DNA of 64,000 nt from a virus: the IMG/VR virus record IMGVR_UViG_3300027659_000014, positions 1 through 64,000 of that record, one strand, 5' to 3'. Under the pieces are notes generated by a model, which saw only the letters and a program-made list of their open reading frames with translations, ran no database searches and was not told the DNA's origin. The translations under genes and the position numbers were made by a program. Shown in pieces: positions 1 to 64,000 of this stretch; within the stretch, counting starts at the first letter, position 1; every line of letters starts with the position of its first letter.

Positions 1-713
1 TAATCCTTATCGTTTGTAAAATATTCTTTATTTTTATTATTGAAGAATGATGACAACATAAGTCTTAACATATACATCACACCTTTGTTTTCAAATCTTC
101 TTGGTGGTGTATATACAATATTGTTTATTCTTCCGAATTTATTTGGTTTGATTTGTTTTGAGAACATATAATCTTCAGCTACTTTAATCTCTTCATCAAA
201 ACCTCCGATTGATTTAAACGTCTCTGAACGAACTAACATATACCCACCGAGACAGAATGGTGTTGACCACTTGGAAAGTGACTGTATTAAGTCAAACGCT
301 CTATATACGTAATTGAATTTTCCATTGTCTGAACGGAACTTTGTTGTTACCAGATCTAAATGGTATCTATGTATTCGTACGATTGATCTTTTTAGTACCT
401 TTGGATCCAATAGGAACACATCTGCATCCATAAACAACACATATGGTGTTGTAACAAGTTTGAATCCGTTGTTTCTTGCTATTGCTGGAAGTCCACCCTC
501 AATTAAATGTAAAACAAACATATCGGTTCTGTGTTGATAGTCCAATCTATCCACCAGATCAAGTTTTGTTACACCATCATTTGATGCGTCACAAACAATT
601 ACTTTTACATTCTTTATGTCAACTTGATGATTTAACAGATCTAATGTTTTTAATATAATATCCTTCTCATTCTTACAAGGTATTACAATCGTTACTAATT
701 TGTTTAAATCCAT
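1..713 (-). CDS. Glycosyltransferase family 2 (GT-A fold), C-terminus cut by window edge
   Basis: The reading frame is open from an ATG at 713 to the left edge, so at least 237 codons are present and the C-terminus is missing. The N-terminus LVTIVIPCKNEKDII is the nucleotide-sugar-binding start of GT2 enzymes. VIVCDASNDG follows, then a DAD metal-binding motif in VLFMDADVFLL, then an acceptor/catalytic segment with GGFDEE and an ED pair (VAEDYMFSKQ). The family transfers sugars from nucleotide-sugar donors. In a phage it could glycosylate DNA, virion proteins or host surface glycans; the sequence does not say which. A TATTTATA element lies four bases upstream of the ATG. Confidence 0.85.
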   Translation of the reverse strand, partial: MDLNKLVTIVIPCKNEKDIILKTLDLLNHQVDIKNVKVIVCDASNDGVTKLDLVDRLDYQHRTDMFVLHLIEGGLPAIARNNGFKLVTTPYVLFMDADVFLLDPKVLKRSIVRIHRYHLDLVTTKFRSDNGKFNYVYRAFDLIQSLSKWSTPFCLGGYMLVRSETFKSIGGFDEEIKVAEDYMFSKQIKPNKFGRINNIVYTPPRRFENKGVMYMLRLMLSSFFNNKNKEYFTNDKD

Positions 714-717
714 ATAT

Positions 718-725
718 TATAAATA
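718..725 (-). promoter_or_regulatory. Late-type promoter motif TATTTATA upstream of the glycosyltransferase
   Basis: Sense-strand TATTTATA ends four bases before the ATG at 713. The same octamer in the same position occurs before many other genes in the window. If it is a -10 element, the transcript would start at or near the start codon. Confidence 0.5.
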
Positions 726-780
726 TAATTCACATTACACTTAATATATCACTTAACAATTTAATAATCAACTTTACCTA

Positions 781-1602
781 TTACTTTATGAAATTTGTTA
801 CGTAACCCAATGCCCCCCAATGACCAACACCACTTGGGGTATCTGTTGATCCAGAGACAACTCCTTTACCTCTAACTTTAACAGGACCTGTTATAACATT
901 TTTATTTGGAACACCCATAGAGACCGCATCGTTTACAGAACTAAATACACCTGAAGATTTTGCATAAGATTCCACAATAAATAACCTATCTTTGTATTTA
1001 ATTTCTTTTGCAACCTGTGAAGAATATTTACACCCCGCACTAAATAAAACAACATAAGACTCAGGGTTTTTTCTAATAGCATCTAAAACTCCCTGTAGAT
1101 TATTATATCTAAATCCTATAATAGTTTTGTTTAGTAATTTATTTTTTAATACTTTAACTTGTTGGTCTATATTAAGATCTCCAGATCTTGTATCTAAACC
1201 GCCCATTAATATAACATCACCACTTGACACTTCAACTTGTGAATTATCTTCTTTTTCAGGATCATCAACTTTTTTAATTACATCAATTGATTTAGAGTTA
1301 GTATTACAAAAATCAGGTGTTATCCACTCAACTTTTTTATCCTCCAAATCTTTTAATTTACTTTTTGTATCATTACCAACAATACCATCATCGTCAATTC
1401 CCATTTTTCTTTGGAACTCCTGAACACAAGATTTTGTTTGTCTACCAAATTCACCATCTTTATGAATACCTAATAATTCTTGTAATGATCCGACCTCATC
1501 ACCGTTTGATCCTATTTTTAAGATAGATTCTATATTAGATACGGATTCAGTTATTATCCCCATCATTTCTTTTATTCTTTGTATGTTTTCTATTAAATTC
1601 AT
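781..1602 (-). CDS. Tagged peptidoglycan-binding-domain protein
   Basis: 273 aa. Residues 1-19 (MNLIENIQRIKEMMGIITE) form a short amphipathic segment ending in IITE, one of the recurrent N-terminal tags of this window. Residues about 28-88 look like a PG_binding_1 three-helix domain: GSNGDEVGSLQELLG, then DGEFGRQTKSCVQEFQ, then DGIVGNDTKSKL. After an acidic linker, residues about 125-273 form an unassigned alpha/beta-looking domain with VILMGGLDTR, VVLFSAGCKYS and a terminal GVGHWGALGY. The C-terminal part may be a hydrolase, but no catalytic set is certain. The PG-binding domain suggests cell-wall contact during entry or lysis. It lies 8 bases downstream of the next minus-strand gene. Confidence 0.75.
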   Translation of the reverse strand: MNLIENIQRIKEMMGIITESVSNIESILKIGSNGDEVGSLQELLGIHKDGEFGRQTKSCVQEFQRKMGIDDDGIVGNDTKSKLKDLEDKKVEWITPDFCNTNSKSIDVIKKVDDPEKEDNSQVEVSSGDVILMGGLDTRSGDLNIDQQVKVLKNKLLNKTIIGFRYNNLQGVLDAIRKNPESYVVLFSAGCKYSSQVAKEIKYKDRLFIVESYAKSSGVFSSVNDAVSMGVPNKNVITGPVKVRGKGVVSGSTDTPSGVGHWGALGYVTNFIK

Positions 1603-1610
1603 ATTCTTTA

Positions 1611-2213
1611 CTAATATCTTACTTTATTTTTAACAATATTAACAATATTTAAATAAAAATCTTCAAGATCTCTTTCTCCCGTTTCAATTTGATTAATAAC
1701 CTCATCTCTACGATGAAGAGTATTATTAACAATAAACTCAATCATTTCTTCATCAGTAATATTTTCAGGTTTAACTGGTTCAGGAATACAATCGTGGTCT
1801 TTATTAAATGTATCAACATCATCAAAATAAAAACCTGTTTCACCAACTATTTGTTCAAACTTTGGAATCATCGCATCTTCATACCATTCCTCTATTATAC
1901 TCATAACAAAGTTTTTTCTTGCATTAAAAATTTTCATTATTTTTTCCACTAATGTTTTTGATATCATTAATGTGCCATTAACAAATTTACCGTCTTCGTA
2001 ATAGTATATTGCGGTAATAACTTCTTTACCGTTAACACACCAATCCTCAGCAAGATTACCATAATTACGAGATTTTTTACCTATTGTTCTATTACCATCC
2101 TCAATATAATCATCAAGAAATAATGTGATAACTTTTCTAAGACTATCTGTAGATTTGATGTATCTTCGTCTTTCGTCTTCTTCTTTTAATATTTTTTTAA
2201 TTATATCTCTCAT
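1611..2213 (-). CDS. Tagged acidic protein of unknown function
   Basis: 200 aa. The first 12 residues (MRDIIKKILKEE) match the recurrent tag almost exactly, with a potential (I/L)-x-x-E processing site ILKE at residues 8-11. The rest is acidic and helix-rich, with no recognisable domain. The gene is packed between its neighbours: it starts 3 bases after the stop of the gene at 2217-2894. Its role is unknown. The tag groups it with candidate capsid-packaged proteins. Confidence 0.75.
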   Translation of the reverse strand: MRDIIKKILKEEDERRRYIKSTDSLRKVITLFLDDYIEDGNRTIGKKSRNYGNLAEDWCVNGKEVITAIYYYEDGKFVNGTLMISKTLVEKIMKIFNARKNFVMSIIEEWYEDAMIPKFEQIVGETGFYFDDVDTFNKDHDCIPEPVKPENITDEEMIEFIVNNTLHRRDEVINQIETGERDLEDFYLNIVNIVKNKVRY

Positions 2214-2216
2214 TTT

Positions 2217-2894
2217 TTAAAATTCTATAGTAATTGTATTAGGAAGTTTAGGTATATGGTTAAAATAATCATCACAACTTTTAGGAATACTATCACCATC
2301 GTCATATTTATTATCAATTAATAAAACATAAATGTCCATCCCTTTGAATGTTTTATGTAATTTTTCATTAATGAATTTTTCGTATCCTTCCAAAGTATAT
2401 TTTTTATCAGTAACAATTACAACTATATAAAATTTATTATGTCCCGCTTGAACGGAAACAAAACAAGGTTTATAAATTGACCTATTTAAATATTCACCAC
2501 TTACCCCCTCAATATACTCAGCAATAAATTCAATCTTTTTTAAATCTGAAGGAGTTACGCTTTTTGTGTTAGATTTTGTATAGTTAAAATCACCTAAATC
2601 CTCAGATTCATTTATAAATTCATCACAACTTAATTGTGCATTATCAAAGTAATCTAAAAACTCATCAAAATATCTTTCTCTTATGAAATGATGTAAATCA
2701 ATTGCAATATCATCGTCTCCTAAATTGTTATTATTTACAAAGTTTTCTACCACCCAATTAGTTATCTCCCTGAAGTACATATAAAATTTATCTTCATCGT
2801 AATCACAAGGTGTTACATCATGGTAAACCTCATCAACAAGATCATCAATTTGTTTCAGTCTCCTAATAATAAACGGATTAAAACGTTCTTTCAT
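2217..2894 (-). CDS. Unknown acidic protein
   Basis: 225 aa, no recognised domain. The N-terminus (FNPFIIRRLKQID) resembles the start of the 387-aa protein at 4692-5855 (IPPFFKRRIDHHKFE), which suggests a shared short N-terminal module. The middle is acidic and helical. The C-terminal 90 residues look alpha/beta with strands such as KFYIVVIVTD and MDIYVLLID. It probably heads a transcript with 1611-2213 and 781-1602, because a TATTTATA element lies four bases before its ATG. Confidence 0.7.
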   Translation of the reverse strand: MKERFNPFIIRRLKQIDDLVDEVYHDVTPCDYDEDKFYMYFREITNWVVENFVNNNNLGDDDIAIDLHHFIRERYFDEFLDYFDNAQLSCDEFINESEDLGDFNYTKSNTKSVTPSDLKKIEFIAEYIEGVSGEYLNRSIYKPCFVSVQAGHNKFYIVVIVTDKKYTLEGYEKFINEKLHKTFKGMDIYVLLIDNKYDDGDSIPKSCDDYFNHIPKLPNTITIEF

Positions 2895-2898
2895 ATAG

Positions 2899-2906
2899 TA
2901 TAAATA
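2899..2906 (-). promoter_or_regulatory. Late-type promoter motif TATTTATA
   Basis: Sense TATTTATA, then CTAT, then the ATG at 2894. It has the same octamer and spacing as upstream of 713, 9986 and 61702. Confidence 0.5.
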
Positions 2907-2972
2907 TATTTAAAAATTGTTTTAACAGAATAGTATTTGATTATGTTATACGTGGTTATTATAATTGTAATT

Positions 2973-3335
2973 ATGAACCTTGAGAGACGATTTCATTTAT
3001 TCCAAGATTTCTTAATTGAGATGAGTAACGGTGTGGTATATAATGTTAGATCTATCAATCTTAAAAAACTTGATAAACCAACGGTAAAATATGAAGGTAA
3101 ACTATATAGTATCTCGCATGAATTGTCCCATAAATTTTCCAATTTTAATATGTTAGTTGTAACAGATTATGTATTAACAATTGATGTTATTTGTAAATGT
3201 CATATAGATAAGATATGGTGTGATGAATTGGTGAGTATGTTTCGTGGAACATTTAGTTCTTTATTACCACAAAATTGTAAGATTGATATCAATCCATTAA
3301 CTAATGAAGTTACCCCAACTAATTGGTACGCTTAA
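2973..3335 (+). CDS. Unknown small protein
   Basis: 120 aa from MNLERRF. The frame stays open upstream to ATG codons at 2937 and 2943, which would add a hydrophobic MLYVVIIIVI leader, so the start is uncertain. No domain is recognised. Visible features are a central strand-rich part and CKCHIDKIWCDEL with three cysteines. It is one of few plus-strand genes and converges on the tagged gene at 3332-3886, overlapping it by four bases at the 3' ends. Confidence 0.55.
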   Translation: MNLERRFHLFQDFLIEMSNGVVYNVRSINLKKLDKPTVKYEGKLYSISHELSHKFSNFNMLVVTDYVLTIDVICKCHIDKIWCDELVSMFRGTFSSLLPQNCKIDINPLTNEVTPTNWYA

Positions 3336-3886
3336 CCCCATTGAACATAGACATCATAAAATTCCACACCAAATGAGTTCGCAGTTGCCACAACAAAATC
3401 TTGTATCATATCTTGTATTTCTGAACTAAGTTCTAACCAAAGATCATCCTCAATTGATTCGTGATCAGTTAAATCATATTCCTCACCGTTTGTCATTAAA
3501 GTAACACTACCGTGAGTAATATCAAAATCAACAAATATCTCAACTTGATCATTTTCTTCTCTCACAAAAACATATGGTAATTTAAATGAAAAATCATACC
3601 CACCTGTATGAATACCCTCATCTTCCATATCGTCTGTGGTTAATTCTTTTTTACTAGTTAGATATCTTTCAAAATCTTTTCTAAGGTCATAAACATTACC
3701 CATATATTCTCTGTAGTAACCCATTATGTCCCTTTGTTTTGTACTAAAACCAAGCCTCTTTACCATTTTCTTATCGTATCTTGGCGTATCACCTAATGAT
3801 TTCTGTTCATCCCAAAGATCAAAGAAATATTTCTTTACAGGATTAACTTTTTCTTCCCTTAATATTCTTCTGATTAAATCTTTCAT
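3332..3886 (-). CDS. Tagged protein, paralogue of 4111-4695
   Basis: 184 aa when started at MKDLIRRILREE, the recurrent tag with ILRE at residues 8-11. The frame is open six codons further (start 3904), but the tag and the TATTTATA element at 3893-3900 favour 3886. After the tag, VNPVKKYFFDLWDEQKS and the following LGFSTKQ region are clearly alike in the 4111-4695 protein, so the two are tandem paralogues. The C-terminal half is acidic and strand-rich. Function is unknown. Confidence 0.78.
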   Translation of the reverse strand: MKDLIRRILREEKVNPVKKYFFDLWDEQKSLGDTPRYDKKMVKRLGFSTKQRDIMGYYREYMGNVYDLRKDFERYLTSKKELTTDDMEDEGIHTGGYDFSFKLPYVFVREENDQVEIFVDFDITHGSVTLMTNGEEYDLTDHESIEDDLWLELSSEIQDMIQDFVVATANSFGVEFYDVYVQWG

Positions 3887-3892
3887 ATAAAT

Positions 3893-3900
3893 TATAAATA
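3893..3900 (-). promoter_or_regulatory. Late-type promoter motif TATTTATA
   Basis: Sense TATTTATA six bases before the ATG at 3886. It lies inside the codons that a longer reading of the gene would use, which supports the shorter start. Confidence 0.5.
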
Positions 3901-3916
3901 TCATAAAAAAACAAAA

Positions 3917-3937
3917 CCTGAGACGTAGTTTCTCAGG
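3917..3937 (-). terminator. Intrinsic terminator of the minus-strand transcript
   Basis: CCTGAGA and TCTCAGG form a perfect 7-bp stem around a 7-base loop. On the minus strand it is followed by TTTTGTTTTTTT. It lies ten bases after the stop of the small gene at 3947-4087. Confidence 0.8.
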
Positions 3938-3946
3938 TCAATGGAA

Positions 3947-4087
3947 TTAATCCACATTCTTATGTTTTCTCTTACGAGTGTAAGATTTCTTGCTCTTCTG
4001 AACAATAGGTCTTGTTGCAGCCCATATTTCTTGAATTGTGATCTCTATAGTTTTCATCTTTTTGTATGTTTGTATATTGTTAGACAT
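3947..4087 (-). CDS. Small basic protein
   Basis: 46 aa: MSNNIQTYKKMKTIEITIQE begins it and a strongly basic tail KSKKSYTRKRKHKN ends it, which suggests nucleic-acid binding. An internal ATG (residue 11, MKTIEI) is a possible alternative start. A host-type TATATTTG element lies 12 bases upstream and a strong terminator directly downstream, so this appears to be its own small transcription unit. No family was recognised. Confidence 0.7.
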   Translation of the reverse strand: MSNNIQTYKKMKTIEITIQEIWAATRPIVQKSKKSYTRKRKHKNVD

Positions 4088-4098
4088 AATTAATAATA

Positions 4099-4106
4099 CA
4101 AATATA
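4099..4106 (-). promoter_or_regulatory. Host-type (Bacteroidetes) -7 element TATATTTG
   Basis: TATATTTG fits TAnnTTTG, the -7 consensus of Bacteroidetes primary sigma factors. It lies 11 bases upstream of the ATG at 4087. Confidence 0.55.
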
Positions 4107-4110
4107 CAAA

Positions 4111-4695
4111 TTAATTTAATATATTCACCACAACATCTTCAATATCTGCACCATATTTTATTCCCATATCAACAATAAAAGATTCTACTATTGTTTTAAG
4201 TTCATCTTGAACATCAAAATAAGAAACCATATCATCAATTTCATTATTACCCCTTGAAATATCATATCTTTTTTGATAATAATTATCCTCAATATCATTA
4301 TACTCCGACATATTAATATAACCATCAAGTATGTCCATATCAGCCAAAATTTCTTTATCTTCACGATGTTTATTAATACGAACATTACTCAACTTAAATG
4401 TAAATTTAAAATCCTCATCATCCCATTGTCTGAAGTTTAATTCGCTAGACTTAAATGTTTTATTTGACAAAAAATCTAATAGGTTTTTTTCACCAATCTC
4501 TTTACCTCCAATGTATTCAATATAGTAATCGTGTATTTCATTTGATTTTTTTTTAAATCCAAGTTTACCAATTAAACTAATGTCAATTGTTGGATATTCC
4601 CCTTCGGATCTTATTTCATCCCAATGGTCAAAGAAGAACTTTTTTATTGGGTTCATTCTTTCTTCCTTCAATATTTTTCTAATTAGCTCTTTCAT
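4111..4695 (-). CDS. Tagged protein, paralogue of 3332-3886
   Basis: 194 aa. Tag MKELIRKILKEE (ILKE at residues 8-11) is followed by MNPIKKFFFDHWDEIRSEG, aligned with VNPVKKYFFDLWDEQKSLG of the neighbouring paralogue. The remainder is acidic. The start codon overlaps the stop of the 387-aa gene by four bases (ATGA type), so the two are translationally linked. Function is unknown. The duplication next to a sister copy suggests a dosage or variant role. Confidence 0.78.
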   Translation of the reverse strand: MKELIRKILKEERMNPIKKFFFDHWDEIRSEGEYPTIDISLIGKLGFKKKSNEIHDYYIEYIGGKEIGEKNLLDFLSNKTFKSSELNFRQWDDEDFKFTFKLSNVRINKHREDKEILADMDILDGYINMSEYNDIEDNYYQKRYDISRGNNEIDDMVSYFDVQDELKTIVESFIVDMGIKYGADIEDVVVNILN

Positions 4696-5855
4696 CTATT
4701 GTATGGTCTGAACCTCATAGGGTTTGCTTTGACTGCAGACTTAGAGAACCTTAATTTGGATCCCTGAGTTCTTGCATTTTTTAGTGTCCTTGCGTATTCC
4801 CACATTTCTCGTTTATTACTATTCTCCTGTTCTTTAATATTAAAAATAAAACGTATCTTCCATTTACCAATTATTCTATCTGCAATAGTATACATAAAAT
4901 CATCATAATCAATCCAAGCGGATACACTATTAAAAGTTATATTTACATCAACTTCAAACATAGGAATTCTACTTATACCTTTTTTTCTTTCTATATTTAC
5001 AATACTTATTTTATCTACACTATCAACAACATCACAGGTATCAAAATTTAACCAAGCAGCAAAAGAATCGGCATCCAATTCTTCACAATTGTTTTTAATT
5101 TCTTCTAACGTTTCGTCAACAATATCTTGAAATGTACCCACCATTGTTTCTTTACTTAGTTTATCATCATTAATAGATTCTCTCCATAAACTTCTTCCAT
5201 TACCTTCATGTATTAATTCTATTGCTTCTGGTGGTATGTTATCAAATGTTACTATATGTTTTTTAGATGATTCAAAGTGTCTATCTTTATACCATTTAAC
5301 TTTAGGTATCATTTCCGTATTAATTCCCCATACATCATCGTCGTATGTTGAATCAAACCAAGCCCTTTTATTTGTTGAGTTAGTTGCAAATATTGCCGGT
5401 ATACACTTCTCACCATAACCAACATAAGTCGTATAACAATCTCCAGCGCTCACTTCTAATCCAATTCTTAATATACTTTCTCTCCATACAGGACTTGATT
5501 TATGTATAACAATTCTGTTTGGTGTAATTTCTTTACCTGCAGGACTATAATTTTCATTTATATTACCACTATTTTTTCTTTGATTATAATAATACGCCTT
5601 AAGTACAGGTTCATAAGTATCAACCATATATTTAATGAAATCAGAAACATCATATACAGGTACAGTATATAATTCAATTTCGTATTTGTAGTGGAGATAG
5701 TTTTCTAAAGTTGCTTGGACCAATTTCCATTTGAACTCTTCTAAACTTTTGGAATCATGGTAGATATAGGAAATACCTTTCCTCATCATTTTTTCAAATT
5801 TATGGTGGTCAATTCGTCTCTTGAAGAATGGTGGTATATTGTGATCGTTACTCAT
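4692..5855 (-). CDS. Unknown 387-aa protein with possible ADP-ribosyltransferase-fold segment
   Basis: The middle third contains RIVIHKSSPVWRESILRIGL, then a Gly/Ser-rich stretch, IPAIFATN, WFDSTYDDDVWGI and, about 215, NIPPEAIELI. This order (H-x-S, R-x-x-I-L-x-x-GL, later aromatic and acidic blocks) resembles ART-fold proteins of the KptA/RNA 2'-phosphotransferase type. I cannot confirm the catalytic set, so this is a weak assignment. The N-terminus PPFFKRRIDHH resembles that of the 225-aa protein at 2217. The C-terminus is basic. A TATTTATA element lies six bases before the ATG. Confidence 0.65.
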   Translation of the reverse strand: MSNDHNIPPFFKRRIDHHKFEKMMRKGISYIYHDSKSLEEFKWKLVQATLENYLHYKYEIELYTVPVYDVSDFIKYMVDTYEPVLKAYYYNQRKNSGNINENYSPAGKEITPNRIVIHKSSPVWRESILRIGLEVSAGDCYTTYVGYGEKCIPAIFATNSTNKRAWFDSTYDDDVWGINTEMIPKVKWYKDRHFESSKKHIVTFDNIPPEAIELIHEGNGRSLWRESINDDKLSKETMVGTFQDIVDETLEEIKNNCEELDADSFAAWLNFDTCDVVDSVDKISIVNIERKKGISRIPMFEVDVNITFNSVSAWIDYDDFMYTIADRIIGKWKIRFIFNIKEQENSNKREMWEYARTLKNARTQGSKLRFSKSAVKANPMRFRPYNR

Positions 5856-5861
5856 ATAGTT

Positions 5862-5869
5862 TATAAATA
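5862..5869 (-). promoter_or_regulatory. Late-type promoter motif TATTTATA
   Basis: Sense TATTTATA six bases before the ATG at 5855. It probably drives 5855 and the linked tagged gene 4111-4695. Confidence 0.5.
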
Positions 5870-5948
5870 CTTTGAGTAATAAAAAATGTGTTACCTTTGT
5901 GAGGTTTTACTTGCGGATAAGTAATCGTAATAAGTAATAATATTATTA

Positions 5949-6191
5949 TTATCTTTTGAAGTTAAATACAAATGGTTCATAAGTTTCTTTATAGTAGTTA
6001 ATTTTCATTTTTCGGTTTACTTCTTTATCCGTATAACCAATCATGTAAGCTCTATCAATTAAAGAGATTTCTTCTTCTTTTAAATTATTAATTTGTTCTT
6101 TTAAAGATGTTAAATGTAATTTTAAATCTTCAGGAAAATGTTTTTCTTTTTCCTGAATAATATCAATCATTTTTTTAGTAATTAGTCCCAT
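5949..6191 (-). CDS. Small unknown protein
   Basis: 80 aa, charged and helical: MGLITKKMIDIIQEKEKHF, then a short coiled-coil-like LKEQINNLKEEEISLIDRAY. The C-terminus YETYEPFVFNFKR is aromatic-rich. No family was recognised. It lies 26 bases downstream of the 91-aa gene, with which it probably forms a transcript. Confidence 0.6.
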   Translation of the reverse strand: MGLITKKMIDIIQEKEKHFPEDLKLHLTSLKEQINNLKEEEISLIDRAYMIGYTDKEVNRKMKINYYKETYEPFVFNFKR

Positions 6192-6217
6192 ATGTTCTGA
6201 TTTTTAAATAAATATAA

Positions 6218-6493
6218 CTAAACTAAACTATCTTCACACCATATTGGTGTTTTTTCTCCAACATAAGATCCAACAACATTATAATAATAATGTTCTAAGG
6301 CATCTTCTTCATCCATTCCTTCATTAATAAATATTTCAATACATTTTGTTTTTGAATATATAAGTCGGTATGATCCTTCCTCAATACCAATAATTGCATC
6401 ATCAAGTCCATCAGCCTTTAATATTTCTTCATCAGGATAATTTTCAACAATTGAATCTAATATAATACTACCATTTTTATTATTATCACTCAT
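6218..6493 (-). CDS. Small acidic unknown protein
   Basis: 91 aa, rich in Asp and Glu. The pattern SIVENYPDEEILKADGLDDA and later FINEGMDEEDALEHYYYN looks like a small alpha/beta protein of the kind common in phages. No catalytic motif or family was recognised. Confidence 0.6.
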   Translation of the reverse strand: MSDNNKNGSIILDSIVENYPDEEILKADGLDDAIIGIEEGSYRLIYSKTKCIEIFINEGMDEEDALEHYYYNVVGSYVGEKTPIWCEDSLV

Positions 6494-6539
6494 ATTAAAT
6501 GTTTTATTTAAAAATAAACATTTTTTTTTAATGAGTCAA

Positions 6540-7913
6540 CTAATTTTTTTCAAACCACTCTCTCATTTCATCTCTGACAGAATTTAATGCTTTTTTAGCG
6601 TAATGTATAATAGCAGGAAAATAGTTTGTATTGTAGAAATCAATCAGTTGTTCAATTGTTTTAAATTTTTGATCTATATCCATAAAGTTATGGATCTCAA
6701 CATCCTCCTCATATTCTTCTATATCATTCCTATAAAAGTCTATGTCCACAGGTAGTATATTGTTTCCATCCCAAAACATTGTGGCATAACCTACTAATGC
6801 TTCAGTTTTATTTTTACCAAAATAAATTGTAAAATCCCATGTGGATGATTGACGATCAATTGCAACATTTATTTCAACCTCATCATCTTTATAATTAGAA
6901 TTCAATTCTTTTTTATCAAAGATATAATAAGTTAATATATCATTACATTGTTGAGGTGTAAATGATTTTATTTTATTTAAACTTAACTGATCATCATCAG
7001 ATGAAATAAAATCAGGTTTAATAAGTTTATTTGCAGCATTAATCGTCAAACCAAACTTTTTTATTGTGTCATAAACTCCAATCTTATCAACAGATTTTGA
7101 AATCATTTCTTTTGTTCTTTCAAAACTATTTTCAGATAATAATTTTTTATCATTAAACATTAACTTTTTAATTTCATTAACATATCCCGATAAAGGATTT
7201 TTTATATCCAATGGTGAGTTCAATATCCAATCCTCAATTTGAAAAAATCTTTTTAAAATCTGATTAATAGATTCATCCATAAATTCTTTTGGTGGTGTTG
7301 GACTTTCAGTTATTTCATCATTACTATATGATAACTTTTCAGTAACCTGTTTGTTTGCCAATCTATAAATTTTTTGAAATAACTCATCATCATTATTTTC
7401 AAACGCCAATGGGATTTCAAATCTTAACCCAATAGTGTAACTATATCTTGGGTTTTCACTTCTAGATCCTCCCATTATATTTTTATAATAATAAAGTTCA
7501 ATAACAGTATTATATTGACGGAAATTAAGTTCAGTTGGGGGGTCTGTTTTGTAACTAACATAACCAACATTTTCATTGTAAGTCACATCTTGAAATTGTA
7601 TTCTATCATTTCCGTCTCTTTCACTAGTAACAGATGTTTTAAGATATTTTAGAAAGGGTATTCTTTTTTTAAGGTATTCTTCAGTAACTTTAATTGATTT
7701 ATCTTCAATTTCATTAACCATATTATAGTTCTTCCAAAACTTATTTAATTCAGTTTTATTATATTTTTTTGACTTATTATCCCAACCACAAGAATGACAA
7801 AGATTAGGATGTTTATCCTTTTTTTCTTTATCCCAAGAGTGTTTACACTTAGAACACTTTATTTTACCTTCTAAAAGTAGTTTTGATTGTTCTTCAGTTA
7901 TAATAATTTTCAT
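6540..7913 (-). CDS. Tagged zinc-ribbon protein
   Basis: 457 aa. The N-terminus MKIIITEEQSKLLLEG is the second tag type, with LLLE at residues 12-15, and closely resembles the start of the sigma factor at 26594. Directly after it, CSKCKHSW and CHSCGWDN give a CxxC-x(n)-CxxC zinc ribbon at about residues 19-44. The remaining 400 residues are acidic and have no recognised domain. The start overlaps the stop of the 293-aa gene by four bases (ATGA). The tag sits before the zinc ribbon as a detachable leader would. Confidence 0.75.
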   Translation of the reverse strand: MKIIITEEQSKLLLEGKIKCSKCKHSWDKEKKDKHPNLCHSCGWDNKSKKYNKTELNKFWKNYNMVNEIEDKSIKVTEEYLKKRIPFLKYLKTSVTSERDGNDRIQFQDVTYNENVGYVSYKTDPPTELNFRQYNTVIELYYYKNIMGGSRSENPRYSYTIGLRFEIPLAFENNDDELFQKIYRLANKQVTEKLSYSNDEITESPTPPKEFMDESINQILKRFFQIEDWILNSPLDIKNPLSGYVNEIKKLMFNDKKLLSENSFERTKEMISKSVDKIGVYDTIKKFGLTINAANKLIKPDFISSDDDQLSLNKIKSFTPQQCNDILTYYIFDKKELNSNYKDDEVEINVAIDRQSSTWDFTIYFGKNKTEALVGYATMFWDGNNILPVDIDFYRNDIEEYEEDVEIHNFMDIDQKFKTIEQLIDFYNTNYFPAIIHYAKKALNSVRDEMREWFEKN

Positions 7914-8791
7914 TTATCAATTTCTTTAGTAATATTATCTTTAACCATAAATATTACGTATTTTGAGTTTTTTGGATAAATTACTAAATCAACCGCTTTA
8001 TGTTTTCCATTATTATAATCAATAATAAATGTGTCTAGTTGAGATTCGTTTGACTTTGATTGAATTGTACTTATACCTTTTTTTGTTTTAATAATAAAAT
8101 CAACAGATAACAACATATCAATAAAATCGCCGTTTCCACCTTGATATAAAAGTTCTGCTCCATCACTTTTAAGTTTTTTTATGATATTATTTTCTAACTT
8201 TTCACCATAATCACTGTTAACTTTTATATTGTTTGTAAAGTTAAGTAATTCCATAGGTGAGGTTAAATATGTTGTAAATAATTGTGGAATTTTATGTTTA
8301 TGTTTTAATAAAATATTTTTAGATTCCTCATCAGAATCTTTTGAAAGTAACGAATCAATTATATTTTTACTGTTAAGACTACCGTTAGTATATGACCGAA
8401 TAAGTAATTCAGTTAAAATATCCGCAATATCTGAGTAATTAGTATTTAATTTATTAACATAATTCCAAACACCATTAGAATCTATTTCTCCATTATTGTT
8501 AGTGTAAACAAGTTTTCTATTTGGTAAATTTTTAATAAAATCATTATGTTGTATTTCTGAGATATTACCGTTATTTTTTAATAAATTAATTCCAAAAATA
8601 TGTTTGTCAATCTCTTCCTGCCTTATATTACTTTTTAAAGGATCTAATATCTTATCAATAATTTTTTCTATCCCTAACCCTTCTTTTTTTACTAACTCTA
8701 ACCCTTCTTTTTTGTATACCCAACTTTTGTGTAACCAATACTTAAAACTATTTAATCTTCTTTCTATTTCTAATCTTTTGTTTTCAACCAT
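7910..8791 (-). CDS. Probable PD-(D/E)XK-fold nuclease-like protein
   Basis: 293 aa. The first 190 residues are helical with no recognised family. In the C-terminal 100 residues, GEKLENNIIKKLKSDGAELL is followed by GGNGDFIDMLLSVDFII and TIQSKSNESQ. This gives the E...D...QxK order of the restriction-endonuclease fold (conserved Glu in the first helix, Asp, then Gln-x-Lys). The substrate is unknown. A host-type TATCTTTG element lies 18 bases upstream, so it is probably an early gene that is translationally coupled to the tagged zinc-ribbon gene. Confidence 0.6.
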   Translation of the reverse strand: MVENKRLEIERRLNSFKYWLHKSWVYKKEGLELVKKEGLGIEKIIDKILDPLKSNIRQEEIDKHIFGINLLKNNGNISEIQHNDFIKNLPNRKLVYTNNNGEIDSNGVWNYVNKLNTNYSDIADILTELLIRSYTNGSLNSKNIIDSLLSKDSDEESKNILLKHKHKIPQLFTTYLTSPMELLNFTNNIKVNSDYGEKLENNIIKKLKSDGAELLYQGGNGDFIDMLLSVDFIIKTKKGISTIQSKSNESQLDTFIIDYNNGKHKAVDLVIYPKNSKYVIFMVKDNITKEIDK

Positions 8792-8809
8792 ATTATAATT
8801 TTATTTCTA

Positions 8810-8817
8810 CAAAGATA
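8810..8817 (-). promoter_or_regulatory. Host-type -7 element TATCTTTG
   Basis: Fits TAnnTTTG, 18 bases upstream of the ATG at 8791. Confidence 0.5.
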
Positions 8818-8826
8818 AAAAATTAT

Positions 8827-8842
8827 ATTTGATTAATCAAAT
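8827..8842 (-). terminator. Weak hairpin, possible terminator of 8857-9525
   Basis: ATTTGATTAATCAAAT is a perfect 16-base palindrome (6-bp stem, TTAA loop). On the minus strand it is followed by ATAATTTTTT. The stem is all A/T except one G-C pair, so it may instead be an operator. Confidence 0.35.
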
Positions 8843-8856
8843 AAAAAGTATTATTT

Positions 8857-9525
8857 TTAGTCTAAATCATCTTCTTTAATAATGATTGATAAACCAGACT
8901 CCATCCATTCATTACTATATAAATCAATTTCTATTGTCAGATTGTTTCTATCTAAAATAATTTTTCCTGATGATCCCTCATTTATTTCCCAACCACCAAA
9001 TGAAGACTCAAGTTTATCATAGAAAAAATTTTCAAGTTCATCAGGATATCCAATTGTTTCTGATGGACCATCTTCCTCATCACTTCCATTATTATTTAAC
9101 TCACCACTATCTCCTCCACCAGAAAACTTAACTTCAAAGTAATTTATATTATTTTCATCTAAAAAATTTTGAACTAAAGGCATAGTACTTACGTCATATT
9201 CATCGGATTCACCCACCGAAGTTTGTTCTTCTATTTCACTAGTTATTTCCATAGTTTTATTAATGCGATCAACAAGTATAGTAACGTGATAATAATAGTC
9301 TCCATTCTCATTTCGAGAGTTTTCCCAAATTTCATCCGTATATTTTTCAATTATTTTTTCAAAAAATGAGTAAAAGTTAGACGGTATGGTATAACTTTTA
9401 TTACCAACATAAAACATATCTTCAAAATGGTCAACATATCTACCATCCATGCTGAGATTAAGTCTAACCTCATCAACTTTCAAACTTTTTAGATAAACTA
9501 AAAATCCATAAAATTTATTTTTCAT
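8857..9525 (-). CDS. Unknown acidic protein
   Basis: 222 aa with no recognised domain. The N-terminal half is strand-rich (DEVRLNLSMDGRYVDHFEDM). A Gly/Ser/Asp-rich linker (SGGGDSGELNNNGSDEEDG) separates a C-terminal 80-residue part. Its TATTTATA element lies 12 bases from the ATG, which places it with the presumed late genes. Confidence 0.62.
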   Translation of the reverse strand: MKNKFYGFLVYLKSLKVDEVRLNLSMDGRYVDHFEDMFYVGNKSYTIPSNFYSFFEKIIEKYTDEIWENSRNENGDYYYHVTILVDRINKTMEITSEIEEQTSVGESDEYDVSTMPLVQNFLDENNINYFEVKFSGGGDSGELNNNGSDEEDGPSETIGYPDELENFFYDKLESSFGGWEINEGSSGKIILDRNNLTIEIDLYSNEWMESGLSIIIKEDDLD

Positions 9526-9537
9526 ATTTTTTTATTA

Positions 9538-9545
9538 TATAAATA
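9538..9545 (-). promoter_or_regulatory. Late-type promoter motif TATTTATA
   Basis: Sense TATTTATA, 12 bases before the ATG at 9525. Confidence 0.45.
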
Positions 9546-9547
9546 TA

Positions 9548-9901
9548 TTAATCATCGAATTTAAGATCTAAAGTTCTTGTCATCCACATAGGTTTTTGTT
9601 TATTTTGTATTGCTTGTATCCATTCTCTTGCACTTGGTATATAATCAAAACAATCTTCCTTCACATGTTGTTCTCCAACATATCTTGTATAAACAACTTT
9701 TTCATCACTATTAACAAACGAAGATCCAAATATCTTTTCCATTTCAAATATACCCTCTGAATGATGTCTAAACATTCTGTGATATGAATGACCTACCCAA
9801 GCTTTTGTTTCATCCATCCAATTATGTAAATGAATATAATCTTCAACTTTACCCCCAAACTTTTTAACAGAACTTTTTGAGTGTAATAAAGGATGTGACA
9901 T
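9548..9901 (-). CDS. DUF6915-like protein
   Basis: 117 aa. The pattern HPLLHSKSSVKKFGG, DYIHLHNWMDETKAW, HRMFRHHSEGIF and VGEQHVKEDC matches the small His-rich phage/bacterial family I know as DUF6915. The several His, Asp and Glu residues could bind metal, but no activity is established. It stands between two presumed late units. Confidence 0.65.
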   Translation of the reverse strand: MSHPLLHSKSSVKKFGGKVEDYIHLHNWMDETKAWVGHSYHRMFRHHSEGIFEMEKIFGSSFVNSDEKVVYTRYVGEQHVKEDCFDYIPSAREWIQAIQNKQKPMWMTRTLDLKFDD

Positions 9902-9973
9902 ATAATATACTTTTATTATAAGTATAAAAAAAATATTTATTATTTAAAGTATTTAATTTTTAAGTATTGACCA

Positions 9974-9981
9974 TATTTATA
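9974..9981 (+). promoter_or_regulatory. Late-type promoter motif TATTTATA
   Basis: Plus-strand TATTTATA, then TAAT, then the ATG at 9986. This is a clear single-gene example, because the gene is flanked by minus-strand genes and ends in its own terminator. Confidence 0.55.
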
Positions 9982-9985
9982 TAAT

Positions 9986-10960
9986 ATGGAATATTTAATT
10001 AAAAAAATATTAAAAGAATATGAGGAGGAAGAGGAAAAAGCGTTTCCAAAAAATGTTTCTTTATTTTTTAAATTTTTAAATGGTTATAGAAAAGGAGGAA
10101 ATGTAACACTAAATGCCTTAGGTAATTTTATGTTGTCTAACATGAAAACTTTTGGTTTAAAACCTCAAGAATATCAACACTATTTAAATCTTTATACTCA
10201 AAATTTTAGAGAAGATGGTCAATACATTTTAACCAAAAAAAATGAATTAAATGCCGAATATAATCAATCAAAACCAAAACGAACTTCTAATTCAAAAGCT
10301 TCAGATTTAGTAAGGGATTTACAACCATTTAAAGGATCAAATTTAGAGGGTAAGTGGAAACAGGATTATAAGGGTGATTGGGCATATGTTGTATATTCTT
10401 GGAATTGGTATCCAATATATATGTATAAATATAAAAAATGGTTTGAGGTTGATAATCGATATTCCTCATCAACAGGTAAACATATGTCAGCCACAAGTCC
10501 TGGAAGGTATAACAGTCAGTTAAGAAAAACAATGTTCATTGTTTCACAAGATGAAATGTCTAATCTTTTAAACGGTCAACAAACATCAGAAAATATAATT
10601 AAAAATAAAAATAAAAAATTTATTGACATTGTTGGAAAAGAAATTCATACCTTAAAACAAGTTAGATTAGGTTGGGACCCAAGAGTTAGAATATCATTTA
10701 ATTTTATGAAAGTAAGTATGGAAGAAAATGATCCTCGTATTGATGTTGAAGTTATTAATGTTGATAAAATGGACAATAATAAAATAGATAGATCTTCAGG
10801 TAACTTTTTAAAAGGTGAAATGGTTGGAGTTTCAAAAGAATATATCACCGATTTAATGAAAGAATACATCTCAAGATATTCTTCCTCTATATTAGGAAGA
10901 GATGTTTCAAATGAAATTAGTGTAATCGTAACTTACTTAGATAATCCAAATATAAACTAA
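9986..10960 (+). CDS. Tagged protein of unknown function
   Basis: 324 aa. MEYLIKKILKEYEEEEEK is the tag, with ILKE at residues 8-11. A basic Ser-rich linker follows around residue 90 (KPKRTSNSKASD). The middle has WAYVVYSWNWYPIYMYKYKK, a very aromatic stretch, then SSSTGKHMSATSPGRYN. The C-terminal third looks alpha/beta. No family was recognised. It is an isolated plus-strand unit with its own motif and terminator. Confidence 0.75.
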   Translation: MEYLIKKILKEYEEEEEKAFPKNVSLFFKFLNGYRKGGNVTLNALGNFMLSNMKTFGLKPQEYQHYLNLYTQNFREDGQYILTKKNELNAEYNQSKPKRTSNSKASDLVRDLQPFKGSNLEGKWKQDYKGDWAYVVYSWNWYPIYMYKYKKWFEVDNRYSSSTGKHMSATSPGRYNSQLRKTMFIVSQDEMSNLLNGQQTSENIIKNKNKKFIDIVGKEIHTLKQVRLGWDPRVRISFNFMKVSMEENDPRIDVEVINVDKMDNNKIDRSSGNFLKGEMVGVSKEYITDLMKEYISRYSSSILGRDVSNEISVIVTYLDNPNIN

Positions 10961-10964
10961 AAAA

Positions 10965-10987
10965 TCGGATCTAGTCCGACTTTTTTT
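10965..10987. terminator. Bidirectional intrinsic terminator
   Basis: TCGGA-TCTAG-TCCGA hairpin directly after the stop of the tagged gene, followed by CTTTTTTT on the plus strand. On the minus strand TTTTTTAG follows, so it can also end transcription from 11216. Confidence 0.75.
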
Positions 10988-11003
10988 CATTAAACTAACA
11001 TAG

Positions 11004-11216
11004 TTATCCCATCATTTCAGTAGCTTTGTACACCGCTAATTCTTTGGTTTTAAACCCACGTTCTTTAATGTTTTTACCATGTACGATTTGATAAGTAGTT
11101 GAAGCAACTTCTTTTTTATCACCTCTACCTGGTTGTTTTCTCATAACATCTGTTGCGTAGACATCTAAAAAACCAACTTTACAAATGTAACGACCTTTTG
11201 TTGAACCTTTTCCCAT
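11004..11216 (-). CDS. Small basic unknown protein
   Basis: 70 aa, basic: MGKGSTKGRYICKVGFLDVY, then VMRKQPGRGDKKEVAST and GFKTKELAVYKATEMMG. The glycine and lysine content and length would suit a nucleic-acid-binding protein, but no family was recognised. A host-type TATATTTG lies 32 bases upstream and a terminator 17 bases downstream, so it is a monocistronic unit. Confidence 0.65.
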   Translation of the reverse strand: MGKGSTKGRYICKVGFLDVYATDVMRKQPGRGDKKEVASTTYQIVHGKNIKERGFKTKELAVYKATEMMG

Positions 11217-11248
11217 TTTTTTATTTTTTGTTTTGATTAATACTTTTA

Positions 11249-11256
11249 CAAATATA
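11249..11256 (-). promoter_or_regulatory. Host-type -7 element TATATTTG
   Basis: Fits TAnnTTTG, 32 bases upstream of the ATG at 11216. Confidence 0.5.
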
Positions 11257-11332
11257 TAAATTTATTTTCTATTTATCAACAAAATTTTAATTTTATTCTA
11301 AAAGTATTACCTATATTATATATTTAATTACT

Positions 11333-11878
11333 TTATTTAAGAAATTTTAATTTGTAAAGTGTAGAATTTATTAGTTCCTGAATTGTATCTATTTGATTTT
11401 GGATATAACTATCGTCAACCGAATCTCTATTTTCTTCAATCATATTCAATAAACTTGTAAAGTATTTTAATACTTGGTTTTTGTTTTTATAAGATTGATT
11501 CTTAAATGATTTGTAATTAGTTAAAAGACCGTACTTACCTTGATAAGACTCTATTACACCATCAACAAGTACATCAATCCCTTCGTAATATTTTTGTAAG
11601 GCTTTGTGTTCAGAATATGATTTAGTTCCTAAATGGAAAATATGAATTTGTGTTTGTGAATGTAATATTTGACAAACCATTTCACAGAAATCTTCATTAT
11701 GACTGGAAGATTCTGTATCTTCGTCGTTGTTATCCTCTTGATCATTATCGTCCTCATCATTATCGTCCACATCCTCTTCATCATTATCGTCCTCATCATC
11801 TAACAAATCGTCTTGTTCATACAGTCCTTGTTTTTTTAATGTTTCAAAAACTTTTTTAGTTAAATTTTTATCAGCCAT
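11333..11878 (-). CDS. Acidic protein of unknown function
   Basis: 181 aa. Residues about 18-60 are an almost uninterrupted Asp/Glu/Asn low-complexity stretch (DDNDEEDVDDNDEDDND). A helical C-terminal domain of about 120 residues follows, without recognised motifs. Its start lies 26 bases after the stop of the hendecad-repeat gene, so they are likely cotranscribed. The acidic arm resembles those of DNA-mimic or scaffold proteins, but nothing shows such a role directly. Confidence 0.65.
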   Translation of the reverse strand: MADKNLTKKVFETLKKQGLYEQDDLLDDEDDNDEEDVDDNDEDDNDQEDNNDEDTESSSHNEDFCEMVCQILHSQTQIHIFHLGTKSYSEHKALQKYYEGIDVLVDGVIESYQGKYGLLTNYKSFKNQSYKNKNQVLKYFTSLLNMIEENRDSVDDSYIQNQIDTIQELINSTLYKLKFLK

Positions 11879-11904
11879 AATATTTGTTTTTATTTACTTA
11901 TTTT

Positions 11905-12888
11905 TTAAAACCAGTTCTTTGGGTTCCATTTTGATTTTTTAGCATCTTCCGCAGCTCTATTTAACGCATCTTGAGCGTCTCTTGCTTGTCTATCAAGTTC
12001 GTCTTGTGCCGCTCTCGCTTGTCTATTAAGTTCATCTTGTGCCGCTCTCGCTTGTCTATCAAGTTCTTCCTGTGCAATTCTTGCCAATCTATCACTTTCT
12101 TCTTTAGCCGCTTTTGTTTGTCTGTCAAGTTCTTCTTGAGCTTCTCTCGCCTTTCTTTCAGTTTCTTCTTGGGCTATTTTTGCAAGTCGTTCAGTTTCTC
12201 TTTGTGTTGCTTCAGATAACGCTTGTGCTTCTGCTGCCGCACGTTCTGATTGTTCTGCCGCCAATCTAGCGTCTTCAGCAATTTGATTCGTATCAACACT
12301 CACACTTAGATCAACATCAACACCAAGTAAAACTGCCACTTCACCACTAACTCCGACAGTTGCAACACCATCTACATAAGTAGCTTCACCACCACCACCA
12401 ACACCAACTTGTTCTCCAACCGATACACCAGCACCTGCGGTTACTGAACCTTCTCTTAAATCTAAAGTTCCTTCACCATCTACACCAACTGAACTTCCTG
12501 CCGATACACTTCCATTTGCTACCACTCCTTCATCACCTGCCCTTACTTCTAAACTTGCTTCATTTCCTGTTTTAGCGTAAGCATCTACAGAACCACCAAC
12601 CCCAAATCCTTCATCATTAGCCTGACCCTCTACTGTAACATGAACTTCAGTTGTGTCTGAATAGTTTGCTTCCACATATACATTGTTACCATCTAAACCA
12701 CCATCAACTGATGCTTCTGTCCCAGTTTTAGCGGAAGCTTCAATGCCAATCGAGGCATTTTCATTTCCTGTTTCTATTCCTGCGGATGCAGTAGTTGTAT
12801 TATCAAATGATGCACCACCTGAGGTTTCATCTGAATGTGTTTCGGTTGTTTGATTTTGTTTCATATGTGCGTGTTTTTTTGTTTTCAT
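11905..12888 (-). CDS. Gly-rich plus hendecad coiled-coil protein, possible virion fibre or tether
   Basis: 327 aa in two parts. Residues about 20-200 are Gly/Val/Ala/Ser-rich, in short alternating blocks such as GVGGSVDAYAKTGNEASLEV, suggesting a beta-solenoid. Residues about 215-315 are consecutive 11-residue repeats of the form RAAQDELDRQA, at least eight in a row, typical of hendecad, right-handed-type coiled coils. The end is KKSKWNPKNWF. No signal peptide is seen. A structural rod or adhesin is plausible. The start overlaps the next gene by four bases. Confidence 0.72.
   Translation of the reverse strand: MKTKKHAHMKQNQTTETHSDETSGGASFDNTTTASAGIETGNENASIGIEASAKTGTEASVDGGLDGNNVYVEANYSDTTEVHVTVEGQANDEGFGVGGSVDAYAKTGNEASLEVRAGDEGVVANGSVSAGSSVGVDGEGTLDLREGSVTAGAGVSVGEQVGVGGGGEATYVDGVATVGVSGEVAVLLGVDVDLSVSVDTNQIAEDARLAAEQSERAAAEAQALSEATQRETERLAKIAQEETERKAREAQEELDRQTKAAKEESDRLARIAQEELDRQARAAQDELNRQARAAQDELDRQARDAQDALNRAAEDAKKSKWNPKNWF
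11955..12240 (-). repeat. 33-base tandem repeats encoding hendecads
   Basis: Near-identical 33-base units encode RAAQDEL(N/D)RQA and diverged versions. The DNA repeats are closest to each other at 11980-12060 and decay toward 12240, which suggests recent expansion at the C-terminal end of the coiled coil. Confidence 0.7.
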
Positions 12889-13520
12889 TTCTTTTTTATG
12901 GGTTTTTTTATTGGTTTTTTAATTGTTTTTTTAATTGTTTTTTTCTTTTTTACTGGTGTAATAACAATTGGTTTATCAAATCTGATTAAAATAACAAATC
13001 CCAATAGTAATAGAACCAAAAAGTATATGTAAATGTTTAATTCAAGTATAGCTCGTTGAAGTTTGTCATTTGATTTTTCATATGTCACATCTCTTAGATG
13101 TTCTATACTAGAAATAATTCTAGTTTTATACGACAAATATTGATCAGTAAAAAATGCCGTGTCATTCATTGCTTTAAATGCCGGAGCCTCTATTACTGAC
13201 GCTAATTCATTACTCAAACTTAAACCTTCATTGTAATATACCATACCTTCAGGTATAATATCAAATTTTAGTTGTTTTCTTCTTTCTAAATGGGAATTAA
13301 ACTCATTAATGAATTTTTCTTTACCAGTGGCCGTATATGCTATTGCCAAATAGGTTAAACTATCCGTAGATGTTCTTAAATAATATGCGGTTCGTTTACC
13401 TAAATCTAACTCTACATGAGCGTCTTCAATATCTTTTATTGCGGACATTGATAATAAGGCCGCTATAGCAACTGGTATTGATATGAGCCAAATTTTACTT
13501 TTTATTTTTTCTAAAATCAT
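12885..13520 (-). CDS. Membrane protein with sensor-like four-helix ectodomain and Lys-rich tail
   Basis: 211 aa. A transmembrane segment near residues 11-27 (WLISIPVAIAALLSMSA) and another near 165-182 (YIYFLVLLLLGFVILI) bracket about 135 residues of helices. These read like the ligand-binding bundle of chemoreceptors or sensor kinases (YLAIAYTATGKEKFINEFN). No HAMP, kinase or signalling domain follows; instead the tail is PVKKKKTIKKTIKKPIKK. A similar tail ends the adjacent holin-like protein. Position in the lysis cassette suggests a role in lysis timing or inhibition, which is inference. Confidence 0.7.
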   Translation of the reverse strand: MILEKIKSKIWLISIPVAIAALLSMSAIKDIEDAHVELDLGKRTAYYLRTSTDSLTYLAIAYTATGKEKFINEFNSHLERRKQLKFDIIPEGMVYYNEGLSLSNELASVIEAPAFKAMNDTAFFTDQYLSYKTRIISSIEHLRDVTYEKSNDKLQRAILELNIYIYFLVLLLLGFVILIRFDKPIVITPVKKKKTIKKTIKKPIKKPIKKK

Positions 13521-13876
13521 TCAACTGGTTTTTTAATAACTTTCTTTTTAATTGGTGTTTTTTTAATTGGTTTTTTTTTAACAGGTGTTTTCTCTTCAGG
13601 TTGAGGTGCAACTTGGTTTAAAAATTTATTACTTAATATCTCTACTAATTTTAATCCTAAAAATCCAACAATAAAGGCTAAACCATTTTGTAATTTAGCT
13701 TCATTTAAATTTAACAATTCTACCATTATTGGGGTAAGATAATTAGCTGCCGCCATACCACCAAAAATAGATAATATGGTAGATTTAACACTTGTTTGAG
13801 CGTTTTTGGATGCCATTAATATAGCACCAAATAACCCACTAATTAAAAAACTTATGGTTATACCTATTTCTTTCAT
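13517..13876 (-). CDS. Holin-like membrane protein with Lys-rich tail
   Basis: 119 aa. Three hydrophobic segments (about residues 5-22, 33-50 and 64-80) precede a cytoplasmic tail PVKKKPIKKTPIKKKVIKK. Small size, three membrane spans and a basic C-terminus fit class I or LydA-type holins, which permeabilise the inner membrane to release endolysin. The start is 9 bases from the secreted-protein gene and the end overlaps the next gene by four bases. Confidence 0.6.
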   Translation of the reverse strand: MKEIGITISFLISGLFGAILMASKNAQTSVKSTILSIFGGMAAANYLTPIMVELLNLNEAKLQNGLAFIVGFLGLKLVEILSNKFLNQVAPQPEEKTPVKKKPIKKTPIKKKVIKKPVE

Positions 13877-13885
13877 ATTTTTATA

Positions 13886-14185
13886 TTACCAAGTTTTTAT
13901 GGTGTATGTAACTGAGATTCCAAATCTTAAATCAGGTTGGTTTCCATTTATGTAATAGTTAGTACCCGCCCAAGTTCCAAAAGACCACTTTTTGATATTG
14001 TAGTTAAGATTCAAAGATGACCAACCATTGGATTGGTATATAGCTCCCTTTGGTTTAATATTTGATACATTAATATAACCAGCACTTGTGCTTAGAGCCC
14101 AATGTTTTATTGGTTTAGGGGTGCATTGACCATAAACTGTATAACTAAATAGGGTTAATATAATACACGATATTATTTTTTTCAT
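13886..14185 (-). CDS. Small secreted, probably outer-membrane, beta-rich protein
   Basis: 99 aa. A signal peptide MKKIISCIILTLFSYTVYG ends before QC, the Bacteroidetes-like cleavage before Gln. The mature part alternates polar and aromatic residues (WSSLNLNYNIKKWSFGTWAG, FGISVTYTIKTW) and ends in Trp, like short outer-membrane beta structures. Within the lysis cassette it could act at the outer membrane, for example as a spanin substitute; this is not shown. Confidence 0.6.
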   Translation of the reverse strand: MKKIISCIILTLFSYTVYGQCTPKPIKHWALSTSAGYINVSNIKPKGAIYQSNGWSSLNLNYNIKKWSFGTWAGTNYYINGNQPDLRFGISVTYTIKTW

Positions 14186-14197
14186 TTTACTTTAATA

Positions 14198-14455
14198 TTA
14201 CTCTTCTGTTTTATCGTTATCTTTTTTACCCCAAATTTTATCTACTGATGCTAATCCTAAACATCCAAATGCCAGCATTGCCACAGCATTTACTAAAGTG
14301 TCTGCAGGTTTTATATCTCCGTGAGTATAGCTGTTTACATATAAAGTAATACATAAAGTAATACCACACAATATACCAATAAATCTTTTAGACGATGGGG
14401 ATCCTTTTTCGTCCTTAAATAACCCATTTATCCAATGAAACATTTTTTTAAACAT
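14198..14455 (-). CDS. Second holin-like protein
   Basis: 85 aa. An amphipathic N-terminus MFKKMFHWINGLFKDEKG precedes SSKRFIGILCG and two hydrophobic helices (GILCGITLCITLYVNS; LVNAVAMLAFGCLGLASV), with a charged tail GKKDNDKTEE. It resembles two-span phage holins of Bacteroidetes phages. It lies immediately downstream of the L,D-transpeptidase-like endolysin candidate, a classic holin/endolysin arrangement. Confidence 0.65.
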   Translation of the reverse strand: MFKKMFHWINGLFKDEKGSPSSKRFIGILCGITLCITLYVNSYTHGDIKPADTLVNAVAMLAFGCLGLASVDKIWGKKDNDKTEE

Positions 14456-14476
14456 AACTTTATTTTTTTTATTTAT

Positions 14477-15076
14477 TTATTTAATATCTAAACTTTCAAT
14501 TAACGTATATGTAAATGAATTACCGTGTATATCTTTAGCTTTTCTACAGATTTTCATAAATTCCTCAAAATCCGCAGATTTTTTAAAGACTTGACATCCT
14601 TCAGACCAATTTTCCACATATGTTGAATCGGCACCTGCTTTATGAATGTTTATACCAAAAACACCTTCTTGTATTAGTTTTTCGTCATATACCATATCAC
14701 GGTTTGCGTCTCGATATACTTTAACTGGTTTGTTTTGTCCCAAAGCCTCATATTTTCCCCCATGTAATCTAATAATGTGAGAACCTCTGTATTGACCTTC
14801 AACAAGTCTAGCAACTCCAGCTTTATTACCAAATTGTTTTACACCTTTTGTTCCTGGATCTGTAGTTGCCAACCATTCGTGATATTGCCAAACACCTTTT
14901 TCGTTTTTATAACTTAAAGTTAATAAATCATCAAAAACATTTGTGACTTTGTCTCCAACAGATGAATTTCTGATCCCAACAATGTTTACATCATATCCTT
15001 TATTGTTTGTGTCTTCAAACCAAACATAACCTTTAGTCTTTACGGTAGACTCAATATTTTCTTTAGTGTATTTCAT
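14477..15076 (-). CDS. L,D-transpeptidase/YkuD-like protein, candidate endolysin
   Basis: 199 aa with no signal peptide. The segment GVFGINIHKAGADSTYVENW followed by SEGCQVF has the YkuD-type order His...13 residues...S-x-G-C, with Cys as the likely nucleophile. RGSHIIRLHGGKYEALG lies earlier. The family acts on peptidoglycan stem peptides. In phages such domains usually cut, rather than build, cross-links. It is the first gene of the lysis cassette, followed by the holin-like gene at 14198-14455. Cytoplasmic location fits holin-dependent release. Confidence 0.65.
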   Translation of the reverse strand: MKYTKENIESTVKTKGYVWFEDTNNKGYDVNIVGIRNSSVGDKVTNVFDDLLTLSYKNEKGVWQYHEWLATTDPGTKGVKQFGNKAGVARLVEGQYRGSHIIRLHGGKYEALGQNKPVKVYRDANRDMVYDEKLIQEGVFGINIHKAGADSTYVENWSEGCQVFKKSADFEEFMKICRKAKDIHGNSFTYTLIESLDIK

Positions 15077-15172
15077 AATTTTATTTATTAATAAATATAT
15101 ACGGTTACTAAAAAATAAAATTTTTTTATAAATTCACATTTTTTACTATTTTACTAAGGTTATTATAGTAAA

Positions 15173-15205
15173 AAAACCCCCACTCTTATTAGAAATGGGG
15201 GTTTT
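15173..15205. terminator. Bidirectional intrinsic terminator
   Basis: AAAACCCCCA pairs with TGGGGGTTTT, a perfect 10-bp stem around 13 bases. The A and T runs at the stem ends serve both strands. It separates the 15225-15560 gene from the lysis cassette. Confidence 0.8.
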
Positions 15206-15224
15206 AATTGTAGTATAACTTTTA

Positions 15225-15560
15225 TTATTTGTTGGTATAATCACTCCATTCCCAACCTAAAAATAGTTTCATACATTTTCTGTGTAACCAATTTGGTTTT
15301 TTCTCCAAATGGATGTGAAATCCTTTTCCGGTACCCATAAAATAACTACCAACATTTTTATTTGTTATTAGTTTTTTATATTCAACATATGGTCTTTCTG
15401 AATTAACTATTTTATGGTAATTATCAAGTCCAATTTTATCAATTTTAATATCTAAAATTTCTCTTTTCTTTCTAGGTTTATAATATTTTTTCTTTGTTGT
15501 TTTTTTTACCTCAGGGTTTCCTTTAGTAATTGTTTCTTTTAATATAATTTTTTCTGTCAT
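15225..15560 (-). CDS. Small basic protein of unknown function
   Basis: 111 aa. The N-terminal 40 residues are Lys-rich (KKTTKKKYYKPRKKREIL). The rest is compact, with GTGKGFHIHLEKKPNWLHRK and a terminal WEWSDYT. Charge suggests nucleic-acid binding. It lies 22 bases after thymidylate synthase and before a strong terminator, so it probably ends that transcript. Confidence 0.6.
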   Translation of the reverse strand: MTEKIILKETITKGNPEVKKTTKKKYYKPRKKREILDIKIDKIGLDNYHKIVNSERPYVEYKKLITNKNVGSYFMGTGKGFHIHLEKKPNWLHRKCMKLFLGWEWSDYTNK

Positions 15561-15582
15561 TTTTTTTATTTTTAATTTATTT

Positions 15583-16920
15583 TTAATTTGATAATGGTGC
15601 TTTAATTTTTTCGTGTGATCTATAATTACTTAATTGTATATCTTCTTCTAATAAACATTTACAAAAATTGTCATTAGTAAATGAATTAAATATTTTTATT
15701 GCATCTAATAGTCCTATACCACACTCACCTGATTCAGTTGGCCAAAACTCTGTGTTGATGTTTAGGGTTGGTAGTGTATATGGTTCTCTTGTTCGGGTTG
15801 GTACATTCCATTGGTCAATTTCAGAATGTGATAATGTGTTACTGTCTCCACCATTATATATTTGATTAAACATTTCTTGAGTAACCATTTCTCTTCTTTC
15901 ATCTAAATCTAATTCTCTACCAATCTGTTCTTTTGCTTGTTCAACGTGATTCAAATACAAATGTGTATCACCCAAGTTACCAATCAATTCATCAGGAACC
16001 ATATTAACTGACTTGGCAATAATTTCCAATAACAATCCGTAAGACGCAATGTTAAATGGTAAACCTAAGAATGTATCTACTGAACGTTGATTCCACATTA
16101 AAGAGATTGCTCTGGTTGGAATATTAAATTTGTCACATTCTTTATGAACCTCATTATCTAAATCTATACTAACATTACTTTTTATAAAATCAAACAGTTC
16201 ATTTGAATCCAATAAATTAATTTGTTTAGTGTTTTTATACGTGATTCTTTCACTAGCACTCAACTCTCTTGTATAAACTTGAAATCCATAATGACAAGGT
16301 GGAAGAACCATTTGGTCTAATTTACCCACATTCCAAGCATTAACCATTAATCGTCTTGAGTCTGGATTTGTTTTAAGGTCGTTGATTAAGATTGATATTT
16401 GGTCTATAACCTTTTCCCCAACTAATGTATGTAGACCATTGTGTCCTATTGTTACATTTTCACCTGTACCCCAACTTCTCCACTGTTTACCATAAATTTT
16501 TCCAAGGTCACCCCACTTCTTAGCAAACTCATCATCTGTTTTGATTTTGTTGATGAAGTCTTCTTGTGTTTGGTATTTTACTAATTGACCAGCTTGTGAA
16601 GAAATTAAATCAGAGTAGTTTTCTGATTTATAGTCTGGGTTATATATATAATTCTTATAAGCATCACCATCCCAAATATGACAACCATTATCAACAAGGA
16701 ACTTGATGTTTGTATCACCACGTAAGAACCACATTAGTTCTGTAACGATTGATTTCCATGCCATCTTCTTAGTTGTAAGTAATGGAAACCCCTCACTCAT
16801 TTTATGTCTAATCTGTCTACCAAACACTGAAAGAGTACCACCGTTTCTTGTTTCTTTTTTTACACCATTATCAAAGATGTCTTGTAGGAGTGATTGGTAT
16901 TGTTTATCTAGGTTATTCAT
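15583..16920 (-). CDS. thyA: Thymidylate synthase with insertions
   Basis: 445 aa against the usual 260-320. The ThyA core is intact: GRQIRHKMSEGFPLLTTKKM (folate/phosphate region), ELMWFLRGDTNI, the nucleophile Cys209 in VLPPCHYGFQVY, NQRSVDTFLGLPFNIASYG and a C-terminal IKAPLS. It methylates dUMP to dTMP with methylene-tetrahydrofolate. Extra length comes from inserts around residues 92-135, 150-170 and 220-265 and from about 45 residues near 350-400. Spacing of active-site motifs within each block is kept, so it is probably active. The start overlaps the upstream gene by eight bases. Confidence 0.95.
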   Translation of the reverse strand: MNNLDKQYQSLLQDIFDNGVKKETRNGGTLSVFGRQIRHKMSEGFPLLTTKKMAWKSIVTELMWFLRGDTNIKFLVDNGCHIWDGDAYKNYIYNPDYKSENYSDLISSQAGQLVKYQTQEDFINKIKTDDEFAKKWGDLGKIYGKQWRSWGTGENVTIGHNGLHTLVGEKVIDQISILINDLKTNPDSRRLMVNAWNVGKLDQMVLPPCHYGFQVYTRELSASERITYKNTKQINLLDSNELFDFIKSNVSIDLDNEVHKECDKFNIPTRAISLMWNQRSVDTFLGLPFNIASYGLLLEIIAKSVNMVPDELIGNLGDTHLYLNHVEQAKEQIGRELDLDERREMVTQEMFNQIYNGGDSNTLSHSEIDQWNVPTRTREPYTLPTLNINTEFWPTESGECGIGLLDAIKIFNSFTNDNFCKCLLEEDIQLSNYRSHEKIKAPLSN

Positions 16921-17275
16921 TAATAATCTCGTTTAATCGTTTAATTTCTGATATCACATCATCACCCAATTCAATTTTGGACATCATTGTTAAATCCACT
17001 ACTTGAGAATAAAGTAAGTTTATTAGTTGTTGCTGAGCCGCCATTTTTGAGGACATCATTTGTGGAAAGTTTTGTAGTTCTTCTTCTGTCATTGTTTTCT
17101 CTTTTGTTATTGTATATTCATCAATCATCCACTTTATCTTATCAAACTCACTTTGAATGTCATCTTTTAGTCTATTTAATCGAGTATCTGCCGTTATTTT
17201 TTCTTCTCTATCTTTCATTAGTTCTTTACGTTTTTCAGGATGTCTCCACTTACCATAGTTAGACCATTTGTTCAT
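16913..17275 (-). CDS. Helical protein with duplicated C-terminal module
   Basis: 120 aa from MNKWSNYGKW. The frame also allows a start at 17332, but that overlaps the upstream gene by 74 bases. The protein is charged and helical. Its last 35 residues (QVVDLTMMSKIELGDDVISE...) are nearly the same as the first part of the next upstream protein. It overlaps thyA by eight bases, so it may be translationally coupled. Function is unknown. Confidence 0.65.
   Translation of the reverse strand: MNKWSNYGKWRHPEKRKELMKDREEKITADTRLNRLKDDIQSEFDKIKWMIDEYTITKEKTMTEEELQNFPQMMSSKMAAQQQLINLLYSQVVDLTMMSKIELGDDVISEIKRLNEIINE
16919..17006. repeat. 88-base direct repeat, copy 1
   Basis: Aligns without gaps, by eye, to 17448-17535 with about one difference in seven bases. 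It encodes the shared module QVVDLTMMSKIELGDDVISE near the C-terminus of the 16913 gene. Confidence 0.8.
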
Positions 17276-17582
17276 AACTTTCCAATTGATTTTCGTTGAA
17301 GATGTGTAATAGTCCATATTCGTCCATTTCACCTATCACCCGTATTTCACCACCGATTGTTTCAAATACACCTACGATTGTACAAGGAAATTTATAACCT
17401 TTTGGTTTGTGTACCTTATCACCAACCTTAAATTTTGGTTCTGTTTGATTAATAATACCGTTTAGTCGTTTAATCTCAGAGATCACATCATCTCCCAATT
17501 CAATCTTGGACATCATTGTTAGATCCACCACTTGATTCGTAAGGACATTGATTAACTCGTCTTTTGCTTGTTCTCTATTCAT
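17259..17582 (-). CDS. Protein with duplicated helical module and small beta domain
   Basis: 107 aa. Residues about 8-40 carry the same QVVDLTMMSKIELGDDVISE module as the downstream neighbour. The following FKVGDKVHKPKGYKFPCTIV segment looks like a small SH3/KOW-like barrel of the type found in phage modulator proteins. Function is unknown. The gene starts 6 bases after the stop of the secreted-protein gene. Confidence 0.65.
   Translation of the reverse strand: MNREQAKDELINVLTNQVVDLTMMSKIELGDDVISEIKRLNGIINQTEPKFKVGDKVHKPKGYKFPCTIVGVFETIGGEIRVIGEMDEYGLLHIFNENQLESYEQMV
17448..17535. repeat. 88-base direct repeat, copy 2
   Basis: Partner of 16919-17006, in the same orientation. It encodes the module near the N-terminus of the 17259 gene. 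The module therefore sits at opposite ends of two adjacent proteins. Confidence 0.8.
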
Positions 17583-17588
17583 AATTTT

Positions 17589-18038
17589 TTATTTACCAAT
17601 AATAAATTTAAGTGCTGATGAGCTTCCAGCCATATTAAAGGTAAAAACTTCAGATGAACAAGTTATATCGTTTACCCTAATTTTTAATACACTACATAGT
17701 TTAAAGTCATTAAGTATATTACTTTCCATTAGATTACTAACGATCCATATAATTTTTTTATCTTCAGAAACTACCATAGGTTCAGAATATTTTACATAGG
17801 AACCGTTAACTAAAAAAGACAAGTCTACCGTGGGGTTTTCATCACACGTATATCCACCCTGCAGATAAAAAAATATTGATCCATCTACATTTTCTAACTT
17901 TAAAACTGATTTATTATTTTCAACAGTATAACATATTCGATAAGGGTCATCAAATCCATTATTAACATTTTTGTTTATCCATTGTGCATTAACATTTAAA
18001 GTTAACATTAACGCAATACTAATCATTAATTTTTTCAT
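17589..18038 (-). CDS. Secreted protein of unknown function
   Basis: 149 aa. A signal peptide MKKLMISIALMLTLNVNAQ has the typical AQ cleavage context. The mature part is strand-rich (ENVDGSIFFYLQGGY, KIIWIVSNLM) with four cysteines, suggesting a disulphide-stabilised periplasmic beta protein. No family was recognised. A phage-encoded secreted protein could modify the host envelope during infection. Confidence 0.62.
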   Translation of the reverse strand: MKKLMISIALMLTLNVNAQWINKNVNNGFDDPYRICYTVENNKSVLKLENVDGSIFFYLQGGYTCDENPTVDLSFLVNGSYVKYSEPMVVSEDKKIIWIVSNLMESNILNDFKLCSVLKIRVNDITCSSEVFTFNMAGSSSALKFIIGK

Positions 18039-18050
18039 ATTTATTATTTA

Positions 18051-18284
18051 TTATTTATTATTTATTTTTAATGAATCAAGAAACTCGTTGAGTTCCACTT
18101 TAGATGGTGGTCTTCCATCAATATCACAACAAGTATTGTAATAATTTCTAATTTTGTCAATTACTTCTCCCATTTCAATCTCTTTAAGTCCGTCTATTAA
18201 GGTGTTGTCCCATAATTTTATTTCGTCGTCATCCATAAAAAAATATCCATCCGAACCTATGTAAGGTGTTGTGTTTTCACTCAT
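18051..18284 (-). CDS. Small acidic unknown protein
   Basis: 77 aa: IGSDGYFFMDDDEIKLWDN, then a helical EMGEVIDKIRNYYNT and KVELNEFLDSLKI. No motif is assignable. It is tightly packed between the secreted-protein gene and the 111-aa membrane protein. Confidence 0.55.
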   Translation of the reverse strand: MSENTTPYIGSDGYFFMDDDEIKLWDNTLIDGLKEIEMGEVIDKIRNYYNTCCDIDGRPPSKVELNEFLDSLKINNK

Positions 18285-18326
18285 AATATTTTTTTTTCAT
18301 TTTTTATGTTTTTAGTAATTTATTTA

Positions 18327-18662
18327 TTATTTGATACCATCTTCTAATTCTTTCTCTGCAAGAACACTACCTAAAAATTGGTTTTCATTTTCTAAGAAAA
18401 TAATATATTCTTTCAACGCCTTATTTCTATCCCTTTGAGATTGAATTTTTTTTAATTGTTTTCCTATTTGAACCTTTATGGAGTCTTCAGGTAATGATAA
18501 CCATAGAGTATCTACATGGGGATTTTTTTTAAGACTGTCGATTATTCTTTCTTTATCTTTTATTAATCTACTAAATTTGGTATTTGCTCTATTATTGATA
18601 ATGGCAGCAAATAGTCCAGTAAAAATTAATGTGATAATAATGATGATTGAAATTTTTTTCAT
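18327..18662 (-). CDS. Single-span membrane protein with coiled coil
   Basis: 111 aa. An N-terminal membrane anchor KISIIIIITLIFTGLFAAII is followed by a charged helical domain with heptad-like stretches (RLIKDKERIIDSLKK; QLKKIQSQRDRNKALKEYI). This topology (N-in anchor, periplasmic coiled coil) is that of inner-membrane spanins (Rz-like). No lipoprotein partner is nested or adjacent, so the spanin reading is tentative. Confidence 0.55.
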   Translation of the reverse strand: MKKISIIIIITLIFTGLFAAIINNRANTKFSRLIKDKERIIDSLKKNPHVDTLWLSLPEDSIKVQIGKQLKKIQSQRDRNKALKEYIIFLENENQFLGSVLAEKELEDGIK

Positions 18663-18702
18663 AATTTATTTTATTTATATATTTTTAATATAATTATTTT
18701 TT

Positions 18703-18727
18703 ATTGTAATGTCAACTCCATTACAAT
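18703..18727. other. Perfect inverted repeat
   Basis: ATTGTAATG and CATTACAAT form a 9-bp perfect stem around TCAACTC in a 122-base gap. No T-run follows on either strand, so it is not a clear terminator. A 22-codon minus-strand ORF (MWVNTYKSGFSSKHIVMELT plus two) ends across it. It may be an operator or the remnant of a gene. Confidence 0.45.
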
Positions 18728-18784
18728 ATGTTTACTACTAAATCCTGATTTATACGTATTAACCCACATATACTTGATTTTTTT

Positions 18785-19033
18785 TTAATCGTTTAAATCT
18801 AAACTATAACCATTAAGTATTTCTCTTATTTCGTCACGTATTTTTTGTACAATATCCACCTCTTCTTCACTTGATTCTTTTGATTTATCAAGTAAACTTG
18901 TACCATATTTTGTGGTTCCTCGAAGTAATTGATCTAAATCCCACATAGCTATTTTCCATTTATATCCATCTAATGCGGTTCTTGCATCATTTTTTTCTTC
19001 TTCAGAGTCAAACTCTAATATTATTTTTCCCAT
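18785..19033 (-). CDS. Conserved small phage-type protein
   Basis: 82 aa. MGKIILEFDSEEEKNDARTA and WKIAMWDLDQLLRGTTKYG resemble a small protein often seen in Bacteroidetes and other phages; I know no function. The C-terminal half is acidic and helical. It is part of the dense early-type cluster 18.8-21.1 kb. Confidence 0.65.
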   Translation of the reverse strand: MGKIILEFDSEEEKNDARTALDGYKWKIAMWDLDQLLRGTTKYGTSLLDKSKESSEEEVDIVQKIRDEIREILNGYSLDLND

Positions 19034-19035
19034 TT

Positions 19036-19209
19036 TTATTGTTGTTTAAAATCTAATTCTCTTTTATAAAAATAGGGACAAAACCACTTTGGTTCATCAC
19101 ATTCAAGTTTAACCATCTTGCCTCCATAGCATCCTACTTCTATTACAGTAGCTATTCCTGAAAGATTAGTCTTAACTCTATCTCCTACTTTTAATTCACT
19201 AAATGTCAT
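19036..19209 (-). CDS. Small KOW/SH3-like protein
   Basis: 57 aa: MTFSELKVGDRVKTNLSG, then IATVIEVGCYGGKMVKLEC and WFCPYFYKREL. The LKVGDRV start, alternating strands and size suggest a small SH3-like barrel. ATG codons stand in tandem at 19212 and 19209. It overlaps the stop of the 79-aa gene by about 11 bases and ends two bases before the next start, so it belongs to the same operon. Confidence 0.6.
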   Translation of the reverse strand: MTFSELKVGDRVKTNLSGIATVIEVGCYGGKMVKLECDEPKWFCPYFYKRELDFKQQ

Positions 19210-19438
19210 CATCTTCTTCCCTATATGTTAAAAATTCATTATATCTTTCTTCCATATGTTTCTTATCTCTATACTTACCACAAGCTAAGTCATCTGCTAT
19301 ATCATATCCAAAATCTATTATCTGCTCCTTCTCCATCTCTTTAGCTTTCTCAAATAATCCTTCAAAAATTACCTCCTGCTCATATGTTAGTCCTAAATTT
19401 ATATGTGTTACTAACCATTCTACTGCTGTCTGTTTCAT
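19199..19438 (-). CDS. Conserved small phage protein
   Basis: 79 aa. MKQTAVEWLVTHINLG and FEKAKEMEKEQIIDFGYDIA follow the TAVEWL...AKEMEK pattern of small proteins recurrent in phages of Bacteroidetes. Function is unknown. Its start overlaps the stop of the next upstream gene by four bases (ATGA). Confidence 0.7.
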   Translation of the reverse strand: MKQTAVEWLVTHINLGLTYEQEVIFEGLFEKAKEMEKEQIIDFGYDIADDLACGKYRDKKHMEERYNEFLTYREEDDDI

Positions 19439-19812
19439 AATCCATTTTGTATCATTGTTAATACTTCTAATTTCTGCTCATCTGTTAATCTAACAGGTAA
19501 CTCATACTCCACTTTATTATCCAACCTACATTGTTCTACCTCTTCCCATAATGACTTGACATCATAACAAATAGGTTTTCCGTCATTAGTAGTTGCTTGG
19601 TCAATTGTTCCAAGAGGGTCTCTCTCCCATAGATACCAATTAATCCAATCTGCTCCATCCTTACCATAGTACACCTCTAATAAAATGTTTATCACTGAGA
19701 TATAATTATCTGAGAAATTAATAGTGTCTATATCTAATACATACAATGCATGTTCCTTGTCTGATTGCTTCCTAAGTCTATTTAGGATTTCTGTAAATAC
19801 TTCTAGTTTCAT
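19435..19812 (-). CDS. Small unknown protein of the early cluster
   Basis: 125 aa, mixed alpha/beta: LEVFTEILNRLRKQSDKEHA, an aromatic YYGKDGADWINWYLWERDP, then a charged C-terminus ending in LTMIQNGL. No motif is assignable. It lies one base from the upstream gene and overlaps the downstream one by four. Confidence 0.62.
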   Translation of the reverse strand: MKLEVFTEILNRLRKQSDKEHALYVLDIDTINFSDNYISVINILLEVYYGKDGADWINWYLWERDPLGTIDQATTNDGKPICYDVKSLWEEVEQCRLDNKVEYELPVRLTDEQKLEVLTMIQNGL

Positions 19813-19813
19813 A

Positions 19814-20167
19814 TTATTTTTTTAGTTTCCATAACTCGTAATTACTATTTTTTGTCTTAAATTTAATATAGTCATCTTGATCCTCAACAATTTCTGTTAT
19901 TGGAGTTGTTTGCCATGTAAAAAATTGGCTAAATGGTGACATAAGTAGTGAACGACCAACATCTGGTTTATCATGTTTTGATTTAAACCTACCTTCCTCA
20001 TTAAATTCCAACCACATTACTTCTTTAGATTGGTTAGTTAATCCATCATGTTCACGAATCATTTTCCAATTGAATTCGTTTTCAATTACTCCCTGATCAA
20101 CAGCAATCTTTAAAACATTATCTTCCGTTAATGTCATTGGTATTTTAGTTTGTTTAATCTTGCTCAT
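19814..20167 (-). CDS. Small unknown protein of the early cluster
   Basis: 117 aa, mixed charge, with SKIKQTKIPMTLTEDNVLK at the N-terminus and RSLLMSPFSQFFTWQTTPIT in the middle. It appears to be strand-rich at the C-terminus (YIKFKTKNSNYELWKLKK). No family was recognised. It overlaps the 103-aa gene by 14 bases. Confidence 0.6.
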   Translation of the reverse strand: MSKIKQTKIPMTLTEDNVLKIAVDQGVIENEFNWKMIREHDGLTNQSKEVMWLEFNEEGRFKSKHDKPDVGRSLLMSPFSQFFTWQTTPITEIVEDQDDYIKFKTKNSNYELWKLKK

Positions 20168-20465
20168 TTTTAATTATATTATATGTAAAATCACTAAATT
20201 TTAAACCCCATTGTAGTGAGATCCACATCATTTCTTTTTCAGCACTTTTTGCGTTCATTCGTAGGTTTTTTATTAGGTATTTTTTACCCCATAACTTCCA
20301 TTGATCGTTTTGTTCTGTAGTCATAGTCCATTCCTGAAACCAATTGTCTTTACGATCTTTAATGTCCTCAAAGGTTACCGTATGACCCGCAATTTCAAAC
20401 ATCTTGTTAACTAAATCAATGATTACCTGTACTTTTTTTTCTTGTTTACTTAATCTTTTATTCAT
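20154..20465 (-). CDS. Small unknown protein of the early cluster
   Basis: 103 aa, Trp-rich and basic: NWFQEWTMTTEQNDQWKLWG, then KYLIKNLRMNAKSAEKEMMW. The shape suggests a compact helical protein of a conserved phage family without known function. It lies six bases downstream of the 203-aa gene. Confidence 0.62.
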   Translation of the reverse strand: MNKRLSKQEKKVQVIIDLVNKMFEIAGHTVTFEDIKDRKDNWFQEWTMTTEQNDQWKLWGKKYLIKNLRMNAKSAEKEMMWISLQWGLKFSDFTYNIIKNEQD

Positions 20466-20470
20466 TTTAT

Positions 20471-21082
20471 TTAATCTTGATTGTTTTCTAATTCATTTAA
20501 TTGTTTTTCTAATCTTTCGATGCTACCCCAAATAATTCTAGCGGTTGGATCTATCGATTTAATCTGTTCAACTAATTCGTTTTGTCTGCCTCTGCTGTAA
20601 AATCCAAGTTCAATATCATTAGCCAAGTTTTGGATGTGTTCTGGTGCGTGAATAGAAATACGGAGGTCATAAGATTCCCATTTAGTTTTCCAATCAACGA
20701 AAGCGATTCCCTTAGTTAATTTCCTAAGTAAATTATGTAGAGTCCAATTACGAACTCTAACAATTGATCGGTCACTACCAAATACATGTAAGAACCGTAG
20801 AAACCATCTTTGGCACCATTTTGGTTTTGCTTCATAGTCCATTGCCAACACCAGTGGATAAAGAGCTTTGTAGTAGACGCTGTCTTCTTTATAGAAAGTT
20901 ATTCCAAGATATCCCCACTTTTCTAGTTTCTTTGGAAAAAAGATATACCGTAAGTCATCCAAGTTGATGTTACGAGTGTGTATAATACCTTTTTTACGTC
21001 CTCTCCAAAATATCAGACTTTGTGCAAAAGATTTTACCTTTGTTGCTATAGACCGATTGTCTTTGTAATCAAATTTACTCAT
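20471..21082 (-). CDS. Conserved phage protein of unknown function
   Basis: 203 aa. DNRSIATKVKSFAQSLIFWR and KWCQRWFLRFLHVFGSDRSI are basic and Trp-rich. The C-terminal third ends in a charged helix (SIERLEKQLNELENNQD). It seems to be the first gene of the early cluster 18.8-21.1 kb: a TACATTTG element lies 18 bases upstream. Confidence 0.65.
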   Translation of the reverse strand: MSKFDYKDNRSIATKVKSFAQSLIFWRGRKKGIIHTRNINLDDLRYIFFPKKLEKWGYLGITFYKEDSVYYKALYPLVLAMDYEAKPKWCQRWFLRFLHVFGSDRSIVRVRNWTLHNLLRKLTKGIAFVDWKTKWESYDLRISIHAPEHIQNLANDIELGFYSRGRQNELVEQIKSIDPTARIIWGSIERLEKQLNELENNQD

Positions 21083-21100
21083 AATTCTTATTTTATTTTA

Positions 21101-21108
21101 CAAATGTA
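21101..21108 (-). promoter_or_regulatory. Host-type -7 element TACATTTG
   Basis: Fits TAnnTTTG, 18 bases before the ATG at 21082. It probably drives the run of overlapping genes down to 18785. Confidence 0.55.
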
Positions 21109-21137
21109 CAAAAAAATTTTTACTTTACCAAATTTAA

Positions 21138-21839
21138 TCATAACCATTTTATTTCATTTGTTATTGAATCCCATTCAATGTTAAGAGGTAAGTTAGTGTA
21201 ATTATATCTCTCATCTAATACTGAAGCATTAATAAAGTGTGTGTGTCCATTATAATAATATCCTGAACTTCCATGTATGTGTCCAAATACATGAATCTTT
21301 GGTTTGATTTCATCTACTCGATGACGTAACATTTCACAACCTAATCTTACACTTTGTCCTCCTGGAATATCTAAATGTCCAAATGGTGGTCCGTGTGTAA
21401 TCAGTATGTCCGTATCGTCAGGTATATCATCCCACTTTGCTTTCATTACTTCTCCATTTCGAGGTAAATTAAAAGCCCAATTAAAGAACTCTGGTTGCCA
21501 AGGTGACCCATAGATCTTTAAACTACGATCTTCATCCATATCATAAAGACCAAACATCTCATCTTGAAGATAAATTAGATTTGTATAATCTTTGATGGTT
21601 AATAAACTCCAAGTAGGTTCATTTTCTAAAATACGGTCGTGATTTCCTGCAATAAAAATTTTCTTATCGTATCCTTTTATTGTACTAAACCAATCAAGGA
21701 ATTCAATTACCTCTATTTTACTATATCCACCGTTCATAAAATCTCCAGCATGTATTAGTATATCACCACCTGGTAAATCATTTTCACAATACCGGTGTTT
21801 GGTATGTGTATCACTAATAAATGTTATTGTTTTTTTCAT
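21138..21839 (-). CDS. Calcineurin-like metallophosphoesterase
   Basis: 233 aa, the complete motif set: D10-T-H12 (FISDTHTKH), GDF in ILIHAGDFMNGG, GNHD in IFIAGNHDRIL, THGPPFGHLD and FGHIHG. These are the metal ligands and catalytic His of the superfamily, which hydrolyses phosphodi- or monoesters using two metals. Within the superfamily it resembles small cytoplasmic YfcE/UDG-type phosphodiesterases rather than SbcD. The natural substrate is unknown. A TATATTTG element lies four bases before the ATG, implying a near-leaderless mRNA. Confidence 0.9.
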   Translation of the reverse strand: MKKTITFISDTHTKHRYCENDLPGGDILIHAGDFMNGGYSKIEVIEFLDWFSTIKGYDKKIFIAGNHDRILENEPTWSLLTIKDYTNLIYLQDEMFGLYDMDEDRSLKIYGSPWQPEFFNWAFNLPRNGEVMKAKWDDIPDDTDILITHGPPFGHLDIPGGQSVRLGCEMLRHRVDEIKPKIHVFGHIHGSSGYYYNGHTHFINASVLDERYNYTNLPLNIEWDSITNEIKWL

Positions 21840-21843
21840 GTTA

Positions 21844-21851
21844 CAAATATA
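21844..21851 (-). promoter_or_regulatory. Host-type -7 element TATATTTG
   Basis: Ends four bases before the ATG at 21839, so the transcript should start at or next to the start codon. Confidence 0.55.
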
Positions 21852-21908
21852 AGAAAAATAATTTAAAATTTAAAATAAAAGTACAAGAGTTTTTAACGGA
21901 TTATTTTA

Positions 21909-22289
21909 TTATTTAATTATTTCTTTTTTTCCTATGATGGAACCTTGTAACACTACCTTATCTATTCTTGAATCAATGTATGATTTTGTTTGATCAATTT
22001 CTCTATGAATTTCATTTTCTATCTTGTGATGAAAATCATCCACATTTCTAACTTGATTCATTATTGTTTGTTCAACCATATTAATATCACGATGGGTAGA
22101 TTCAAGTAATTGTTCAGTATGTCTTCTTTCGTGATCAATTGATTGATATACTTCGTCAATCATTTTTTTAATTGTTATTGTTTGTTTTTCTAATTTGTTT
22201 ATCTTAACCATACCTAAAACTAAAGCAATTAATAATAATATTGCTGCAATCGTAAGCATACCTAAAACATATGATGTTATTTCTACCAT
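21909..22289 (-). CDS. Single-span membrane protein with coiled coil
   Basis: 126 aa. The N-terminal anchor SYVLGMLTIAAILLLIALVL is followed by a long polar helix (MIDEVYQSIDHERRHTEQLL; MVEQTIMNQVRNVDDFHHK). There is no signal peptidase site and no domain beyond the coiled coil. It could be a membrane-tethered scaffold or spanin-like protein; the evidence does not decide. Confidence 0.6.
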   Translation of the reverse strand: MVEITSYVLGMLTIAAILLLIALVLGMVKINKLEKQTITIKKMIDEVYQSIDHERRHTEQLLESTHRDINMVEQTIMNQVRNVDDFHHKIENEIHREIDQTKSYIDSRIDKVVLQGSIIGKKEIIK

Positions 22290-22336
22290 GTTTTTTAAAT
22301 TTTATTTATTTTTATGTCAAAGAACTCTTGTACTGT

Positions 22337-22366
22337 ATCTATGTAGAATTTTAAATCTACATAGAT
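22337..22366. other. Perfect 11-bp inverted repeat
   Basis: ATCTATGTAGA and TCTACATAGAT flank eight bases (ATTTTAAA) between the genes at 21909 and 22372. On the minus strand it is preceded, not followed, by a T-rich stretch, so it is an imperfect terminator for the 22372 gene and equally a possible operator for 21909. Confidence 0.5.
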
Positions 22367-22371
22367 TTTAA

Positions 22372-22680
22372 TTATTTAATTATTTCTAATTCTATTCTAT
22401 ATTTTTTAATCTTTTCTCTAGTTTTTTGGTACTCATCTTGATCAGTAGCCTTGTGACCATTTAGAACTGCTCTTGTTATTATTAATTCATTTTTTAAAAT
22501 AAAAGATAGTTTTTCTTGATTGGTTAATTCATAAGGGACAACTTCCGTCCTAATGAACTCTCTAATCATTCCTCTAATATTATCAATGTGATCTTTTGGA
22601 TTTTGTTTTGCCCCGTGTACCATAACAGATGTTTGGTATATTGTTCTACTTAAATCTAATATTTTTTTATCAAAACCCAT
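22372..22680 (-). CDS. Small helical unknown protein
   Basis: 102 aa: KKILDLSRTIYQTSVMVHG, DHIDNIRGMIREFIRTEVV and a charged C-terminal helix EYQKTREKIKKYRIELEII. It is all-helical by eye, without a known family. It lies 13 bases after the 70-aa gene and forms part of the 23.1-22.4 kb transcript. Confidence 0.6.
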   Translation of the reverse strand: MGFDKKILDLSRTIYQTSVMVHGAKQNPKDHIDNIRGMIREFIRTEVVPYELTNQEKLSFILKNELIITRAVLNGHKATDQDEYQKTREKIKKYRIELEIIK

Positions 22681-22693
22681 TTAATTTTTTTGT

Positions 22694-22906
22694 TTAAAGG
22701 ATTTCTTTTCTTTTTTTGTTTAAATAAACCTCAAGTGGATTAATAATATTATATTGATATTCTCTCAAATACTCCACAATATTTTTGTTTTTTAATTGAT
22801 TATCAAAATTATTAATTAATTTATTTGCCGTAATTATTTGTTCTTGAGTTTTACAAGAATTAATAACTTTTTTAATCCATGTCTCTATTTCTGTGTAATT
22901 TTTCAT
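22694..22906 (-). CDS. Small helical unknown protein
   Basis: 70 aa, Asn/Lys/Ile-rich, helical: EIETWIKKVINSCKTQEQI and LREYQYNIINPLEVYLNKK. No family was recognised. It begins five bases after the lipoprotein gene. Confidence 0.55.
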   Translation of the reverse strand: MKNYTEIETWIKKVINSCKTQEQIITANKLINNFDNQLKNKNIVEYLREYQYNIINPLEVYLNKKRKEIL

Positions 22907-22911
22907 TTTTT

Positions 22912-23139
22912 TTATTGATTATCAATTAATACATAAGGGGGATTAATTCTTACCTCAGACCCATCACTATTAAAGTAATACGCCGTATCCCCATCAAAAC
23001 TAATGGTATCTGTATACCAAATAGCAGGATGAGGACCTTTATTGGTAATAACATCACCTTTTATTTTATATCTATATTTGTTTTGGTTACACGAGAATAT
23101 TATAAGTCCGAGTAAAACAATAAGAATTAATTTTTTCAT
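22912..23139 (-). CDS. Small lipoprotein
   Basis: 75 aa. MKKLILIVLLGLIIFSC is a lipoprotein signal with the lipid-modified Cys17. The mature 58 residues are strand-rich with WYTDTISFDGDTAYYFNSDG. Lipoprotein export by a phage suggests superinfection exclusion or a role in lysis; neither is shown. A TATATTTG element lies 22 bases upstream. Confidence 0.65.
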   Translation of the reverse strand: MKKLILIVLLGLIIFSCNQNKYRYKIKGDVITNKGPHPAIWYTDTISFDGDTAYYFNSDGSEVRINPPYVLIDNQ

Positions 23140-23161
23140 AATTTAGTTAATATGTATAAAA

Positions 23162-23169
23162 CAAATATA
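23162..23169 (-). promoter_or_regulatory. Host-type -7 element TATATTTG
   Basis: Fits TAnnTTTG, 22 bases before the ATG at 23139. Confidence 0.5.
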
Positions 23170-23219
23170 ATTATTTTTTTTTAATAAATCAAATTTTTAG
23201 TAAAATTTCTTTTACCATT

Positions 23220-23519
23220 TTATATATTATCAAATTTAAGTTCAGATCCATCAAGTGATACATCACATATACCCCCATTTTCAAAAATTAAGTCTATTCT
23301 TGATTCGGGTATATTAACTTTATCTGGTCCACTAACAATTTTATAACTTTGTGTTAATGTTAATCTTGGATTTTTAATTAACGATAAAACAGTTTCGTTT
23401 TCGCAATTCATTTTTGATGGGTATTGACCTCCAACAGTTACAATAACTTCATCACCAATTTGTATTTCTTCATTAGAAACCAAGTAAGGTTTTTTTTCAA
23501 TTAATATTATTTTATTCAT
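23220..23519 (-). CDS. Small beta-rich unknown protein
   Basis: 99 aa: MNKIILIEKKPYLVSNEEI, then QIGDEVIVTVGGQYPSKMN and a C-terminal run of short strands. The IGDEVIV pattern is typical of small SH3/KOW-like folds. No family was recognised. It is the next gene downstream of dnaK, past a weak hairpin. Confidence 0.58.
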   Translation of the reverse strand: MNKIILIEKKPYLVSNEEIQIGDEVIVTVGGQYPSKMNCENETVLSLIKNPRLTLTQSYKIVSGPDKVNIPESRIDLIFENGGICDVSLDGSELKFDNI

Positions 23520-23558
23520 TGTTTTTATTTATTTTTTAATAAATTATTTTATATCATG

Positions 23559-23585
23559 AACCCCCACGGATTAGGTGAGGGTTTT
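23559..23585 (-). terminator. Probable terminator after dnaK
   Basis: On the minus strand ACCCTCAC pairs with GTGGGGGT, an 8-bp stem with one G-U pair around seven bases. The 3' side is CATGATATAAAA, a poor T-run, so termination may be partial. Confidence 0.45.
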
Positions 23586-23601
23586 ATATTTAACTTAAAA
23601 A

Positions 23602-25458
23602 TTAGATTACCTCTTCAAACTCAACATCAGATGGTTTACTATTTTCTTCTTCTGTTGTTGTTTGTTCGTACAATAATTGACTAATATTTTGAAATTTAGT
23701 ATTAAGATCATTGATATCATTTTCAATCTTCTCAATATCTTTTTTACCGTAAGATTCTTTTAAACTTTCAAGTGCCGTATTAAGTTCGATTTTTTGATCT
23801 TCGGTTAATTTTTCATCTAAATCTTTGATTGATTTTTCAGTTTGAAAAATTGTACCGTCGGCTCTATTTATAACTTCAGCATCTTCTCTTAGTTTTTTGT
23901 CTTGTTCAACATTTAACTCAGCTTCTTGTTTCATTTTCGCAATCTCTTCTTTTGATAACCCAGAAGATGCCTCAATACGAATTGTTTGTTGTTTGTTTGT
24001 TCCTTTATCTATCGCTGACACATTGATAATTCCATTTGCGTCAATATCAAACGTAACTTCAATTTGTGGAACACCTCTCATTGCCGGTGGAAGACCATCT
24101 AAGTTGAATTTACCAATAGTTTTATTATCGGTTGACATTGCTCTTTCTCCCTGAAGTACGTGGATCTCAACTGTTGGTTGATTATCCACTGCCGTTGAGA
24201 ACACCTGAGATTTTTTAGTCGGGATTGTGGTATTAGACTCAATCAATTTAGTCATAACTCCACCCATAGTTTCAATACCTAAAGATAATGGTGTTACATC
24301 TAATAATAAGACATCTTTAACATCACCAGCTAACACACCTCCTTGGATTGCAGCACCTAACGCAACTACCTCATCAGGGTTAACACCTTTAGAAGGTTCC
24401 TTACCAAAGAATTGTTTAACCGCATCTTGTATTGCTGGAATTCTTGTTGTACCACCAACCAAGATAATTTCATCAACATCAGAAACCTTCATCTTAGCAT
24501 TTTTTAATGCCTTCTTACAAGGTTCAATTGTTCTTTTAACCAAAGAATCAACTAACTGTTCAAATTTAGATTTTGATAATGTTCTTACCAAATGTTTTGG
24601 TAGACCATCCACAGGCATAATATAAGGTAAATTGATCTCACTTGATGAGGTTGAAGATAATTCAACTTTTGCCTTCTCAGCCGCCTCACGTAATCTTTGT
24701 AATGCCATTGGATCCTGAGTTAAATCAAGACCGTTCTCTTCTTTGAATTCACTTACTAACCAATCGATGATTGTTTGATCAAAGTCATCACCACCTAAAT
24801 GAGTATCACCATCAGTTGATAATACTTCAAACACTCCGTCACCTAATTCAAGAATGGACACATCGTGAGTACCACCACCACAGTCAAAAACCACAACTAC
24901 CATATCTTTAGACATTTTATCTAAACCATAAGCTAATGCCGCCGCGGTAGGTTCGTTAATAATACGTTTTACTTCTAAACCCGCAATTTCACCTGCCTCT
25001 TTAGTTGCTTGTCGTTGAGCATCGTTAAAATATGCCGGTACGGTAATAACCGCCTGAGTTACCGTTTCACCCAAATAATCCTCAGCAGTTTGTTTCATCT
25101 TTTGAAGTACCATTGCCGATATTTCTTGTGGTGAATATTGTCGTTTATCTATTTCAACTCTTGGAGATCCTCCATCACCTTTAACAATCTTATACGGTAC
25201 TTTTTTAATCTCTTTTTTAGATTCATCAAAACTTGTCCCCATAAAACGTTTAATTGAACTAATAGTTTTATCCGGATTGGTTACAGCTTGTCGTTTAGCC
25301 GGATCTCCAATTTTTCTTTCACCATCTGTAATAAATCCAATGACGGATGGTGTTGTTCGTTTACCTTCACTATTTGTTATAACTACAGGTTCGTTTCCTT
25401 CCATAACGGCAACACACGAATTTGTTGTTCCTAAATCAATTCCAATAATTTTTCCCAT
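23602..25458 (-). CDS. dnaK: Full-length Hsp70 chaperone DnaK
   Basis: 618 aa, close to the usual 610-640. ATPase domain (1 to about 380): [66 protein letters not shown] and [11 protein letters not shown]. The interdomain linker [16 protein letters not shown] is intact. The substrate domain holds [13 protein letters not shown], and the helical lid runs to a C-terminal [10 protein letters not shown]. All nucleotide-binding motifs are intact, so it should be an active ATP-driven foldase. FDCGGGTHD instead of FDLGGGTFD is usual for Bacteroidetes. A phage dnaJ lies at 42504-43430; no grpE is in the window. Confidence 0.96.
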
Positions 25459-25490
25459 TTTTAATTTTTATTTTTATTTTTATTTATTAT

Positions 25491-25502
25491 GACTTTAAAG
25501 TC
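25491..25502. promoter_or_regulatory. Palindrome in the dnaK leader
   Basis: GACTTTAAAGTC, a perfect 12-base palindrome 32 bases before the dnaK ATG. It could be an operator. Between it and the ATG is a low-complexity A-rich leader (repeats of TAAAAA in sense). No TAnnTTTG element is evident here. Confidence 0.35.
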
Positions 25503-25556
25503 GTACTATTTTTTACAAAAAACATTCCATTCATAAAATACTGACATTTTGTCAGT

Positions 25557-25877
25557 TTACCAACTATCAACATCTGTCAAATCTAATTCTATGTCAGCCA
25601 ACTCACTAAATACTGTGACAATTTTTCCAATACCATCACTTGAGAATCTGTATTCGTAGTTTCCATAACTCCCATATATTGCCTTTATGTGACTCTGCCA
25701 TTCCTCCAACTTTTTAACTTGATCTTCATCAAGAGTAAAAGTTTTAGTTTTACCTTTTTTTGGTGGAGGTAGTAACATTTCACGATCTTTAGGTGGGGGT
25801 GGTGACATCTCATGATCATTTGGTTCACTGTTTATTCTCAAATACATTTTTTTTATGCGTTCTTGATTCTCATCCAT
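25557..25877 (-). CDS. Small unknown protein
   Basis: 106 aa. The N-terminal half is charged with two near-repeats (SPPPPKDREML, LPPPKKGKTK), a Pro-rich linker. The C-terminal part (GSYGNYEYRFSSDGIGKIVT) is compact and ends with acidic residues. No family was recognised. It lies upstream of dnaK; a weak 6-bp hairpin, CTGACA-TTT-TGTCAG, lies at 25541-25555. Confidence 0.58.
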   Translation of the reverse strand: MDENQERIKKMYLRINSEPNDHEMSPPPPKDREMLLPPPKKGKTKTFTLDEDQVKKLEEWQSHIKAIYGSYGNYEYRFSSDGIGKIVTVFSELADIELDLTDVDSW

Positions 25878-25883
25878 ACCCTA

Positions 25884-26087
25884 TTATTTTTCAATGATCA
25901 TATTTGTATTAGCAATTGGAGCTCTAAATACTGGAATTTTTTTACCATCAAAATCTTCAACATAAACTTCATAATGTTGGTCCATTACTTTTACTGTTGG
26001 GACGTTGTGTTGGAAGTAAATTATATCTCCTTGTGAATTAATCAAAATTACTTCTTTTTTTGTTGTGTTAAATGTTAATGTTTGCAT
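25884..26087 (-). CDS. Small beta-rich unknown protein
   Basis: 67 aa: MQTLTFNTTKKEVILINSQG, then DQHYEVYVEDFDGKKIPVF. Length and alternating strands fit a small barrel protein. No family was recognised. It is followed after six bases by the 106-aa gene. Confidence 0.58.
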   Translation of the reverse strand: MQTLTFNTTKKEVILINSQGDIIYFQHNVPTVKVMDQHYEVYVEDFDGKKIPVFRAPIANTNMIIEK

Positions 26088-26167
26088 ATTTTTTATTTTT
26101 TTAAAAAAATAATAAAAAAAAATAAAATTGTCAAGTTAATGTGAGTCACTTTTTATTTTCTATTGTT

Positions 26168-26389
26168 TTATCTTAACACGTATCTATGAATTACTACCAC
26201 CAATTTTCCATTAAATAATGCTCGGTCTGTTTGAATGTCAATATCCATCATACCCAAGTCTTCCTTGAGTCTATTAGCTTGGACCCCAACTTCGTGTTCC
26301 GCATCTTTTTCATTTTTGAAGAATCCAAAGTAGGAATCACATTTCCCTGTTTTATCACACACTCCGTAAATCATTTCTCTTTGATCCAT
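26168..26389 (-). CDS. Small unknown protein
   Basis: 73 aa: MIYGVCDKTGKCDSYFGFFK, DAEHEVGVQANRLKEDLGM and FNGKLVVVIHRYVLR, an alpha/beta arrangement. No family was recognised. It overlaps the DUF6283-like gene by 35 bases; the internal ATG at residue 5 (MIYGV) would reduce that overlap. Confidence 0.55.
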   Translation of the reverse strand: MDQREMIYGVCDKTGKCDSYFGFFKNEKDAEHEVGVQANRLKEDLGMMDIDIQTDRALFNGKLVVVIHRYVLR

Positions 26390-26546
26390 AACATTCTAAT
26401 TTTATATTTTTAACATTCCACAAATCTTTAACCCCTTCGGTCATATGACAATTATGTTTCTTACCAGTCCTACGACCAAATTCAACAATCATATCATTAT
26501 GACGATTCTTAATAAAGTGCGGACATTCTTTGCATGGAGTTTCCAT
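26355..26546 (-). CDS. DUF6283-like cysteine-rich protein
   Basis: 63 aa: CKECPHFIKNRHND, then GKKHNCHMTEGVKDLW and LECYGSKRN. The CxxCPxF...KHxCHxT...CxG order matches the small phage family I know as DUF6283, probably a zinc-binding fold. A TATCTTTG element lies four bases upstream of the ATG, so the mRNA may be almost leaderless. Confidence 0.6.
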   Translation of the reverse strand: METPCKECPHFIKNRHNDMIVEFGRRTGKKHNCHMTEGVKDLWNVKNIKLECYGSKRNDLRSV

Positions 26547-26550
26547 AAAA

Positions 26551-26558
26551 CAAAGATA
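26551..26558 (-). promoter_or_regulatory. Host-type -7 element TATCTTTG
   Basis: Fits TAnnTTTG and ends four bases before the ATG at 26546. Confidence 0.5.
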
Positions 26559-26582
26559 GTTATTTTTTTTTAAATAAACAAC

Positions 26583-26590
26583 TATTTATT
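26583..26590 (+). promoter_or_regulatory. Late-type-like element upstream of the tagged sigma factor
   Basis: CTATTTATT, then GGT, then the ATG at 26594: TATTTATT, one base different from TATTTATA, at the usual short distance. Confidence 0.35.
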
Positions 26591-26593
26591 GGT

Positions 26594-27154
26594 ATGAAAA
26601 TTATTTTAACTGAATCTCAATATTCAACATTATTAAATGAGGTAGTTGATTTTAATTCACTATATAAATCTTTATACCCAAAAATGTATCGACAAGTTTG
26701 TTTGAAATATGCAAATGGAGATGAAGAAAAAGCAAATGATTTTTGTCAATTAGGGTTCATTAAAGTATATCAAAAAATTAGTATGTACAATGAGTCAGGA
26801 CCTATTGAGGCTTGGGTAAAACGTGTAATCACAAATACAGTAATTGATGAATGGAAAAAAGAAAAAAGAAGTCCATACAAAAACCCCATTGACTTTGAAC
26901 GAGCAAATTTAGAAGTAATTGACGACACCCCAGAAGAAAGTTTATATTCATCAAAAGAGATTAAAGATGCCGTTGAAACTTTATATCCTTCACAAAAAAA
27001 AGTATTTGAGATGTTCTTTTTTGAAAATATGAAACATCAAGAAATTGCCGAAGAATTAGGGATTAGTGAAAGCACATCAAAAACTAATTTATTTAAAGCA
27101 AAGGCAAAAGTAAAACAATACCTAATTAATTTAAACAAAAAAAGGGAAGACTAA
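26594..27154 (+). CDS. Tagged ECF-type sigma-70 family factor
   Basis: 186 aa. MKIILTESQYSTLLNE is the second tag type (LLNE at residues 13-16) and precedes the sigma domains. Region 2 (about 20-95) has YPKMYRQVCLKYANGDEEKA, DFCQLGFIKVYQKI and WVKRVITNTVIDEWKKEKR. Region 4 (about 125-178) has LYPSQKKVFEMFFFENMK, the helix-turn-helix HQEIAEELGISESTSKTNLF and KAKAKVKQYL. ECF sigma factors direct core RNA polymerase to specific promoters. If the tag acts like the T4 capsid-targeting sequence, this factor could travel in the virion. It is a monocistronic plus-strand gene. Confidence 0.9.
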   Translation: MKIILTESQYSTLLNEVVDFNSLYKSLYPKMYRQVCLKYANGDEEKANDFCQLGFIKVYQKISMYNESGPIEAWVKRVITNTVIDEWKKEKRSPYKNPIDFERANLEVIDDTPEESLYSSKEIKDAVETLYPSQKKVFEMFFFENMKHQEIAEELGISESTSKTNLFKAKAKVKQYLINLNKKRED

Positions 27155-27161
27155 TCTTCCC
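27144..27161. terminator. Bidirectional terminator overlapping the sigma-factor stop
   Basis: GGGAAGA-CTAA-TCTTCCC; the loop contains the sigma stop codon. On the minus strand it is followed by TTTTTTTG, a good terminator for the 27222-28153 genes. On the plus strand CTTT follows. Confidence 0.75.
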
Positions 27162-27169
27162 CTTTAAAG

Positions 27170-27216
27170 GTCGACAACGAATTGTCCGACTCCACCAACT
27201 TGTTTTACTAAACAAG
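27170..27216. other. Two further hairpins in the intergenic gap
   Basis: GTCGACAA-CGAA-TTGT(C)CGAC at 27170-27190 and CTTGTTT-TACT-AAACAAG at 27199-27216 follow the terminator directly. Three consecutive stem-loops fill the 67-base gap. No ORF is present. It may be a structured 3' tail of either transcript or a small RNA. Confidence 0.45.
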
Positions 27217-27221
27217 GAAAA

Positions 27222-27701
27222 TTAACAAAAGTCTATTGAATCAGATATTCTTAACCCATCTACATAACGTTCAGGTTTACTCCAAGAATTTCTACTTTCA
27301 GGATATTCCAAATAATATGATTCCGAATCAAAACCATCTTCCTGTCCCCACGAAAAAGACATTTCAATAAATTCATCCTGGCTCAATTCATCCCCATATT
27401 CATCTAAGATACGACCTGATTTAATAAATTCAAGTAATGATTCTTTATCTTTAAAGAACTTATCTTCATTGAAATTCCAAAGAAACTTCCACCCCATACT
27501 ACGTTTACCCAAATGAACTTTTACATTATCAGTAAACTCATCCCAAGGTGACAAATTTTGAAATTGATCAGTACCATCTATTCTAAAATTGTTATTAACT
27601 GATTCCACATTTAATTCCATTTGTCTAATTCTAGACATAAGACGATTTTTCCTTGTCTCCAATTCATTTAAAGTTGGAGATCTATAATAATTTGTTCCCA
27701 T
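27222..27701 (-). CDS. MGTNYY-type conserved phage protein
   Basis: 159 aa from MGTNYYRSPTLNELETRKNR. An earlier ATG seven codons upstream lies within the overlap with the lipoprotein gene. The MGTNYY start and the later VHLGKRSMGWKFLWNF segment match a widespread small phage family (MGTNYY...H-x-GK-S-x-GW) without known function. The C-terminus is acidic and aromatic. Confidence 0.65.
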   Translation of the reverse strand: MGTNYYRSPTLNELETRKNRLMSRIRQMELNVESVNNNFRIDGTDQFQNLSPWDEFTDNVKVHLGKRSMGWKFLWNFNEDKFFKDKESLLEFIKSGRILDEYGDELSQDEFIEMSFSWGQEDGFDSESYYLEYPESRNSWSKPERYVDGLRISDSIDFC

Positions 27702-27703
27702 GT

Positions 27704-28153
27704 TTATATTTTTTCCATCCAAAGGTAGTAGTTTGGGGGATTAACCACACCTATTGAAATATCCGTAAACTTACCCCCAATTATAACTCCCATTTCTAAA
27801 TTAACTTTATTCACATTACCAGTTAAGTAACCAAATATTGTATAATTCAATGTTAAGGAATAAACAGTACCCACAGAATAAAAACCATAATTTTGGGGAC
27901 TCATTGAGTTATATGTGTATTTATTTTTTGTAATAAATTTAATTGTATCAACCGGCATCATATCCATTGGTAAACCCATCTCACCAATTCTATATTGTTT
28001 AATAACCCAAGTTTGTCCAACCAAAGAGTATGTACTATCTTGTGTTGTTGGATTTGGGGTTACATATGGTTGATATTCACCAGGTTCAATAACTTGTTTC
28101 TCACAAGATAATAACCCAACTAATACTAATGTTAAAAAAATTATTTTTTTCAT
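27704..28153 (-). CDS. Lipoprotein
   Basis: 149 aa. Signal MKKIIFLTLVLVGLLSC with lipid Cys17, then a Pro/Thr-rich linker (EYQPYVTPNPTTQDST). The remaining beta-rich domain (LVGQTWVIKQYRIG, NKYTYNSMSPQNYGFY, TLNYTIFGYLTGNV) looks like the lipocalin-like domains of Bacteroidetes lipoproteins. It may be exposed on the host outer membrane, for example as a superinfection-exclusion protein; that role is a guess. Confidence 0.68.
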   Translation of the reverse strand: MKKIIFLTLVLVGLLSCEKQVIEPGEYQPYVTPNPTTQDSTYSLVGQTWVIKQYRIGEMGLPMDMMPVDTIKFITKNKYTYNSMSPQNYGFYSVGTVYSLTLNYTIFGYLTGNVNKVNLEMGVIIGGKFTDISIGVVNPPNYYLWMEKI

Positions 28154-28156
28154 ATC

Positions 28157-28441
28157 TTATTTTGTTACTAATGATTCAATTTTACTTTTAACTTGATCAC
28201 TTATAGAAATATCTTCCACATTACTAATAATTACTGAATTAATTAAAATTTTATTTGGTATATGTACTAAGAATGCGTCTCCATTGTAAAAACTCAAATT
28301 ATTTCCCAATTCAATTGACCCATGAATCATTTTTAAAAATATTTTATATTGAATCTGATCCATAAATGTCTCATCAATTAACACACCCATACTTTCATTA
28401 ATAACTTTTAGTGTGTATCCCGTAATTGTTTGTTTTAACAT
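28157..28441 (-). CDS. Small unknown protein
   Basis: 94 aa, with ITGYTLKVINESMGVLIDE at the start and a C-terminal SNVEDISISDQVKSKIESL. It is mixed alpha/beta without motifs. A near-match TATCTTTA to the host -7 element lies upstream at about 28462. It is next to the lipoprotein gene (3-base gap). Confidence 0.55.
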   Translation of the reverse strand: MLKQTITGYTLKVINESMGVLIDETFMDQIQYKIFLKMIHGSIELGNNLSFYNGDAFLVHIPNKILINSVIISNVEDISISDQVKSKIESLVTK

Positions 28442-28470
28442 AATCTATAATTTTTTATAAAGATAATACA

Positions 28471-28803
28471 TTATTTTATAATAACAAATTTTTTACCAAC
28501 TTTTTTTAGTGTACCAACAAAATCATTTTTATGGTCAATACCACCCCAAAAACCACTTCCGTCCGACCAAACTCCTTTTTTATTATTTTTATATACTGAT
28601 TCATCCTCAAAAATAATGTAATCAGGTTGATCATGTTTAGGTAAAGCATATGCTCTTGTCATTTCTCTATGCTCAGATGGTGAGTAATTACCCAACCAAT
28701 CTTGTCGACATAAAAATGTTGCCTGTCCAACAATAACTTCTTGTCCATCAAGAATAACTTTTTTGTTGAATTTTTTTTTAAATGTGTGAATGTAAGTTCC
28801 CAT
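28471..28803 (-). CDS. Small unknown protein
   Basis: 110 aa, beta-rich: YIHTFKKKFNKKVILDGQE, CRQDWLGNYSPSEHREMTRA and GVWSDGSGFWGGIDHKNDF. Gly/Trp-rich loops suggest a compact barrel. No family was recognised. Confidence 0.55.
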   Translation of the reverse strand: MGTYIHTFKKKFNKKVILDGQEVIVGQATFLCRQDWLGNYSPSEHREMTRAYALPKHDQPDYIIFEDESVYKNNKKGVWSDGSGFWGGIDHKNDFVGTLKKVGKKFVIIK

Positions 28804-28853
28804 TTTTTAAATTTTAGACGTTTGAATTAAAATAACTAATATTAATAAATTTA

Positions 28854-29123
28854 TTATAAAGATTGTACTTGTTCCATAATGCCAGTAACCTCTTCTCGAC
28901 TCAAGTAACCAATAACATCATTTGTTATAGGCGTATCATAAGTTAAGTCACCATCCTTACCAAGAACTGCAATCTCAAACAAACCAGTTTTACCGCCATA
29001 TGAATGTGTATGACATACAACAGATACTCCGTATCCATTTTCAAACACCATTTTACATTTCACCCCAATTTGGTACGGAGAATCTTCAATTTTTTCAAAC
29101 TCTAAATCTTCAAATTTTTTCAT
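28854..29123 (-). CDS. Conserved small phage protein
   Basis: 89 aa: FENGYGVSVVCHTHSYGGKT, GLFEIAVLGKDGDLTYD and ITNDVIGYLSREEV. This order (FENGYGVSVV...SYGG...LFE-AVL...TYDTPIT) is frequent in phage genomes and has no assigned function. A TACCTTTG element lies 29 bases upstream, and a strong terminator lies above that. Confidence 0.65.
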   Translation of the reverse strand: MKKFEDLEFEKIEDSPYQIGVKCKMVFENGYGVSVVCHTHSYGGKTGLFEIAVLGKDGDLTYDTPITNDVIGYLSREEVTGIMEQVQSL

Positions 29124-29152
29124 AATATATTTTTTAATTTTTAATTACAGAA

Positions 29153-29160
29153 CAAAGGTA
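29153..29160 (-). promoter_or_regulatory. Host-type -7 element TACCTTTG
   Basis: Fits TAnnTTTG, 29 bases before the ATG at 29123. It is directly downstream of the terminator at 29196-29229, so it starts a new unit. Confidence 0.5.
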
Positions 29161-29195
29161 ATACTTTTTTTTAAACTGCCAAACAAAAAATAAAA

Positions 29196-29229
29196 AATCC
29201 CATAATTTTTTTAAAAAAGTTATGGGATT
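29196..29229 (-). terminator. Intrinsic terminator after the Nudix gene
   Basis: AATCCCATAA and TTATGGGATT form a perfect 10-bp stem around 14 bases. On the minus strand TTTTTATTTTTTG follows. Confidence 0.8.
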
Positions 29230-29321
29230 ATCTTTTTGATTAACCATTAAATAACTAAGAAAGAGGATTTTGGTTGTTATTTGTACGATATAAATATACT
29301 ATAATTTATTAAAAGTTAACT

Positions 29322-29741
29322 TTATTGTAAATTTTTAACAATTATTTTATAAAATTCATCTGTTTTATTTGTAATTGGTAATTCATCAATACTATAATAT
29401 CCACACTCACTATGTTCCCCACCATCTTTTGCGTTATCTAGATCTGGATATATCTTATCTTCAACCTCAAGACCATAGACATACATAAAACCTTTTAGGT
29501 AGGTACCGTCTTTGTTAAATCTATCAACAAACCCAACCAAATTTAATTTATCGTTGATTTTAATATTTGTTTCCTCAAAAAATTCCCTACGAGCAGCCTC
29601 TTCAGGTGTTTCACCATCTTCTATTCCCCCACCAGGGATTGACCATTGATTTGGCATTGTGTTGTCACTACTTCTTTTACACAACAATACCTTGTCATTA
29701 CATTTAACTAATATTCCAGAAAATCTTTTGTTTTTTTTCAT
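29322..29741 (-). CDS. Nudix hydrolase
   Basis: 139 aa. The Nudix box is GGGIEDGETPEEAARREFF followed by EETNI, with the REFFEE metal-binding helix intact and the usual last Gly replaced by Asn. The N-terminal FSGILVKCNDKVLLCKR is the typical first strands. Nudix enzymes cleave nucleoside-diphosphate-linked molecules; likely substrates are dNTP derivatives or ADP-ribose/NAD-like compounds. Divergent from the DUF192 gene, with 21 bases between the two starts. Confidence 0.9.
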   Translation of the reverse strand: MKKNKRFSGILVKCNDKVLLCKRSSDNTMPNQWSIPGGGIEDGETPEEAARREFFEETNIKINDKLNLVGFVDRFNKDGTYLKGFMYVYGLEVEDKIYPDLDNAKDGGEHSECGYYSIDELPITNKTDEFYKIIVKNLQ

Positions 29742-29749
29742 ACCTTACA

Positions 29750-29757
29750 TATTTATA
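29750..29757 (+). promoter_or_regulatory. Late-type promoter motif TATTTATA
   Basis: Plus-strand TATTTATA five bases before the ATG at 29763. The 21-base divergent gap must also serve the Nudix gene, on whose sense strand the motif reads TATAAATA. Confidence 0.5.
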
Positions 29758-29762
29758 TATAT

Positions 29763-30119
29763 ATGGAAGTAATAATAAACAATAATCTTTTTAATGTCAA
29801 ATCTGCAATTACCGATAAAGACATTCAAGATGGAATGAAAGGTAAAAAATTTGATGACGAATTTAACGGTATGTTATTTGTAATGAATGAAGGTACTCAT
29901 TCATTTTGGATGAAGGATTGTACTACTTCTTTAGATATTATTTTTATATCAGATGAATCAATAATAAAAATTTACTCGGATTGTCCACCTTGTCGGGAAC
30001 AAGACGATTCGAAATGTCCCCGATATGATGGTGTTGGTGATATGATCTTAGAGATCAATGGTGGTGACTGTATTAAATACGATATCACCGAGGGTGATTC
30101 AATTTTGATTAAAGAGTGA
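29763..30119 (+). CDS. DUF192 family protein
   Basis: 118 aa. KSAITDKDIQDGMKGKKF, GMLFVMNEGTHSFWMKD, LDIIFISDESIIKIY and CIKYDITEGDSILI follow DUF192 (COG1430). Bacterial members are small proteins of unknown biochemical function, often exported. This one has no signal peptide. The CPPCREQDDSKC insertion adds cysteines. Its 3' end overlaps the convergent methyltransferase by 21 bases. Confidence 0.85.
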   Translation: MEVIINNNLFNVKSAITDKDIQDGMKGKKFDDEFNGMLFVMNEGTHSFWMKDCTTSLDIIFISDESIIKIYSDCPPCREQDDSKCPRYDGVGDMILEINGGDCIKYDITEGDSILIKE

Positions 30120-30956
30120 TTTTTGAATTCTAAAAGGTTCAACTCTATCTTTCGCAATTTTTGTGTAATTTGGAGATAACTCAATTCCAACCCAACGTCT
30201 TCCCAATATTTCAGCAGCAACCAAACTAGTTCCGCTACCAGCAAATGGATCTAAAACAATATCATTCTTATACGATAAAATTTTAATTGCCTTTGTTGGG
30301 ATGTCCATTGAGAATGTTGCCTTAGTCATTGACTTAGTATCTGCAAAATAATTCCACTGACCAAAAACAAGTTCCATGAACTCTTTCTTATCATTTTCTT
30401 CATAAACAGTTTTCTTTTTGGTGGTCCCGTCTTCTTGTTCAACATCAGTTGGAACACCTGTCCATTCAGGTTGACCTTTTACTTTTTTAATGTGTTGTTT
30501 TTTATACGCTAAAATTACACACTCTTTTGGGTTATAAATGTATGGGCTAGAAGGACTCATCCAAGAACCCCAAGCGGTTGTTTTACTTCTATGTGGAGAG
30601 TCTTCTTCAAGATCCACAACACCAAAGAAACCATAACCAATTTCTTTCATAATTTGCCACATTTCTGAAAGAAATAAAATTCTACCTCCCTTAGTTTGTC
30701 TATTGATCTCATAAGGAATGTTCAAGGCAATTCGACCGTCATCCTTTAAAACTTTGTAAGCCTCTGTTAACCAATCTTTGGCGAACTCAATATACTCCTC
30801 AAACGCAACATCATCGTCATGTACATCATAATCGATTCCAACACCATAGGGTGGGGATGTTACAATTAAATCCACACAACCTTCAGGAAATGTTTTCATT
30901 ACATCAATACAACTACCATTAATAATTTTACCAGTAATGTCTTCTAAATTCTTCAT
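30099..30956 (-). CDS. DNA methyltransferase (N4-C or N6-A, beta-type)
   Basis: 285 aa. Catalytic motif IV TSPPY at residues 33-37 comes first and the SAM-binding DPFAGSGTSLVAAE comes near residue 238, the beta-class order (motif IV before motif I). WVGIELSPNYTKIAKDR follows. SPPY is typical of N4-cytosine enzymes but also occurs in some adenine enzymes. No cognate restriction gene is adjacent, so it is probably a solitary enzyme protecting phage DNA from host restriction. Confidence 0.9.
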   Translation of the reverse strand: MKNLEDITGKIINGSCIDVMKTFPEGCVDLIVTSPPYGVGIDYDVHDDDVAFEEYIEFAKDWLTEAYKVLKDDGRIALNIPYEINRQTKGGRILFLSEMWQIMKEIGYGFFGVVDLEEDSPHRSKTTAWGSWMSPSSPYIYNPKECVILAYKKQHIKKVKGQPEWTGVPTDVEQEDGTTKKKTVYEENDKKEFMELVFGQWNYFADTKSMTKATFSMDIPTKAIKILSYKNDIVLDPFAGSGTSLVAAEILGRRWVGIELSPNYTKIAKDRVEPFRIQKSLFNQN

Positions 30957-31025
30957 ACTTTTTTTTTAATTAATTAAACAATTTTAATAAACCTAACTAT
31001 AATTTTTTTTATTGTCAAATTTTTA

Positions 31026-31421
31026 TTAAACTATTTCTGTAATTATTTGTGCTAATTTATATCCTGCAAATGCTCCCGCAGCGGCTGAACCAGGAAGAAC
31101 TATAAACTTACCTAAAATTGTGTCATATTTTTTTCTGTTGACAATATACGAAATTAAAACGTAATACAGAACATAATTTATTAAAACTAAAAAGTCCAAT
31201 TCTTTTGCAACAAACACAACAATAGAATTACCTAAAAACCCCCACATAAAATTTATGAAAGTTTCCCGTAGTAATTCACTTGGTGTTGTGATTGCGTCTA
31301 AAACTGAAATTTCTTTACTAAATCCTGTTTTATTTTTCGATGTTTTCAATGTGGTGTTGGATGTACCATAGGGCTTTTCTGAGGTCTTCAAGTTCTGTAT
31401 CTTTTCTTTTTTTTCCTGCAC
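31026..31421 (-). CDS. Small membrane protein (start uncertain)
   Basis: 131 aa as read from the ATG, but the first 31 codons overlap the DUF3310 gene in another frame (92 bases), so the true start may be downstream, possibly a non-ATG codon before ISVLDAITTPSELL or the ATG at 31247. The core has hydrophobic spans WGFLGNSIVVFVA, LVLINYVLYYVLISYIV and VLPGSAAAGAFAGYKLA. A phage inner-membrane protein of unknown role. Confidence 0.55.
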   Translation of the reverse strand: MQEKKEKIQNLKTSEKPYGTSNTTLKTSKNKTGFSKEISVLDAITTPSELLRETFINFMWGFLGNSIVVFVAKELDFLVLINYVLYYVLISYIVNRKKYDTILGKFIVLPGSAAAGAFAGYKLAQIITEIV

Positions 31422-31599
31422 GGCTAATATATTTTATTGCATTTCCTAAACTAAACCCCAAATCCCAAGCATCAATAACTTTTATTGCTTCGTATTCATT
31501 ATTTTTTCCCCCATAATGTTGAGGATGATTTACTTGTTCTATTTTTATCGGTGGACACTGACAAAGTCCGGTTCCACCACATACACATTCTTTATCCAT
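31330..31599 (-). CDS. DUF3310 (SaV-like) nucleotide-kinase-type protein
   Basis: 89 aa. The sequence has VNHPQHYGG, YEAIKVIDAWDLGFSLGNA, IKYISRAGKKRKDTELEDL and ALWYIQHHIENIEK, the DUF3310 hallmark; these proteins are widespread in phages. An N-terminal CVCGGTGLCQCPP Cys-rich segment precedes it. The ATG at 31599 touches the stop of the glutamine synthetase gene, so the two are cotranscribed. Confidence 0.88.
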   Translation of the reverse strand: MDKECVCGGTGLCQCPPIKIEQVNHPQHYGGKNNEYEAIKVIDAWDLGFSLGNAIKYISRAGKKRKDTELEDLRKALWYIQHHIENIEK

Positions 31600-32723
31600 T
31601 ATTCTTCTTTATATTCGTTTAATAATTCATCATTAGAAATTGTACCATATTTACCACTAAGATTATTTGTGTCAATATTTTTAGTCATCATGGTTTTTAT
31701 ATCGTATATTTGTTTTGTTTCGTGGAGTGATTTAACAATCTCAAAAATAATTTTATATGGGTCTGCGTTTGATCCTGGTCTTCTGTCTTCAAGATATCCT
31801 TTCCATTCCTCTGCGGTTTCTTTTGGAACTCTAATTGATGCTCCTCTATCAGAGACACCCCAACTAAACTTATCTATTGATTGTGTTTCGTATTCACCAG
31901 TAAGTCTTAAATTATTGTTTGAACCGTAAGATTTAATGTGTTGACGATGTCTTGATTCAAATGCGTTAAACAATGACATAAAATATTCTTTATTTCCATC
32001 ATTTCTCATAATATCTGTTGAAAAATTTGTATGAAGACCAGACCCATTCCATTTACCATGTGTAATTGGTTTTGGGTGTAAATCAATGTGGTATGAATAT
32101 TTCTCTGAGGTTTTAAAAAGAAAATATCTTGTCATCCAAAGATCATCTCCACTTTTTAATTTTTCTTTAGATAATACTTGGTATTCCCATTGTCCTAACG
32201 CAACCTCAGCATTAACTCCTGTAATATCAATTCCATAATTTAAACACATATTTAAATGTTTATCAACAAAATCTCTTCCAACAACATATTGACCAACTCC
32301 ACAATAATATTTACCTTGTGGTTCCAAGTTGTTTTGATCATGACCTAAAACGCATTTGTTTTTTTTGTCGTATATAAAGTATTCTTGTTCAAAACCAAAC
32401 CAAAGATCTTCAAAACCTTCACCAATACTTGATCTTTTATTTGACTCGTGTGGTGACCCATCAGAATTTAATACCTCACATAAGACATATACGGTTGATT
32501 CCATATCTTTAAAATAATGTCTAACAGGTTTTAAAATACAATCTGAACTTCCTGTTTCAGCCTGTAATGTTGAAGACCCATCAAAGTTCCAAATTGGGAA
32601 ATTTCCATCAAGAAACGCTTCCTTAATAGATTGATAGTCAACTATTTTTACCTTACTTCTAAGATTTGGTTCTGGTTTATATCCATCTAACCACACATAT
32701 TCTAATTTAACTTTCATATACAA
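31599..32723 (-). CDS. glnII: Glutamine synthetase type II
   Basis: 374 aa, the length of GSII (eukaryote-like) enzymes rather than the 450-470 of bacterial GSI. Visible motifs: EYVWLDG (8-14), WNFDGSSTLQAETG (45-58), metal ligands in GFEQEY (110-115), GVNAEVALGQWEYQ (169-182), NGSGLHTNFS (226-235), GEYETQSIDKFSWGVSDRG and the ATP/phosphate site EDRRPGSNADPY (312-323). It forms glutamine from glutamate, ammonia and ATP. All motifs look intact. It sits in front of the DUF3310 gene. A Met at residue 3 is an alternative start. Confidence 0.93.
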   Translation of the reverse strand: MYMKVKLEYVWLDGYKPEPNLRSKVKIVDYQSIKEAFLDGNFPIWNFDGSSTLQAETGSSDCILKPVRHYFKDMESTVYVLCEVLNSDGSPHESNKRSSIGEGFEDLWFGFEQEYFIYDKKNKCVLGHDQNNLEPQGKYYCGVGQYVVGRDFVDKHLNMCLNYGIDITGVNAEVALGQWEYQVLSKEKLKSGDDLWMTRYFLFKTSEKYSYHIDLHPKPITHGKWNGSGLHTNFSTDIMRNDGNKEYFMSLFNAFESRHRQHIKSYGSNNNLRLTGEYETQSIDKFSWGVSDRGASIRVPKETAEEWKGYLEDRRPGSNADPYKIIFEIVKSLHETKQIYDIKTMMTKNIDTNNLSGKYGTISNDELLNEYKEE

Positions 32724-32725
32724 TT

Positions 32726-33508
32726 TTAAAAATTTAATTCTTCTTTGTTTTTTTTATAATTTTCAATCATTTGAGTTTGATTAATGTAGGTAATCAATTT
32801 TCTTTTAAACAATGGAAGAAGCGTTTCATTTATTGGGAAATTCGCTTCACATAACATTTCATACAAAGGTAATTTTGATATATTATCTTGATTCCATTGA
32901 CTAAATGTATTTATAATTTTTGTAATTGTCAAATTATTTTTTTTTTCAGAATAAATTAAATTTACTAATGTTTTACTTTCAGGTGATTTTTTATTTACTT
33001 GTTTAACATTAAATTCCCAAACATAAAACAAATTATCTTTTGAGTCTAAATAATAAAAATATCCTTTTTTTTGTAAAACCTCATTTTTGTTTTTTTTTAT
33101 TCTTAAAATTACACTATCAAACACTATTTCCCAAACAGATTTAGCAATGTTAAAATATTCTAACATTCTTGGAGCACTATATGTTAATATTTTGTTAAAT
33201 TCTTCTTTTTCCTCATTGTTTAATATTGGGATGTCTTTTATTTTTAAATCTTTTACTAATAATTCATCATCTATTGTTGTAAATTTTTTATTAGTATACA
33301 TTATTTTTTTATCTCTGATTAAATTTTGAAGATTTGCCACGTGTAATGACAACTCAATGAATCCAGGATAGAGTTCCATATTATCTAATTTTTCCCCCAT
33401 TTTTTGAAAGTAAGATAATAATTTATACTCTTTGTGTTCTTGATCAATGGGTTTTTCAAACATCCATTCAGTGTTCATTAAAAATTCTATTTTTTTCTTT
33501 TTTTCCAT
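32726..33508 (-). CDS. Unknown protein
   Basis: 260 aa, Lys/Asn-rich and helical, with no recognised domain. EKKKKIEFLMNTEWMFEKP is the start and several Tyr/Phe-rich stretches follow. It ends two bases before the glutamine synthetase start, so it probably heads that transcript. TATCTTTA, one base off the host -7 consensus, lies just before its ATG at 33508. Confidence 0.6.
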   Translation of the reverse strand: MEKKKKIEFLMNTEWMFEKPIDQEHKEYKLLSYFQKMGEKLDNMELYPGFIELSLHVANLQNLIRDKKIMYTNKKFTTIDDELLVKDLKIKDIPILNNEEKEEFNKILTYSAPRMLEYFNIAKSVWEIVFDSVILRIKKNKNEVLQKKGYFYYLDSKDNLFYVWEFNVKQVNKKSPESKTLVNLIYSEKKNNLTITKIINTFSQWNQDNISKLPLYEMLCEANFPINETLLPLFKRKLITYINQTQMIENYKKNKEELNF

Positions 33509-33549
33509 TACACATAAAGATAATAATATTATTTCATTCTGTAAAGGTA

Positions 33550-35082
33550 TTAGTCAGTTCTAAATACAATATAGGTATTTGAATTTATATTAACTTCTTG
33601 GTAATCCCCATCATAATGACTTATTACGCTATAGTCAGATTCATCAATTAAGTCACGTAGTAAACTTCTTGTATTAACAAAATTATCATAGTTCATACCA
33701 TAATCATCCAACCAAGATATCGGGTCAGACTCTATCTCATCTCTTTTTTCTTCCATAACTCGTTCAATATCATCATCACTTAAATCTCCATCAGGATTCT
33801 CTTCAATTTCTTCAATTTCAGAATCTATTTCTTCCGCCCTATTCTCAATTTCTTCAATCCTTGATTCATTATCCGATTCATGTTCTCCATCTTCATCTTC
33901 ATCTTCATAAGTTACTGACTCAACCTTTTTATTGTTTTGGTAAATTTGCCATTTATCGTCAGACCATTCAACAACTAATAAATTGTTCATATAATCTTTG
34001 AATTTAAAGTATTTCATACTTTCTATTCCTTCTTCAATAAGAGGAGATCTAGCCCCATTTGAAATTAAATAATTTTCTATCTCAAGAGATTTTTTTTCAT
34101 TTTTAAGGTTTATTATTTCTTGATCTTGTTCTTTACTAGTTTCTTTAGAAATATCATAATCTTCATAATTTTCATAAATATCGTCACGAATCGAATCTTC
34201 AAAATACTCATACACATCTTCACCATCAATGTGATTACTTAGTGTGCTTTTATCAAAATTATTTAAATCATTTACCATATCTTCATAATATTCTTCAATG
34301 GAGTCATCCACCTCACCTTCAGTACCAACAGCATAAGTATTTCCATTTGTATCACCATGAATTGATTTAAATACTGTCATTTTATAGTGAGAATGCCGAT
34401 CTTCGGGAACTAAACCATATTGATCATTATCTTTTTCCTTTAAGGCGTCAATATTTTCTTCTAACTCATCTCTTTCAGTATATAAATCATCTAAAATTTC
34501 ATCATCTTCCTCATTATCAATTTTTTCTTCAAGTTCCACCATTTGTATTTCTAAATCTTCTAATTCTTCACGTTCTCGTCCATCTAAATATCCAATATCA
34601 TTTTGTTGAACCATATAGTCAAAAACTGCGTTTGCCATCTCACTTATTTCATCTGTATTTTTTATATTCCATTCGTCATTTATTCTTCTTTCATTAGCGT
34701 CTTCCCTTTCTTGTTTTAATCTTTTTTTCTCAATTTCATCAGCATATGGTGTCATATGATACGCACCAAGTTTTTCAAATTTTACCCCGTCTAAGTTTTT
34801 TATTCCGGTATAAGGAATATCTAATTGTCCACTTACCGTTAAATCACCTAAACTAGTAATTTGTCTTAAACCATTTAATTTCAAATTACCATTAACTCTT
34901 ATTTTTTTACCTTTAAACATTGGTAATCTTGAAATAACTTTTGCATTAAAATTAACAGATACCAACAATTTATGATATTGTTCCGGGGTAATTTCAAAGT
35001 AATCATTTTCAGATTCTTCAACAATAATATTTTTTATTAAATTTATTAATTTGTTTTCTGTAATTTTTATAATTTTTTTCAT
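33550..35082 (-). CDS. Tagged, highly acidic protein with leucine-rich-like segment
   Basis: 510 aa. Residues 1-23 (MKKIIKITENKLINLIKNII followed by VEE) combine features of both main tag types, with IIVE at 19-22. Residues about 48-115 hold LPMFKGKKIRVNGNLKLNG, TSLGDLTVSGQLDIPYTG and IKNLDGVKFEKLG, a short beta-rich repeat like phage LRR-type domains. The remainder is very acidic (many Glu/Asp blocks, for example EEIDNEEDDEILDD) and probably coiled coil. A TATTTATT element lies just upstream. The function is unknown. Confidence 0.72.
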   Translation of the reverse strand: MKKIIKITENKLINLIKNIIVEESENDYFEITPEQYHKLLVSVNFNAKVISRLPMFKGKKIRVNGNLKLNGLRQITSLGDLTVSGQLDIPYTGIKNLDGVKFEKLGAYHMTPYADEIEKKRLKQEREDANERRINDEWNIKNTDEISEMANAVFDYMVQQNDIGYLDGREREELEDLEIQMVELEEKIDNEEDDEILDDLYTERDELEENIDALKEKDNDQYGLVPEDRHSHYKMTVFKSIHGDTNGNTYAVGTEGEVDDSIEEYYEDMVNDLNNFDKSTLSNHIDGEDVYEYFEDSIRDDIYENYEDYDISKETSKEQDQEIINLKNEKKSLEIENYLISNGARSPLIEEGIESMKYFKFKDYMNNLLVVEWSDDKWQIYQNNKKVESVTYEDEDEDGEHESDNESRIEEIENRAEEIDSEIEEIEENPDGDLSDDDIERVMEEKRDEIESDPISWLDDYGMNYDNFVNTRSLLRDLIDESDYSVISHYDGDYQEVNINSNTYIVFRTD

Positions 35083-35165
35083 TCAATAATAAATATTATA
35101 TTATTTACAAATTTAATAATATTATAATATTTATATATAAATAAACTATATAAAATTAAATTATT

Positions 35166-35306
35166 ATGGGATGCGGATGTAAAAAAAATCAGTCTGAAGC
35201 GGCTCCTCAGCCACAAACACCAGTTCAACCTCAACCACAAACACAAAATGTTACGGTTCAGGAATCTGTTAAAAAAATTGTTGAGAAATATTATAAAAAT
35301 AAATAA
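35166..35306 (+). CDS. MGCGCKK small protein
   Basis: 46 aa: MGCGCKKNQSEAAPQPQTP, a Pro/Gln-rich middle (VQPQPQTQN) and a helical C-terminus ESVKKIVEKYYKNK. The Met-Gly-Cys-Gly-Cys-Lys start recurs in small proteins of large phages. It is not a lipoprotein signal because no hydrophobic stretch exists. TATTTATATATAAATAA lies about 30-45 bases upstream and a strong terminator 23 bases downstream, so this is an independent short transcript. Confidence 0.7.
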   Translation: MGCGCKKNQSEAAPQPQTPVQPQPQTQNVTVQESVKKIVEKYYKNK

Positions 35307-35328
35307 TAGTCGTTTATAATATTTACTT

Positions 35329-35358
35329 GAGTGGGAAATTAGTTTTCTCACTTTTTTT
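35329..35358 (+). terminator. Intrinsic terminator of the MGCGCKK gene
   Basis: GTGGGAAA pairs with TTTCTCAC (one G-U pair) around TTAGT, and TTTTTTT follows directly. Confidence 0.75.
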
Positions 35359-35376
35359 ATATTTATTAAAAAAAAT

Positions 35377-36498
35377 ATGACGGTAAACAATATTATAGAA
35401 GAATTTAATGATGGTAATTGGGATAAAATATCTTCTATTTTTAATGGAAGAATTTTAACTTTTTTTAGATTTATAAAAGGAAAAAATTTATTAAATAAAA
35501 TAGATATAAATAATATTCCTTCTGATGATTTTAGTAATGAAGTGTTTGATTATTTGGTTGAAAGTGATATAATATCTAATTTAGAATATGATTCTGTTCC
35601 TGAATCGTTTATAAACAATTATTTACTACATGGTTTAGAACATAACTACGATAATACTATTAAGTATATTACAAGCAACCTTTTAACTGATGTTGAAATT
35701 AGACCTGATGGGTTCTATTTATATTTAGGTAAGGATAGAGATGAGTTGGCTTCTTTTTTCTGTGGTTCCTCCCGTCGTGACATTTCTCCTGAAGATGTTG
35801 CAAAACAAATATTTGACGGAGATGGTTTAAGTGACGATTGGTATTTTGATGTTGACACAAAACCATCTGAAGTTATTGACGATTTAGACGAAAAAAATAC
35901 CGCCCATTTAAAAGATGTTATTTTTAAAGAAATTGGTAATGTTGAATTATCTTTAGAAGATTATGATTCTGATTTTTTTGAAATCTTATCAGAAGATCAG
36001 GGAACTGAAGGTTATTTTAAAATTGGACCTGAAGACTTAAATGAATTAATTAAAGATTCCGAGGCAATAAATGAACTATGTAAAAATGATTTGAGTGAGT
36101 TAGGTCAAGAATTACAAAGTGTTTATTGGAACGCATATAATTCTGCTTATCAAAATGAAATATATGAATTAGTATATAATGGTTTAGATGAATACTTTGA
36201 AGGTAAAGTTGATGAATTCCCAAAAGAATATACCATGTCAGATGGTAAAAAACACTCCATATATGTAAATTATATTAAAATTAGAAATTTTGTTGGTGAC
36301 ATTACTTTATTTTTAGAAAACAATAGAGGCCAATCATATTCAGATTCATATTTAGATTATTTTGGTAGTTATACGACTTTGATGAAACAACTAATCTACG
36401 ATGGTGATTTTGAATGTATAGATTTTAGAACTCCTGATTATCCAGATTGGTCTGATATTCAAAAAGAGATAAACGAAAACTTTGGTCATTATATTTAA
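35377..36498 (+). CDS. Unknown acidic protein
   Basis: 373 aa, acidic and helical, no recognised domain. LGKDRDELASFFCGSSRRDIS and DWYFDVDTKPSEVIDDLDE are the most characteristic segments, of a kind I associate with uncharacterised proteins of large phages. TATTTATT lies 11 bases before the ATG, suggesting late expression. It stands in a plus-strand island with the 231-aa gene. Confidence 0.65.
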   Translation: MTVNNIIEEFNDGNWDKISSIFNGRILTFFRFIKGKNLLNKIDINNIPSDDFSNEVFDYLVESDIISNLEYDSVPESFINNYLLHGLEHNYDNTIKYITSNLLTDVEIRPDGFYLYLGKDRDELASFFCGSSRRDISPEDVAKQIFDGDGLSDDWYFDVDTKPSEVIDDLDEKNTAHLKDVIFKEIGNVELSLEDYDSDFFEILSEDQGTEGYFKIGPEDLNELIKDSEAINELCKNDLSELGQELQSVYWNAYNSAYQNEIYELVYNGLDEYFEGKVDEFPKEYTMSDGKKHSIYVNYIKIRNFVGDITLFLENNRGQSYSDSYLDYFGSYTTLMKQLIYDGDFECIDFRTPDYPDWSDIQKEINENFGHYI

Positions 36499-36567
36499 AT
36501 AAACTTTATATTTAAATAAACTATTTATTTATTCATTTATAATCCATATCAATTGTAAAAAAAAGAT

Positions 36568-37263
36568 ATGAGATTAATTAATAAAAATTCAAAAAGAGGC
36601 ATTGTTAATTTATTTGCCGAATTTATTTTATCTAAAATTGATAAAAATAAAGATTCAATAATACAAGTTTCTGATGTGGGATCTTTTTATGTTGTAAACG
36701 GTATAACCACAAGTGAAATTTTTTTAGATATAAATTTAATAAGAGATGAATTTACAGAAAAATTTAAAGAAATATTAATTGAGTTAAATATTAAATTACT
36801 TAATGTTGTTGACGTTATAAACTATAACCAAAAAATAAGTAACATTGAAACAGGTTGGGTTAAAGTTAATAAAATTCCATTTACACAGGAATATGAACCT
36901 TTAAGTGAAATTTCAATTAATTCTGAGTTTCCATATGGTCATAGTTTAAATTGTGGTAGATTAATGGTTTATTATACTCATTATATGTTTAACCAAGTTT
37001 ACAGTACAATTATGACTGATGAGGTACATTTCTTTTTCACAAAAGAATTAAATGACGATGAAGATTTTAACATTAAAATTTTACCTAAATCAGGTTTAGA
37101 TAAAACCATTATCAAATCTTTAATATTAGACTTATTTGACTTTGATTTAAAAGACTTTAAAACTAAAGTGGAGGGTTATGACCTTATTCAGGACATATTA
37201 GATCCTACGGGAGAAAAACCTTATTTAATTCAAGATAGATTGGAAGATGTTATTATCTTCTAA
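36568..37263 (+). CDS. Unknown protein
   Basis: 231 aa. The N-terminal part ISQVSDVGSFYVVNGITTSE-like region (residues about 30-50) reads VSDVGSFYVVNGITTSEIFL, followed by an alpha/beta stretch and FPYGHSLNCGRLMVYYTHYM. The VNG-TTS pattern is faintly reminiscent of S-adenosylmethionine synthetase N-termini, but the rest does not match, so no function is assigned. It converges on the glutaredoxin gene with no spacer. Confidence 0.62.
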   Translation: MRLINKNSKRGIVNLFAEFILSKIDKNKDSIIQVSDVGSFYVVNGITTSEIFLDINLIRDEFTEKFKEILIELNIKLLNVVDVINYNQKISNIETGWVKVNKIPFTQEYEPLSEISINSEFPYGHSLNCGRLMVYYTHYMFNQVYSTIMTDEVHFFFTKELNDDEDFNIKILPKSGLDKTIIKSLILDLFDFDLKDFKTKVEGYDLIQDILDPTGEKPYLIQDRLEDVIIF

Positions 37264-37548
37264 TTACCCATTAATAAATTCTTTAATAATTTTTACTCCT
37301 TCATTAATATCTTCAAAATCTCTATCAGGAGCAAATAATCCAGTAATTGGATCATCATCGGGTGACTCTATTAACATAAATGATGGAACATACTCATTGT
37401 TAGTTACCTCAACAAATAAATTATATTCCTCCTCATATTCATGTATATCACGATCAACATACTCAACATTTTCTTTATCCAACATTTCTTTTAACATATG
37501 ACAAAACGGACATTGTTTCATCGTAAATAATACTACAACTTTATCCAT
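37264..37548 (-). CDS. Glutaredoxin-like protein
   Basis: 94 aa. VVVLFTMKQCPFCHMLKEML carries the CPFC redox site at residues 13-16. EYVPSFMLIE gives the cis-Pro loop. Glutaredoxins use glutathione or thioredoxin-type electrons to reduce disulphides; phage versions usually supply ribonucleotide reductase. An insertion around DDDPITGLFAPDRDF enlarges the C-terminal part. Its start overlaps the thioredoxin stop by eight bases, so the pair is coexpressed. Confidence 0.85.
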   Translation of the reverse strand: MDKVVVLFTMKQCPFCHMLKEMLDKENVEYVDRDIHEYEEEYNLFVEVTNNEYVPSFMLIESPDDDPITGLFAPDRDFEDINEGVKIIKEFING

Positions 37549-37855
37549 TGATTAATTCTGTTAACATACCTTTTAGATCTTTTTCATTCAACATTCCCAC
37601 TTTTGTTTCAATAACATTCCCCCCATTTATTACTTTAATAGTAGGAATACTTCTAATACCTAATGATGCTCCAACCTCACGATTTAAATCTACGTTCATT
37701 GTAAACATTTGAACATCGGAAGTATTTTCTTTTGATATCATTTCAAAAATAGGTTTCATCATTCGACAAGGTCCACACCATTCCGCCCAAAATTCAATAA
37801 TTAATTTTTCACCTTTATTGATTTTTTCTTGTAATTCTACACTTGTAATTTCCAT
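37541..37855 (-). CDS. trxA: Thioredoxin
   Basis: 104 aa, the usual length. LIIEFWAEWCGPCRMMKPIF gives the canonical WCGPC site, and IRSIPTIKVING the cis-Pro motif. It reduces protein disulphides and can feed a ribonucleotide reductase. No ribonucleotide reductase is seen in this window, but thymidylate synthase is. It precedes the glutaredoxin gene, with overlap. Confidence 0.93.
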   Translation of the reverse strand: MEITSVELQEKINKGEKLIIEFWAEWCGPCRMMKPIFEMISKENTSDVQMFTMNVDLNREVGASLGIRSIPTIKVINGGNVIETKVGMLNEKDLKGMLTELING

Positions 37856-37881
37856 TTGTTTTATTATTTTAATATTTATTA

Positions 37882-38226
37882 TTAATCAGTTTCTTTTAGT
37901 TTTGATAAATTTTTTATAAAAAACTTAACTTCTTCTAATTGACTTACGTCGTAATAAACTTTTATTTTAAAATTTATCTCAGATAATGTAATCTTTGATA
38001 AATATAAATAGAATCCTGATCTATTTTTAAATATCCCATCGGAGTGTTTAATTTCTCCATTATATTCAAAACTATTAAGATATTCAACTTCAAAGTTTTT
38101 TTTTATTAAGAGTTCAGGTTCTATTGATAAAACACTGTTAACGTTAATTATTGCATATAATTTTTGATGTCTTTCTTTTAGAATATCTAAAAAATTTTTT
38201 TCTTTTGTAAAATATTGTTCTTCCAT
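37882..38226 (-). CDS. Small unknown protein
   Basis: 114 aa: FLDILKERHQKLYAIINVNS at the N-terminus and a basic, strand-rich C-terminus (KIKVYYDVSQLEEVKFFIK). No family was recognised. It follows the DUF932 gene by six bases. Confidence 0.55.
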   Translation of the reverse strand: MEEQYFTKEKNFLDILKERHQKLYAIINVNSVLSIEPELLIKKNFEVEYLNSFEYNGEIKHSDGIFKNRSGFYLYLSKITLSEINFKIKVYYDVSQLEEVKFFIKNLSKLKETD

Positions 38227-38232
38227 TATAAA

Positions 38233-38988
38233 TTATAACATTAATTCGGCTGTCTCCCAAAGTTTTGTGTTTAATGTATTTAAAGTAATAATATTTTTTA
38301 ATCCTCTCAATCCTGTTTTACGTCCGGATTGTGATTTATATTCAATTCCACCACGGACAAATTTCTCTTGTACTACATTAAATACTCTCCATAGGTCATC
38401 TCCTTCATCTTCATTACGATTAGGTGTTAACAAGTCAACTAAATCAAGTGTTGAGGGTACTGATCCTGCTGTCCACCTAAGTTTAGATGCTTTTTGAACA
38501 AAATCTATTTTTTCGGACATAGTAAGTTGACGTTCCATCATTCTTCCAACAGACTGTTGAATTATTGGTAATTTTTTTGCAAAACTTTCAGTTAAACTTT
38601 TAACATCGTCAAGTTCAAAATTTTTGTGTCTAAGTTTAAATTGGTCAGCTACTGATGTTGGAACTGTTAATCCATTACTACATACTAATCTGTGAAGTCC
38701 AGAACTCATTGAGAATGAACACATACCATTGTGAGAGTTTCTAATAATCGCCTCAACTAAAGTGTCTCCAACCGATGGAAGTTGTTGATTACGAAACTTT
38801 ACTTCATGTACTGAGTGTATATCCTTACCATTTTGGTTAACTGATGAAATTTCCCACCCTTCTCTTTCAAAATATTCCATAATTTTGTCGGTAGGAACAA
38901 ATTGGTACTTGTTTGTCATTTTTGACGATGGGGATGTTGCAAAAATAGACGGTGCCATTGTTTGAATTAATTCTGTTGTATAGTTCAT
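38233..38988 (-). CDS. DUF932 (phage/plasmid-like TIGR03299-type) protein
   Basis: 251 aa. VPTDKIMEYFEREGWEI at the N-terminus, LPSVGDTLVEAIIRNSHNGM, SFSMSSGLHRLVCSNGL and a C-terminal region WRVFNVVQEKFVRGG match DUF932, a family of phage and plasmid proteins of unknown function that are often highly expressed early. A TATCTTTG element lies 23 bases upstream, in line with early expression. Confidence 0.82.
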   Translation of the reverse strand: MNYTTELIQTMAPSIFATSPSSKMTNKYQFVPTDKIMEYFEREGWEISSVNQNGKDIHSVHEVKFRNQQLPSVGDTLVEAIIRNSHNGMCSFSMSSGLHRLVCSNGLTVPTSVADQFKLRHKNFELDDVKSLTESFAKKLPIIQQSVGRMMERQLTMSEKIDFVQKASKLRWTAGSVPSTLDLVDLLTPNRNEDEGDDLWRVFNVVQEKFVRGGIEYKSQSGRKTGLRGLKNIITLNTLNTKLWETAELML

Positions 38989-39011
38989 ATTTTTAAATTT
39001 TAATTATACAA

Positions 39012-39019
39012 CAAAGATA
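39012..39019 (-). promoter_or_regulatory. Host-type -7 element TATCTTTG
   Basis: Fits TAnnTTTG, 23 bases before the ATG at 38988. Confidence 0.55.
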
Positions 39020-39060
39020 GTCTTTTTTTTTTAATCAACAATACTTTTTTTAAAAAAATT

Positions 39061-39357
39061 TTAATTTAAAAATATATTACCAAATTTTGTTTTTAATATA
39101 ATATTTTCAATATTTTTAATATCGTCTTTTTTTTCATTTAAATTGGGGTGTTGAAGTTCAATAACAATATCAATCATTTGTTCTTTAGTTAATATCAAAT
39201 CTTTTTCTTCTTTTACGTTTTTTAAAGATCTCTCCTTCATTTTATTGTAAAAAATTTCTTTTTGTATGTTACCAACTAAGTCTATAAAATCTTTTGGGTT
39301 TTTTTCAAAAAAAGTTATCATTTGACTAATGTAAATTTCAACATCTATATTTTTCAT
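39061..39357 (-). CDS. Small helical unknown protein
   Basis: 98 aa, Lys/Ile/Glu-rich with two likely helices (VEIYISQMITFFEKNPKDF; KEEKDLILTKEQMIDIVIEL). No family was recognised. It lies ten bases after the large LRR gene and probably belongs to its transcript. Confidence 0.55.
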   Translation of the reverse strand: MKNIDVEIYISQMITFFEKNPKDFIDLVGNIQKEIFYNKMKERSLKNVKEEKDLILTKEQMIDIVIELQHPNLNEKKDDIKNIENIILKTKFGNIFLN

Positions 39358-39367
39358 AAACTATAAG

Positions 39368-41317
39368 TTAAATTGATGTGATTCCTTTGCAATGTTGTTT
39401 CATATTATCGGGGAATTCTACTAAGAAAAAATCTTCATCTATTGTCATATATTTTCGTAAAACTTCCGGAATTATAATATCTGGATTAGATCCCTCAATT
39501 GAAACAAATTCTAAACAGGTTAAATTTACCATTGATTTGGGTAACCTTTCTAACTCAATGTTATTAGTTAAATTTAAAAATGTTAAATTTTTACATTCAC
39601 CAATACTTTCAGGTATACTTTTGATCATATTATCAAGAACCAAAGTATCTAAATTTTTAAATTTACCAATTGATTCTGGTAAATCTAACAGTATTGGGGA
39701 TGATCCTTTATTTTCAATATTAATGAATTCAATATTTTCTGATAGGGATTCAAAAAATTCTTCAAATCCAAACATCACAATAAATTTAGATGGGTCATCT
39801 TTAGGGTACTGTAATATTACTTTGTTATCCGCAAAAATTGTGTTTAGTTCATTTTTATATTTTCGTTTTAAATCTCTAAAATATGGTCTCATTTCTTGAG
39901 ATAATATTACTGCAATATCGTTTTCTGTTACTTCTTTTAAAGTTTTTGTTAGTATTTTTTCTTTTTTCTTAGAAACATAATATGTCATTGCTGCAGGGGC
40001 TAACCTCTTAACCATGTTACCATCTAATTCATTTCCAAGACCAATATATTTTTTTTGTAATTCTTCAGGTAAATTACCAAATATTTCATCACCATTAGTA
40101 ATATGTTTAAAATCAGGACCTCTTAATTCCATCCATAATTCAACCTCATCTACTGATCCTAATTCTTTAACAGGATCAGAGGTTGTAAGATTAAGACTTT
40201 TATATTTGGTTAGTTTTTTTGTGTCTTCATCAGTAAATGGTTTTGGTACAAGATAATCTTCCTTACCTTCAAGACTAGGAACTTTTTGAGTTATTTCTCT
40301 CCAAGATATTTCTTCTCCTCCCGCAAATCGACCGGAATTTGATCTATCCGCTAATTTCATTCTTCCGTACTTATCAACAAGTATAACAACCGCATAATTT
40401 AAATCAGATTCTTCAAGGTTTTTACTAATAACATAATACAATGTTAAGTTTTGATTTAATCTATAATTGTAATAATAATTACTTGATCCTTCCCATGATG
40501 TACACCATCTTCTATCTGGAGCATATTTTTTTCTAATATTAATACACTTATGTTTTTGATCAGGAGCAAAAATTAATATGTTATCATCTTCATATGCAAT
40601 GTCCACGTCACTCACATCAATTTCAGGCATACTATATTCATCTTCTCCAGCCGGAGTATAACCATCAACAATGTGTTCAAATTCATCAAAAGACATAAAT
40701 GAACTTAATTTTGTGTTTAATGGTATTAATAAAAAATTAGTGACAAATCTTTTAACTCTTGGTAGTATAACTGTAAGTGGATCCTCATCAGGAATTTCTT
40801 TTGCGAATTTCTCAGTCATTCTTTTTGTTAATGCATTTTCTCCGTTCTCATTAAATCTATCAAAATATTTTCTAACAAGACTATCAAGTTGTGATGGGTT
40901 TAAATCTGTAACCGGATTTTTAAACGCTTTATCTTCAGGAAACAATGTTTTCAACTCAAAATATTTTTTAATATTTTGTTTTGTTAGTAGTAAATCCGTT
41001 CCTTCGTATTTTGTAACAAATTCTTGAGCAAAACTATCAAGATCTTTTTTAGTTTGTTGTTTTGTGGATTTATCCTTAATTAACTGTTTTAACTTAATAT
41101 AAGTGTGTCTAAAAATATCCTTATCTTCGTTAGCAAAACCACTTTTAAATCTTTCAAAGTCAGAAATAACTTTTTTTATATCATCCTCACTATCGTCTGT
41201 TTCTAATGAAAATTTATCAACTAATCGTTTAATTGTTGATTCAGGATATTCTAATAATATTTTTTGTATATTTAGATTTTCATTAATTATCTTTGACAAA
41301 ATTTTTACTAATTCCAT
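39368..41317 (-). CDS. Tagged large protein with WCTS-type domain and C-terminal leucine-rich repeats
   Basis: 649 aa. The N-terminus MELVKILSKIINENLNIQKI has an (I/L)-x-x-E site IINE at 10-13 and a second, ILLE, at 20-23. Residues about 235-345 hold APDQKHKCINIRKKYAPD, RRWCTSWEGSSNYYYNYRL and LYYVISKNLEESDLNYAVV, a domain I associate with uncharacterised large-phage proteins. The C-terminal 100 residues are leucine-rich repeats (LPESIGKFKNLDTLVLDN; IPESIGECKNLTFLNLTNN). LRRs usually bind proteins. TATTTATA lies 13 bases before the ATG. Confidence 0.72.
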   Translation of the reverse strand: MELVKILSKIINENLNIQKILLEYPESTIKRLVDKFSLETDDSEDDIKKVISDFERFKSGFANEDKDIFRHTYIKLKQLIKDKSTKQQTKKDLDSFAQEFVTKYEGTDLLLTKQNIKKYFELKTLFPEDKAFKNPVTDLNPSQLDSLVRKYFDRFNENGENALTKRMTEKFAKEIPDEDPLTVILPRVKRFVTNFLLIPLNTKLSSFMSFDEFEHIVDGYTPAGEDEYSMPEIDVSDVDIAYEDDNILIFAPDQKHKCINIRKKYAPDRRWCTSWEGSSNYYYNYRLNQNLTLYYVISKNLEESDLNYAVVILVDKYGRMKLADRSNSGRFAGGEEISWREITQKVPSLEGKEDYLVPKPFTDEDTKKLTKYKSLNLTTSDPVKELGSVDEVELWMELRGPDFKHITNGDEIFGNLPEELQKKYIGLGNELDGNMVKRLAPAAMTYYVSKKKEKILTKTLKEVTENDIAVILSQEMRPYFRDLKRKYKNELNTIFADNKVILQYPKDDPSKFIVMFGFEEFFESLSENIEFINIENKGSSPILLDLPESIGKFKNLDTLVLDNMIKSIPESIGECKNLTFLNLTNNIELERLPKSMVNLTCLEFVSIEGSNPDIIIPEVLRKYMTIDEDFFLVEFPDNMKQHCKGITSI

Positions 41318-41330
41318 AATATTTTTTTAC

Positions 41331-41338
41331 TATAAATA
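41331..41338 (-). promoter_or_regulatory. Late-type promoter motif TATTTATA
   Basis: Sense TATTTATA followed by 13 bases to the ATG at 41317. Confidence 0.5.
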
Positions 41339-41362
41339 TCATTTAAATAAAAAAAAAACAAA

Positions 41363-42271
41363 TTATACATAAATATGCTTAAACATATCCAATTGTTCTC
41401 CAACTTTTATTTTTTTAACTTTATTTTCACCGTAATTCATAATTAACAATTCTTCCCCCATATTTTGTTTCACCCCACTTTTAGCTGATGCGGCTTTAGC
41501 AAATTCTTTCATCTCCCACGAGTATTCATCTACTGGAAACCATTTTCTTAAAATTGGAAAATCATAATAACTAAGTGAAAATTTTCCTTTAATTTGTTTT
41601 AAAGAATTTGCCAATCTTTCATGGTCATTTCTATCAAAATCATGGTTTGAATAATAGTTCTCTGTTTTCCAATAGGGTGGGTCAACATAAAAATATGTAT
41701 TTGGTGAATCATACATTTCAATTAATATTTGAAAATCTAAATTTTCAACAAATGTTATCTTATCAAAATGATCTCTAAATTCTTTATTTTTTAATTTATC
41801 CATAAATATTAAAATTTTACATCTGTATTTACCTTTATAATCGGTATATTTTGATGTTTCAGGTTTAGATCCAGAAAATACCTGAGTTAATACATACACA
41901 TATTTTGCTGCAACCTCAAATCTATTATTTTCAGTTATATCAATTCCACTATGAAAAACTTCTTGTTGGAACTGATTAAACATTTCTTCGTATTCTGGAG
42001 GTGTATTTTCAACCCCTACCTGTTGACAAGGGTATTTATTTAGTTCATCCCAAAGTCTGTCATAATCTTTAGAACATCTAAATAAATTGGCATTTAATCC
42101 ATTAAAATCATTATAAACAACAGTTTTAAGGTTTGGGTACTCATTTAACTTTGTTTTAAAAAAAACCCAATACATACCACCAAATGGTTCAACATAAGTT
42201 TCAATGTTTTTTGGAATAAATGGTACAATCCATTTACCAATTCGAGCTTTTCCTCCGATGTAAGATATCAT
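41363..42271 (-). CDS. Dam-like adenine-N6 DNA methyltransferase
   Basis: 302 aa. YIGGKARIGKWIVPFIP and VEPFGGMYWVFF are the SAM-binding motifs (motif X and I) of the Dam/MboIIA alpha-class, and YFYVDPPYWKTENYYS the catalytic DPPY. It transfers a methyl group from SAM to adenine in DNA. No restriction enzyme gene is adjacent. Together with the 30099 methyltransferase it may protect phage DNA. It is flanked by plus-strand gene 42352 on its upstream side. Confidence 0.9.
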   Translation of the reverse strand: MISYIGGKARIGKWIVPFIPKNIETYVEPFGGMYWVFFKTKLNEYPNLKTVVYNDFNGLNANLFRCSKDYDRLWDELNKYPCQQVGVENTPPEYEEMFNQFQQEVFHSGIDITENNRFEVAAKYVYVLTQVFSGSKPETSKYTDYKGKYRCKILIFMDKLKNKEFRDHFDKITFVENLDFQILIEMYDSPNTYFYVDPPYWKTENYYSNHDFDRNDHERLANSLKQIKGKFSLSYYDFPILRKWFPVDEYSWEMKEFAKAASAKSGVKQNMGEELLIMNYGENKVKKIKVGEQLDMFKHIYV

Positions 42272-42351
42272 ATATATATGTTTTATATAAAAATAATAAT
42301 TTTATATTTATTTGTCAAATATGTAACACTATATTTATTAAAAAAGAAAGT

Positions 42352-42507
42352 ATGAAAACTGAAGCAACACAAGTAACCGGATGTAAAAAATGTGGACAAT
42401 CGCCAAGTAAAACACAAAAATTTGTTTTTATTACTGGAGCAATAATGTTTTTATTGACAATATATGGTTTAGTTTCTTTAATATATGATATTAAATCACT
42501 ATTTTAA
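42352..42507 (+). CDS. Small CxxC single-span membrane protein
   Basis: 51 aa from MKTEATQVTGCKKCGQSPSK. The frame is open upstream but no ATG until 42220, which would run antisense across the Dam gene. KCGQSPSKTQ is followed by one hydrophobic helix (FVFITGAIMFLLTIYGLVSL). CxxC could bind metal. TATTTATT lies 19 bases upstream. The 3' end overlaps dnaJ by four bases. Confidence 0.58.
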   Translation: MKTEATQVTGCKKCGQSPSKTQKFVFITGAIMFLLTIYGLVSLIYDIKSLF

Positions 42508-43430
42508 CTTCTATTGTATTTAATATATTGATTTATTAATAAATCACCATTATGTTGGTTTTTATACCCTTTTCCTTTAACTCTTAATGGTGTTGATGTA
42601 TCAACATTATTTGGGAATTTAACATTTATTTTTCCATCTGGATGTGGAACATCAAATGATCCTCTTTTTAAATCATCAAGATTTAAAAAAGCACTATATA
42701 TAAGATTTGTTCCTAATTTTTCAAAGTTACCCTCATTAGTTGTTTTAACTCTAATAACCAAATTACCATATCCCCCGTTTCTATAATCACCAAGTCCTTG
42801 TAATCTTAAAAACTGACCATCATCAATTCCATGTGGTAGTTGGATCTCGATTGTTTTAATCTCATTTTTTGTTCCTTGTCCCCCACAAGCATAGCAAGCT
42901 GCTGTTGTTATTTTACCAACACCATTACAAGTATTACACGCTACTTGGACTATCTGTATAAACATTCCTGAACCCATTTGTTTTACAACAAATCCTTTTC
43001 CATTACAAACATTACATGGTTTTTTCTCTCCCCCATTTCCATTACATGGAGGACATTTATCTTTTCTGTTATATGTTATACTTTTTTTACCCGCTAAGTA
43101 TGATTCCAATACACCAATATTTATATCAATTATGGTGTCGTGAACTCTATTTTGTGAATTACGACCACCAAACATATTATTCATAATGTCATTCATTGAT
43201 TGACCTCCAAAACCGTTCATGTTAGAAAATGGGTTATTTCGTTGGTTGTTGTATTGTGATCTTTTATTTTCGTCTCCAATAGTATCATATGCAGTTGAGA
43301 TTTTTTTAAACTTTTCCTCATCCCCACCTTTATCGGGGTGATTTTCTTTAACTAAATTCCTATAAGCTTTTTTAATTTCGTCTTGAGTTGCACTTTCTGT
43401 AACTCCTAACACATTATAATAATCTTCCAT
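42504..43430 (-). CDS. dnaJ: DnaJ co-chaperone (Hsp40)
   Basis: 308 aa, shorter than the bacterial 370-380 because the C-terminal region is reduced. The J-domain (1-62) has the HPD motif at residues 31-33, which stimulates DnaK ATPase. Residues 126-185 hold four zinc motifs: CPPCNGNG, CNVCNGKG, CNTCNGVG and CYACGGQG. The Gly/Asn-rich linker (NNPFSNMNGFGGQSMND) joins them. With phage DnaK it would form a folding machine; phages such as lambda need host DnaK/DnaJ for replication initiation. TATATTTG lies 32 bases upstream. Confidence 0.94.
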   Translation of the reverse strand: MEDYYNVLGVTESATQDEIKKAYRNLVKENHPDKGGDEEKFKKISTAYDTIGDENKRSQYNNQRNNPFSNMNGFGGQSMNDIMNNMFGGRNSQNRVHDTIIDINIGVLESYLAGKKSITYNRKDKCPPCNGNGGEKKPCNVCNGKGFVVKQMGSGMFIQIVQVACNTCNGVGKITTAACYACGGQGTKNEIKTIEIQLPHGIDDGQFLRLQGLGDYRNGGYGNLVIRVKTTNEGNFEKLGTNLIYSAFLNLDDLKRGSFDVPHPDGKINVKFPNNVDTSTPLRVKGKGYKNQHNGDLLINQYIKYNRS

Positions 43431-43462
43431 ATTTATTTTTACTAATTTATAATTATACTTAA

Positions 43463-43470
43463 CAAATATA
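43463..43470 (-). promoter_or_regulatory. Host-type -7 element TATATTTG
   Basis: Fits TAnnTTTG, 32 bases before the dnaJ ATG at 43430. Confidence 0.5.
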
Positions 43471-43480
43471 TCATAACCAA

Positions 43481-44119
43481 ATGAGTAACTTTATAATTGT
43501 TTTATTTAAAAATAAGATAAAAAAGAAAATAATAAAGAAATTTAAAACTTATAATAACGCAAAAAAATTTTATGATAAAATTTTAAGTGAAAGTAATACA
43601 GTTATTTTTAATATGGAGACAGAAAATGGTAAGTATTGTGAATATGAACTTGGGTTTTTAGAAAGAGGTGTTGCTCACAGACCTTATTTTGTTCGAGATA
43701 AATACGGAAGACAAATAAGGGTTGACCTTGAGGATCCTGATTTTAATTTAAAAATACTTAATGACTATAAAAAAGAAGAATTATTATTTGATATAACAAA
43801 ATCTAAAAGAATTACAGTTTTAACAATGATAAAAGAATATCTTCCAAAAGTAGGAATAAAAATGATTTCTAAACTGAATAATAAAATTATTATTCAAAAT
43901 AACGAAAAAATACATTTGTTTTCATTAAAGACTGAAGAGGATTCAAATAGACTAATAGACACTCTATCAGAATACATGATTAACCAACAAAGGATTGATT
44001 GTATATTAATTAAAGATGGGTCAAAAGAACAAAAAAAGTACATGTATGATCTTTTAAATAAGAATGGTTATGATAAATCAATTCTTTACCGTAAGTTTAC
44101 CACTTATAAAAGATTTTAA
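43481..44119 (+). CDS. Unknown plus-strand protein
   Basis: 212 aa, basic N-terminus (FKNKIKKKIIKKFKTYNNAK) and alpha/beta body with a repeat-free sequence. No catalytic motif. Its 3' end overlaps the convergent 102-aa gene by 42 bases, an unusually large convergent overlap for this genome. Confidence 0.6.
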   Translation: MSNFIIVLFKNKIKKKIIKKFKTYNNAKKFYDKILSESNTVIFNMETENGKYCEYELGFLERGVAHRPYFVRDKYGRQIRVDLEDPDFNLKILNDYKKEELLFDITKSKRITVLTMIKEYLPKVGIKMISKLNNKIIIQNNEKIHLFSLKTEEDSNRLIDTLSEYMINQQRIDCILIKDGSKEQKKYMYDLLNKNGYDKSILYRKFTTYKRF

Positions 44120-44386
44120 TTTACCAAAAATACTAATTTTTACAGGTTCTTCTATTTTAATTGTATTTTCTAAAATAAAAACAACTTCAATTCCCGATAA
44201 ATCAATTTTAAACTGATTAAATCCACTATCTATATGTCTAAAATTAGATTGTACTTTTTTAAAATCTTCATAATTTAATTCAAAAACAATAAACGATTTT
44301 CCATTTGGGAATAATGTTTGAATTCCATCGGTTATCAATGCCAATTTTTCTATTACCCCATCAACACTTTTTTGATTTTTTCCCAT
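44078..44386 (-). CDS. Small unknown protein
   Basis: 102 aa: SVDGVIEKLALITDGIQTLF, then FIVFELNYEDFKKVQSNF and a C-terminal KISIFGKLKSFISGKLTVK. No family was recognised. It overlaps the 212-aa plus-strand gene at its 3' end and the 68-aa gene at its 5' end. Confidence 0.55.
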   Translation of the reverse strand: MGKNQKSVDGVIEKLALITDGIQTLFPNGKSFIVFELNYEDFKKVQSNFRHIDSGFNQFKIDLSGIEVVFILENTIKIEEPVKISIFGKLKSFISGKLTVKN

Positions 44387-44559
44387 AATGTTAATTTTAT
44401 TTCTTTTTGGTTTAAGACAATATCTTCTTTTTTTATTTTTTTAATCTGTTCAATAAACCGATTTTTTTCATGTTTTAAATTAAGAATATCTTTTTCAATT
44501 TCATTATTTAACCACTGTTGGGTTTTCTCCGGATGGCTTAATAGTTTCTTCTTTGTCAT
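44353..44559 (-). CDS. Small coiled-coil protein
   Basis: 68 aa: LNLKHEKNRFIEQIKKIKKE is helical. The ATG at 44559 overlaps the upstream gene by 56 bases, so the true start may be later; no internal ATG helps. It appears to link the 145-aa and 102-aa genes. Confidence 0.5.
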   Translation of the reverse strand: MTKKKLLSHPEKTQQWLNNEIEKDILNLKHEKNRFIEQIKKIKKEDIVLNQKEIKLTLWEKIKKVLMG

Positions 44560-44941
44560 CTAATTCAATTTTATTTTCAGTAATTTCAAATTTTAATGCT
44601 TGTAAATTATTTAAATTTTCTTTTTCAAACATTTTTTTTAACTCATCAACTTTTATTTGGAATAATCTTTCTTTTTCTTCTCTTTCTTTATTATATGCAA
44701 TAATATTTTTTATGTTAAAGATTGTTTCATCCACTAACTTTTCACTAAACTCAGAAACAAATGAAAAGGATCTATGTCCTGTGTTTGATTTCTGATTTTC
44801 AATTACTTTTTCTTCGTTAACAAATTTTTTGGGTAATTTCCATGTATCCGGAAACTCAATATCAAAAGATAAATATGATTTTAGTTTCCTAACTGATTGT
44901 AGATACGGAAAAAGTATTGTAAATTCTTTATATATGCTCAT
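44504..44941 (-). CDS. Unknown protein with coiled coil
   Basis: 145 aa: IYKEFTILFPYLQSVRKLKS at the N-terminus, a conserved-looking DIEFPDTWKLPKKF, and a long charged helix in the second half (YNKEREEKERLFQIKVDEL). No family was recognised. It starts directly at the stop of the small membrane protein gene. Confidence 0.58.
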   Translation of the reverse strand: MSIYKEFTILFPYLQSVRKLKSYLSFDIEFPDTWKLPKKFVNEEKVIENQKSNTGHRSFSFVSEFSEKLVDETIFNIKNIIAYNKEREEKERLFQIKVDELKKMFEKENLNNLQALKFEITENKIELDDKEETIKPSGENPTVVK

Positions 44942-45130
44942 TTATACTTGTATTAAATACGTTATTAAATAACTTAATGATAAACCATTGAATAAAATTT
45001 CCCTATTACTTAAAACCATTTTTTCTGGTTTTGTTTGTAATAGGGAAATAATAAATTTTAATGCTGTTCTCACCAATAAAATTGTTGAGAATATAAAAAC
45101 AAATAAATATATTGTTTCTATATTAGTCAT
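44942..45130 (-). CDS. Small two-span membrane protein
   Basis: 62 aa with two hydrophobic stretches (IETIYLFVFIFSTILLVRTA; SLSYLITYLIQV). Short loop KPEKMVLSNREI. No family was recognised. Starts eight bases inside the Hc1-like gene, suggesting translational coupling. Confidence 0.55.
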   Translation of the reverse strand: MTNIETIYLFVFIFSTILLVRTALKFIISLLQTKPEKMVLSNREILFNGLSLSYLITYLIQV

Positions 45131-45296
45131 TTTTTTTTGTCTCTAAAATTTCTCCACGAAGAATTTGTAATAATGCCTTTAATTCTTGTGATGTTTTTCT
45201 AGCTCTTGTTCCAGCGCTTTTATTTCCACCAAAAAATTTAGTTACATTAAGATTTAGTTCTTCAGTTAGAGAATTGATTTTTTCTAAAGTTTTCAT
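45123..45296 (-). CDS. Histone H1-like (Hc1 family) DNA-binding protein
   Basis: 57 aa: MKTLEKINSLTEELNLNVTK, then GGNKSAGTRARKTSQELKAL and LQILRGEILETKK. The GNK-AGTRARK-xxELxxL block is the signature of the short Hc1/histone H1-like proteins of Bacteroidetes, which bind DNA through a single basic helix. A phage copy could organise intracellular or packaged DNA. It overlaps the next gene by eight bases. Confidence 0.75.
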   Translation of the reverse strand: MKTLEKINSLTEELNLNVTKFFGGNKSAGTRARKTSQELKALLQILRGEILETKKND

Positions 45297-45363
45297 TTTT
45301 TAAATTAATAATAGTTTATTTTTATATATTTAAGTTTAATAAAAAAAATGTTGTTTGTAAATA

Positions 45364-45831
45364 CTACAGGACCATATTTTTATCTAATGACTTATAAATG
45401 TTTAATATTATATCTAAATCAGATTTGGTAAACGATTTTTTTTTATTAAATACATCATTAAAAAATGTTTCAATTGTTTTTCTCATTTTATCTTCTTTTT
45501 GATTATAAAACGTGTCTATAAAAAATTGATTAAAATAATCATAATGTTCTCCTTTATCTTTGAAGACTATGTTTTCTTTATTGAAATTATTAATGGTTTT
45601 ATCCCAACACCAATCAAAGTGTTTTTGTTTGTCTTCATTTGACATAACAATTTTAGTTTCATTTATATTATCATCTTCCCCCAAATAAGTTTCAAGTATT
45701 AAATAATATAAAGAAAATGAAAAGTCATAATATAATTCCATTTTTTCAGAAATTATATTATTTATCCTGAACCAGATGTCTACATCTTCAGGTTTAATTG
45801 GTTGGGTTATGTAGTTAAAAAAATTGTCCAT
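45364..45831 (-). CDS. Unknown protein
   Basis: 155 aa, acidic and aromatic: MDNFFNYITQPIKPEDVDIW, EKMELYYDFSFSLYYLILET, and a basic C-terminal KKSFTKSDLDIILNIYK. It seems all-helical. No family was recognised. Confidence 0.58.
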   Translation of the reverse strand: MDNFFNYITQPIKPEDVDIWFRINNIISEKMELYYDFSFSLYYLILETYLGEDDNINETKIVMSNEDKQKHFDWCWDKTINNFNKENIVFKDKGEHYDYFNQFFIDTFYNQKEDKMRKTIETFFNDVFNKKKSFTKSDLDIILNIYKSLDKNMVL

Positions 45832-45879
45832 AGATTAATACCTATGGACAAATAATAATATAGATTATTTATATGTAAA

Positions 45880-47094
45880 TTATTGAGTCTTTTCTTTGTA
45901 TCCCATTAACGATTTCATTCTGTCAAACTCCTCTTTCAATTTACTTTTACCACCTTTTTTATTTTTTAATGGTATTTCATCATATACTGGAGAAGGTACT
46001 CTTCCGTATGATTCATCTTTCCATTTTGCCAATTGGTCATCTTCAAAATATTTTGAAAATTTATCGTTAACTCCAGTATTTTCAGCATTTGCCCATTCTT
46101 GGTTGTTACCATTAGTAGAACTTCCTTTTATTTGTTTTTCAATTGTTTCTTTTTTAGGTGGTTTTCCGTCGTAATCAGGAATATTCTGTCCCGCAACTTC
46201 CACATTAAAGTCAGTTCCTTCATCATCAATTTCATAAGCCATTTTATCCATTTTAGCCAATTGACCGTTACCTTTTGGAAAATGTTTTGGCTTGGTATTA
46301 AATTTCTCTTTAGATCCACTTTTAGTATAATCTAACATTTTTTTAGAAAATTCTTTCATGTAATTTTCATTTTCTTTACCAGATCCTTTATGTGCTTTTT
46401 CATAAGCTTCCAAACCTGCTGGTGTTTTTCCTTTTTTTATATTACTTTTTTCTTTTTCTTCAATAATAATATTTTCTATCAGATTAATAATCTCGTTCTC
46501 TGTAAACAATTCAGACCCATGACCAGAATTTAACCTATATAAAACATTATTATTTTCTTCCAAGGAAGAATTATCAGTATATTCTTTATTACCAAGTTTG
46601 AATTTTCCACCTTTTGGTGTTTGTCTTAATTTATTCGTGAATGAATTTCCTTCCGCAGTTTCATCTTCTTCCATGTAAGATTTATCACCACACTCCATAC
46701 ATTCACCTTTATTCTCTTTTGTCTCTCTTTTCTTTCTTAAGAGTGTAAAATCTTCTTTATCAATTCTATTATTTTTATTTTTATCTATATTTTTTTGTTT
46801 ACCAAATAATCTTTCGGTTATTTCTTCAATATCAGAATCACTTAATTTATTATTATTTCTATAACTCTTACGAGTTTCTAAAACCTCACTATTTTCTTTA
46901 TATCCACATGATTCACACGCTTCTCCTTCTCTAATTTCTCCACCGCATGATTCACACATTTCTCCTTCAACATAGTCAAATGAAGTTCCAGGTTTATTAA
47001 ATTTTAATTTTTCCATTACTTCTTTTGCTTTATCCTCTAAAGTTTCATTAAGAATTTTTTTTAATAAAACATTATAATAATTGTTATTTTTCAT
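45880..47094 (-). CDS. Multi-tagged zinc-finger protein
   Basis: 404 aa. Three tag-like elements occur: N-terminal KNNNYYNVLLKKILNE (ILNE at 14-17), internal FTENEIINLIENIIIEE at residues 197-213 (IIIE at 209-212), and a C-terminal EFDRMKSLMGYKEKTQ like the RIKEMMG type. CESCGGEIREGEACESCG (47-64) and CMECGDKSYMEE (132-143) are zinc-ribbon-like. The rest is polar, low in hydrophobics and perhaps disordered. TATTTATA lies 13 bases upstream. Several tags in one chain suggest a structural polyprotein or scaffold. Confidence 0.75.
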   Translation of the reverse strand: MKNNNYYNVLLKKILNETLEDKAKEVMEKLKFNKPGTSFDYVEGEMCESCGGEIREGEACESCGYKENSEVLETRKSYRNNNKLSDSDIEEITERLFGKQKNIDKNKNNRIDKEDFTLLRKKRETKENKGECMECGDKSYMEEDETAEGNSFTNKLRQTPKGGKFKLGNKEYTDNSSLEENNNVLYRLNSGHGSELFTENEIINLIENIIIEEKEKSNIKKGKTPAGLEAYEKAHKGSGKENENYMKEFSKKMLDYTKSGSKEKFNTKPKHFPKGNGQLAKMDKMAYEIDDEGTDFNVEVAGQNIPDYDGKPPKKETIEKQIKGSSTNGNNQEWANAENTGVNDKFSKYFEDDQLAKWKDESYGRVPSPVYDEIPLKNKKGGKSKLKEEFDRMKSLMGYKEKTQ

Positions 47095-47107
47095 TTTCTT
47101 GTTTATA

Positions 47108-47115
47108 TATAAATA
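47108..47115 (-). promoter_or_regulatory. Late-type promoter motif TATTTATA
   Basis: Sense TATTTATA followed by 13 bases to the ATG at 47094. The motif overlaps the last codons of the gap before the 47116 gene. Confidence 0.5.
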
Positions 47116-47883
47116 TCAATGTTTATTCAATTTTTCCATTTCTAAATAAATTATATTTCTAACATAGTTTTCTGTTATTCCATAAGACTCACTTATATTT
47201 GTTATAACTCTTTTTAATCCTTTGTTTTCAAAAATTTTAAGTGCGTTAATATCCCCTTGATTACAATAAGGAAACTTTTTACATTTTTTCTTAACTTGGA
47301 CAAATTTACCTCCAGGAATTTGAGTGTTACGGCTTGGTCCCCAATCTTTTTTGTTGGTTGACTTTGCCCATATCGAGGGTCCTGAGTATTGACCTGATGA
47401 TACGGTACTTGCGCCTTCTTTTGTTTCAAACTTTTTAGGTCTATTACAAGTACAATCTTTTTCTATGTTTTTACATTTTTCACAATATTTCTTTTCTTTA
47501 ATTTCTTGAGATGAAAAAAGTGCTCCACCTGAATATGCTCCGGCAGATACCGATCCAGTTTCTTTAGTTTCTTCTTTTTTACTTTTAGTTATTTCTAATA
47601 ATGAATGTAGAAAATCGTTAATATCTTCAGGATTTTCTAACATTTTTTTTAATTCAGTTCTTGTTTTACTTACTGACATTTTGTTTTTAACTAATGTTAG
47701 TATGTCATTTAAATTAGTTTTTTTATCTTTTAAATAATCTTGTGGTTTTGTTTTTTTCTTTTTTTCTTTTTCTTCTTCCATTGGTTGGAAGTTTTTTCTT
47801 TGTTTGGACAAGTCAACCCCATTTACCCCCAATCCGTTTGCGGCATTATTATATTCTTTATTAAACATGTTAATCATATCCAT
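47116..47883 (-). CDS. Cysteine-rich low-complexity protein
   Basis: 255 aa. Lys-rich in the first third (EEEKEKKKKTKPQDYLKDK). Two similar Gly/Ser-rich motifs, GSVSAGAYSGGALF and GASTVSSGQYSGPSIW, flank CEKCKNIEKDCTC, a probable zinc knuckle. The last 50 residues end in a helical ITENYVRNIIYLEMEKL that looks like an (anti-)tag. Function is unknown. Its downstream partner is the multi-tagged gene at 45880-47094. Confidence 0.65.
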   Translation of the reverse strand: MDMINMFNKEYNNAANGLGVNGVDLSKQRKNFQPMEEEKEKKKKTKPQDYLKDKKTNLNDILTLVKNKMSVSKTRTELKKMLENPEDINDFLHSLLEITKSKKEETKETGSVSAGAYSGGALFSSQEIKEKKYCEKCKNIEKDCTCNRPKKFETKEGASTVSSGQYSGPSIWAKSTNKKDWGPSRNTQIPGGKFVQVKKKCKKFPYCNQGDINALKIFENKGLKRVITNISESYGITENYVRNIIYLEMEKLNKH

Positions 47884-48128
47884 TATGAACTTTTAAATTT
47901 AGATTCCCAAAAATTTCTTTGTTGGTACATTATAGTATAAAACTCCCTAAACGATTTAATTATTAATTCTTTAACATCTTTCTCTAATTTACCTCGTTTC
48001 ATCTCTTTAGAAATTCTTTCTAATAATTTATCTTCAAATTGTTTAGCTGTTGCCGACCCTAAAAAGTCTTTTATTTCTTTTTTTATTAATGATTCAATTT
48101 CTCTTTTATCCGATTGTGTTAGTGCCAT
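47883..48128 (-). CDS. Small helical unknown protein
   Basis: 81 aa, alternating charged helices: MALTQSDKREIESLIKKEIK, AKQFEDKLLERISKEMKRGK and IKSFREFYTIMYQQRNFW. No family was recognised; size and charge suit a small virion or assembly protein. The start lies next to the spanin-like gene. Confidence 0.62.
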   Translation of the reverse strand: MALTQSDKREIESLIKKEIKDFLGSATAKQFEDKLLERISKEMKRGKLEKDVKELIIKSFREFYTIMYQQRNFWESKFKSS

Positions 48129-48129
48129 T

Positions 48130-48543
48130 TTATTTTACTATTATCCCATATGTTAATCCTCCTATAATAGCTGAGGAAATAATCTGAATTATTGTATTTT
48201 TTCTTTTTAATTTTCTATTGTCTGATGTAAGATCTTTATTAATATTATCAACAATTTGAAATTTATCATTTGTTTTTTGAATAATTATTTCACTTGTTTT
48301 AAACTTTTCTTCCATTGTTATAATAATAGATTGTTGTACCTCAATTTTTTTATTTAACTCAACAACCTCATTTTTGGTTAATTTTAAAATCGCGGAAGTA
48401 GAATCCAATTTATTTAGATCCATCATGATCTGTTTTCCTACTTTATAAGGAATACATATTTCAGTAGTATCTTCTTTTTTTGTTGTTTGGGATAAAATAG
48501 AAACCCCAAAAAACACAAATAATATTAGTATTAAATTTTTCAT
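48130..48543 (-). CDS. Exported coiled-coil protein with C-terminal membrane span
   Basis: 137 aa. The signal peptide MKNLILILFVFFGVSILSQ is followed by a periplasmic coiled coil (EVVELNKKIEVQQSIIITM) and ends in a hydrophobic helix (IIQIISSAIIGGLTYGIIV). A signal plus C-terminal anchor resembles unimolecular spanins. It lies beside a single-span coiled-coil gene (48547-48900); the two may act together at lysis, but this is inference. Confidence 0.55.
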   Translation of the reverse strand: MKNLILILFVFFGVSILSQTTKKEDTTEICIPYKVGKQIMMDLNKLDSTSAILKLTKNEVVELNKKIEVQQSIIITMEEKFKTSEIIIQKTNDKFQIVDNINKDLTSDNRKLKRKNTIIQIISSAIIGGLTYGIIVK

Positions 48544-48546
48544 GTT

Positions 48547-48900
48547 TTAAAAATTATATCTTAATCGTAATAAACTATCAATTTGTTTAGGGTTTGAGTT
48601 TTTAATTTCATTACCTTTTTGTTGGTAATAGTTATTAACAACTTCTTTTTTGATTTTAATATTAGATATTGTTGAATCAATTTTATGTATATCTTCATTA
48701 TATTTTGTTATTTTTTCATCTAATTTTTTTTGATAGTTAATCATACTATCAATATCTTTATTAAGTTGTTCAATTTGTTTTTTATCCTCTTTTGACATTC
48801 CATTATCAACTTTTGTCATATCGTAAATAATTAAACCAATTAATATAATAACAAATGTTAATATAATGTATTTGAAGTTTTCATTTAAAAAATTTTTCAT
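48547..48900 (-). CDS. Single-span membrane coiled-coil protein (spanin-like)
   Basis: 117 aa: an N-terminal anchor (YIILTFVIILIGLIIYD) followed by a periplasmic coiled coil (QIEQLNKDIDSMINYQKKL) and a C-terminal IDSLLRLRYNF. This is the topology of i-spanins (Rz-like). It overlaps the tagged 209-aa gene by four bases and precedes the exported coiled-coil gene. Confidence 0.58.
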   Translation of the reverse strand: MKNFLNENFKYIILTFVIILIGLIIYDMTKVDNGMSKEDKKQIEQLNKDIDSMINYQKKLDEKITKYNEDIHKIDSTISNIKIKKEVVNNYYQQKGNEIKNSNPKQIDSLLRLRYNF

Positions 48901-49526
48901 GTCTCACTTGTTTTTTTTCTTGATGAAACAATTTTAGACCATTTGGTTTTAAATTTTTCATAATATGTTTTTAATTTTAACGACATTTCACTAAATTCAT
49001 CATCAAGTTTGGTCATAGTTCCATTTATATATACCCCATTTGTTTCTCCAATTGAAAAGAAAAAATCTAAATCTAATTCAGTTATTTTTCCTGACCATTC
49101 AACATTTGTTGGATATAAATTTAATTTATTAAAGTCAACGATTTCGGTAACATCTTGTTTAAACTCATCCATACTTTCTTGAAATGCGGACTTATCATCA
49201 GTTGTTAATTGTAAATCTGTTGTGTTTTTACTATGAATAACTAAAATCCCCCCCGATATTCTATATGCCTTTTTTTTATCTGATTTAACTTTATCAAATT
49301 CTTTATCTTCATCTTCATCTTTTTCCGCAGTTTCATACTTATCGTTTTGTATTTTATCCTCAATATCTGTCATTACATCTATTTTATTGTCAGGATCTTC
49401 AACAGGTTGTTCAATTAATAAACCATAATTTTTTTTAATACTCTTAATATCCTCAGTTAATTGGTTACCCCCAAGTAATTTTCTTGATGCTGATAATAAT
49501 TTTTTTATTTCTTCGTAATTAGTCAT
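48897..49526 (-). CDS. Tagged acidic protein
   Basis: 209 aa. KSIKKNYGLLIEQP around residues 28-41 matches the RIKEMMGIITES tag (LLIE at 36-39); an extra N-terminal segment EEIKKLLSASRKLLGG precedes it. The following 60 residues are strongly acidic (ETAEKDEDEDKEFDKVK), then GGILVIHSKNTTDL and a beta-rich domain (VEWSGKITELDLDFFFSIGE). The pattern, tag then acidic spacer then compact domain, is that of an internal virion protein. It overlaps the amidase-like gene at its start by eight bases. Confidence 0.72.
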   Translation of the reverse strand: MTNYEEIKKLLSASRKLLGGNQLTEDIKSIKKNYGLLIEQPVEDPDNKIDVMTDIEDKIQNDKYETAEKDEDEDKEFDKVKSDKKKAYRISGGILVIHSKNTTDLQLTTDDKSAFQESMDEFKQDVTEIVDFNKLNLYPTNVEWSGKITELDLDFFFSIGETNGVYINGTMTKLDDEFSEMSLKLKTYYEKFKTKWSKIVSSRKKTSET

Positions 49527-50118
49527 TTTTTAAATATTTATTAAAAATTTCAAAATTAAAGGCCGGACTAACATCAGTAAAATCACTATCAAAATTACTT
49601 TTAGTTACAATACCTTCAAATTTTTCTATACCGTTTATTTTTGTATTATGTTCCACACTTTTTAATGGGATATTAGTTTCTTTGGTTAACTTAACACACA
49701 ATTTTGAGGTTAAAATAATTTGTTCCTCAGGATATGGTTGCCAAAAAAAATAATCTCTCCATGTTTTATTAAAAACCTTTTGTTTATAAATATCACCAAT
49801 CCAATTAATGTGATAATTTTTTAATGGTTCTTTTTCTAACCAACCTAAATTTTCCAAACAAACAATTACAGAGTTTCTGTTTATAGATGATGTTGTGTTA
49901 TAATTAGTATATTCATCATTGTCCAATAACTGAAGAACTTTACCATCTCTTGTTACAATATAGTTAGGAATTTTATCATATTTACCATTATGTCTATATT
50001 TTAATGATTGTAAAAAATCATTTATGTTTCTAGACGTATTAGTGAGTATAATTTGTGTTTTGTTTTTATTTTTTTTCTCTGATCTAAAATTTCCGTATTT
50101 TATTATTTCATCAATCAT
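49519..50118 (-). CDS. Amidase_2/PGRP-like protein with degenerate zinc site
   Basis: 199 aa. The N-acetylmuramoyl-L-alanine amidase fold is recognisable from QIILTNTSRNINDFLQSLKY (family: HHTA...), KIPNYIVTRDGKVLQLLD (H-Y-xI-xRDG-x-I-xQ), and DVSPAFNFEIF (usually DPGPAFNF). The zinc ligands appear lost: the first His of IxHHTA is replaced (ILTNTS), and the second, before the DPGP motif, is replaced (GIVTKSNF). It may bind peptidoglycan without cutting it. It lies in a virion-protein-like cluster. Confidence 0.65.
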   Translation of the reverse strand: MIDEIIKYGNFRSEKKNKNKTQIILTNTSRNINDFLQSLKYRHNGKYDKIPNYIVTRDGKVLQLLDNDEYTNYNTTSSINRNSVIVCLENLGWLEKEPLKNYHINWIGDIYKQKVFNKTWRDYFFWQPYPEEQIILTSKLCVKLTKETNIPLKSVEHNTKINGIEKFEGIVTKSNFDSDFTDVSPAFNFEIFNKYLKND

Positions 50119-51208
50119 TTGTTTTAGTATATCTTAAAACTTTATTTTGTGTGGTTGTATTTACGGTGGTTAGTCCTGTACTACCATATTCTATATTTGA
50201 TAATTCAATAATTTCAGGTTCGACTTGGGGGGTGACTTGGGGGGTATAATGCGTGGTATGATGTGTTAAATAACTTTCAGGAATCTCAATCTCATCATGT
50301 ATGGTATCATGTATGGTATCTTCTTTGTGAGGGACACCAGTGTCCCCCTCTAAATTTTCTGTGAATTTTAACAGAGGGACATCCGTGTCCCCCTGTGAAT
50401 CTTCGTCTTTTCTTTTTCCTTTAAATGCTTGGTTTGTTGCAATAACTAACGTAATTGCTAATGGATCAAAAACAAAGATCAAAATTAAAATAAAAAGATT
50501 TGCGGTTCGTTTAATATCCCAATCAAGTAGTTCACTAACATACTTTAAAGCTCCCAACTCACTTCCCGAAATTTCTTTTGATTCCATGTTTAAGATATTA
50601 ATATCAAGTTGGGTGATACTATCATTCATACTATCAATTCTTTTTGCTATTGTGTCTCTCCTTACTTGTGCTTGTGATAGTTGAGATTCAAATAATTTTC
50701 TATTACCGTCGTTGGCTCTTGTAATTACCTGTCCAGTTCTTCTATCCACAGATTGTGTTGTTGTATTATTAGATACCCCGTCTCTTAACTTAGTAATGTC
50801 TCCGTCTAAAATGTTTTTTTCTTTTGTTAATTCGTCTTTAACTTCTTCAAACCTTTTCTTTTTTACCTCAATATTTTTGACTTGTTTTTCGTTAATTTCA
50901 AGTTTTGCAATATTCCCTTGAAATCCTGTACTTAAAAGTCCGTATATTCCAAGTGAAGTTATTAAAGAAAGGGTCACAAGAGCAATGGACATATAAATTT
51001 TTAAAATTCCATATGTTTCTTTCCATTTGTCGTGAAGATATGTTGCAATTGCAATTTTAGATATCTCAAGAAATGATCCCATAATAATAACGGGTAATGC
51101 CACACCAACAAATACGATTGATAAACCAACAACACTATAATATGCTGCGGTTCCTGACAAACCCAAAGCACAAAATAATAAAAACCAAGGTAAAAATTTT
51201 TCTTTCAT
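50111..51208 (-). CDS. Four-span membrane protein with coiled-coil ectodomain
   Basis: 365 aa. Spans near residues 6-26, 28-48, 68-90 and 235-260 (LFILILIFVFDPLAITLVIA) bracket a coiled-coil loop of about 120 residues (LEINEKQVKNIEVKKKRFEE). The C-terminal tail of about 95 residues is polar, with His-Thr-Thr repeats (HTTHYTPQVTPQVEPEI). The DPLAITLV span recurs in large-phage membrane proteins of unknown role. A TATTTATA element lies 18 bases upstream. It may be a channel-like or host-interaction protein. Confidence 0.62.
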   Translation of the reverse strand: MKEKFLPWFLLFCALGLSGTAAYYSVVGLSIVFVGVALPVIIMGSFLEISKIAIATYLHDKWKETYGILKIYMSIALVTLSLITSLGIYGLLSTGFQGNIAKLEINEKQVKNIEVKKKRFEEVKDELTKEKNILDGDITKLRDGVSNNTTTQSVDRRTGQVITRANDGNRKLFESQLSQAQVRRDTIAKRIDSMNDSITQLDINILNMESKEISGSELGALKYVSELLDWDIKRTANLFILILIFVFDPLAITLVIATNQAFKGKRKDEDSQGDTDVPLLKFTENLEGDTGVPHKEDTIHDTIHDEIEIPESYLTHHTTHYTPQVTPQVEPEIIELSNIEYGSTGLTTVNTTTQNKVLRYTKTND

Positions 51209-51226
51209 AATAATTCTAATATATTT

Positions 51227-51234
51227 ATAAATAC
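51227..51234 (-). promoter_or_regulatory. Late-type promoter motif TATTTATA
   Basis: Sense TATTTATA, 18 bases before the ATG at 51208. Confidence 0.4.
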
Positions 51235-51244
51235 TAATATAAGG

Positions 51245-51252
51245 TATTTATA
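51245..51252 (+). promoter_or_regulatory. Late-type promoter motif TATTTATA
   Basis: Plus-strand TATTTATA five bases before the ATG at 51258. It is divergent from the motif at 51227-51234, ten bases away. Confidence 0.5.
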
Positions 51253-51257
51253 TAATT

Positions 51258-51677
51258 ATGTCACTACTTAGAGAAACAATACGTAAAGTTTTAATCTTAG
51301 AAAAGAAGATTGCTGAGATCCAAGCAAAACTTACTGTTACCATGAATTTAAGATACCAACAGGTAAATGTACCTGGAATGAAGACCCACGCTGAAATACG
51401 AAAAAAAAGAGATTTTTCAAAAAGTGGTGATATAATTAGAGATTATGATATCTTAAATTCAGTAAAAAAAGTAAAGGATGATATAGTACAATATATTGTC
51501 ATTGGTGAGTTATATGATGGTGTTGAGTTTGTAATTAAAGATGAATCAAGCTTACTTAGTATTGCAATTAGAATAGAAGAAGTTAATCCTTACGAATTTA
51601 ATCTTTTTATTAAAACCGTTATGAGGGATGCTAATTTTTATGTTGGTAGAAATCAACTAGTTATTACCGCAAAATAA
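51258..51677 (+). CDS. Tagged small protein
   Basis: 139 aa. MSLLRETIRKVLILEKKIAE is the tag variant with LILE at residues 12-15. The rest is an alpha/beta protein with MKTHAEIRKKRDFSKSGDII and a strand pair (IVQYIVIGELYDGVEFVIK). Function is unknown. It is a monocistronic plus-strand unit ending in a structured RNA region. Confidence 0.72.
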   Translation: MSLLRETIRKVLILEKKIAEIQAKLTVTMNLRYQQVNVPGMKTHAEIRKKRDFSKSGDIIRDYDILNSVKKVKDDIVQYIVIGELYDGVEFVIKDESSLLSIAIRIEEVNPYEFNLFIKTVMRDANFYVGRNQLVITAK

Positions 51678-51806
51678 ACCCCCACTGGTACCAATGGGGG
51701 AGTGTAATTTCATCTTACATCACGAGTAAGATTGAGGATTTTCACCTAGAGAACATCGTGTCTCATTCCGCCGAGTTGTAAGGGTAATCTCGGTTCAACC
51801 CTTTTT
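51678..51806 (+). ncRNA. Candidate structured non-coding RNA region
   Basis: The 133 bases between the convergent genes hold no ORF but five possible stems: CCCCCA...TGGGGG (51679-51700), ATCTTAC...GTAAGAT (51712-51732), GAG-A-ACA...TGT-CTC (51749-51764), CCGAG...CTCGG (51771-51793) and AAGGGT...ACCCTT followed by TTTTT (51780-51807). The last two stems interleave as an H-type pseudoknot or exclude each other like a switch. It may be a 3' UTR or a separate small RNA. Confidence 0.5.
51679..51700 (+). terminator. GC-rich hairpin after the tagged gene
   Basis: CCCCCA-C-TGGTACCA-A-TGGGGG directly after the stop. No T-run follows, so termination may be incomplete and read-through would include the following stems. 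Confidence 0.45.
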
Positions 51807-51807
51807 G
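51780..51807 (+). terminator. Terminator-like hairpin at the end of the structured region
   Basis: AAGGGT pairs with ACCCTT (6 bp, loop of 12), followed by TTT and TGT. Formation excludes or pseudoknots with the CCGAG-CTCGG stem. Confidence 0.5.
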
Positions 51808-51810
51808 TAA

Positions 51811-52257
51811 TTAACGATCCTCTATTGTAAATCCTTGAGAATCAACCTCAGGTCCATTATCAATTAACATTTCAACTTTGATTTCTCCATCAACAAATCT
51901 TGACACAGAACAGAATTCAATTTCAACATCCTCATTAAGATTCATTTTAAACTCGTTATACTGTTCCTCAGTTTCAAATGACCCAACTTGACTTGCCGGT
52001 GATTGGTAAACTTTTAGACGATACGAACCAAATGGATTTTTAAGTTCAGAAACTTCCATAATAAGATTATCAAACTTATAATTATCAGTACCATCTTCGG
52101 TTACAAATTTCCCATCATTATCCCTTTTTAATGTTTGAGAATAATGGTACCCACAATTACCACAATTTATATAATCTTCACCTGTTTTGTAATAGAAATC
52201 GCTAAACGCTTCTTGTTTACAATTTGGACATTCAATATAATCAATTACACTTCCCAT
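51811..52257 (-). CDS. Zinc-ribbon protein
   Basis: 148 aa. CPNCKQEAFSDFYYKTG and CGNCGYHYSQTLKRD form a CxxC...CxxC zinc ribbon (about 11-43). A beta-rich domain follows (FGSYRLKVYQSPASQVGSFE) ending with an acidic IDNGPEVDSQGFTIED. No family was recognised; zinc ribbons suit nucleic-acid or protein binding. TATCTTTG lies 15 bases upstream. Confidence 0.62.
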   Translation of the reverse strand: MGSVIDYIECPNCKQEAFSDFYYKTGEDYINCGNCGYHYSQTLKRDNDGKFVTEDGTDNYKFDNLIMEVSELKNPFGSYRLKVYQSPASQVGSFETEEQYNEFKMNLNEDVEIEFCSVSRFVDGEIKVEMLIDNGPEVDSQGFTIEDR

Positions 52258-52272
52258 TTTTTTATTTTTTTA

Positions 52273-52280
52273 CAAAGATA
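52273..52280 (-). promoter_or_regulatory. Host-type -7 element TATCTTTG
   Basis: Fits TAnnTTTG, 15 bases before the ATG at 52257. Confidence 0.5.
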
Positions 52281-52310
52281 TATAACTTATTTTAATTTGC
52301 CAAATTTTTA

Positions 52311-53111
52311 TTATAAATAGTCAAATAATTCTGAACTATCGTTTCTTAATCTTCTTAACGCCTTTTCTTTTATTTGTCTAACTCTTTCTTTTGTTAATCC
52401 AAAATCACTCCCAATATCTTCCAAAGTTCTTGGTGTTCCTGTGATCCCAAAATAATCGCCAATAATTGATTTTTCACGATCATCTAAATTATTTAATAAA
52501 TTTAACATTTTTTCTTTTAAAATATCGTTTGTATTAAAAATGGCATCAGGAGCTTCAGCCTCTTGATTAACAATCATATCAATAAGGGTATCACCGTCTT
52601 CATTTATTTTCATGTCTAAATCAACAATAGATGGTAATCCAGTAAACTTATCATCCATTTTATTTCCAGATTGTTCAACTTCTTTTTTCGCCCTATGTAA
52701 ATCTTGTACAACATTAACTGGTAATCTTATTGTTCTCGAATTATCATTTAATGATTGTAAAATTGATTGTTTAACCCACCATACTGCGTATGAAATAAAT
52801 CTAAGATCTTTATTCCAATCAAAATTTTTAATTGCTTTCAGTAAACCATGATTACCCTCAGCAATTAGATCTTGTAAATCTAATCCTTGGTTTTGATATT
52901 GTTTTGCAACTGTTATAACAAACCTTAAGTTACCCACAAGTAATTCTTCTTCAATTTGTTTTTTTTCAATTTCAGAAATATTATCTGATTTCATTTTTAT
53001 CGCCAAAGTTTTTTCCCTTTCTGGTGACATAACTTTAATTTTTCTAATATCTTTAAGATAGTAATATACTTCTTCTTGATTAATTGGGATTCCTAAATTT
53101 TTACTTTTCAT
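52311..53111 (-). CDS. Sigma-70 family RNA polymerase factor, group 2/RpoD-like
   Basis: 266 aa. Region 1.2-like INQEEVYYYLKDIRKIKVMS, then region 2: NLRFVITVAKQYQNQGLDL, DLIAEGNHGLLKAIKNFDW, and RFISYAVWWVKQSILQSL (2.4). Region 3 has NSRTIRLPVNVVQDLHRAKK. Region 4 has LDDREKSIIGDYFGITGTP and the helix-turn-helix GSDFGLTKERVRQIKEKAL. It should bind host core RNA polymerase and could recognise TATTTATA late promoters or the host-like ones; the sequence cannot decide. It contrasts with the tagged ECF factor at 26594. Confidence 0.93.
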   Translation of the reverse strand: MKSKNLGIPINQEEVYYYLKDIRKIKVMSPEREKTLAIKMKSDNISEIEKKQIEEELLVGNLRFVITVAKQYQNQGLDLQDLIAEGNHGLLKAIKNFDWNKDLRFISYAVWWVKQSILQSLNDNSRTIRLPVNVVQDLHRAKKEVEQSGNKMDDKFTGLPSIVDLDMKINEDGDTLIDMIVNQEAEAPDAIFNTNDILKEKMLNLLNNLDDREKSIIGDYFGITGTPRTLEDIGSDFGLTKERVRQIKEKALRRLRNDSSELFDYL

Positions 53112-53117
53112 TTTTTT

Positions 53118-53615
53118 TTAATTTAATTGTGAATATTCGTCTAATTTTTGTTTTTCTAAATCTGTTAAAGATTCTAAACCACTATCTATAATTTTATCCA
53201 ACAATTCATCTAATGTTAGATTACAACGTTGATTAAAGTTCTTAATTAAATTAAGAAAATCAAATGGGTCATTGTCAAAAAAATTAAGTTCTTTTTTTTG
53301 TTTTGGTTTTCTTGTTTTTTTCAAAGATAAAAGATAATCAAGATGCTCTTTTGGTATATTAGAAGAGGTTTTATTTGGTTTTGGTATTAAAAAATATTGA
53401 GTACTGCCCAAGTTGATAAAAATAAAATTAACCCATTCTGACACATATTCAATATGTAAGTCTGATGAAAAATGGATAATTGCATTTTTTTCACCAGAAA
53501 TTAATTTGGCTTCGTTTGATGTCATTTCTTTTGATACTTCAAATGCGATCTCTTTTGTTTTTTCTTCTGAGTTTTCTATGGTTTCATCGTAGAAAATAAA
53601 AAGTAAGTAATTCAT
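53118..53615 (-). CDS. Unknown protein with DUF6576-like C-terminal motif
   Basis: 165 aa from MNYLLFIFYDETIENSEEKT. A longer frame starts at 53669, but the host-type TATATTTG at 53639-53646 lies inside that extension, which supports 53615. The C-terminal LDELLDKIIDSGLESLTDLE matches the small terminal motif (LDxILDKIxxxGxxSLTxEE) found at the ends of Bacteroidetes rhomboid and other proteins. The N-terminal half is unassigned. Confidence 0.62.
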   Translation of the reverse strand: MNYLLFIFYDETIENSEEKTKEIAFEVSKEMTSNEAKLISGEKNAIIHFSSDLHIEYVSEWVNFIFINLGSTQYFLIPKPNKTSSNIPKEHLDYLLSLKKTRKPKQKKELNFFDNDPFDFLNLIKNFNQRCNLTLDELLDKIIDSGLESLTDLEKQKLDEYSQLN

Positions 53616-53638
53616 ATGTGTGTTTTTAATTGTTTTTA

Positions 53639-53646
53639 CAAATATA
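53639..53646 (-). promoter_or_regulatory. Host-type -7 element TATATTTG
   Basis: Fits TAnnTTTG, 23 bases before the ATG at 53615. It decides that start. Confidence 0.5.
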
Positions 53647-53665
53647 GGAATAAAATTATAATAAA

Positions 53666-56038
53666 TCACAAAACTTTTGAAAAATTATTTTCTTTTTTAA
53701 TTTTAACCACATGATCCCCCCATGTACCCACAATACTATTGTGACTAATAACAAAAATCTTTTCAAAGTAATCCTTGATCTTTGTAAAGAACTCATATAC
53801 CATCTCTAAGTTGTCATTGGCAATTTTTCCAAACACCTCATCTAAAACCACAAGATTTGGTTTTGGTAAACTTGAGATCTTGGTAAGAACAGATCTTAAA
53901 GCTAAAGATGAAATTGTCTTTTCAAATCCTGAACCTGAAGTCATTAATTTTTCAATACCCGTTTCATTATCGGTCATAATAAACTCGACTTCATTTTTAT
54001 CGTTGATTCGAACTTCCAATTTAAAGTAACAAGAATCTTCCATTAATCTTTGTAGTTCAGAGTTTATTAGTGGCATCATGGTTTTCATAATCATTTTAGA
54101 TATACCATTCTTACCATAAATTTCTAAGTAAATCTTATATATTTTATCTTTTTTCTCTTCTTCTTTTATTGTTTCAATTTTATTTTTATTAAGATCAATT
54201 TTTTCTTCAAGTGATTTAATTGATGATTCACTTGTAGTAATTGAATTACTAATTGTTCTTCTTTGGATTTCCAAATCATCTAATCTAATGTCAGCTTTTA
54301 TTAATAATGAATCAATCTTTTGGTTTTCTTGAATTTTATCTTGTATCTCTTCCCACCTTTTAATCTTATCGTTTAATGATTCAATTTTTAAATCACAACT
54401 TTCAATACTTAATTCATACTTTTCTTTAATGAGTTTGTTTTTTTCATACTCATCAAATTCTTTTTTAAGTTGTACAAAACTTTGTTCTTTGCTTGATAAA
54501 ACATGCATAAGTGTCGTTTTTGTGTTTTTTTGCACAATTAACCCATCAAGTTCTGTAATTTTTGCGTTGGTGATCGATGCGTTCATTAACTCAATTCCAC
54601 AATGAGAACATTTAATTCCTCCCTCTACTTCTGATTTTAATTTAGTTATTGATTCAATTTCAGTGTCAAGTTTAATTGTCTCTTTATAAACTTCATTATA
54701 TTGTTCTTTAACCTCGTCATGTTTATTTTCATAATAAAACTCAGATGGTTCAACAACTTTGATTTCGGATATTTTTAATAAAAAACCATTCTTATCTCTT
54801 TCAATTTCTTGTATCTCAACTCTTGTTTTATCAGGTTTTAACAAACTTAACTCATGATTAATATTTGTATGTTTTTTCTTTAACATATCATCACGATATG
54901 ATTTACCCTTTGTAATTGCATCATTAACATTAAACAAACTTTGTTCATTAGTTTTAATTTGAACCTTTAATTCTAAAATTGATTCTTGATGTGTTTCAAT
55001 CTCACTTTTTAATTGTTCTGAAGAATAAATGTTTGATATCTTTTGTTTTGAGAAATCCCCATATATTTCTTTGGCAACTTCTTCTTTTCTTTTTAAAAAT
55101 TCAAGACCCATAAATCTTGACAATACTTGTCCTCTTGATGTTGGTTTTGCTTCTAACAAATCTTCAAGATTTGATCCTGTTGTTAGAATTGTAGTTAAAA
55201 AATCTTCTTTTGTTCCAATTGAGTTTTTAATAAAAGATTCAGTTTCTCTTCTTTGTTCTCCAGTAAAGTTTAATAATGTTCCATCTGATAATTTTTTAAA
55301 AAAATCCAACTCTGTTTTAACATTCGATTCATTTTTTTTGGATATTTTTCTTTCAATGTTTCTAACAATAACATAATCCTCACCGTCAATTGTAATTTCA
55401 CCTTTAACATGAACCTTGTCTTTGTTTGAATACCTGTTAAATATTTCTTCGGCTTTTGTGGTCTTGGTTGTTTCATTAAAAAACAAGAACATTAATAAAT
55501 CTACAGTAAGAACTGTTTTACCACCAAAATTTGGTGGATCAGACTCAACAACCACAATACCATTTAATTTATCAAAATCTAATTTTTGATTTTCACCATA
55601 TGATAAAAAGTTTGAAAATTCAATGTTTCTAATATACCACTTTTTAAATTGAGATTGATTTTCTTCATCACCAGACATTTTGTTTTCAACCATATTATTA
55701 ATTGATAACACATCTTCTGTCATATGATTATAATCTTTTGAAACAAGAAAGTTTTTTATAAGATCCAACTGATAGTTTTTATCAGTAATATTAACGGAAA
55801 CGTCAATACTTTGTGTTATATCAGTTTCAAATATTTTTGATTTAGTCAGGACATTAACATTAGTTGTGTTATATTTTTTTTGAAAGTAATATTTAACACT
55901 TTTGATCTTGTCTTGTGTAAAGTTTTCTGGTAAATCCTCCCAAACAACTTGAACTGTTGGGTTTTCAAATACAGAAAAGTCTAAATTTTTTATCATTATA
56001 TTATAATTAAATAATTTTGGGGGATTAAATAAATCCAC
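53666..56038 (-). CDS. SbcC/Rad50-like recombination endonuclease subunit (T4 gp46-like)
   Basis: 790 aa. An N-terminal extension of about 135 residues precedes RNIEFSNFLSYGENQKLDF. The nucleotide-binding loop reads DPPNFGGKTVLTVD (about 166-180), with a shortened Walker A (consensus GxxGxGKS/T). Two long coiled coils flank a zinc hook CSHCGIELM near residue 475. The C-terminus has signature SGSGFEKTISSLALRS and Walker B LVVLDEVFGK. With gp47/SbcD it resects DNA ends for recombination-dependent replication. Four bases separate it from the 78-aa gene upstream. Confidence 0.88.
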   Translation of the reverse strand: MDLFNPPKLFNYNIMIKNLDFSVFENPTVQVVWEDLPENFTQDKIKSVKYYFQKKYNTTNVNVLTKSKIFETDITQSIDVSVNITDKNYQLDLIKNFLVSKDYNHMTEDVLSINNMVENKMSGDEENQSQFKKWYIRNIEFSNFLSYGENQKLDFDKLNGIVVVESDPPNFGGKTVLTVDLLMFLFFNETTKTTKAEEIFNRYSNKDKVHVKGEITIDGEDYVIVRNIERKISKKNESNVKTELDFFKKLSDGTLLNFTGEQRRETESFIKNSIGTKEDFLTTILTTGSNLEDLLEAKPTSRGQVLSRFMGLEFLKRKEEVAKEIYGDFSKQKISNIYSSEQLKSEIETHQESILELKVQIKTNEQSLFNVNDAITKGKSYRDDMLKKKHTNINHELSLLKPDKTRVEIQEIERDKNGFLLKISEIKVVEPSEFYYENKHDEVKEQYNEVYKETIKLDTEIESITKLKSEVEGGIKCSHCGIELMNASITNAKITELDGLIVQKNTKTTLMHVLSSKEQSFVQLKKEFDEYEKNKLIKEKYELSIESCDLKIESLNDKIKRWEEIQDKIQENQKIDSLLIKADIRLDDLEIQRRTISNSITTSESSIKSLEEKIDLNKNKIETIKEEEKKDKIYKIYLEIYGKNGISKMIMKTMMPLINSELQRLMEDSCYFKLEVRINDKNEVEFIMTDNETGIEKLMTSGSGFEKTISSLALRSVLTKISSLPKPNLVVLDEVFGKIANDNLEMVYEFFTKIKDYFEKIFVISHNSIVGTWGDHVVKIKKENNFSKVL

Positions 56039-56042
56039 TTTT

Positions 56043-56279
56043 TTATTTTTCTATGTTAATATTTTTTTCGTCTATAACTATATTATTTTTTACCTCTTCA
56101 ACAACTTCAAAACCTAAATCTTGACCATTCAATTCAACATTTAAGTTTTTAGTTTCTGACATCATTTTTTGAGCCTCAAACATTTTTTCAATTGCCTTTT
56201 TCATTGCGTATTTTTCTACTGTAATTTTTTGGTTTCTTTTTTCTACTTTTGCTCTATGAGCTTTTGACGACTTTCCCAT
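56043..56279 (-). CDS. Small basic helical protein
   Basis: 78 aa, MGKSSKAHRAKVEKRNQKIT at the start and a helical KAIEKMFEAQKMMSETK, then acidic C-terminus. The basic N-terminus recurs in small proteins near gp46 genes of related phages as far as I recall. Possible nucleic-acid or assembly role; not established. Confidence 0.6.
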   Translation of the reverse strand: MGKSSKAHRAKVEKRNQKITVEKYAMKKAIEKMFEAQKMMSETKNLNVELNGQDLGFEVVEEVKNNIVIDEKNINIEK

Positions 56280-56302
56280 TTTTATTTATTTTATTTTATT
56301 TA

Positions 56303-56665
56303 TTACTCTTCAATGTTGGTGTTTGGTCTATTTTCTTCAAACCATTCAATTATTGCGTTAATCCCCCAAACTGATCCAGCGGATAACATTCCATCAAAAA
56401 ATACGGAATAATATTGGTTAAGTCCAATAAAATGTGAAATAGGTGAAAAAAAACATAAGGATAAGAAAAAACCAACCCATGTGCTTGTACACAATATACA
56501 TTTTATTAATTCAGACACAAAAGAAAACACAGGTGTAAATAAAACCCACCCAGTGTTTGGTTGTGCGTTTTTGTGTATCCATTTTCTCAACCCATTAAAG
56601 ATTGACCCGTAAACAAGTATTGTTGTCATACCATATGCAACAATCATAAAAATTAAAACTTCCAT
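56303..56665 (-). CDS. Membrane protein with DUF1360-like Cys motif
   Basis: 120 aa. Spans near residues 3-22, 45-75 and 85-105. LIKCILCTSTWVGFFLSLCF (CxxCxxxWVGF) resembles the small membrane family DUF1360 (CPFCxGFWVG). The motif suggests a metal or redox cluster at the membrane. A TAATG junction joins it to the coiled-coil gene upstream. Confidence 0.55.
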   Translation of the reverse strand: MEVLIFMIVAYGMTTILVYGSIFNGLRKWIHKNAQPNTGWVLFTPVFSFVSELIKCILCTSTWVGFFLSLCFFSPISHFIGLNQYYSVFFDGMLSAGSVWGINAIIEWFEENRPNTNIEE

Positions 56666-57318
56666 TATATTCTATTATTTAAATTTGATCCCCTAAGATA
56701 AACAGCTCCTTTATTTGAACTGAGATTCTCAAGATCTCGGTTTATTTTTTCTAATTCTTTTATTCTTTCGTTTTTTGTTTGAAGTTCTTTCCTGAGAGAT
56801 ATTAATGTTTCTTGTAACATTTCCACCCTATCATTTGGTTTCTCAACTTCTTTGATGACTTCAACTATTTTTTCCACCTCTTTGATTATTTCAACTGGTG
56901 GTTCGTCTAAAGTAATGTCTAAAATAATGTCTAAATTACGTCTAAGTTCGTCTAATTTTTCATCCTTTTTAGACATTTCTTCTTCCAACTGTTTGATTTT
57001 TAATAACAGTTCATTTTCACCACTTTTGTCACAAATGTATTCTATTTTTGTGACAATTTTCTCAACCTCCCTTATAACTTCAACGGGTACTTCCACCCGT
57101 ATTTCCTCAATCTCACCTGTTTTTAAGTCTTTTTCTCCTTCATTAAGTGTTTCCCCCAAAAGGCCAAACTTCTTAATGTCAAAACCTTGTTTGAAACAAA
57201 GGTAGATAAAATTGTCTTTATCCTCAATATTGTTTGCATCACAAAATGAAGACACCGACTGCATTATTGTTTTATTAAATATTTTGGAGTCTTTCTGTTC
57301 CATTCTCAATATCTTCAA
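56665..57318 (-). CDS. Coiled-coil protein with VEV repeats
   Basis: 217 aa. The N-terminus (QSVSSFCDANNIEDKDNFIY) is compact. The body has two near-repeats EVPVEVIREVEKIVTKIEY and PPVEIIKEVEKIVEVIKEV that flank a coiled coil. The ATG at 57318 overlaps the gp47 stop by 44 bases; ATGs at 57303 and 57264 would shorten or avoid this. It lies between gp47- and gp46-like genes, suggesting a link to recombination. Confidence 0.6.
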   Translation of the reverse strand: MKILRMEQKDSKIFNKTIMQSVSSFCDANNIEDKDNFIYLCFKQGFDIKKFGLLGETLNEGEKDLKTGEIEEIRVEVPVEVIREVEKIVTKIEYICDKSGENELLLKIKQLEEEMSKKDEKLDELRRNLDIILDITLDEPPVEIIKEVEKIVEVIKEVEKPNDRVEMLQETLISLRKELQTKNERIKELEKINRDLENLSSNKGAVYLRGSNLNNRI

Positions 57319-58054
57319 ATGATTTTATGGTGAACTTTAAAAATGGTTTTGGATTTGGTAGATCAACATAATCATAACCTTTTGTCACAACATCGTATAT
57401 ACCATATCCGTGTTTACCAATACTTTCACCAATATTTTGTTGTATTGGACTTCCAATCATATAACCTTTACCCGTCTTAAACTTAAATTCTTGTCTTTTA
57501 TGAATGTCCCCACATAATACGGATTCAAGTCCATTAAACTTTTCTACGTCATAAGCCTCCTCACCAAAATCAAATCCAAGATCCGTTTTCATTCCTTGAA
57601 TTGGACCGTGAAACAACCCAATTCTTTTTCCTTTAGCATCTGTTAAATCAGGAGGAATATTTCCTTGATACTGTGAATACACACACCAACTAATGTTTTC
57701 ATCTTCGTAAACACCTCTATCTTTATAGTAAACAATATTATTACTATTTAAAGAATTTATAATCGGAGATAGTGCGTCTAACCTTTCTGTATTATTTACT
57801 AAAAAATCATGATTTCCAGGAATTATAATTATTTTACAAATGTTAGAACATTCAGTTAATAACCATGAAACAATATCTATTAGTTCCGGTGTGAGTTGAT
57901 TTTTAGAATGAACAAGGTCACCCGTAAAAATAATCCTATCAGGTTTTAATTCTTTCCATTGATCAATCGCCGTTTCTAATATTGATCGATACAAATCGTG
58001 GTCTTTGAAAAGACGGATGTGTAAGTCAGAAAAGTGTACTAAAGTTTTAATCAT
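57275..58054 (-). CDS. SbcD/Mre11-like phosphoesterase subunit (T4 gp47-like)
   Basis: 259 aa from MIKTLVHFSDLHIRLF; an upstream in-frame ATG at 58108 would overlap the previous gene more. Metal motifs: DLHIR, GDLVHSKN, PGNHDFLVN, LFHGPIQG and CGDIHKRQEFK, the calcineurin fold of Mre11/SbcD. Pairs with the gp46-like ATPase to process DNA ends. Three genes lie between the two. It overlaps the 60-aa gene upstream by eight bases. Confidence 0.88.
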   Translation of the reverse strand: MIKTLVHFSDLHIRLFKDHDLYRSILETAIDQWKELKPDRIIFTGDLVHSKNQLTPELIDIVSWLLTECSNICKIIIIPGNHDFLVNNTERLDALSPIINSLNSNNIVYYKDRGVYEDENISWCVYSQYQGNIPPDLTDAKGKRIGLFHGPIQGMKTDLGFDFGEEAYDVEKFNGLESVLCGDIHKRQEFKFKTGKGYMIGSPIQQNIGESIGKHGYGIYDVVTKGYDYVDLPNPKPFLKFTIKSFEDIENGTERLQNI

Positions 58055-58229
58055 TTTTACTTCTATTAAATGGTTCTTTCTTAAAGAAATATCCGGAGAT
58101 ATCAACATACCTTAATAGTTCAATATTACCTTCAACAGTTGTTGTTCCTTTTGATGATTTAAGCATTGCAATTTTGTATCCAAATCGGTTCGATAACCAT
58201 TTAATAAATAATGCGGGGTATCTTTTCAT
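58047..58229 (-). CDS. Small basic protein
   Basis: 60 aa: MKRYPALFIKWLSNRFGYKI, AMLKSSKGTTTVEGNIELL and GYFFKKEPFNRSKND. Basic and aromatic. It overlaps the gp47-like start by eight bases, so it is translated just before it. No family was recognised. Confidence 0.6.
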   Translation of the reverse strand: MKRYPALFIKWLSNRFGYKIAMLKSSKGTTTVEGNIELLRYVDISGYFFKKEPFNRSKND

Positions 58230-58341
58230 ATTTTATATTGTTTTATTTTTATATCTTCAACACACAAAAAAAATTTTGGTTATCTAAGTTTTCTTAAAAT
58301 ATATTTTAATAATTTGTATCTTAATTTATATATCATATTAT

Positions 58342-58791
58342 TTAATTGTTCGGTTTAACCGTTATCGTATATTTTCTAGTATAACTAGAATCCTCATTTT
58401 TTACTAACACACCTAACACAGGTGTAAACCCATCTGGGTCATACATAACTGGCGTAATAACAACATTTATGTTAGAGTTTTCTAATTGGGTTTTAATTTG
58501 TTGGGTTATTAACATCTCATTAATTTCTGTAATTACATACTTATCCTTTAACGGTGGTTTGTAACCATATTCCGTTTCTTGTCTCCGCTTCAACCAATTG
58601 TTTGCGGTCAAGTATAAACTTTTATAATTAGTATTCTTTTTAAAATTTTCGATGTTATTTAGAATGTCGTCAATTTGTTGTTTAGAATATTCCAACCTTA
58701 ATTTATTAAATTCATCGACGCTTAAACTTAAATGTGCGAATGCCCTATATGTATTTTCTTTATTATTCTTGTTTGTTGTTATTTTTTTCAT
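58342..58791 (-). CDS. Unknown protein
   Basis: 149 aa, basic and helical N-terminal half ([20 protein letters not shown]), strand-rich second half ([20 protein letters not shown]). No family was recognised. Located in the gap after the gp47 transcript start. Confidence 0.58.
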
Positions 58792-58809
58792 TTTTAATTA
58801 TTTGTTTGT

Positions 58810-59142
58810 TTATTCTATTATTTTTTCAACATAAGTTGATGTCTCACCTTCAGTAAATCCTTTTTCAATTAATAATGGTAATGAACCTGGTTTACACCAA
58901 GCATATACTGTATACCCACTATAACGAGTTTTAACATATTCCCATCTAGTATCCCATAACTTTCTAAAAATACCTTTTAGTCTATGTTCCTCATGTACCC
59001 AAGCATCTAAGAATTTTATTTTATTACTCTCTTCTCGTTCCATATATATGTGTCCCACAATCTCACCATTTAACATGGCAATCCATGTTTCAAGTTGTTG
59101 AGCATTACTCTTAAGATGAATAATTTTAATATCTTCAATCAT
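58810..59142 (-). CDS. GNAT-family acetyltransferase
   Basis: 110 aa, shorter than the usual 140-170. WIAMLNGEIVGHIYME and AWVHEEHRLKGIFRKLWD are GNAT motifs (Gly-rich pocket reduced to HRLKGIFRK, where R/Q-x-x-G-x-G/A is usual). YAWCKPGSLPLLIEKGF is motif B with the GF end. The family transfers acetyl from acetyl-CoA to amines; the substrate is unknown. Confidence 0.75.
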   Translation of the reverse strand: MIEDIKIIHLKSNAQQLETWIAMLNGEIVGHIYMEREESNKIKFLDAWVHEEHRLKGIFRKLWDTRWEYVKTRYSGYTVYAWCKPGSLPLLIEKGFTEGETSTYVEKIIE

Positions 59143-59144
59143 AA

Positions 59145-59363
59145 CTACATTACTATTTTTGGTGGATATCCCAAATCATTATCTATTGGGAATGGATTAA
59201 TAGGTATTGGTATTGACCTATATGGTTCCGCAATACCAAATTTACTTTCTTCTTTTACTTGACCCATTTTTTCAACAATAGGTAAAATTTCTATGTGTTT
59301 GTTTTCAAGTTTACCATAAAGATAACCTTCTAACCAAATATAAAATTCTTTGTGTGTTAACAT
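59145..59363 (-). CDS. Small unknown protein
   Basis: 72 aa: MLTHKEFYIWLEGYLYGKLE and a Pro-rich C-terminus (PIPINPFPIDNDLGYPP). FxxWLEGYL recurs in small phage proteins. Overlaps the 48-aa gene by seven bases. Confidence 0.6.
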   Translation of the reverse strand: MLTHKEFYIWLEGYLYGKLENKHIEILPIVEKMGQVKEESKFGIAEPYRSIPIPINPFPIDNDLGYPPKIVM

Positions 59364-59503
59364 AATTCTCTACTATAAAGATTTACTAAAATAATTCTTG
59401 CAAACTTAAAATCTTTTGCTCTGTTTAATTTTAAACCATACGCCAACGCCACACTATTAAGGTGTGGATATGCTTCAGTTAATGTCATTTTACCAATTTC
59501 CAT
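59357..59503 (-). CDS. Small unknown protein
   Basis: 48 aa: MEIGKMTLTEAYPHLNSVAL and LKLNRAKDFKFARIILVNL. It overlaps the next gene by seven bases and starts on the last base of the zinc-ribbon gene (TAATG), so it is clearly part of the operon. No family was recognised. Confidence 0.55.
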   Translation of the reverse strand: MEIGKMTLTEAYPHLNSVALAYGLKLNRAKDFKFARIILVNLYSRELC

Positions 59504-59721
59504 TATTCAAAAATTAAAAATTCTTCATTTACAAATCCACAACTATTACACATATATGTAGGAAACGGAACAATTGTATCTTCGTGACTTCCTGTTAATA
59601 ATTTAGGTACTTTTTTTAACATACTTACTTCTTTAAAAAACTTTGAACCACACTCTTCACAGATTATAGTTGGTTGTATTCTAAGATCAATTTTAGGTTT
59701 TATACTGTTATCTTCTCCCAT
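59503..59721 (-). CDS. Zinc-ribbon protein
   Basis: 72 aa: CEECGSKFFKEVSMLKKV and CNSCGFVNEEF form a CxxC...CxxC zinc ribbon around LLTGSHEDTIVPFP. This composition recurs in large-phage genomes near replication genes. Its role is unknown, perhaps transcription- or replication-associated. Confidence 0.7.
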   Translation of the reverse strand: MGEDNSIKPKIDLRIQPTIICEECGSKFFKEVSMLKKVPKLLTGSHEDTIVPFPTYMCNSCGFVNEEFLIFE

Positions 59722-59829
59722 TTTATAATATAATTTATATTTATTTTAATTGTTGTATTGTCCCAACTTGTGTTGGTGAACCAAACTGGTGTAATTATAG
59801 TTTTCATACTCAATAATAGTTTATTTTTA

Positions 59830-60684
59830 TTATTTTGTCAAATACTTTTTCATATCCATTTCAAGAATTGTGTTAATCGTTTTCTTTAAGACTCTATGTT
59901 CAACATATTCTCTTTCTTCCGTTAATAAAACAACAATACAACCCATCAATTTAATGTTCTCATATTTCGTACCCTCTAACATCTTCAATAATAACTTACC
60001 GTAAAATGGTAATTGAGTGTTGTAGTGACCAAGAGCGTTATCAGGTAAATCTTCAAATGGTTTCTTCATTGGTTTTGTAAACTTATTCTTTTCAAAGTTT
60101 TTAGGTTTGTTTGTTTTCCAATCCGTAATTAAAATACCAAGATCACCATTTGTACCAATAATTAACCATACCTTATCGGGTTGCCCTGTATAACCCAATT
60201 CAGGGTGACCCAAAACCATTTCCGTATCAAGTAAAATACAATTACGTTCTTTAAGTAAATCAATGTATTGTTTACCCGCAACAACCATAGTATCTCCTTT
60301 TACAATCTGTTCGGCATCACATTCATAAATTGGTTGTCTAACTTCTTTACTAATACCAAATTCTTCTAAGGTATGTTTTTCTAATAAGAAGTGAACACGA
60401 GAACCCATGTTTGTGGAATATGTTCCAGCGGCAGCCCATTCCTCCAATAATCGTTGTTGTTCATAAGGATCACCATTCGCCTTTCTAAATGAAATTCCTT
60501 CAGAATCAAATTCCGTATAGAAATATTTCATCAATTTAGAAACAGAAGGGAAATCGTCTCTTAATTTACCACTAACATCCAACATTGTGTACTTGTGAGC
60601 ATCTTCTTCAAATGTTAATTGAAACTCTTTTTGTTTTTCTGATATAATTTCTCTGATCTCTTCAGATATTTTTTTTAAATCCAT
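59830..60684 (-). CDS. PD-(D/E)XK nuclease (RecB/Cas4-like)
   Basis: 284 aa. FEEDAHKYTMLDVSGK and FPSVSKLMKYFYTEFDSEG are followed by MGSRVHFLLEKHTLEEFG, with the conserved His-like region of RecB-family nucleases. Then ELGYTGQPDKVWLII and ILITDWKTNKPKN give the D...DxK metal site, and ALGHYNTQLPFYGKLL the downstream Q-x-x-xY. It probably cuts DNA and may act in recombination or as an exonuclease. TATCTTTG lies 20 bases upstream, indicating early expression. Confidence 0.85.
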   Translation of the reverse strand: MDLKKISEEIREIISEKQKEFQLTFEEDAHKYTMLDVSGKLRDDFPSVSKLMKYFYTEFDSEGISFRKANGDPYEQQRLLEEWAAAGTYSTNMGSRVHFLLEKHTLEEFGISKEVRQPIYECDAEQIVKGDTMVVAGKQYIDLLKERNCILLDTEMVLGHPELGYTGQPDKVWLIIGTNGDLGILITDWKTNKPKNFEKNKFTKPMKKPFEDLPDNALGHYNTQLPFYGKLLLKMLEGTKYENIKLMGCIVVLLTEEREYVEHRVLKKTINTILEMDMKKYLTK

Positions 60685-60704
60685 GTTTTTTTTGTTTTAT
60701 TTTA

Positions 60705-60712
60705 CAAAGATA
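60705..60712 (-). promoter_or_regulatory. Host-type -7 element TATCTTTG
   Basis: Fits TAnnTTTG, 20 bases before the ATG at 60684. Confidence 0.5.
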
Positions 60713-60726
60713 ATACTTTTTTTTTA

Positions 60727-61626
60727 TTAATCCCTAATTTTTACAAAAAAATCTTCAATGTTTCCTTTTAAGTCACAAACATCTTGATCCATAGGTAATC
60801 TAACAATTTTTATTCTATCATATAGTTCACCCCCATTTAACTCTCGATATAATTTAACCGCATTATTAAAAGCGTCACCATCAAGGGATATAATTATATC
60901 TCTTTTAGCTTTATTATATATTTTTTCAAATAAAAGTTCTGACATATGTTTACCTAACATTGGAATTGAGTTGTCCAAGAAAAACCCATCAAAAACCCCT
61001 TCGACTAAGTAAATGTCTTTTTCCCAATCTATTAATCTTTCGTTAAATATAATCTTATCTTTTTCTTCCTCAGGGTTTTTATATTTAAATTTACTTTTTG
61101 TGTCCCAACTGCGAGCAACATAGTAATTTAATTCCCCATTAATATTATATGATGGGACCACAATACGTCCTATATGACTACCACGATCACAAAAACCAAT
61201 ATTATATTTGGTAATGATTTCATCCGTTATTCCCCTACTTTTTAAATAATTATACGCTTGTCTTCTTACTGGGTATACCGGACTTGAATCCGTAAATAAA
61301 GTGAAACCCTCAGGAAGTGTTAATTTTTTTGTTCGTTTTTGTTTTGGCTGTACCGTCTCAGGTTTTAAGATATTATATAATTTCTTTAATTTTTTGTTTC
61401 CGTACTTATCAAAAAGTTTTCCCAAAGATCCGTGAGTTCCATTAGTGTCCCCACACGACCAACATTTGTACACATTATTTATATAGTTAATCTCTAAATT
61501 GTGTTTATTTTTATCGTCATCACAAACCGGACAATTAAATGAAATTTGACCACGATTATGGTAATGTAATCCGTGATCCCCTAAAAGTCCCTCTAATAAT
61601 TCAACAATTGCATCACTTTCTTCCAT
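60727..61626 (-). CDS. DNA primase with zinc finger and TOPRIM domain
   Basis: 299 aa from MEESDAIVELLEGLLG; an upstream ATG at 61659 would add FFYFIYIFK. The zinc finger is C32PVC35 and C55WSC58 (FNCPVCDDDKN; YKCWSCGDTNG). Around 160-240 are GFCDRGSHIGRIVVPSYN and the TOPRIM motifs IYLVEGVFDGFF and IISLDGDAFNNAVK. It synthesises RNA primers for lagging-strand replication, like T4 gp61/T7 gp4 primase domains. No helicase is attached. Confidence 0.88.
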   Translation of the reverse strand: MEESDAIVELLEGLLGDHGLHYHNRGQISFNCPVCDDDKNKHNLEINYINNVYKCWSCGDTNGTHGSLGKLFDKYGNKKLKKLYNILKPETVQPKQKRTKKLTLPEGFTLFTDSSPVYPVRRQAYNYLKSRGITDEIITKYNIGFCDRGSHIGRIVVPSYNINGELNYYVARSWDTKSKFKYKNPEEEKDKIIFNERLIDWEKDIYLVEGVFDGFFLDNSIPMLGKHMSELLFEKIYNKAKRDIIISLDGDAFNNAVKLYRELNGGELYDRIKIVRLPMDQDVCDLKGNIEDFFVKIRD

Positions 61627-61689
61627 TGTTTTAAAAATATAAATAAAATAAAAGAACATATCAACTACACAAGTTTTTAATAAGTTCTA

Positions 61690-61697
61690 TATTTATA
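61690..61697 (+). promoter_or_regulatory. Late-type promoter motif TATTTATA of the fibre operon
   Basis: Plus-strand TATTTATA then AGAT and the ATG at 61702. It heads the two-gene fibre operon, giving the clearest link between the motif and virion genes. Confidence 0.55.
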
Positions 61698-61701
61698 AGA
61701 T

Positions 61702-61947
61702 ATGCCAACAAATATAACAATTAATAACGTTACGGGAGCACAACCATTTGATATCTATGTTTGTGATTCACCAATTACTACTTGTATTTATGTCTCAACT
61801 ATTAATACGGTTGACACCTCCAGTCCCTATTATCAGACCCTACCATATAGTTTTGATATTCCTTTAGTTTATTCAAGTTTAACTGAATTTGTTGTTAAAG
61901 TGGTTGATAATAATGATTGTATCGTTACAGATACTTTAAATATATAA
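61702..61947 (+). CDS. Small structural-type protein
   Basis: 81 aa: MPTNITINNVTGAQPFDIYV, ITTCIYVSTINTV and LTEFVVKVVDNNDCIVTDT, a beta-rich sequence with two cysteines. It ends one base before the start of the fibre gene. It is likely a virion component such as a tail or fibre-attachment protein, inferred from its position. Confidence 0.62.
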   Translation: MPTNITINNVTGAQPFDIYVCDSPITTCIYVSTINTVDTSSPYYQTLPYSFDIPLVYSSLTEFVVKVVDNNDCIVTDTLNI

Positions 61948-61948
61948 T

Positions 61949-63559
61949 ATGAGTTGTAGTACAGATATTTGTGTTGTTAATTCCGGAATATATAATGATA
62001 ATTATACATTCAGTGGTCAATATGGTGGTATAGATTATTTTGAAAATTCAACCTCATCATATTACATTTTTTATTCTCAAACAGAATTAAGGTGGTGTTT
62101 ATCGTCATACATAGGGGATCCGTGTATTTTATTTGGTCCAACAAATTCCGTTGATCCATGTCCTGATTTTTATTCTGGAATAATAGTTAACGGTTTATGT
62201 CCAACCCCAACTCCTACCCCAACATTAGCTTGTGCTATTGATTTTGACGCAATGTTTGATTGTGATGTATTTGTAACTCCAACTCCAACTCCAACTAAAA
62301 CAAAAACCCCAACACCAACACCAACACCAACAGTAACTAATGTTTGTGGGGGTGTTTCTTTATCTGTTACAGGAAACACATATTCACCAACACCAACTAC
62401 AACACCAACTTTAACTCCAACACCTTCAATTCCAATTGATAGACCATGTAATTTTGATGGTATTGCCAAATTTAATAGTGTTGATGGGTTTATTGTATGT
62501 GCAACCAGTAAAAAATTTGAGGATTGTTTTACTGGTATAGAATACTATACAACACAAACATTATTTGATTCTTTAGGTAATTTATTAGTTGTTGGTGACG
62601 TTTATGGTGGAACAATAAACAGAATATCTTCATGTTTTATTTTTCAAACAATTGTAGATAACATAAGTGGTGGTGACAAAGTTGTTATTACCACAGAATA
62701 TGGACCTTCTAGTCAAGGTAGTTGTTTAAATTGTTTCCCAATTAGTAATACTCCTACATTAACACCTACTATAACACCAACCCCAACAACACCTTGTTTA
62801 TGTTTGTCATATAGAATTTCAAATATAACTGGAAATCCCAACAGTGGTGGTATAGAATTTATGAGTTGTGATAATAAAGATGTTTTATTAAGACCTGGTT
62901 CTATGGGTTGGGATGATTGGTTAAATCATGTTCTAATTATTTGTTCTAAAGATATACCGACACTTAATTCAGGATCTGCAACTATTACAAATATTGGTGA
63001 TTGTTGTAATGGAAATTGTATTCAATACTTATTATTTAATACATCCACAACAGTTCAATCATATGTTTATACAAATTTATTAGGTGTTGTTATAAACCAA
63101 ACATTAAATTCTAACACAAGTATTTTAATTAATTCATTTTCAACACCATATTCTATATATGGTGGAATAAATGTAAACCCCACAGGAAGAGATTGTTTTT
63201 CAACACCGGGATTGACTCCTACCCCAACTAATACACCAACAAAAACTCCAACGCCAACTCCAACGCCAGCTAATCTTCCTTATATAAGTAGTCTTTATTT
63301 TCCTATGAATACCGGTATTATGGTAAATATCTGCATAAATATTAATAACGATGGTGGAAGCCCAATAACACAATGTGGTGTGGTTTACAATACAACAGGA
63401 AACCCAACAACAGCAGATAATATAATTCCATATAATATTCAAATAGGGATTCAATGTCAGAATTTTATTAGACCAATACTAAACCAACCATATTATTTTA
63501 GTGCGTTTGCTACAAATTCTGTAGGAACATTTTATCGTATTTACCCAAATCCAGTATAG
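61949..63559 (+). CDS. Cys-rich Thr-Pro-repeat fibre/adhesin protein
   Basis: 536 aa. Beta-rich modules of about 70-120 residues alternate with Thr-Pro runs: PTPTPTPTLACAIDFD, TPTPTPTKTKTPTPTPTPT, PTTTPTLTPTPSIP, TPTLTPTITPTPTTPC and TPTPTNTPTKTPTPTPTP. Modules contain paired cysteines (NVCGG, CNFDGI, CQNF). Such Pro/Thr stalks and globular modules suit a receptor-binding fibre or capsid decoration protein. It is preceded by the 81-aa protein under the same TATTTATA motif. Confidence 0.75.
   Translation: MSCSTDICVVNSGIYNDNYTFSGQYGGIDYFENSTSSYYIFYSQTELRWCLSSYIGDPCILFGPTNSVDPCPDFYSGIIVNGLCPTPTPTPTLACAIDFDAMFDCDVFVTPTPTPTKTKTPTPTPTPTVTNVCGGVSLSVTGNTYSPTPTTTPTLTPTPSIPIDRPCNFDGIAKFNSVDGFIVCATSKKFEDCFTGIEYYTTQTLFDSLGNLLVVGDVYGGTINRISSCFIFQTIVDNISGGDKVVITTEYGPSSQGSCLNCFPISNTPTLTPTITPTPTTPCLCLSYRISNITGNPNSGGIEFMSCDNKDVLLRPGSMGWDDWLNHVLIICSKDIPTLNSGSATITNIGDCCNGNCIQYLLFNTSTTVQSYVYTNLLGVVINQTLNSNTSILINSFSTPYSIYGGINVNPTGRDCFSTPGLTPTPTNTPTKTPTPTPTPANLPYISSLYFPMNTGIMVNICININNDGGSPITQCGVVYNTTGNPTTADNIIPYNIQIGIQCQNFIRPILNQPYYFSAFATNSVGTFYRIYPNPV
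62200..62432 (+). repeat. Thr-Pro coding simple repeats, block 1
   Basis: Runs of CCAACN and ACACCA hexamers encode (Thr-Pro)n. Codon choice varies less than expected for random drift, as expected for a simple-sequence array that can change length by slippage. Confidence 0.7.
63216..63269 (+). repeat. Thr-Pro coding simple repeats, block 3
   Basis: CCAACTAATACACCAACAAA and related hexamers at a module boundary; the shorter block 2 lies near 62750-62795. Confidence 0.65.
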
Positions 63560-63629
63560 CGGTATTACTAAATTATTTAGTCCTTCAACAGTTTTATGTG
63601 TATTTGTAATTAAAAATATAAGACAAAAA

Positions 63630-63657
63630 AAAATATCACCTAAAAAGACGATATTTT
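63630..63657 (-). terminator. Terminator of the right-edge gene
   Basis: AAAATATC and GATATTTT form a perfect 8-bp stem around 12 bases. On the minus strand TTTTTTTTG follows, so it ends transcription of the 63682 gene. It may also end the fibre transcript. Confidence 0.65.
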
Positions 63658-63681
63658 CAATTATCGGTTATTTAGACGATA

Positions 63682-64000
63682 TTAATCCCAAATTTTTTTA
63701 CTTCTCATATAACCTAAAACACAAGCATAAGCATCTGTTTGGTCAAAATTTTCTTTCTTTAAAGTATTGTTTTTAGTGTAATGCCATTGTATTTGTGGTT
63801 CTTTTTTTGCAACTAAATCCCAAATAATCATTTTTTTGTCTATATCTTTAGGAAGTCCTCCAAATAAAACATGTTTTTTTTTATCGTTTTCTTTTACTAA
63901 TTCAGGAAACGCAAATTTTCTTGAGTTATATGTAGATATGAATTCAGGAACAATACCTATCATATCATAAATTGTTTTACATATTAATGTATTAAATCTT
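63682..64000 (-). CDS. Probable RuvC/RNase H-like nuclease, N-terminus cut by window edge
   Basis: The frame is open to the right edge (at least 105 codons); an internal ATG at 63963 is unlikely to be the start because the frame runs on through RFNTLICKTIYD. EFISTYNSRKFAFPELVKEN and the C-terminal ENFDQTDAYACVLGYM have the D-x-x-DA-A pattern that closes RuvC-like active sites. A Holliday-junction resolvase is the best guess, given gp46/gp47 and nuclease genes nearby. Confidence 0.5.
   Translation of the reverse strand, partial: RFNTLICKTIYDMIGIVPEFISTYNSRKFAFPELVKENDKKKHVLFGGLPKDIDKKMIIWDLVAKKEPQIQWHYTKNNTLKKENFDQTDAYACVLGYMRSKKIWD

Follow-up and report, generated by a model that had tools for sequence, protein, structure and literature searches.

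Why should a phage sigma factor begin with a short peptide that also opens an unrelated protein of the same virus? The question is raised by a gene in the window analyzed here (the whole stretch of 64,000 nucleotides, positions 1 to 64,000 of the IMG/VR record IMGVR_UViG_3300027659_000014, which spans 106 kb), for which an earlier note proposed that an ECF-type sigma factor is carried in the virion. The features that define the problem are the following (here and below, an arrow marks a putative cleavage site):

26594..27154, plus strand: 186-aa pre-protein of an ECF-type sigma factor, made up of the leader, region 2 and region 4, identified by an ORF with an ATG start, Pfam, PHROG and PDB profile searches, and orthologs
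26583..26589, plus strand: TATTTAT at -11 of the sigma gene, either a late promoter or an element of the start site, found also upstream of leader and head genes in related phages
26594..26641, plus strand: leader MKIILTESQYSTLLNE, residues 1-16, a proposed capsid-targeting propeptide with LTE↓S (E7) and LNE↓V (E16), delineated by ortholog conservation, unrelated cargo and the AlphaFold2 model
26663..26869, plus strand: sigma region 2 (residues 24-92 by Pfam; in the model, helices start at residue 20, with pLDDT about 88)
26957..27109, plus strand: sigma region 4 (Pfam residues 122-172; AlphaFold2 model)
6540..7913, minus strand: 457-aa protein in which a zinc ribbon comes after the leader that the sigma factor also has (MKIIITEEQSKLLLE↓G), read from the sequence; the architecture recurs in many related loci
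52311..53111, minus strand: RpoD-like sigma factor without a leader and without TATTTAT, an internal contrast (profile search, upstream scan)

The product of 26594-27154 is an ECF sigma factor with intact regions 2 and 4, as the earlier note had it. Above-cut-off Pfam matches to Sigma70_r2 (residues 24-92, E 1.3e-11) and Sigma70_r4_2 (residues 122-172, E 4e-15), the assignment to the PHROG 1740 sigma factor (E 5e-25) and the closest solved structure, that of the ECF factor SigW (5wuq), all concur; regions 1.1 and 3 are missing, and the helices of the structural model agree with this assignment. In regions 2 and 4 and in the overall fold, the protein resembles SigW, PHROG 1740 and the factors of crAss-like phages and RM378, but the ECF factors examined lack the extra 16-residue N-terminal tag. 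The protein encoded at 52311-53111 (minus strand), with sigma regions 2 and 4 over the cut-off and a weak region 1.2, has no leader, and its gene has no TATTTAT upstream. The phage thus has two sigma factors, of which the leaderless one is likely to be a late or middle factor. T4 gp55, the late sigma factor, likewise is phage-encoded and redirects the host polymerase, but its synthesis takes place inside the infected cell and serves the late genes; its counterpart here is likely to be the leaderless RpoD-like protein.

The protein starting at 7913 (minus strand) opens with MKIIITEEQSKLLLEG and continues directly into a CxxC...CxxC zinc ribbon, and direct reading of both proteins bore out the claim that the two leaders are nearly identical. 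A degenerate DNA pattern for MKII[x]TE.Q matches the 106-kb record twice, at the starts of these two genes, with no match in the reversed control, which indicates that the likeness is not due to chance. The IMG/VR orthologs of the sigma factor carry the leader wherever the start falls on the contig; residues M1, K2, I3, I4, T6, E7, S8, Q9, Y10 and E16 show no variation in the first alignment, which extends down to 60% overall identity, and the leader is still discernible in orthologs at 41-43% identity. Among the latter, the ortholog in a record of 268.7 kb (G009, 43% identity) starts with MKIIIKESQLPLLLENLQFEE, and the sigma part in locus L190 (41% identity) is fused behind another leader protein and retains a leader within the fusion, though of another type (...IKITESDLTRIIERIIQEQVATEPINF).

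Some residues precede region 2 in other ECF factors too, and it could be argued that the protein is an ordinary intracellular ECF sigma factor, with the N-terminal 16 residues belonging to its own fold and resembling the zinc-ribbon protein by chance. We consider this to be very improbable: dozens of unrelated proteins bear the same leader (see below), and such a leader is absent from the phage ECF-type factors that were compared, namely those of G008, RM378 and crAss-like phages, with most of the crAss-like and other phage matches aligning only from about residue 18 or later. The search of cellular genomes for relatives of the sigma factor retrieved distant ECF factors only, all without the leader; a tblastn search of named phages with the bare leader gave no matches, the query probably being too short. 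In the AlphaFold2 model (18-row alignment, mean pLDDT 77.5), residues 1-20 have pLDDT values of 47 and 58 per ten-residue block and include a separate, low-confidence short helix (residues 7-14), compared with pLDDT near 88 for the first helix of region 2, which starts at residue 20. In this model, then, the leader lies outside the folded region 2, contrary to one of the two observations that the earlier note itself had named as speaking against its proposal. The chance likeness and the inclusion of the leader in region 2 are ruled out by the conservation of the leader across phages on unrelated cargo, together with the model.

A scan of viral contigs with the leader DNA pattern, which constrained residues 1-9 only, yielded at least 120 stretches. 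The matches listed include 209 leader proteins with a length of 50 aa or more. They form 68 clusters that share no detectable similarity beyond the leader. This peptide, with the consensus MKIIITE[SEN]Q[YLF]xx[LI]..E and several interchangeable variants, is therefore common to unrelated proteins, in the same manner as the T4 targeting sequences of 10-19 residues. The cargo includes a lysozyme with LysM, a GDSL protein with transglycosylase, a cell-wall hydrolase, a pterin-4a dehydratase, zinc ribbons (an architecture that recurs in many related loci), the sigma factor, many proteins of unknown function and, from reading of the sequences, a DHH-like protein. Across the leader genes, the codons of the fixed residues differ synonymously, indicating that the constraint acts on the peptide. 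Some cargo proteins carry the leader in one phage and lack it in a relative (L039, L071, L178 and others), a natural experiment on virion cargo in each phage.

In T4, the prohead protease gp21 cleaves after L/I-X-E and removes the N-terminal capsid targeting sequences, 10-19 residues long, from the internal proteins (PMC9026906). The leaders of the sigma factor and its orthologs end in a motif of the gp21 type, the ends in the orthologs being LLNE↓V, IINE↓G, LTE↓G, LISE↓G and LLLE↓N; the sigma leader also holds an earlier motif, LTE7↓S8, and T4 Alt opens with MELITE. Within leader residues 11-18, [L/I]xE is found in 38 of the 68 clusters (it is missing there in about 44%), compared with 13.5 ± 3.0 in shuffled sequences (maximum 25 in 5000 shuffles), a comparison that is uncorrected for common descent of the leaders; equal-sized downstream windows contain the motif in 1-12 of 55-68 cases. 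The major capsid proteins of the leader phages have ASFLINE↓AT, ALLSE↓AT or ALLNE↓ST aligned with LTE↓A of T4 gp23, at the inferred cleavage site.

When homologous cargo proteins carry differing leaders, [L/I]xE is located at or near the junction on each member in most of the pairs examined, and some cargo homologs have no leader whatever. The DHH-like cargo is found behind four leaders (MKIIITESQYKMLINE↓SGIRDI, MKNLIRKFLKEHTLILE↓SGIRGI, MKKIISE↓GGIRNI and MNMRKNLILE↓SGIRDI), and the junctions of the sigma cargo across leader types are ...LLNE↓VVDF and ...LLLE↓NLQF, with ...RIIQE↓QVAT in the fused gene. In that gene (L190, 9608-10531), a single ORF encodes a leader-tagged protein of unknown function, the internal leader and the sigma factor, with the [L/I]xE site IIQE↓Q between the two halves, as if a polyprotein were cut apart.

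The TATTTAT element is among the most enriched upstream words of this phage. In related loci, 51 of 144 leader genes have it exactly at -12/-11, compared with 90 of the 967 remaining ORFs (p about 1e-14), many of these 90 bearing leaders of other types. Among head genes, it lies upstream of gp21 in all 7 head clusters, of gp22 in 5 of these 7 and of terminase in 4 of 6. The element at -11 of the sigma gene is kept in the orthologs. TATTTAT may act either at the start site or as the promoter of mRNAs that are nearly leaderless. Unlike TATTTAT, the T4 late promoter word TATAAATA in the sense orientation shows no significant enrichment upstream of leader genes, and the Bacteroidota-type TAnnTTTG is rarer there. 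TAnnTTTG elements (Bacteroidota housekeeping type) are found upstream of the non-structural genes 20471-21082, 21138-21839, 22912-23139, 38233-38988, 51811-52257 and 59830-60684, all on the minus strand, and form a second promoter class beside TATTTAT. Such host-type elements at non-structural genes would not by themselves require a phage sigma factor.

The fixed spacing of TATTTAT to the start codon (-12/-11) would fit an alternative in which the conserved start is an expression element, with TATTTAT and the AT-rich start codon region boosting late translation and the peptide being a by-product. Several observations make this explanation quite doubtful: the leader residues are fixed even though their codons vary synonymously, the [L/I]xE enrichment extends past the residues fixed by the search, swapped leaders with different DNA mostly retain [L/I]xE at the junction, and head genes with TATTTAT can lack a leader.

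Leader genes adjoin gp20, gp21, gp22, gp23 and terminase genes within the head clusters of related loci. Among 27 leader-bearing records, in a count confined to contigs with the leader, the S77 prohead protease exceeds the cut-off in 11 and gp23 in 10, all 10 records with gp23 having S77; the portal protein (gp20) without S77 is seen only in G019, where the portal gene is at the very edge of the contig. A leader-tagged sigma ortholog, S77, gp20 and gp23 co-occur in one record (G009), and S77, gp23 and gp20 are also found together in G059, which is linked to this phage by a baseplate wedge protein with 83% identity. For this phage, then, the S77 protease and gp23-type capsid protein are seen in relatives (including G009): the 106-kb record that contains the window has no matches to S77, gp23 or gp20, its head module being absent because the record appears to be partial. 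The short sigma-bearing records lack S77 and, in those tested, also the portal, as expected for fragments. The G009 record (L084) contains two complete-looking head modules, at 27-35 kb and 230-238 kb, with gp20, gp21 and gp23 present twice; the record may be a mixed assembly, or else the phage may have two sets of head genes.

The same genomic context bears on a further possibility, that the leader is a targeting or processing tag for another destination (tail, envelope or lysis) or a propeptide that keeps the protein inactive, with the sigma factor acting late in the cell and not being injected. Among the leader proteins are several peptidoglycan hydrolases with a possible role in lysis or the tail, the leader-tagged lysozymes could be endolysins and not head cargo, and the sigma gene and the leader genes share a late-type upstream element. 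Nevertheless, the location of leader genes in head clusters, the agreement of the leader motif with the inferred cleavage site of the capsid protein itself, and the design of T4 internal proteins and Alt, namely a short N-terminal propeptide with [L/I]xE, argue against such a tag, which we regard as unlikely.

The source of the window is probably a large, T4-like phage of Bacteroidota. Judged by baseplate or capsid, the nearest named phages are all distant (Flavobacterium phage immuto, Microcystis phage Mel-JY01 and RM378). The T4-like phage immuto (MW353175.1; L275, L276) has been isolated, and proteins encoded in and near its head cluster have leader-like N-termini, though of other types (MKKQILSEQF..LAGIITES, MENFDLKKFLVEN..LINEG and MENNFDIHKWQAKFLKES). 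This phage offers a culturable system for the leader idea; no paper on its virion proteome was found in the literature searched.

The window itself appears to encode more candidate cargo with other leaders, given that a relative of the 1611-2213 protein in L083 is homologous to cargo with the MKIIITE leader in L097:

1611..2213, minus strand: candidate cargo with the alternative leader MRDIIKKILKE↓E, based on the near-identical L083 protein and its L097 homolog
4111..4695, minus strand: candidate cargo with the alternative leader MKELIRKILKE↓E (sequence reading)
33550..35082, minus strand: candidate cargo with the alternative leader MKKIIKITENKLINLIKNIIVE↓E and TATTTAT upstream (sequence reading, upstream scan)
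9986..10960, plus strand: candidate cargo with the alternative leader MEYLIKKILKE↓Y and TATTTAT upstream (sequence reading, upstream scan)
781..1602, minus strand: peptidoglycan-binding, endolysin-like protein with the alternative leader MNLIENIQRIKEMMGIITE↓S (sequence reading, domain search)

The window also encodes a DnaK homolog (23602-25458, minus strand) and a protein with a DnaJ-like start (42504-43430, minus strand), as judged by inspection of the translations.

Taken together, the modularity of the leader, the protease motif, the leader swaps, the co-occurrence with gp21, gp23 and gp20, and the upstream element support, at the level of sequence, the claim of the earlier note that the leader marks a protein packaged in the virion. 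The leader is probably a T4-type capsid-targeting propeptide, with the sigma pre-protein being packaged, trimmed and injected to act on the host polymerase: a removable-looking head tag of 16 residues that is common to dozens of unrelated phage proteins suggests that the phage probably injects the sigma factor along with its DNA. Under this scenario, the pre-protein would be made late, together with the head genes, and would dock on the prohead core through its N-terminal leader peptide. A gp21-type S77 protease would then cut after [L/I]xE, most likely at LNE16↓V17 and possibly at LTE7↓S8, and the trimmed sigma factor, about 170 aa long, would be retained with the packaged DNA. Upon infection, it would be ejected with the genome and bind the core RNA polymerase of the host ahead of any translation of phage genes. 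The early steps are modeled on sequence evidence and the established biology of the T4 head; we infer the ejection and the action on the polymerase.

The closest parallels are in T4. The capsid targeting sequences of IPI, IPII and IPIII, which are gp21 substrates, are likewise short N-terminal peptides on unrelated cargo, with L/I-x-E at their ends, and relatives of this phage have, like T4, a gp21-type protease and a gp23-type capsid; the putative targeting system described here differs in having another consensus with interchangeable variants and many more cargo families. T4 Alt, the injected ADP-ribosyltransferase, is a propeptide-bearing head protein aimed at the host RNA polymerase and starts with MELITE, compared with MKIILTE here, but Alt modifies the polymerase covalently whereas the sigma cargo would change promoter choice directly. 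The parallel to N4 drawn in the earlier note would hold for timing and needs to be amended otherwise. As with the virion RNA polymerases of N4, jumbo phages and crAss-like phages, a virion protein would direct transcription without prior protein synthesis, but in those cases a whole polymerase is injected, whereas the protein at 26594 is a sigma subunit, not a polymerase catalytic subunit, and would need the host core enzyme; T4 Alt and the IP proteins, with their capsid targeting sequences and gp21 cleavage, are the nearer precedent. The literature searched contained no description of a sigma factor carried as head cargo, which does not prove absence; in the accessible text of two papers that contain both 'virion proteome' and 'sigma factor', a late sigma factor is merely listed among genome annotations.

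On balance, the evidence leans toward T4-like phages of Bacteroidota-type hosts bringing dozens of proteins into the head by means of a large repertoire of interchangeable capsid-targeting propeptides. One of these proteins would be an injected sigma factor that reprograms the host RNA polymerase before phage gene expression. Virion-borne control of transcription is known in the form of injected whole polymerases (N4, phiKZ-type and crAss-like phages) and polymerase modifiers (T4 Alt). If the present reading is correct, injection of a sigma factor would add a third form at a much lower cost, with a single subunit of 170 residues borrowing the enzyme of the host. The leader would also serve as a sequence tag with which to list injected host-takeover proteins in many uncultured phages, turning genes of unknown function into predicted virion cargo.
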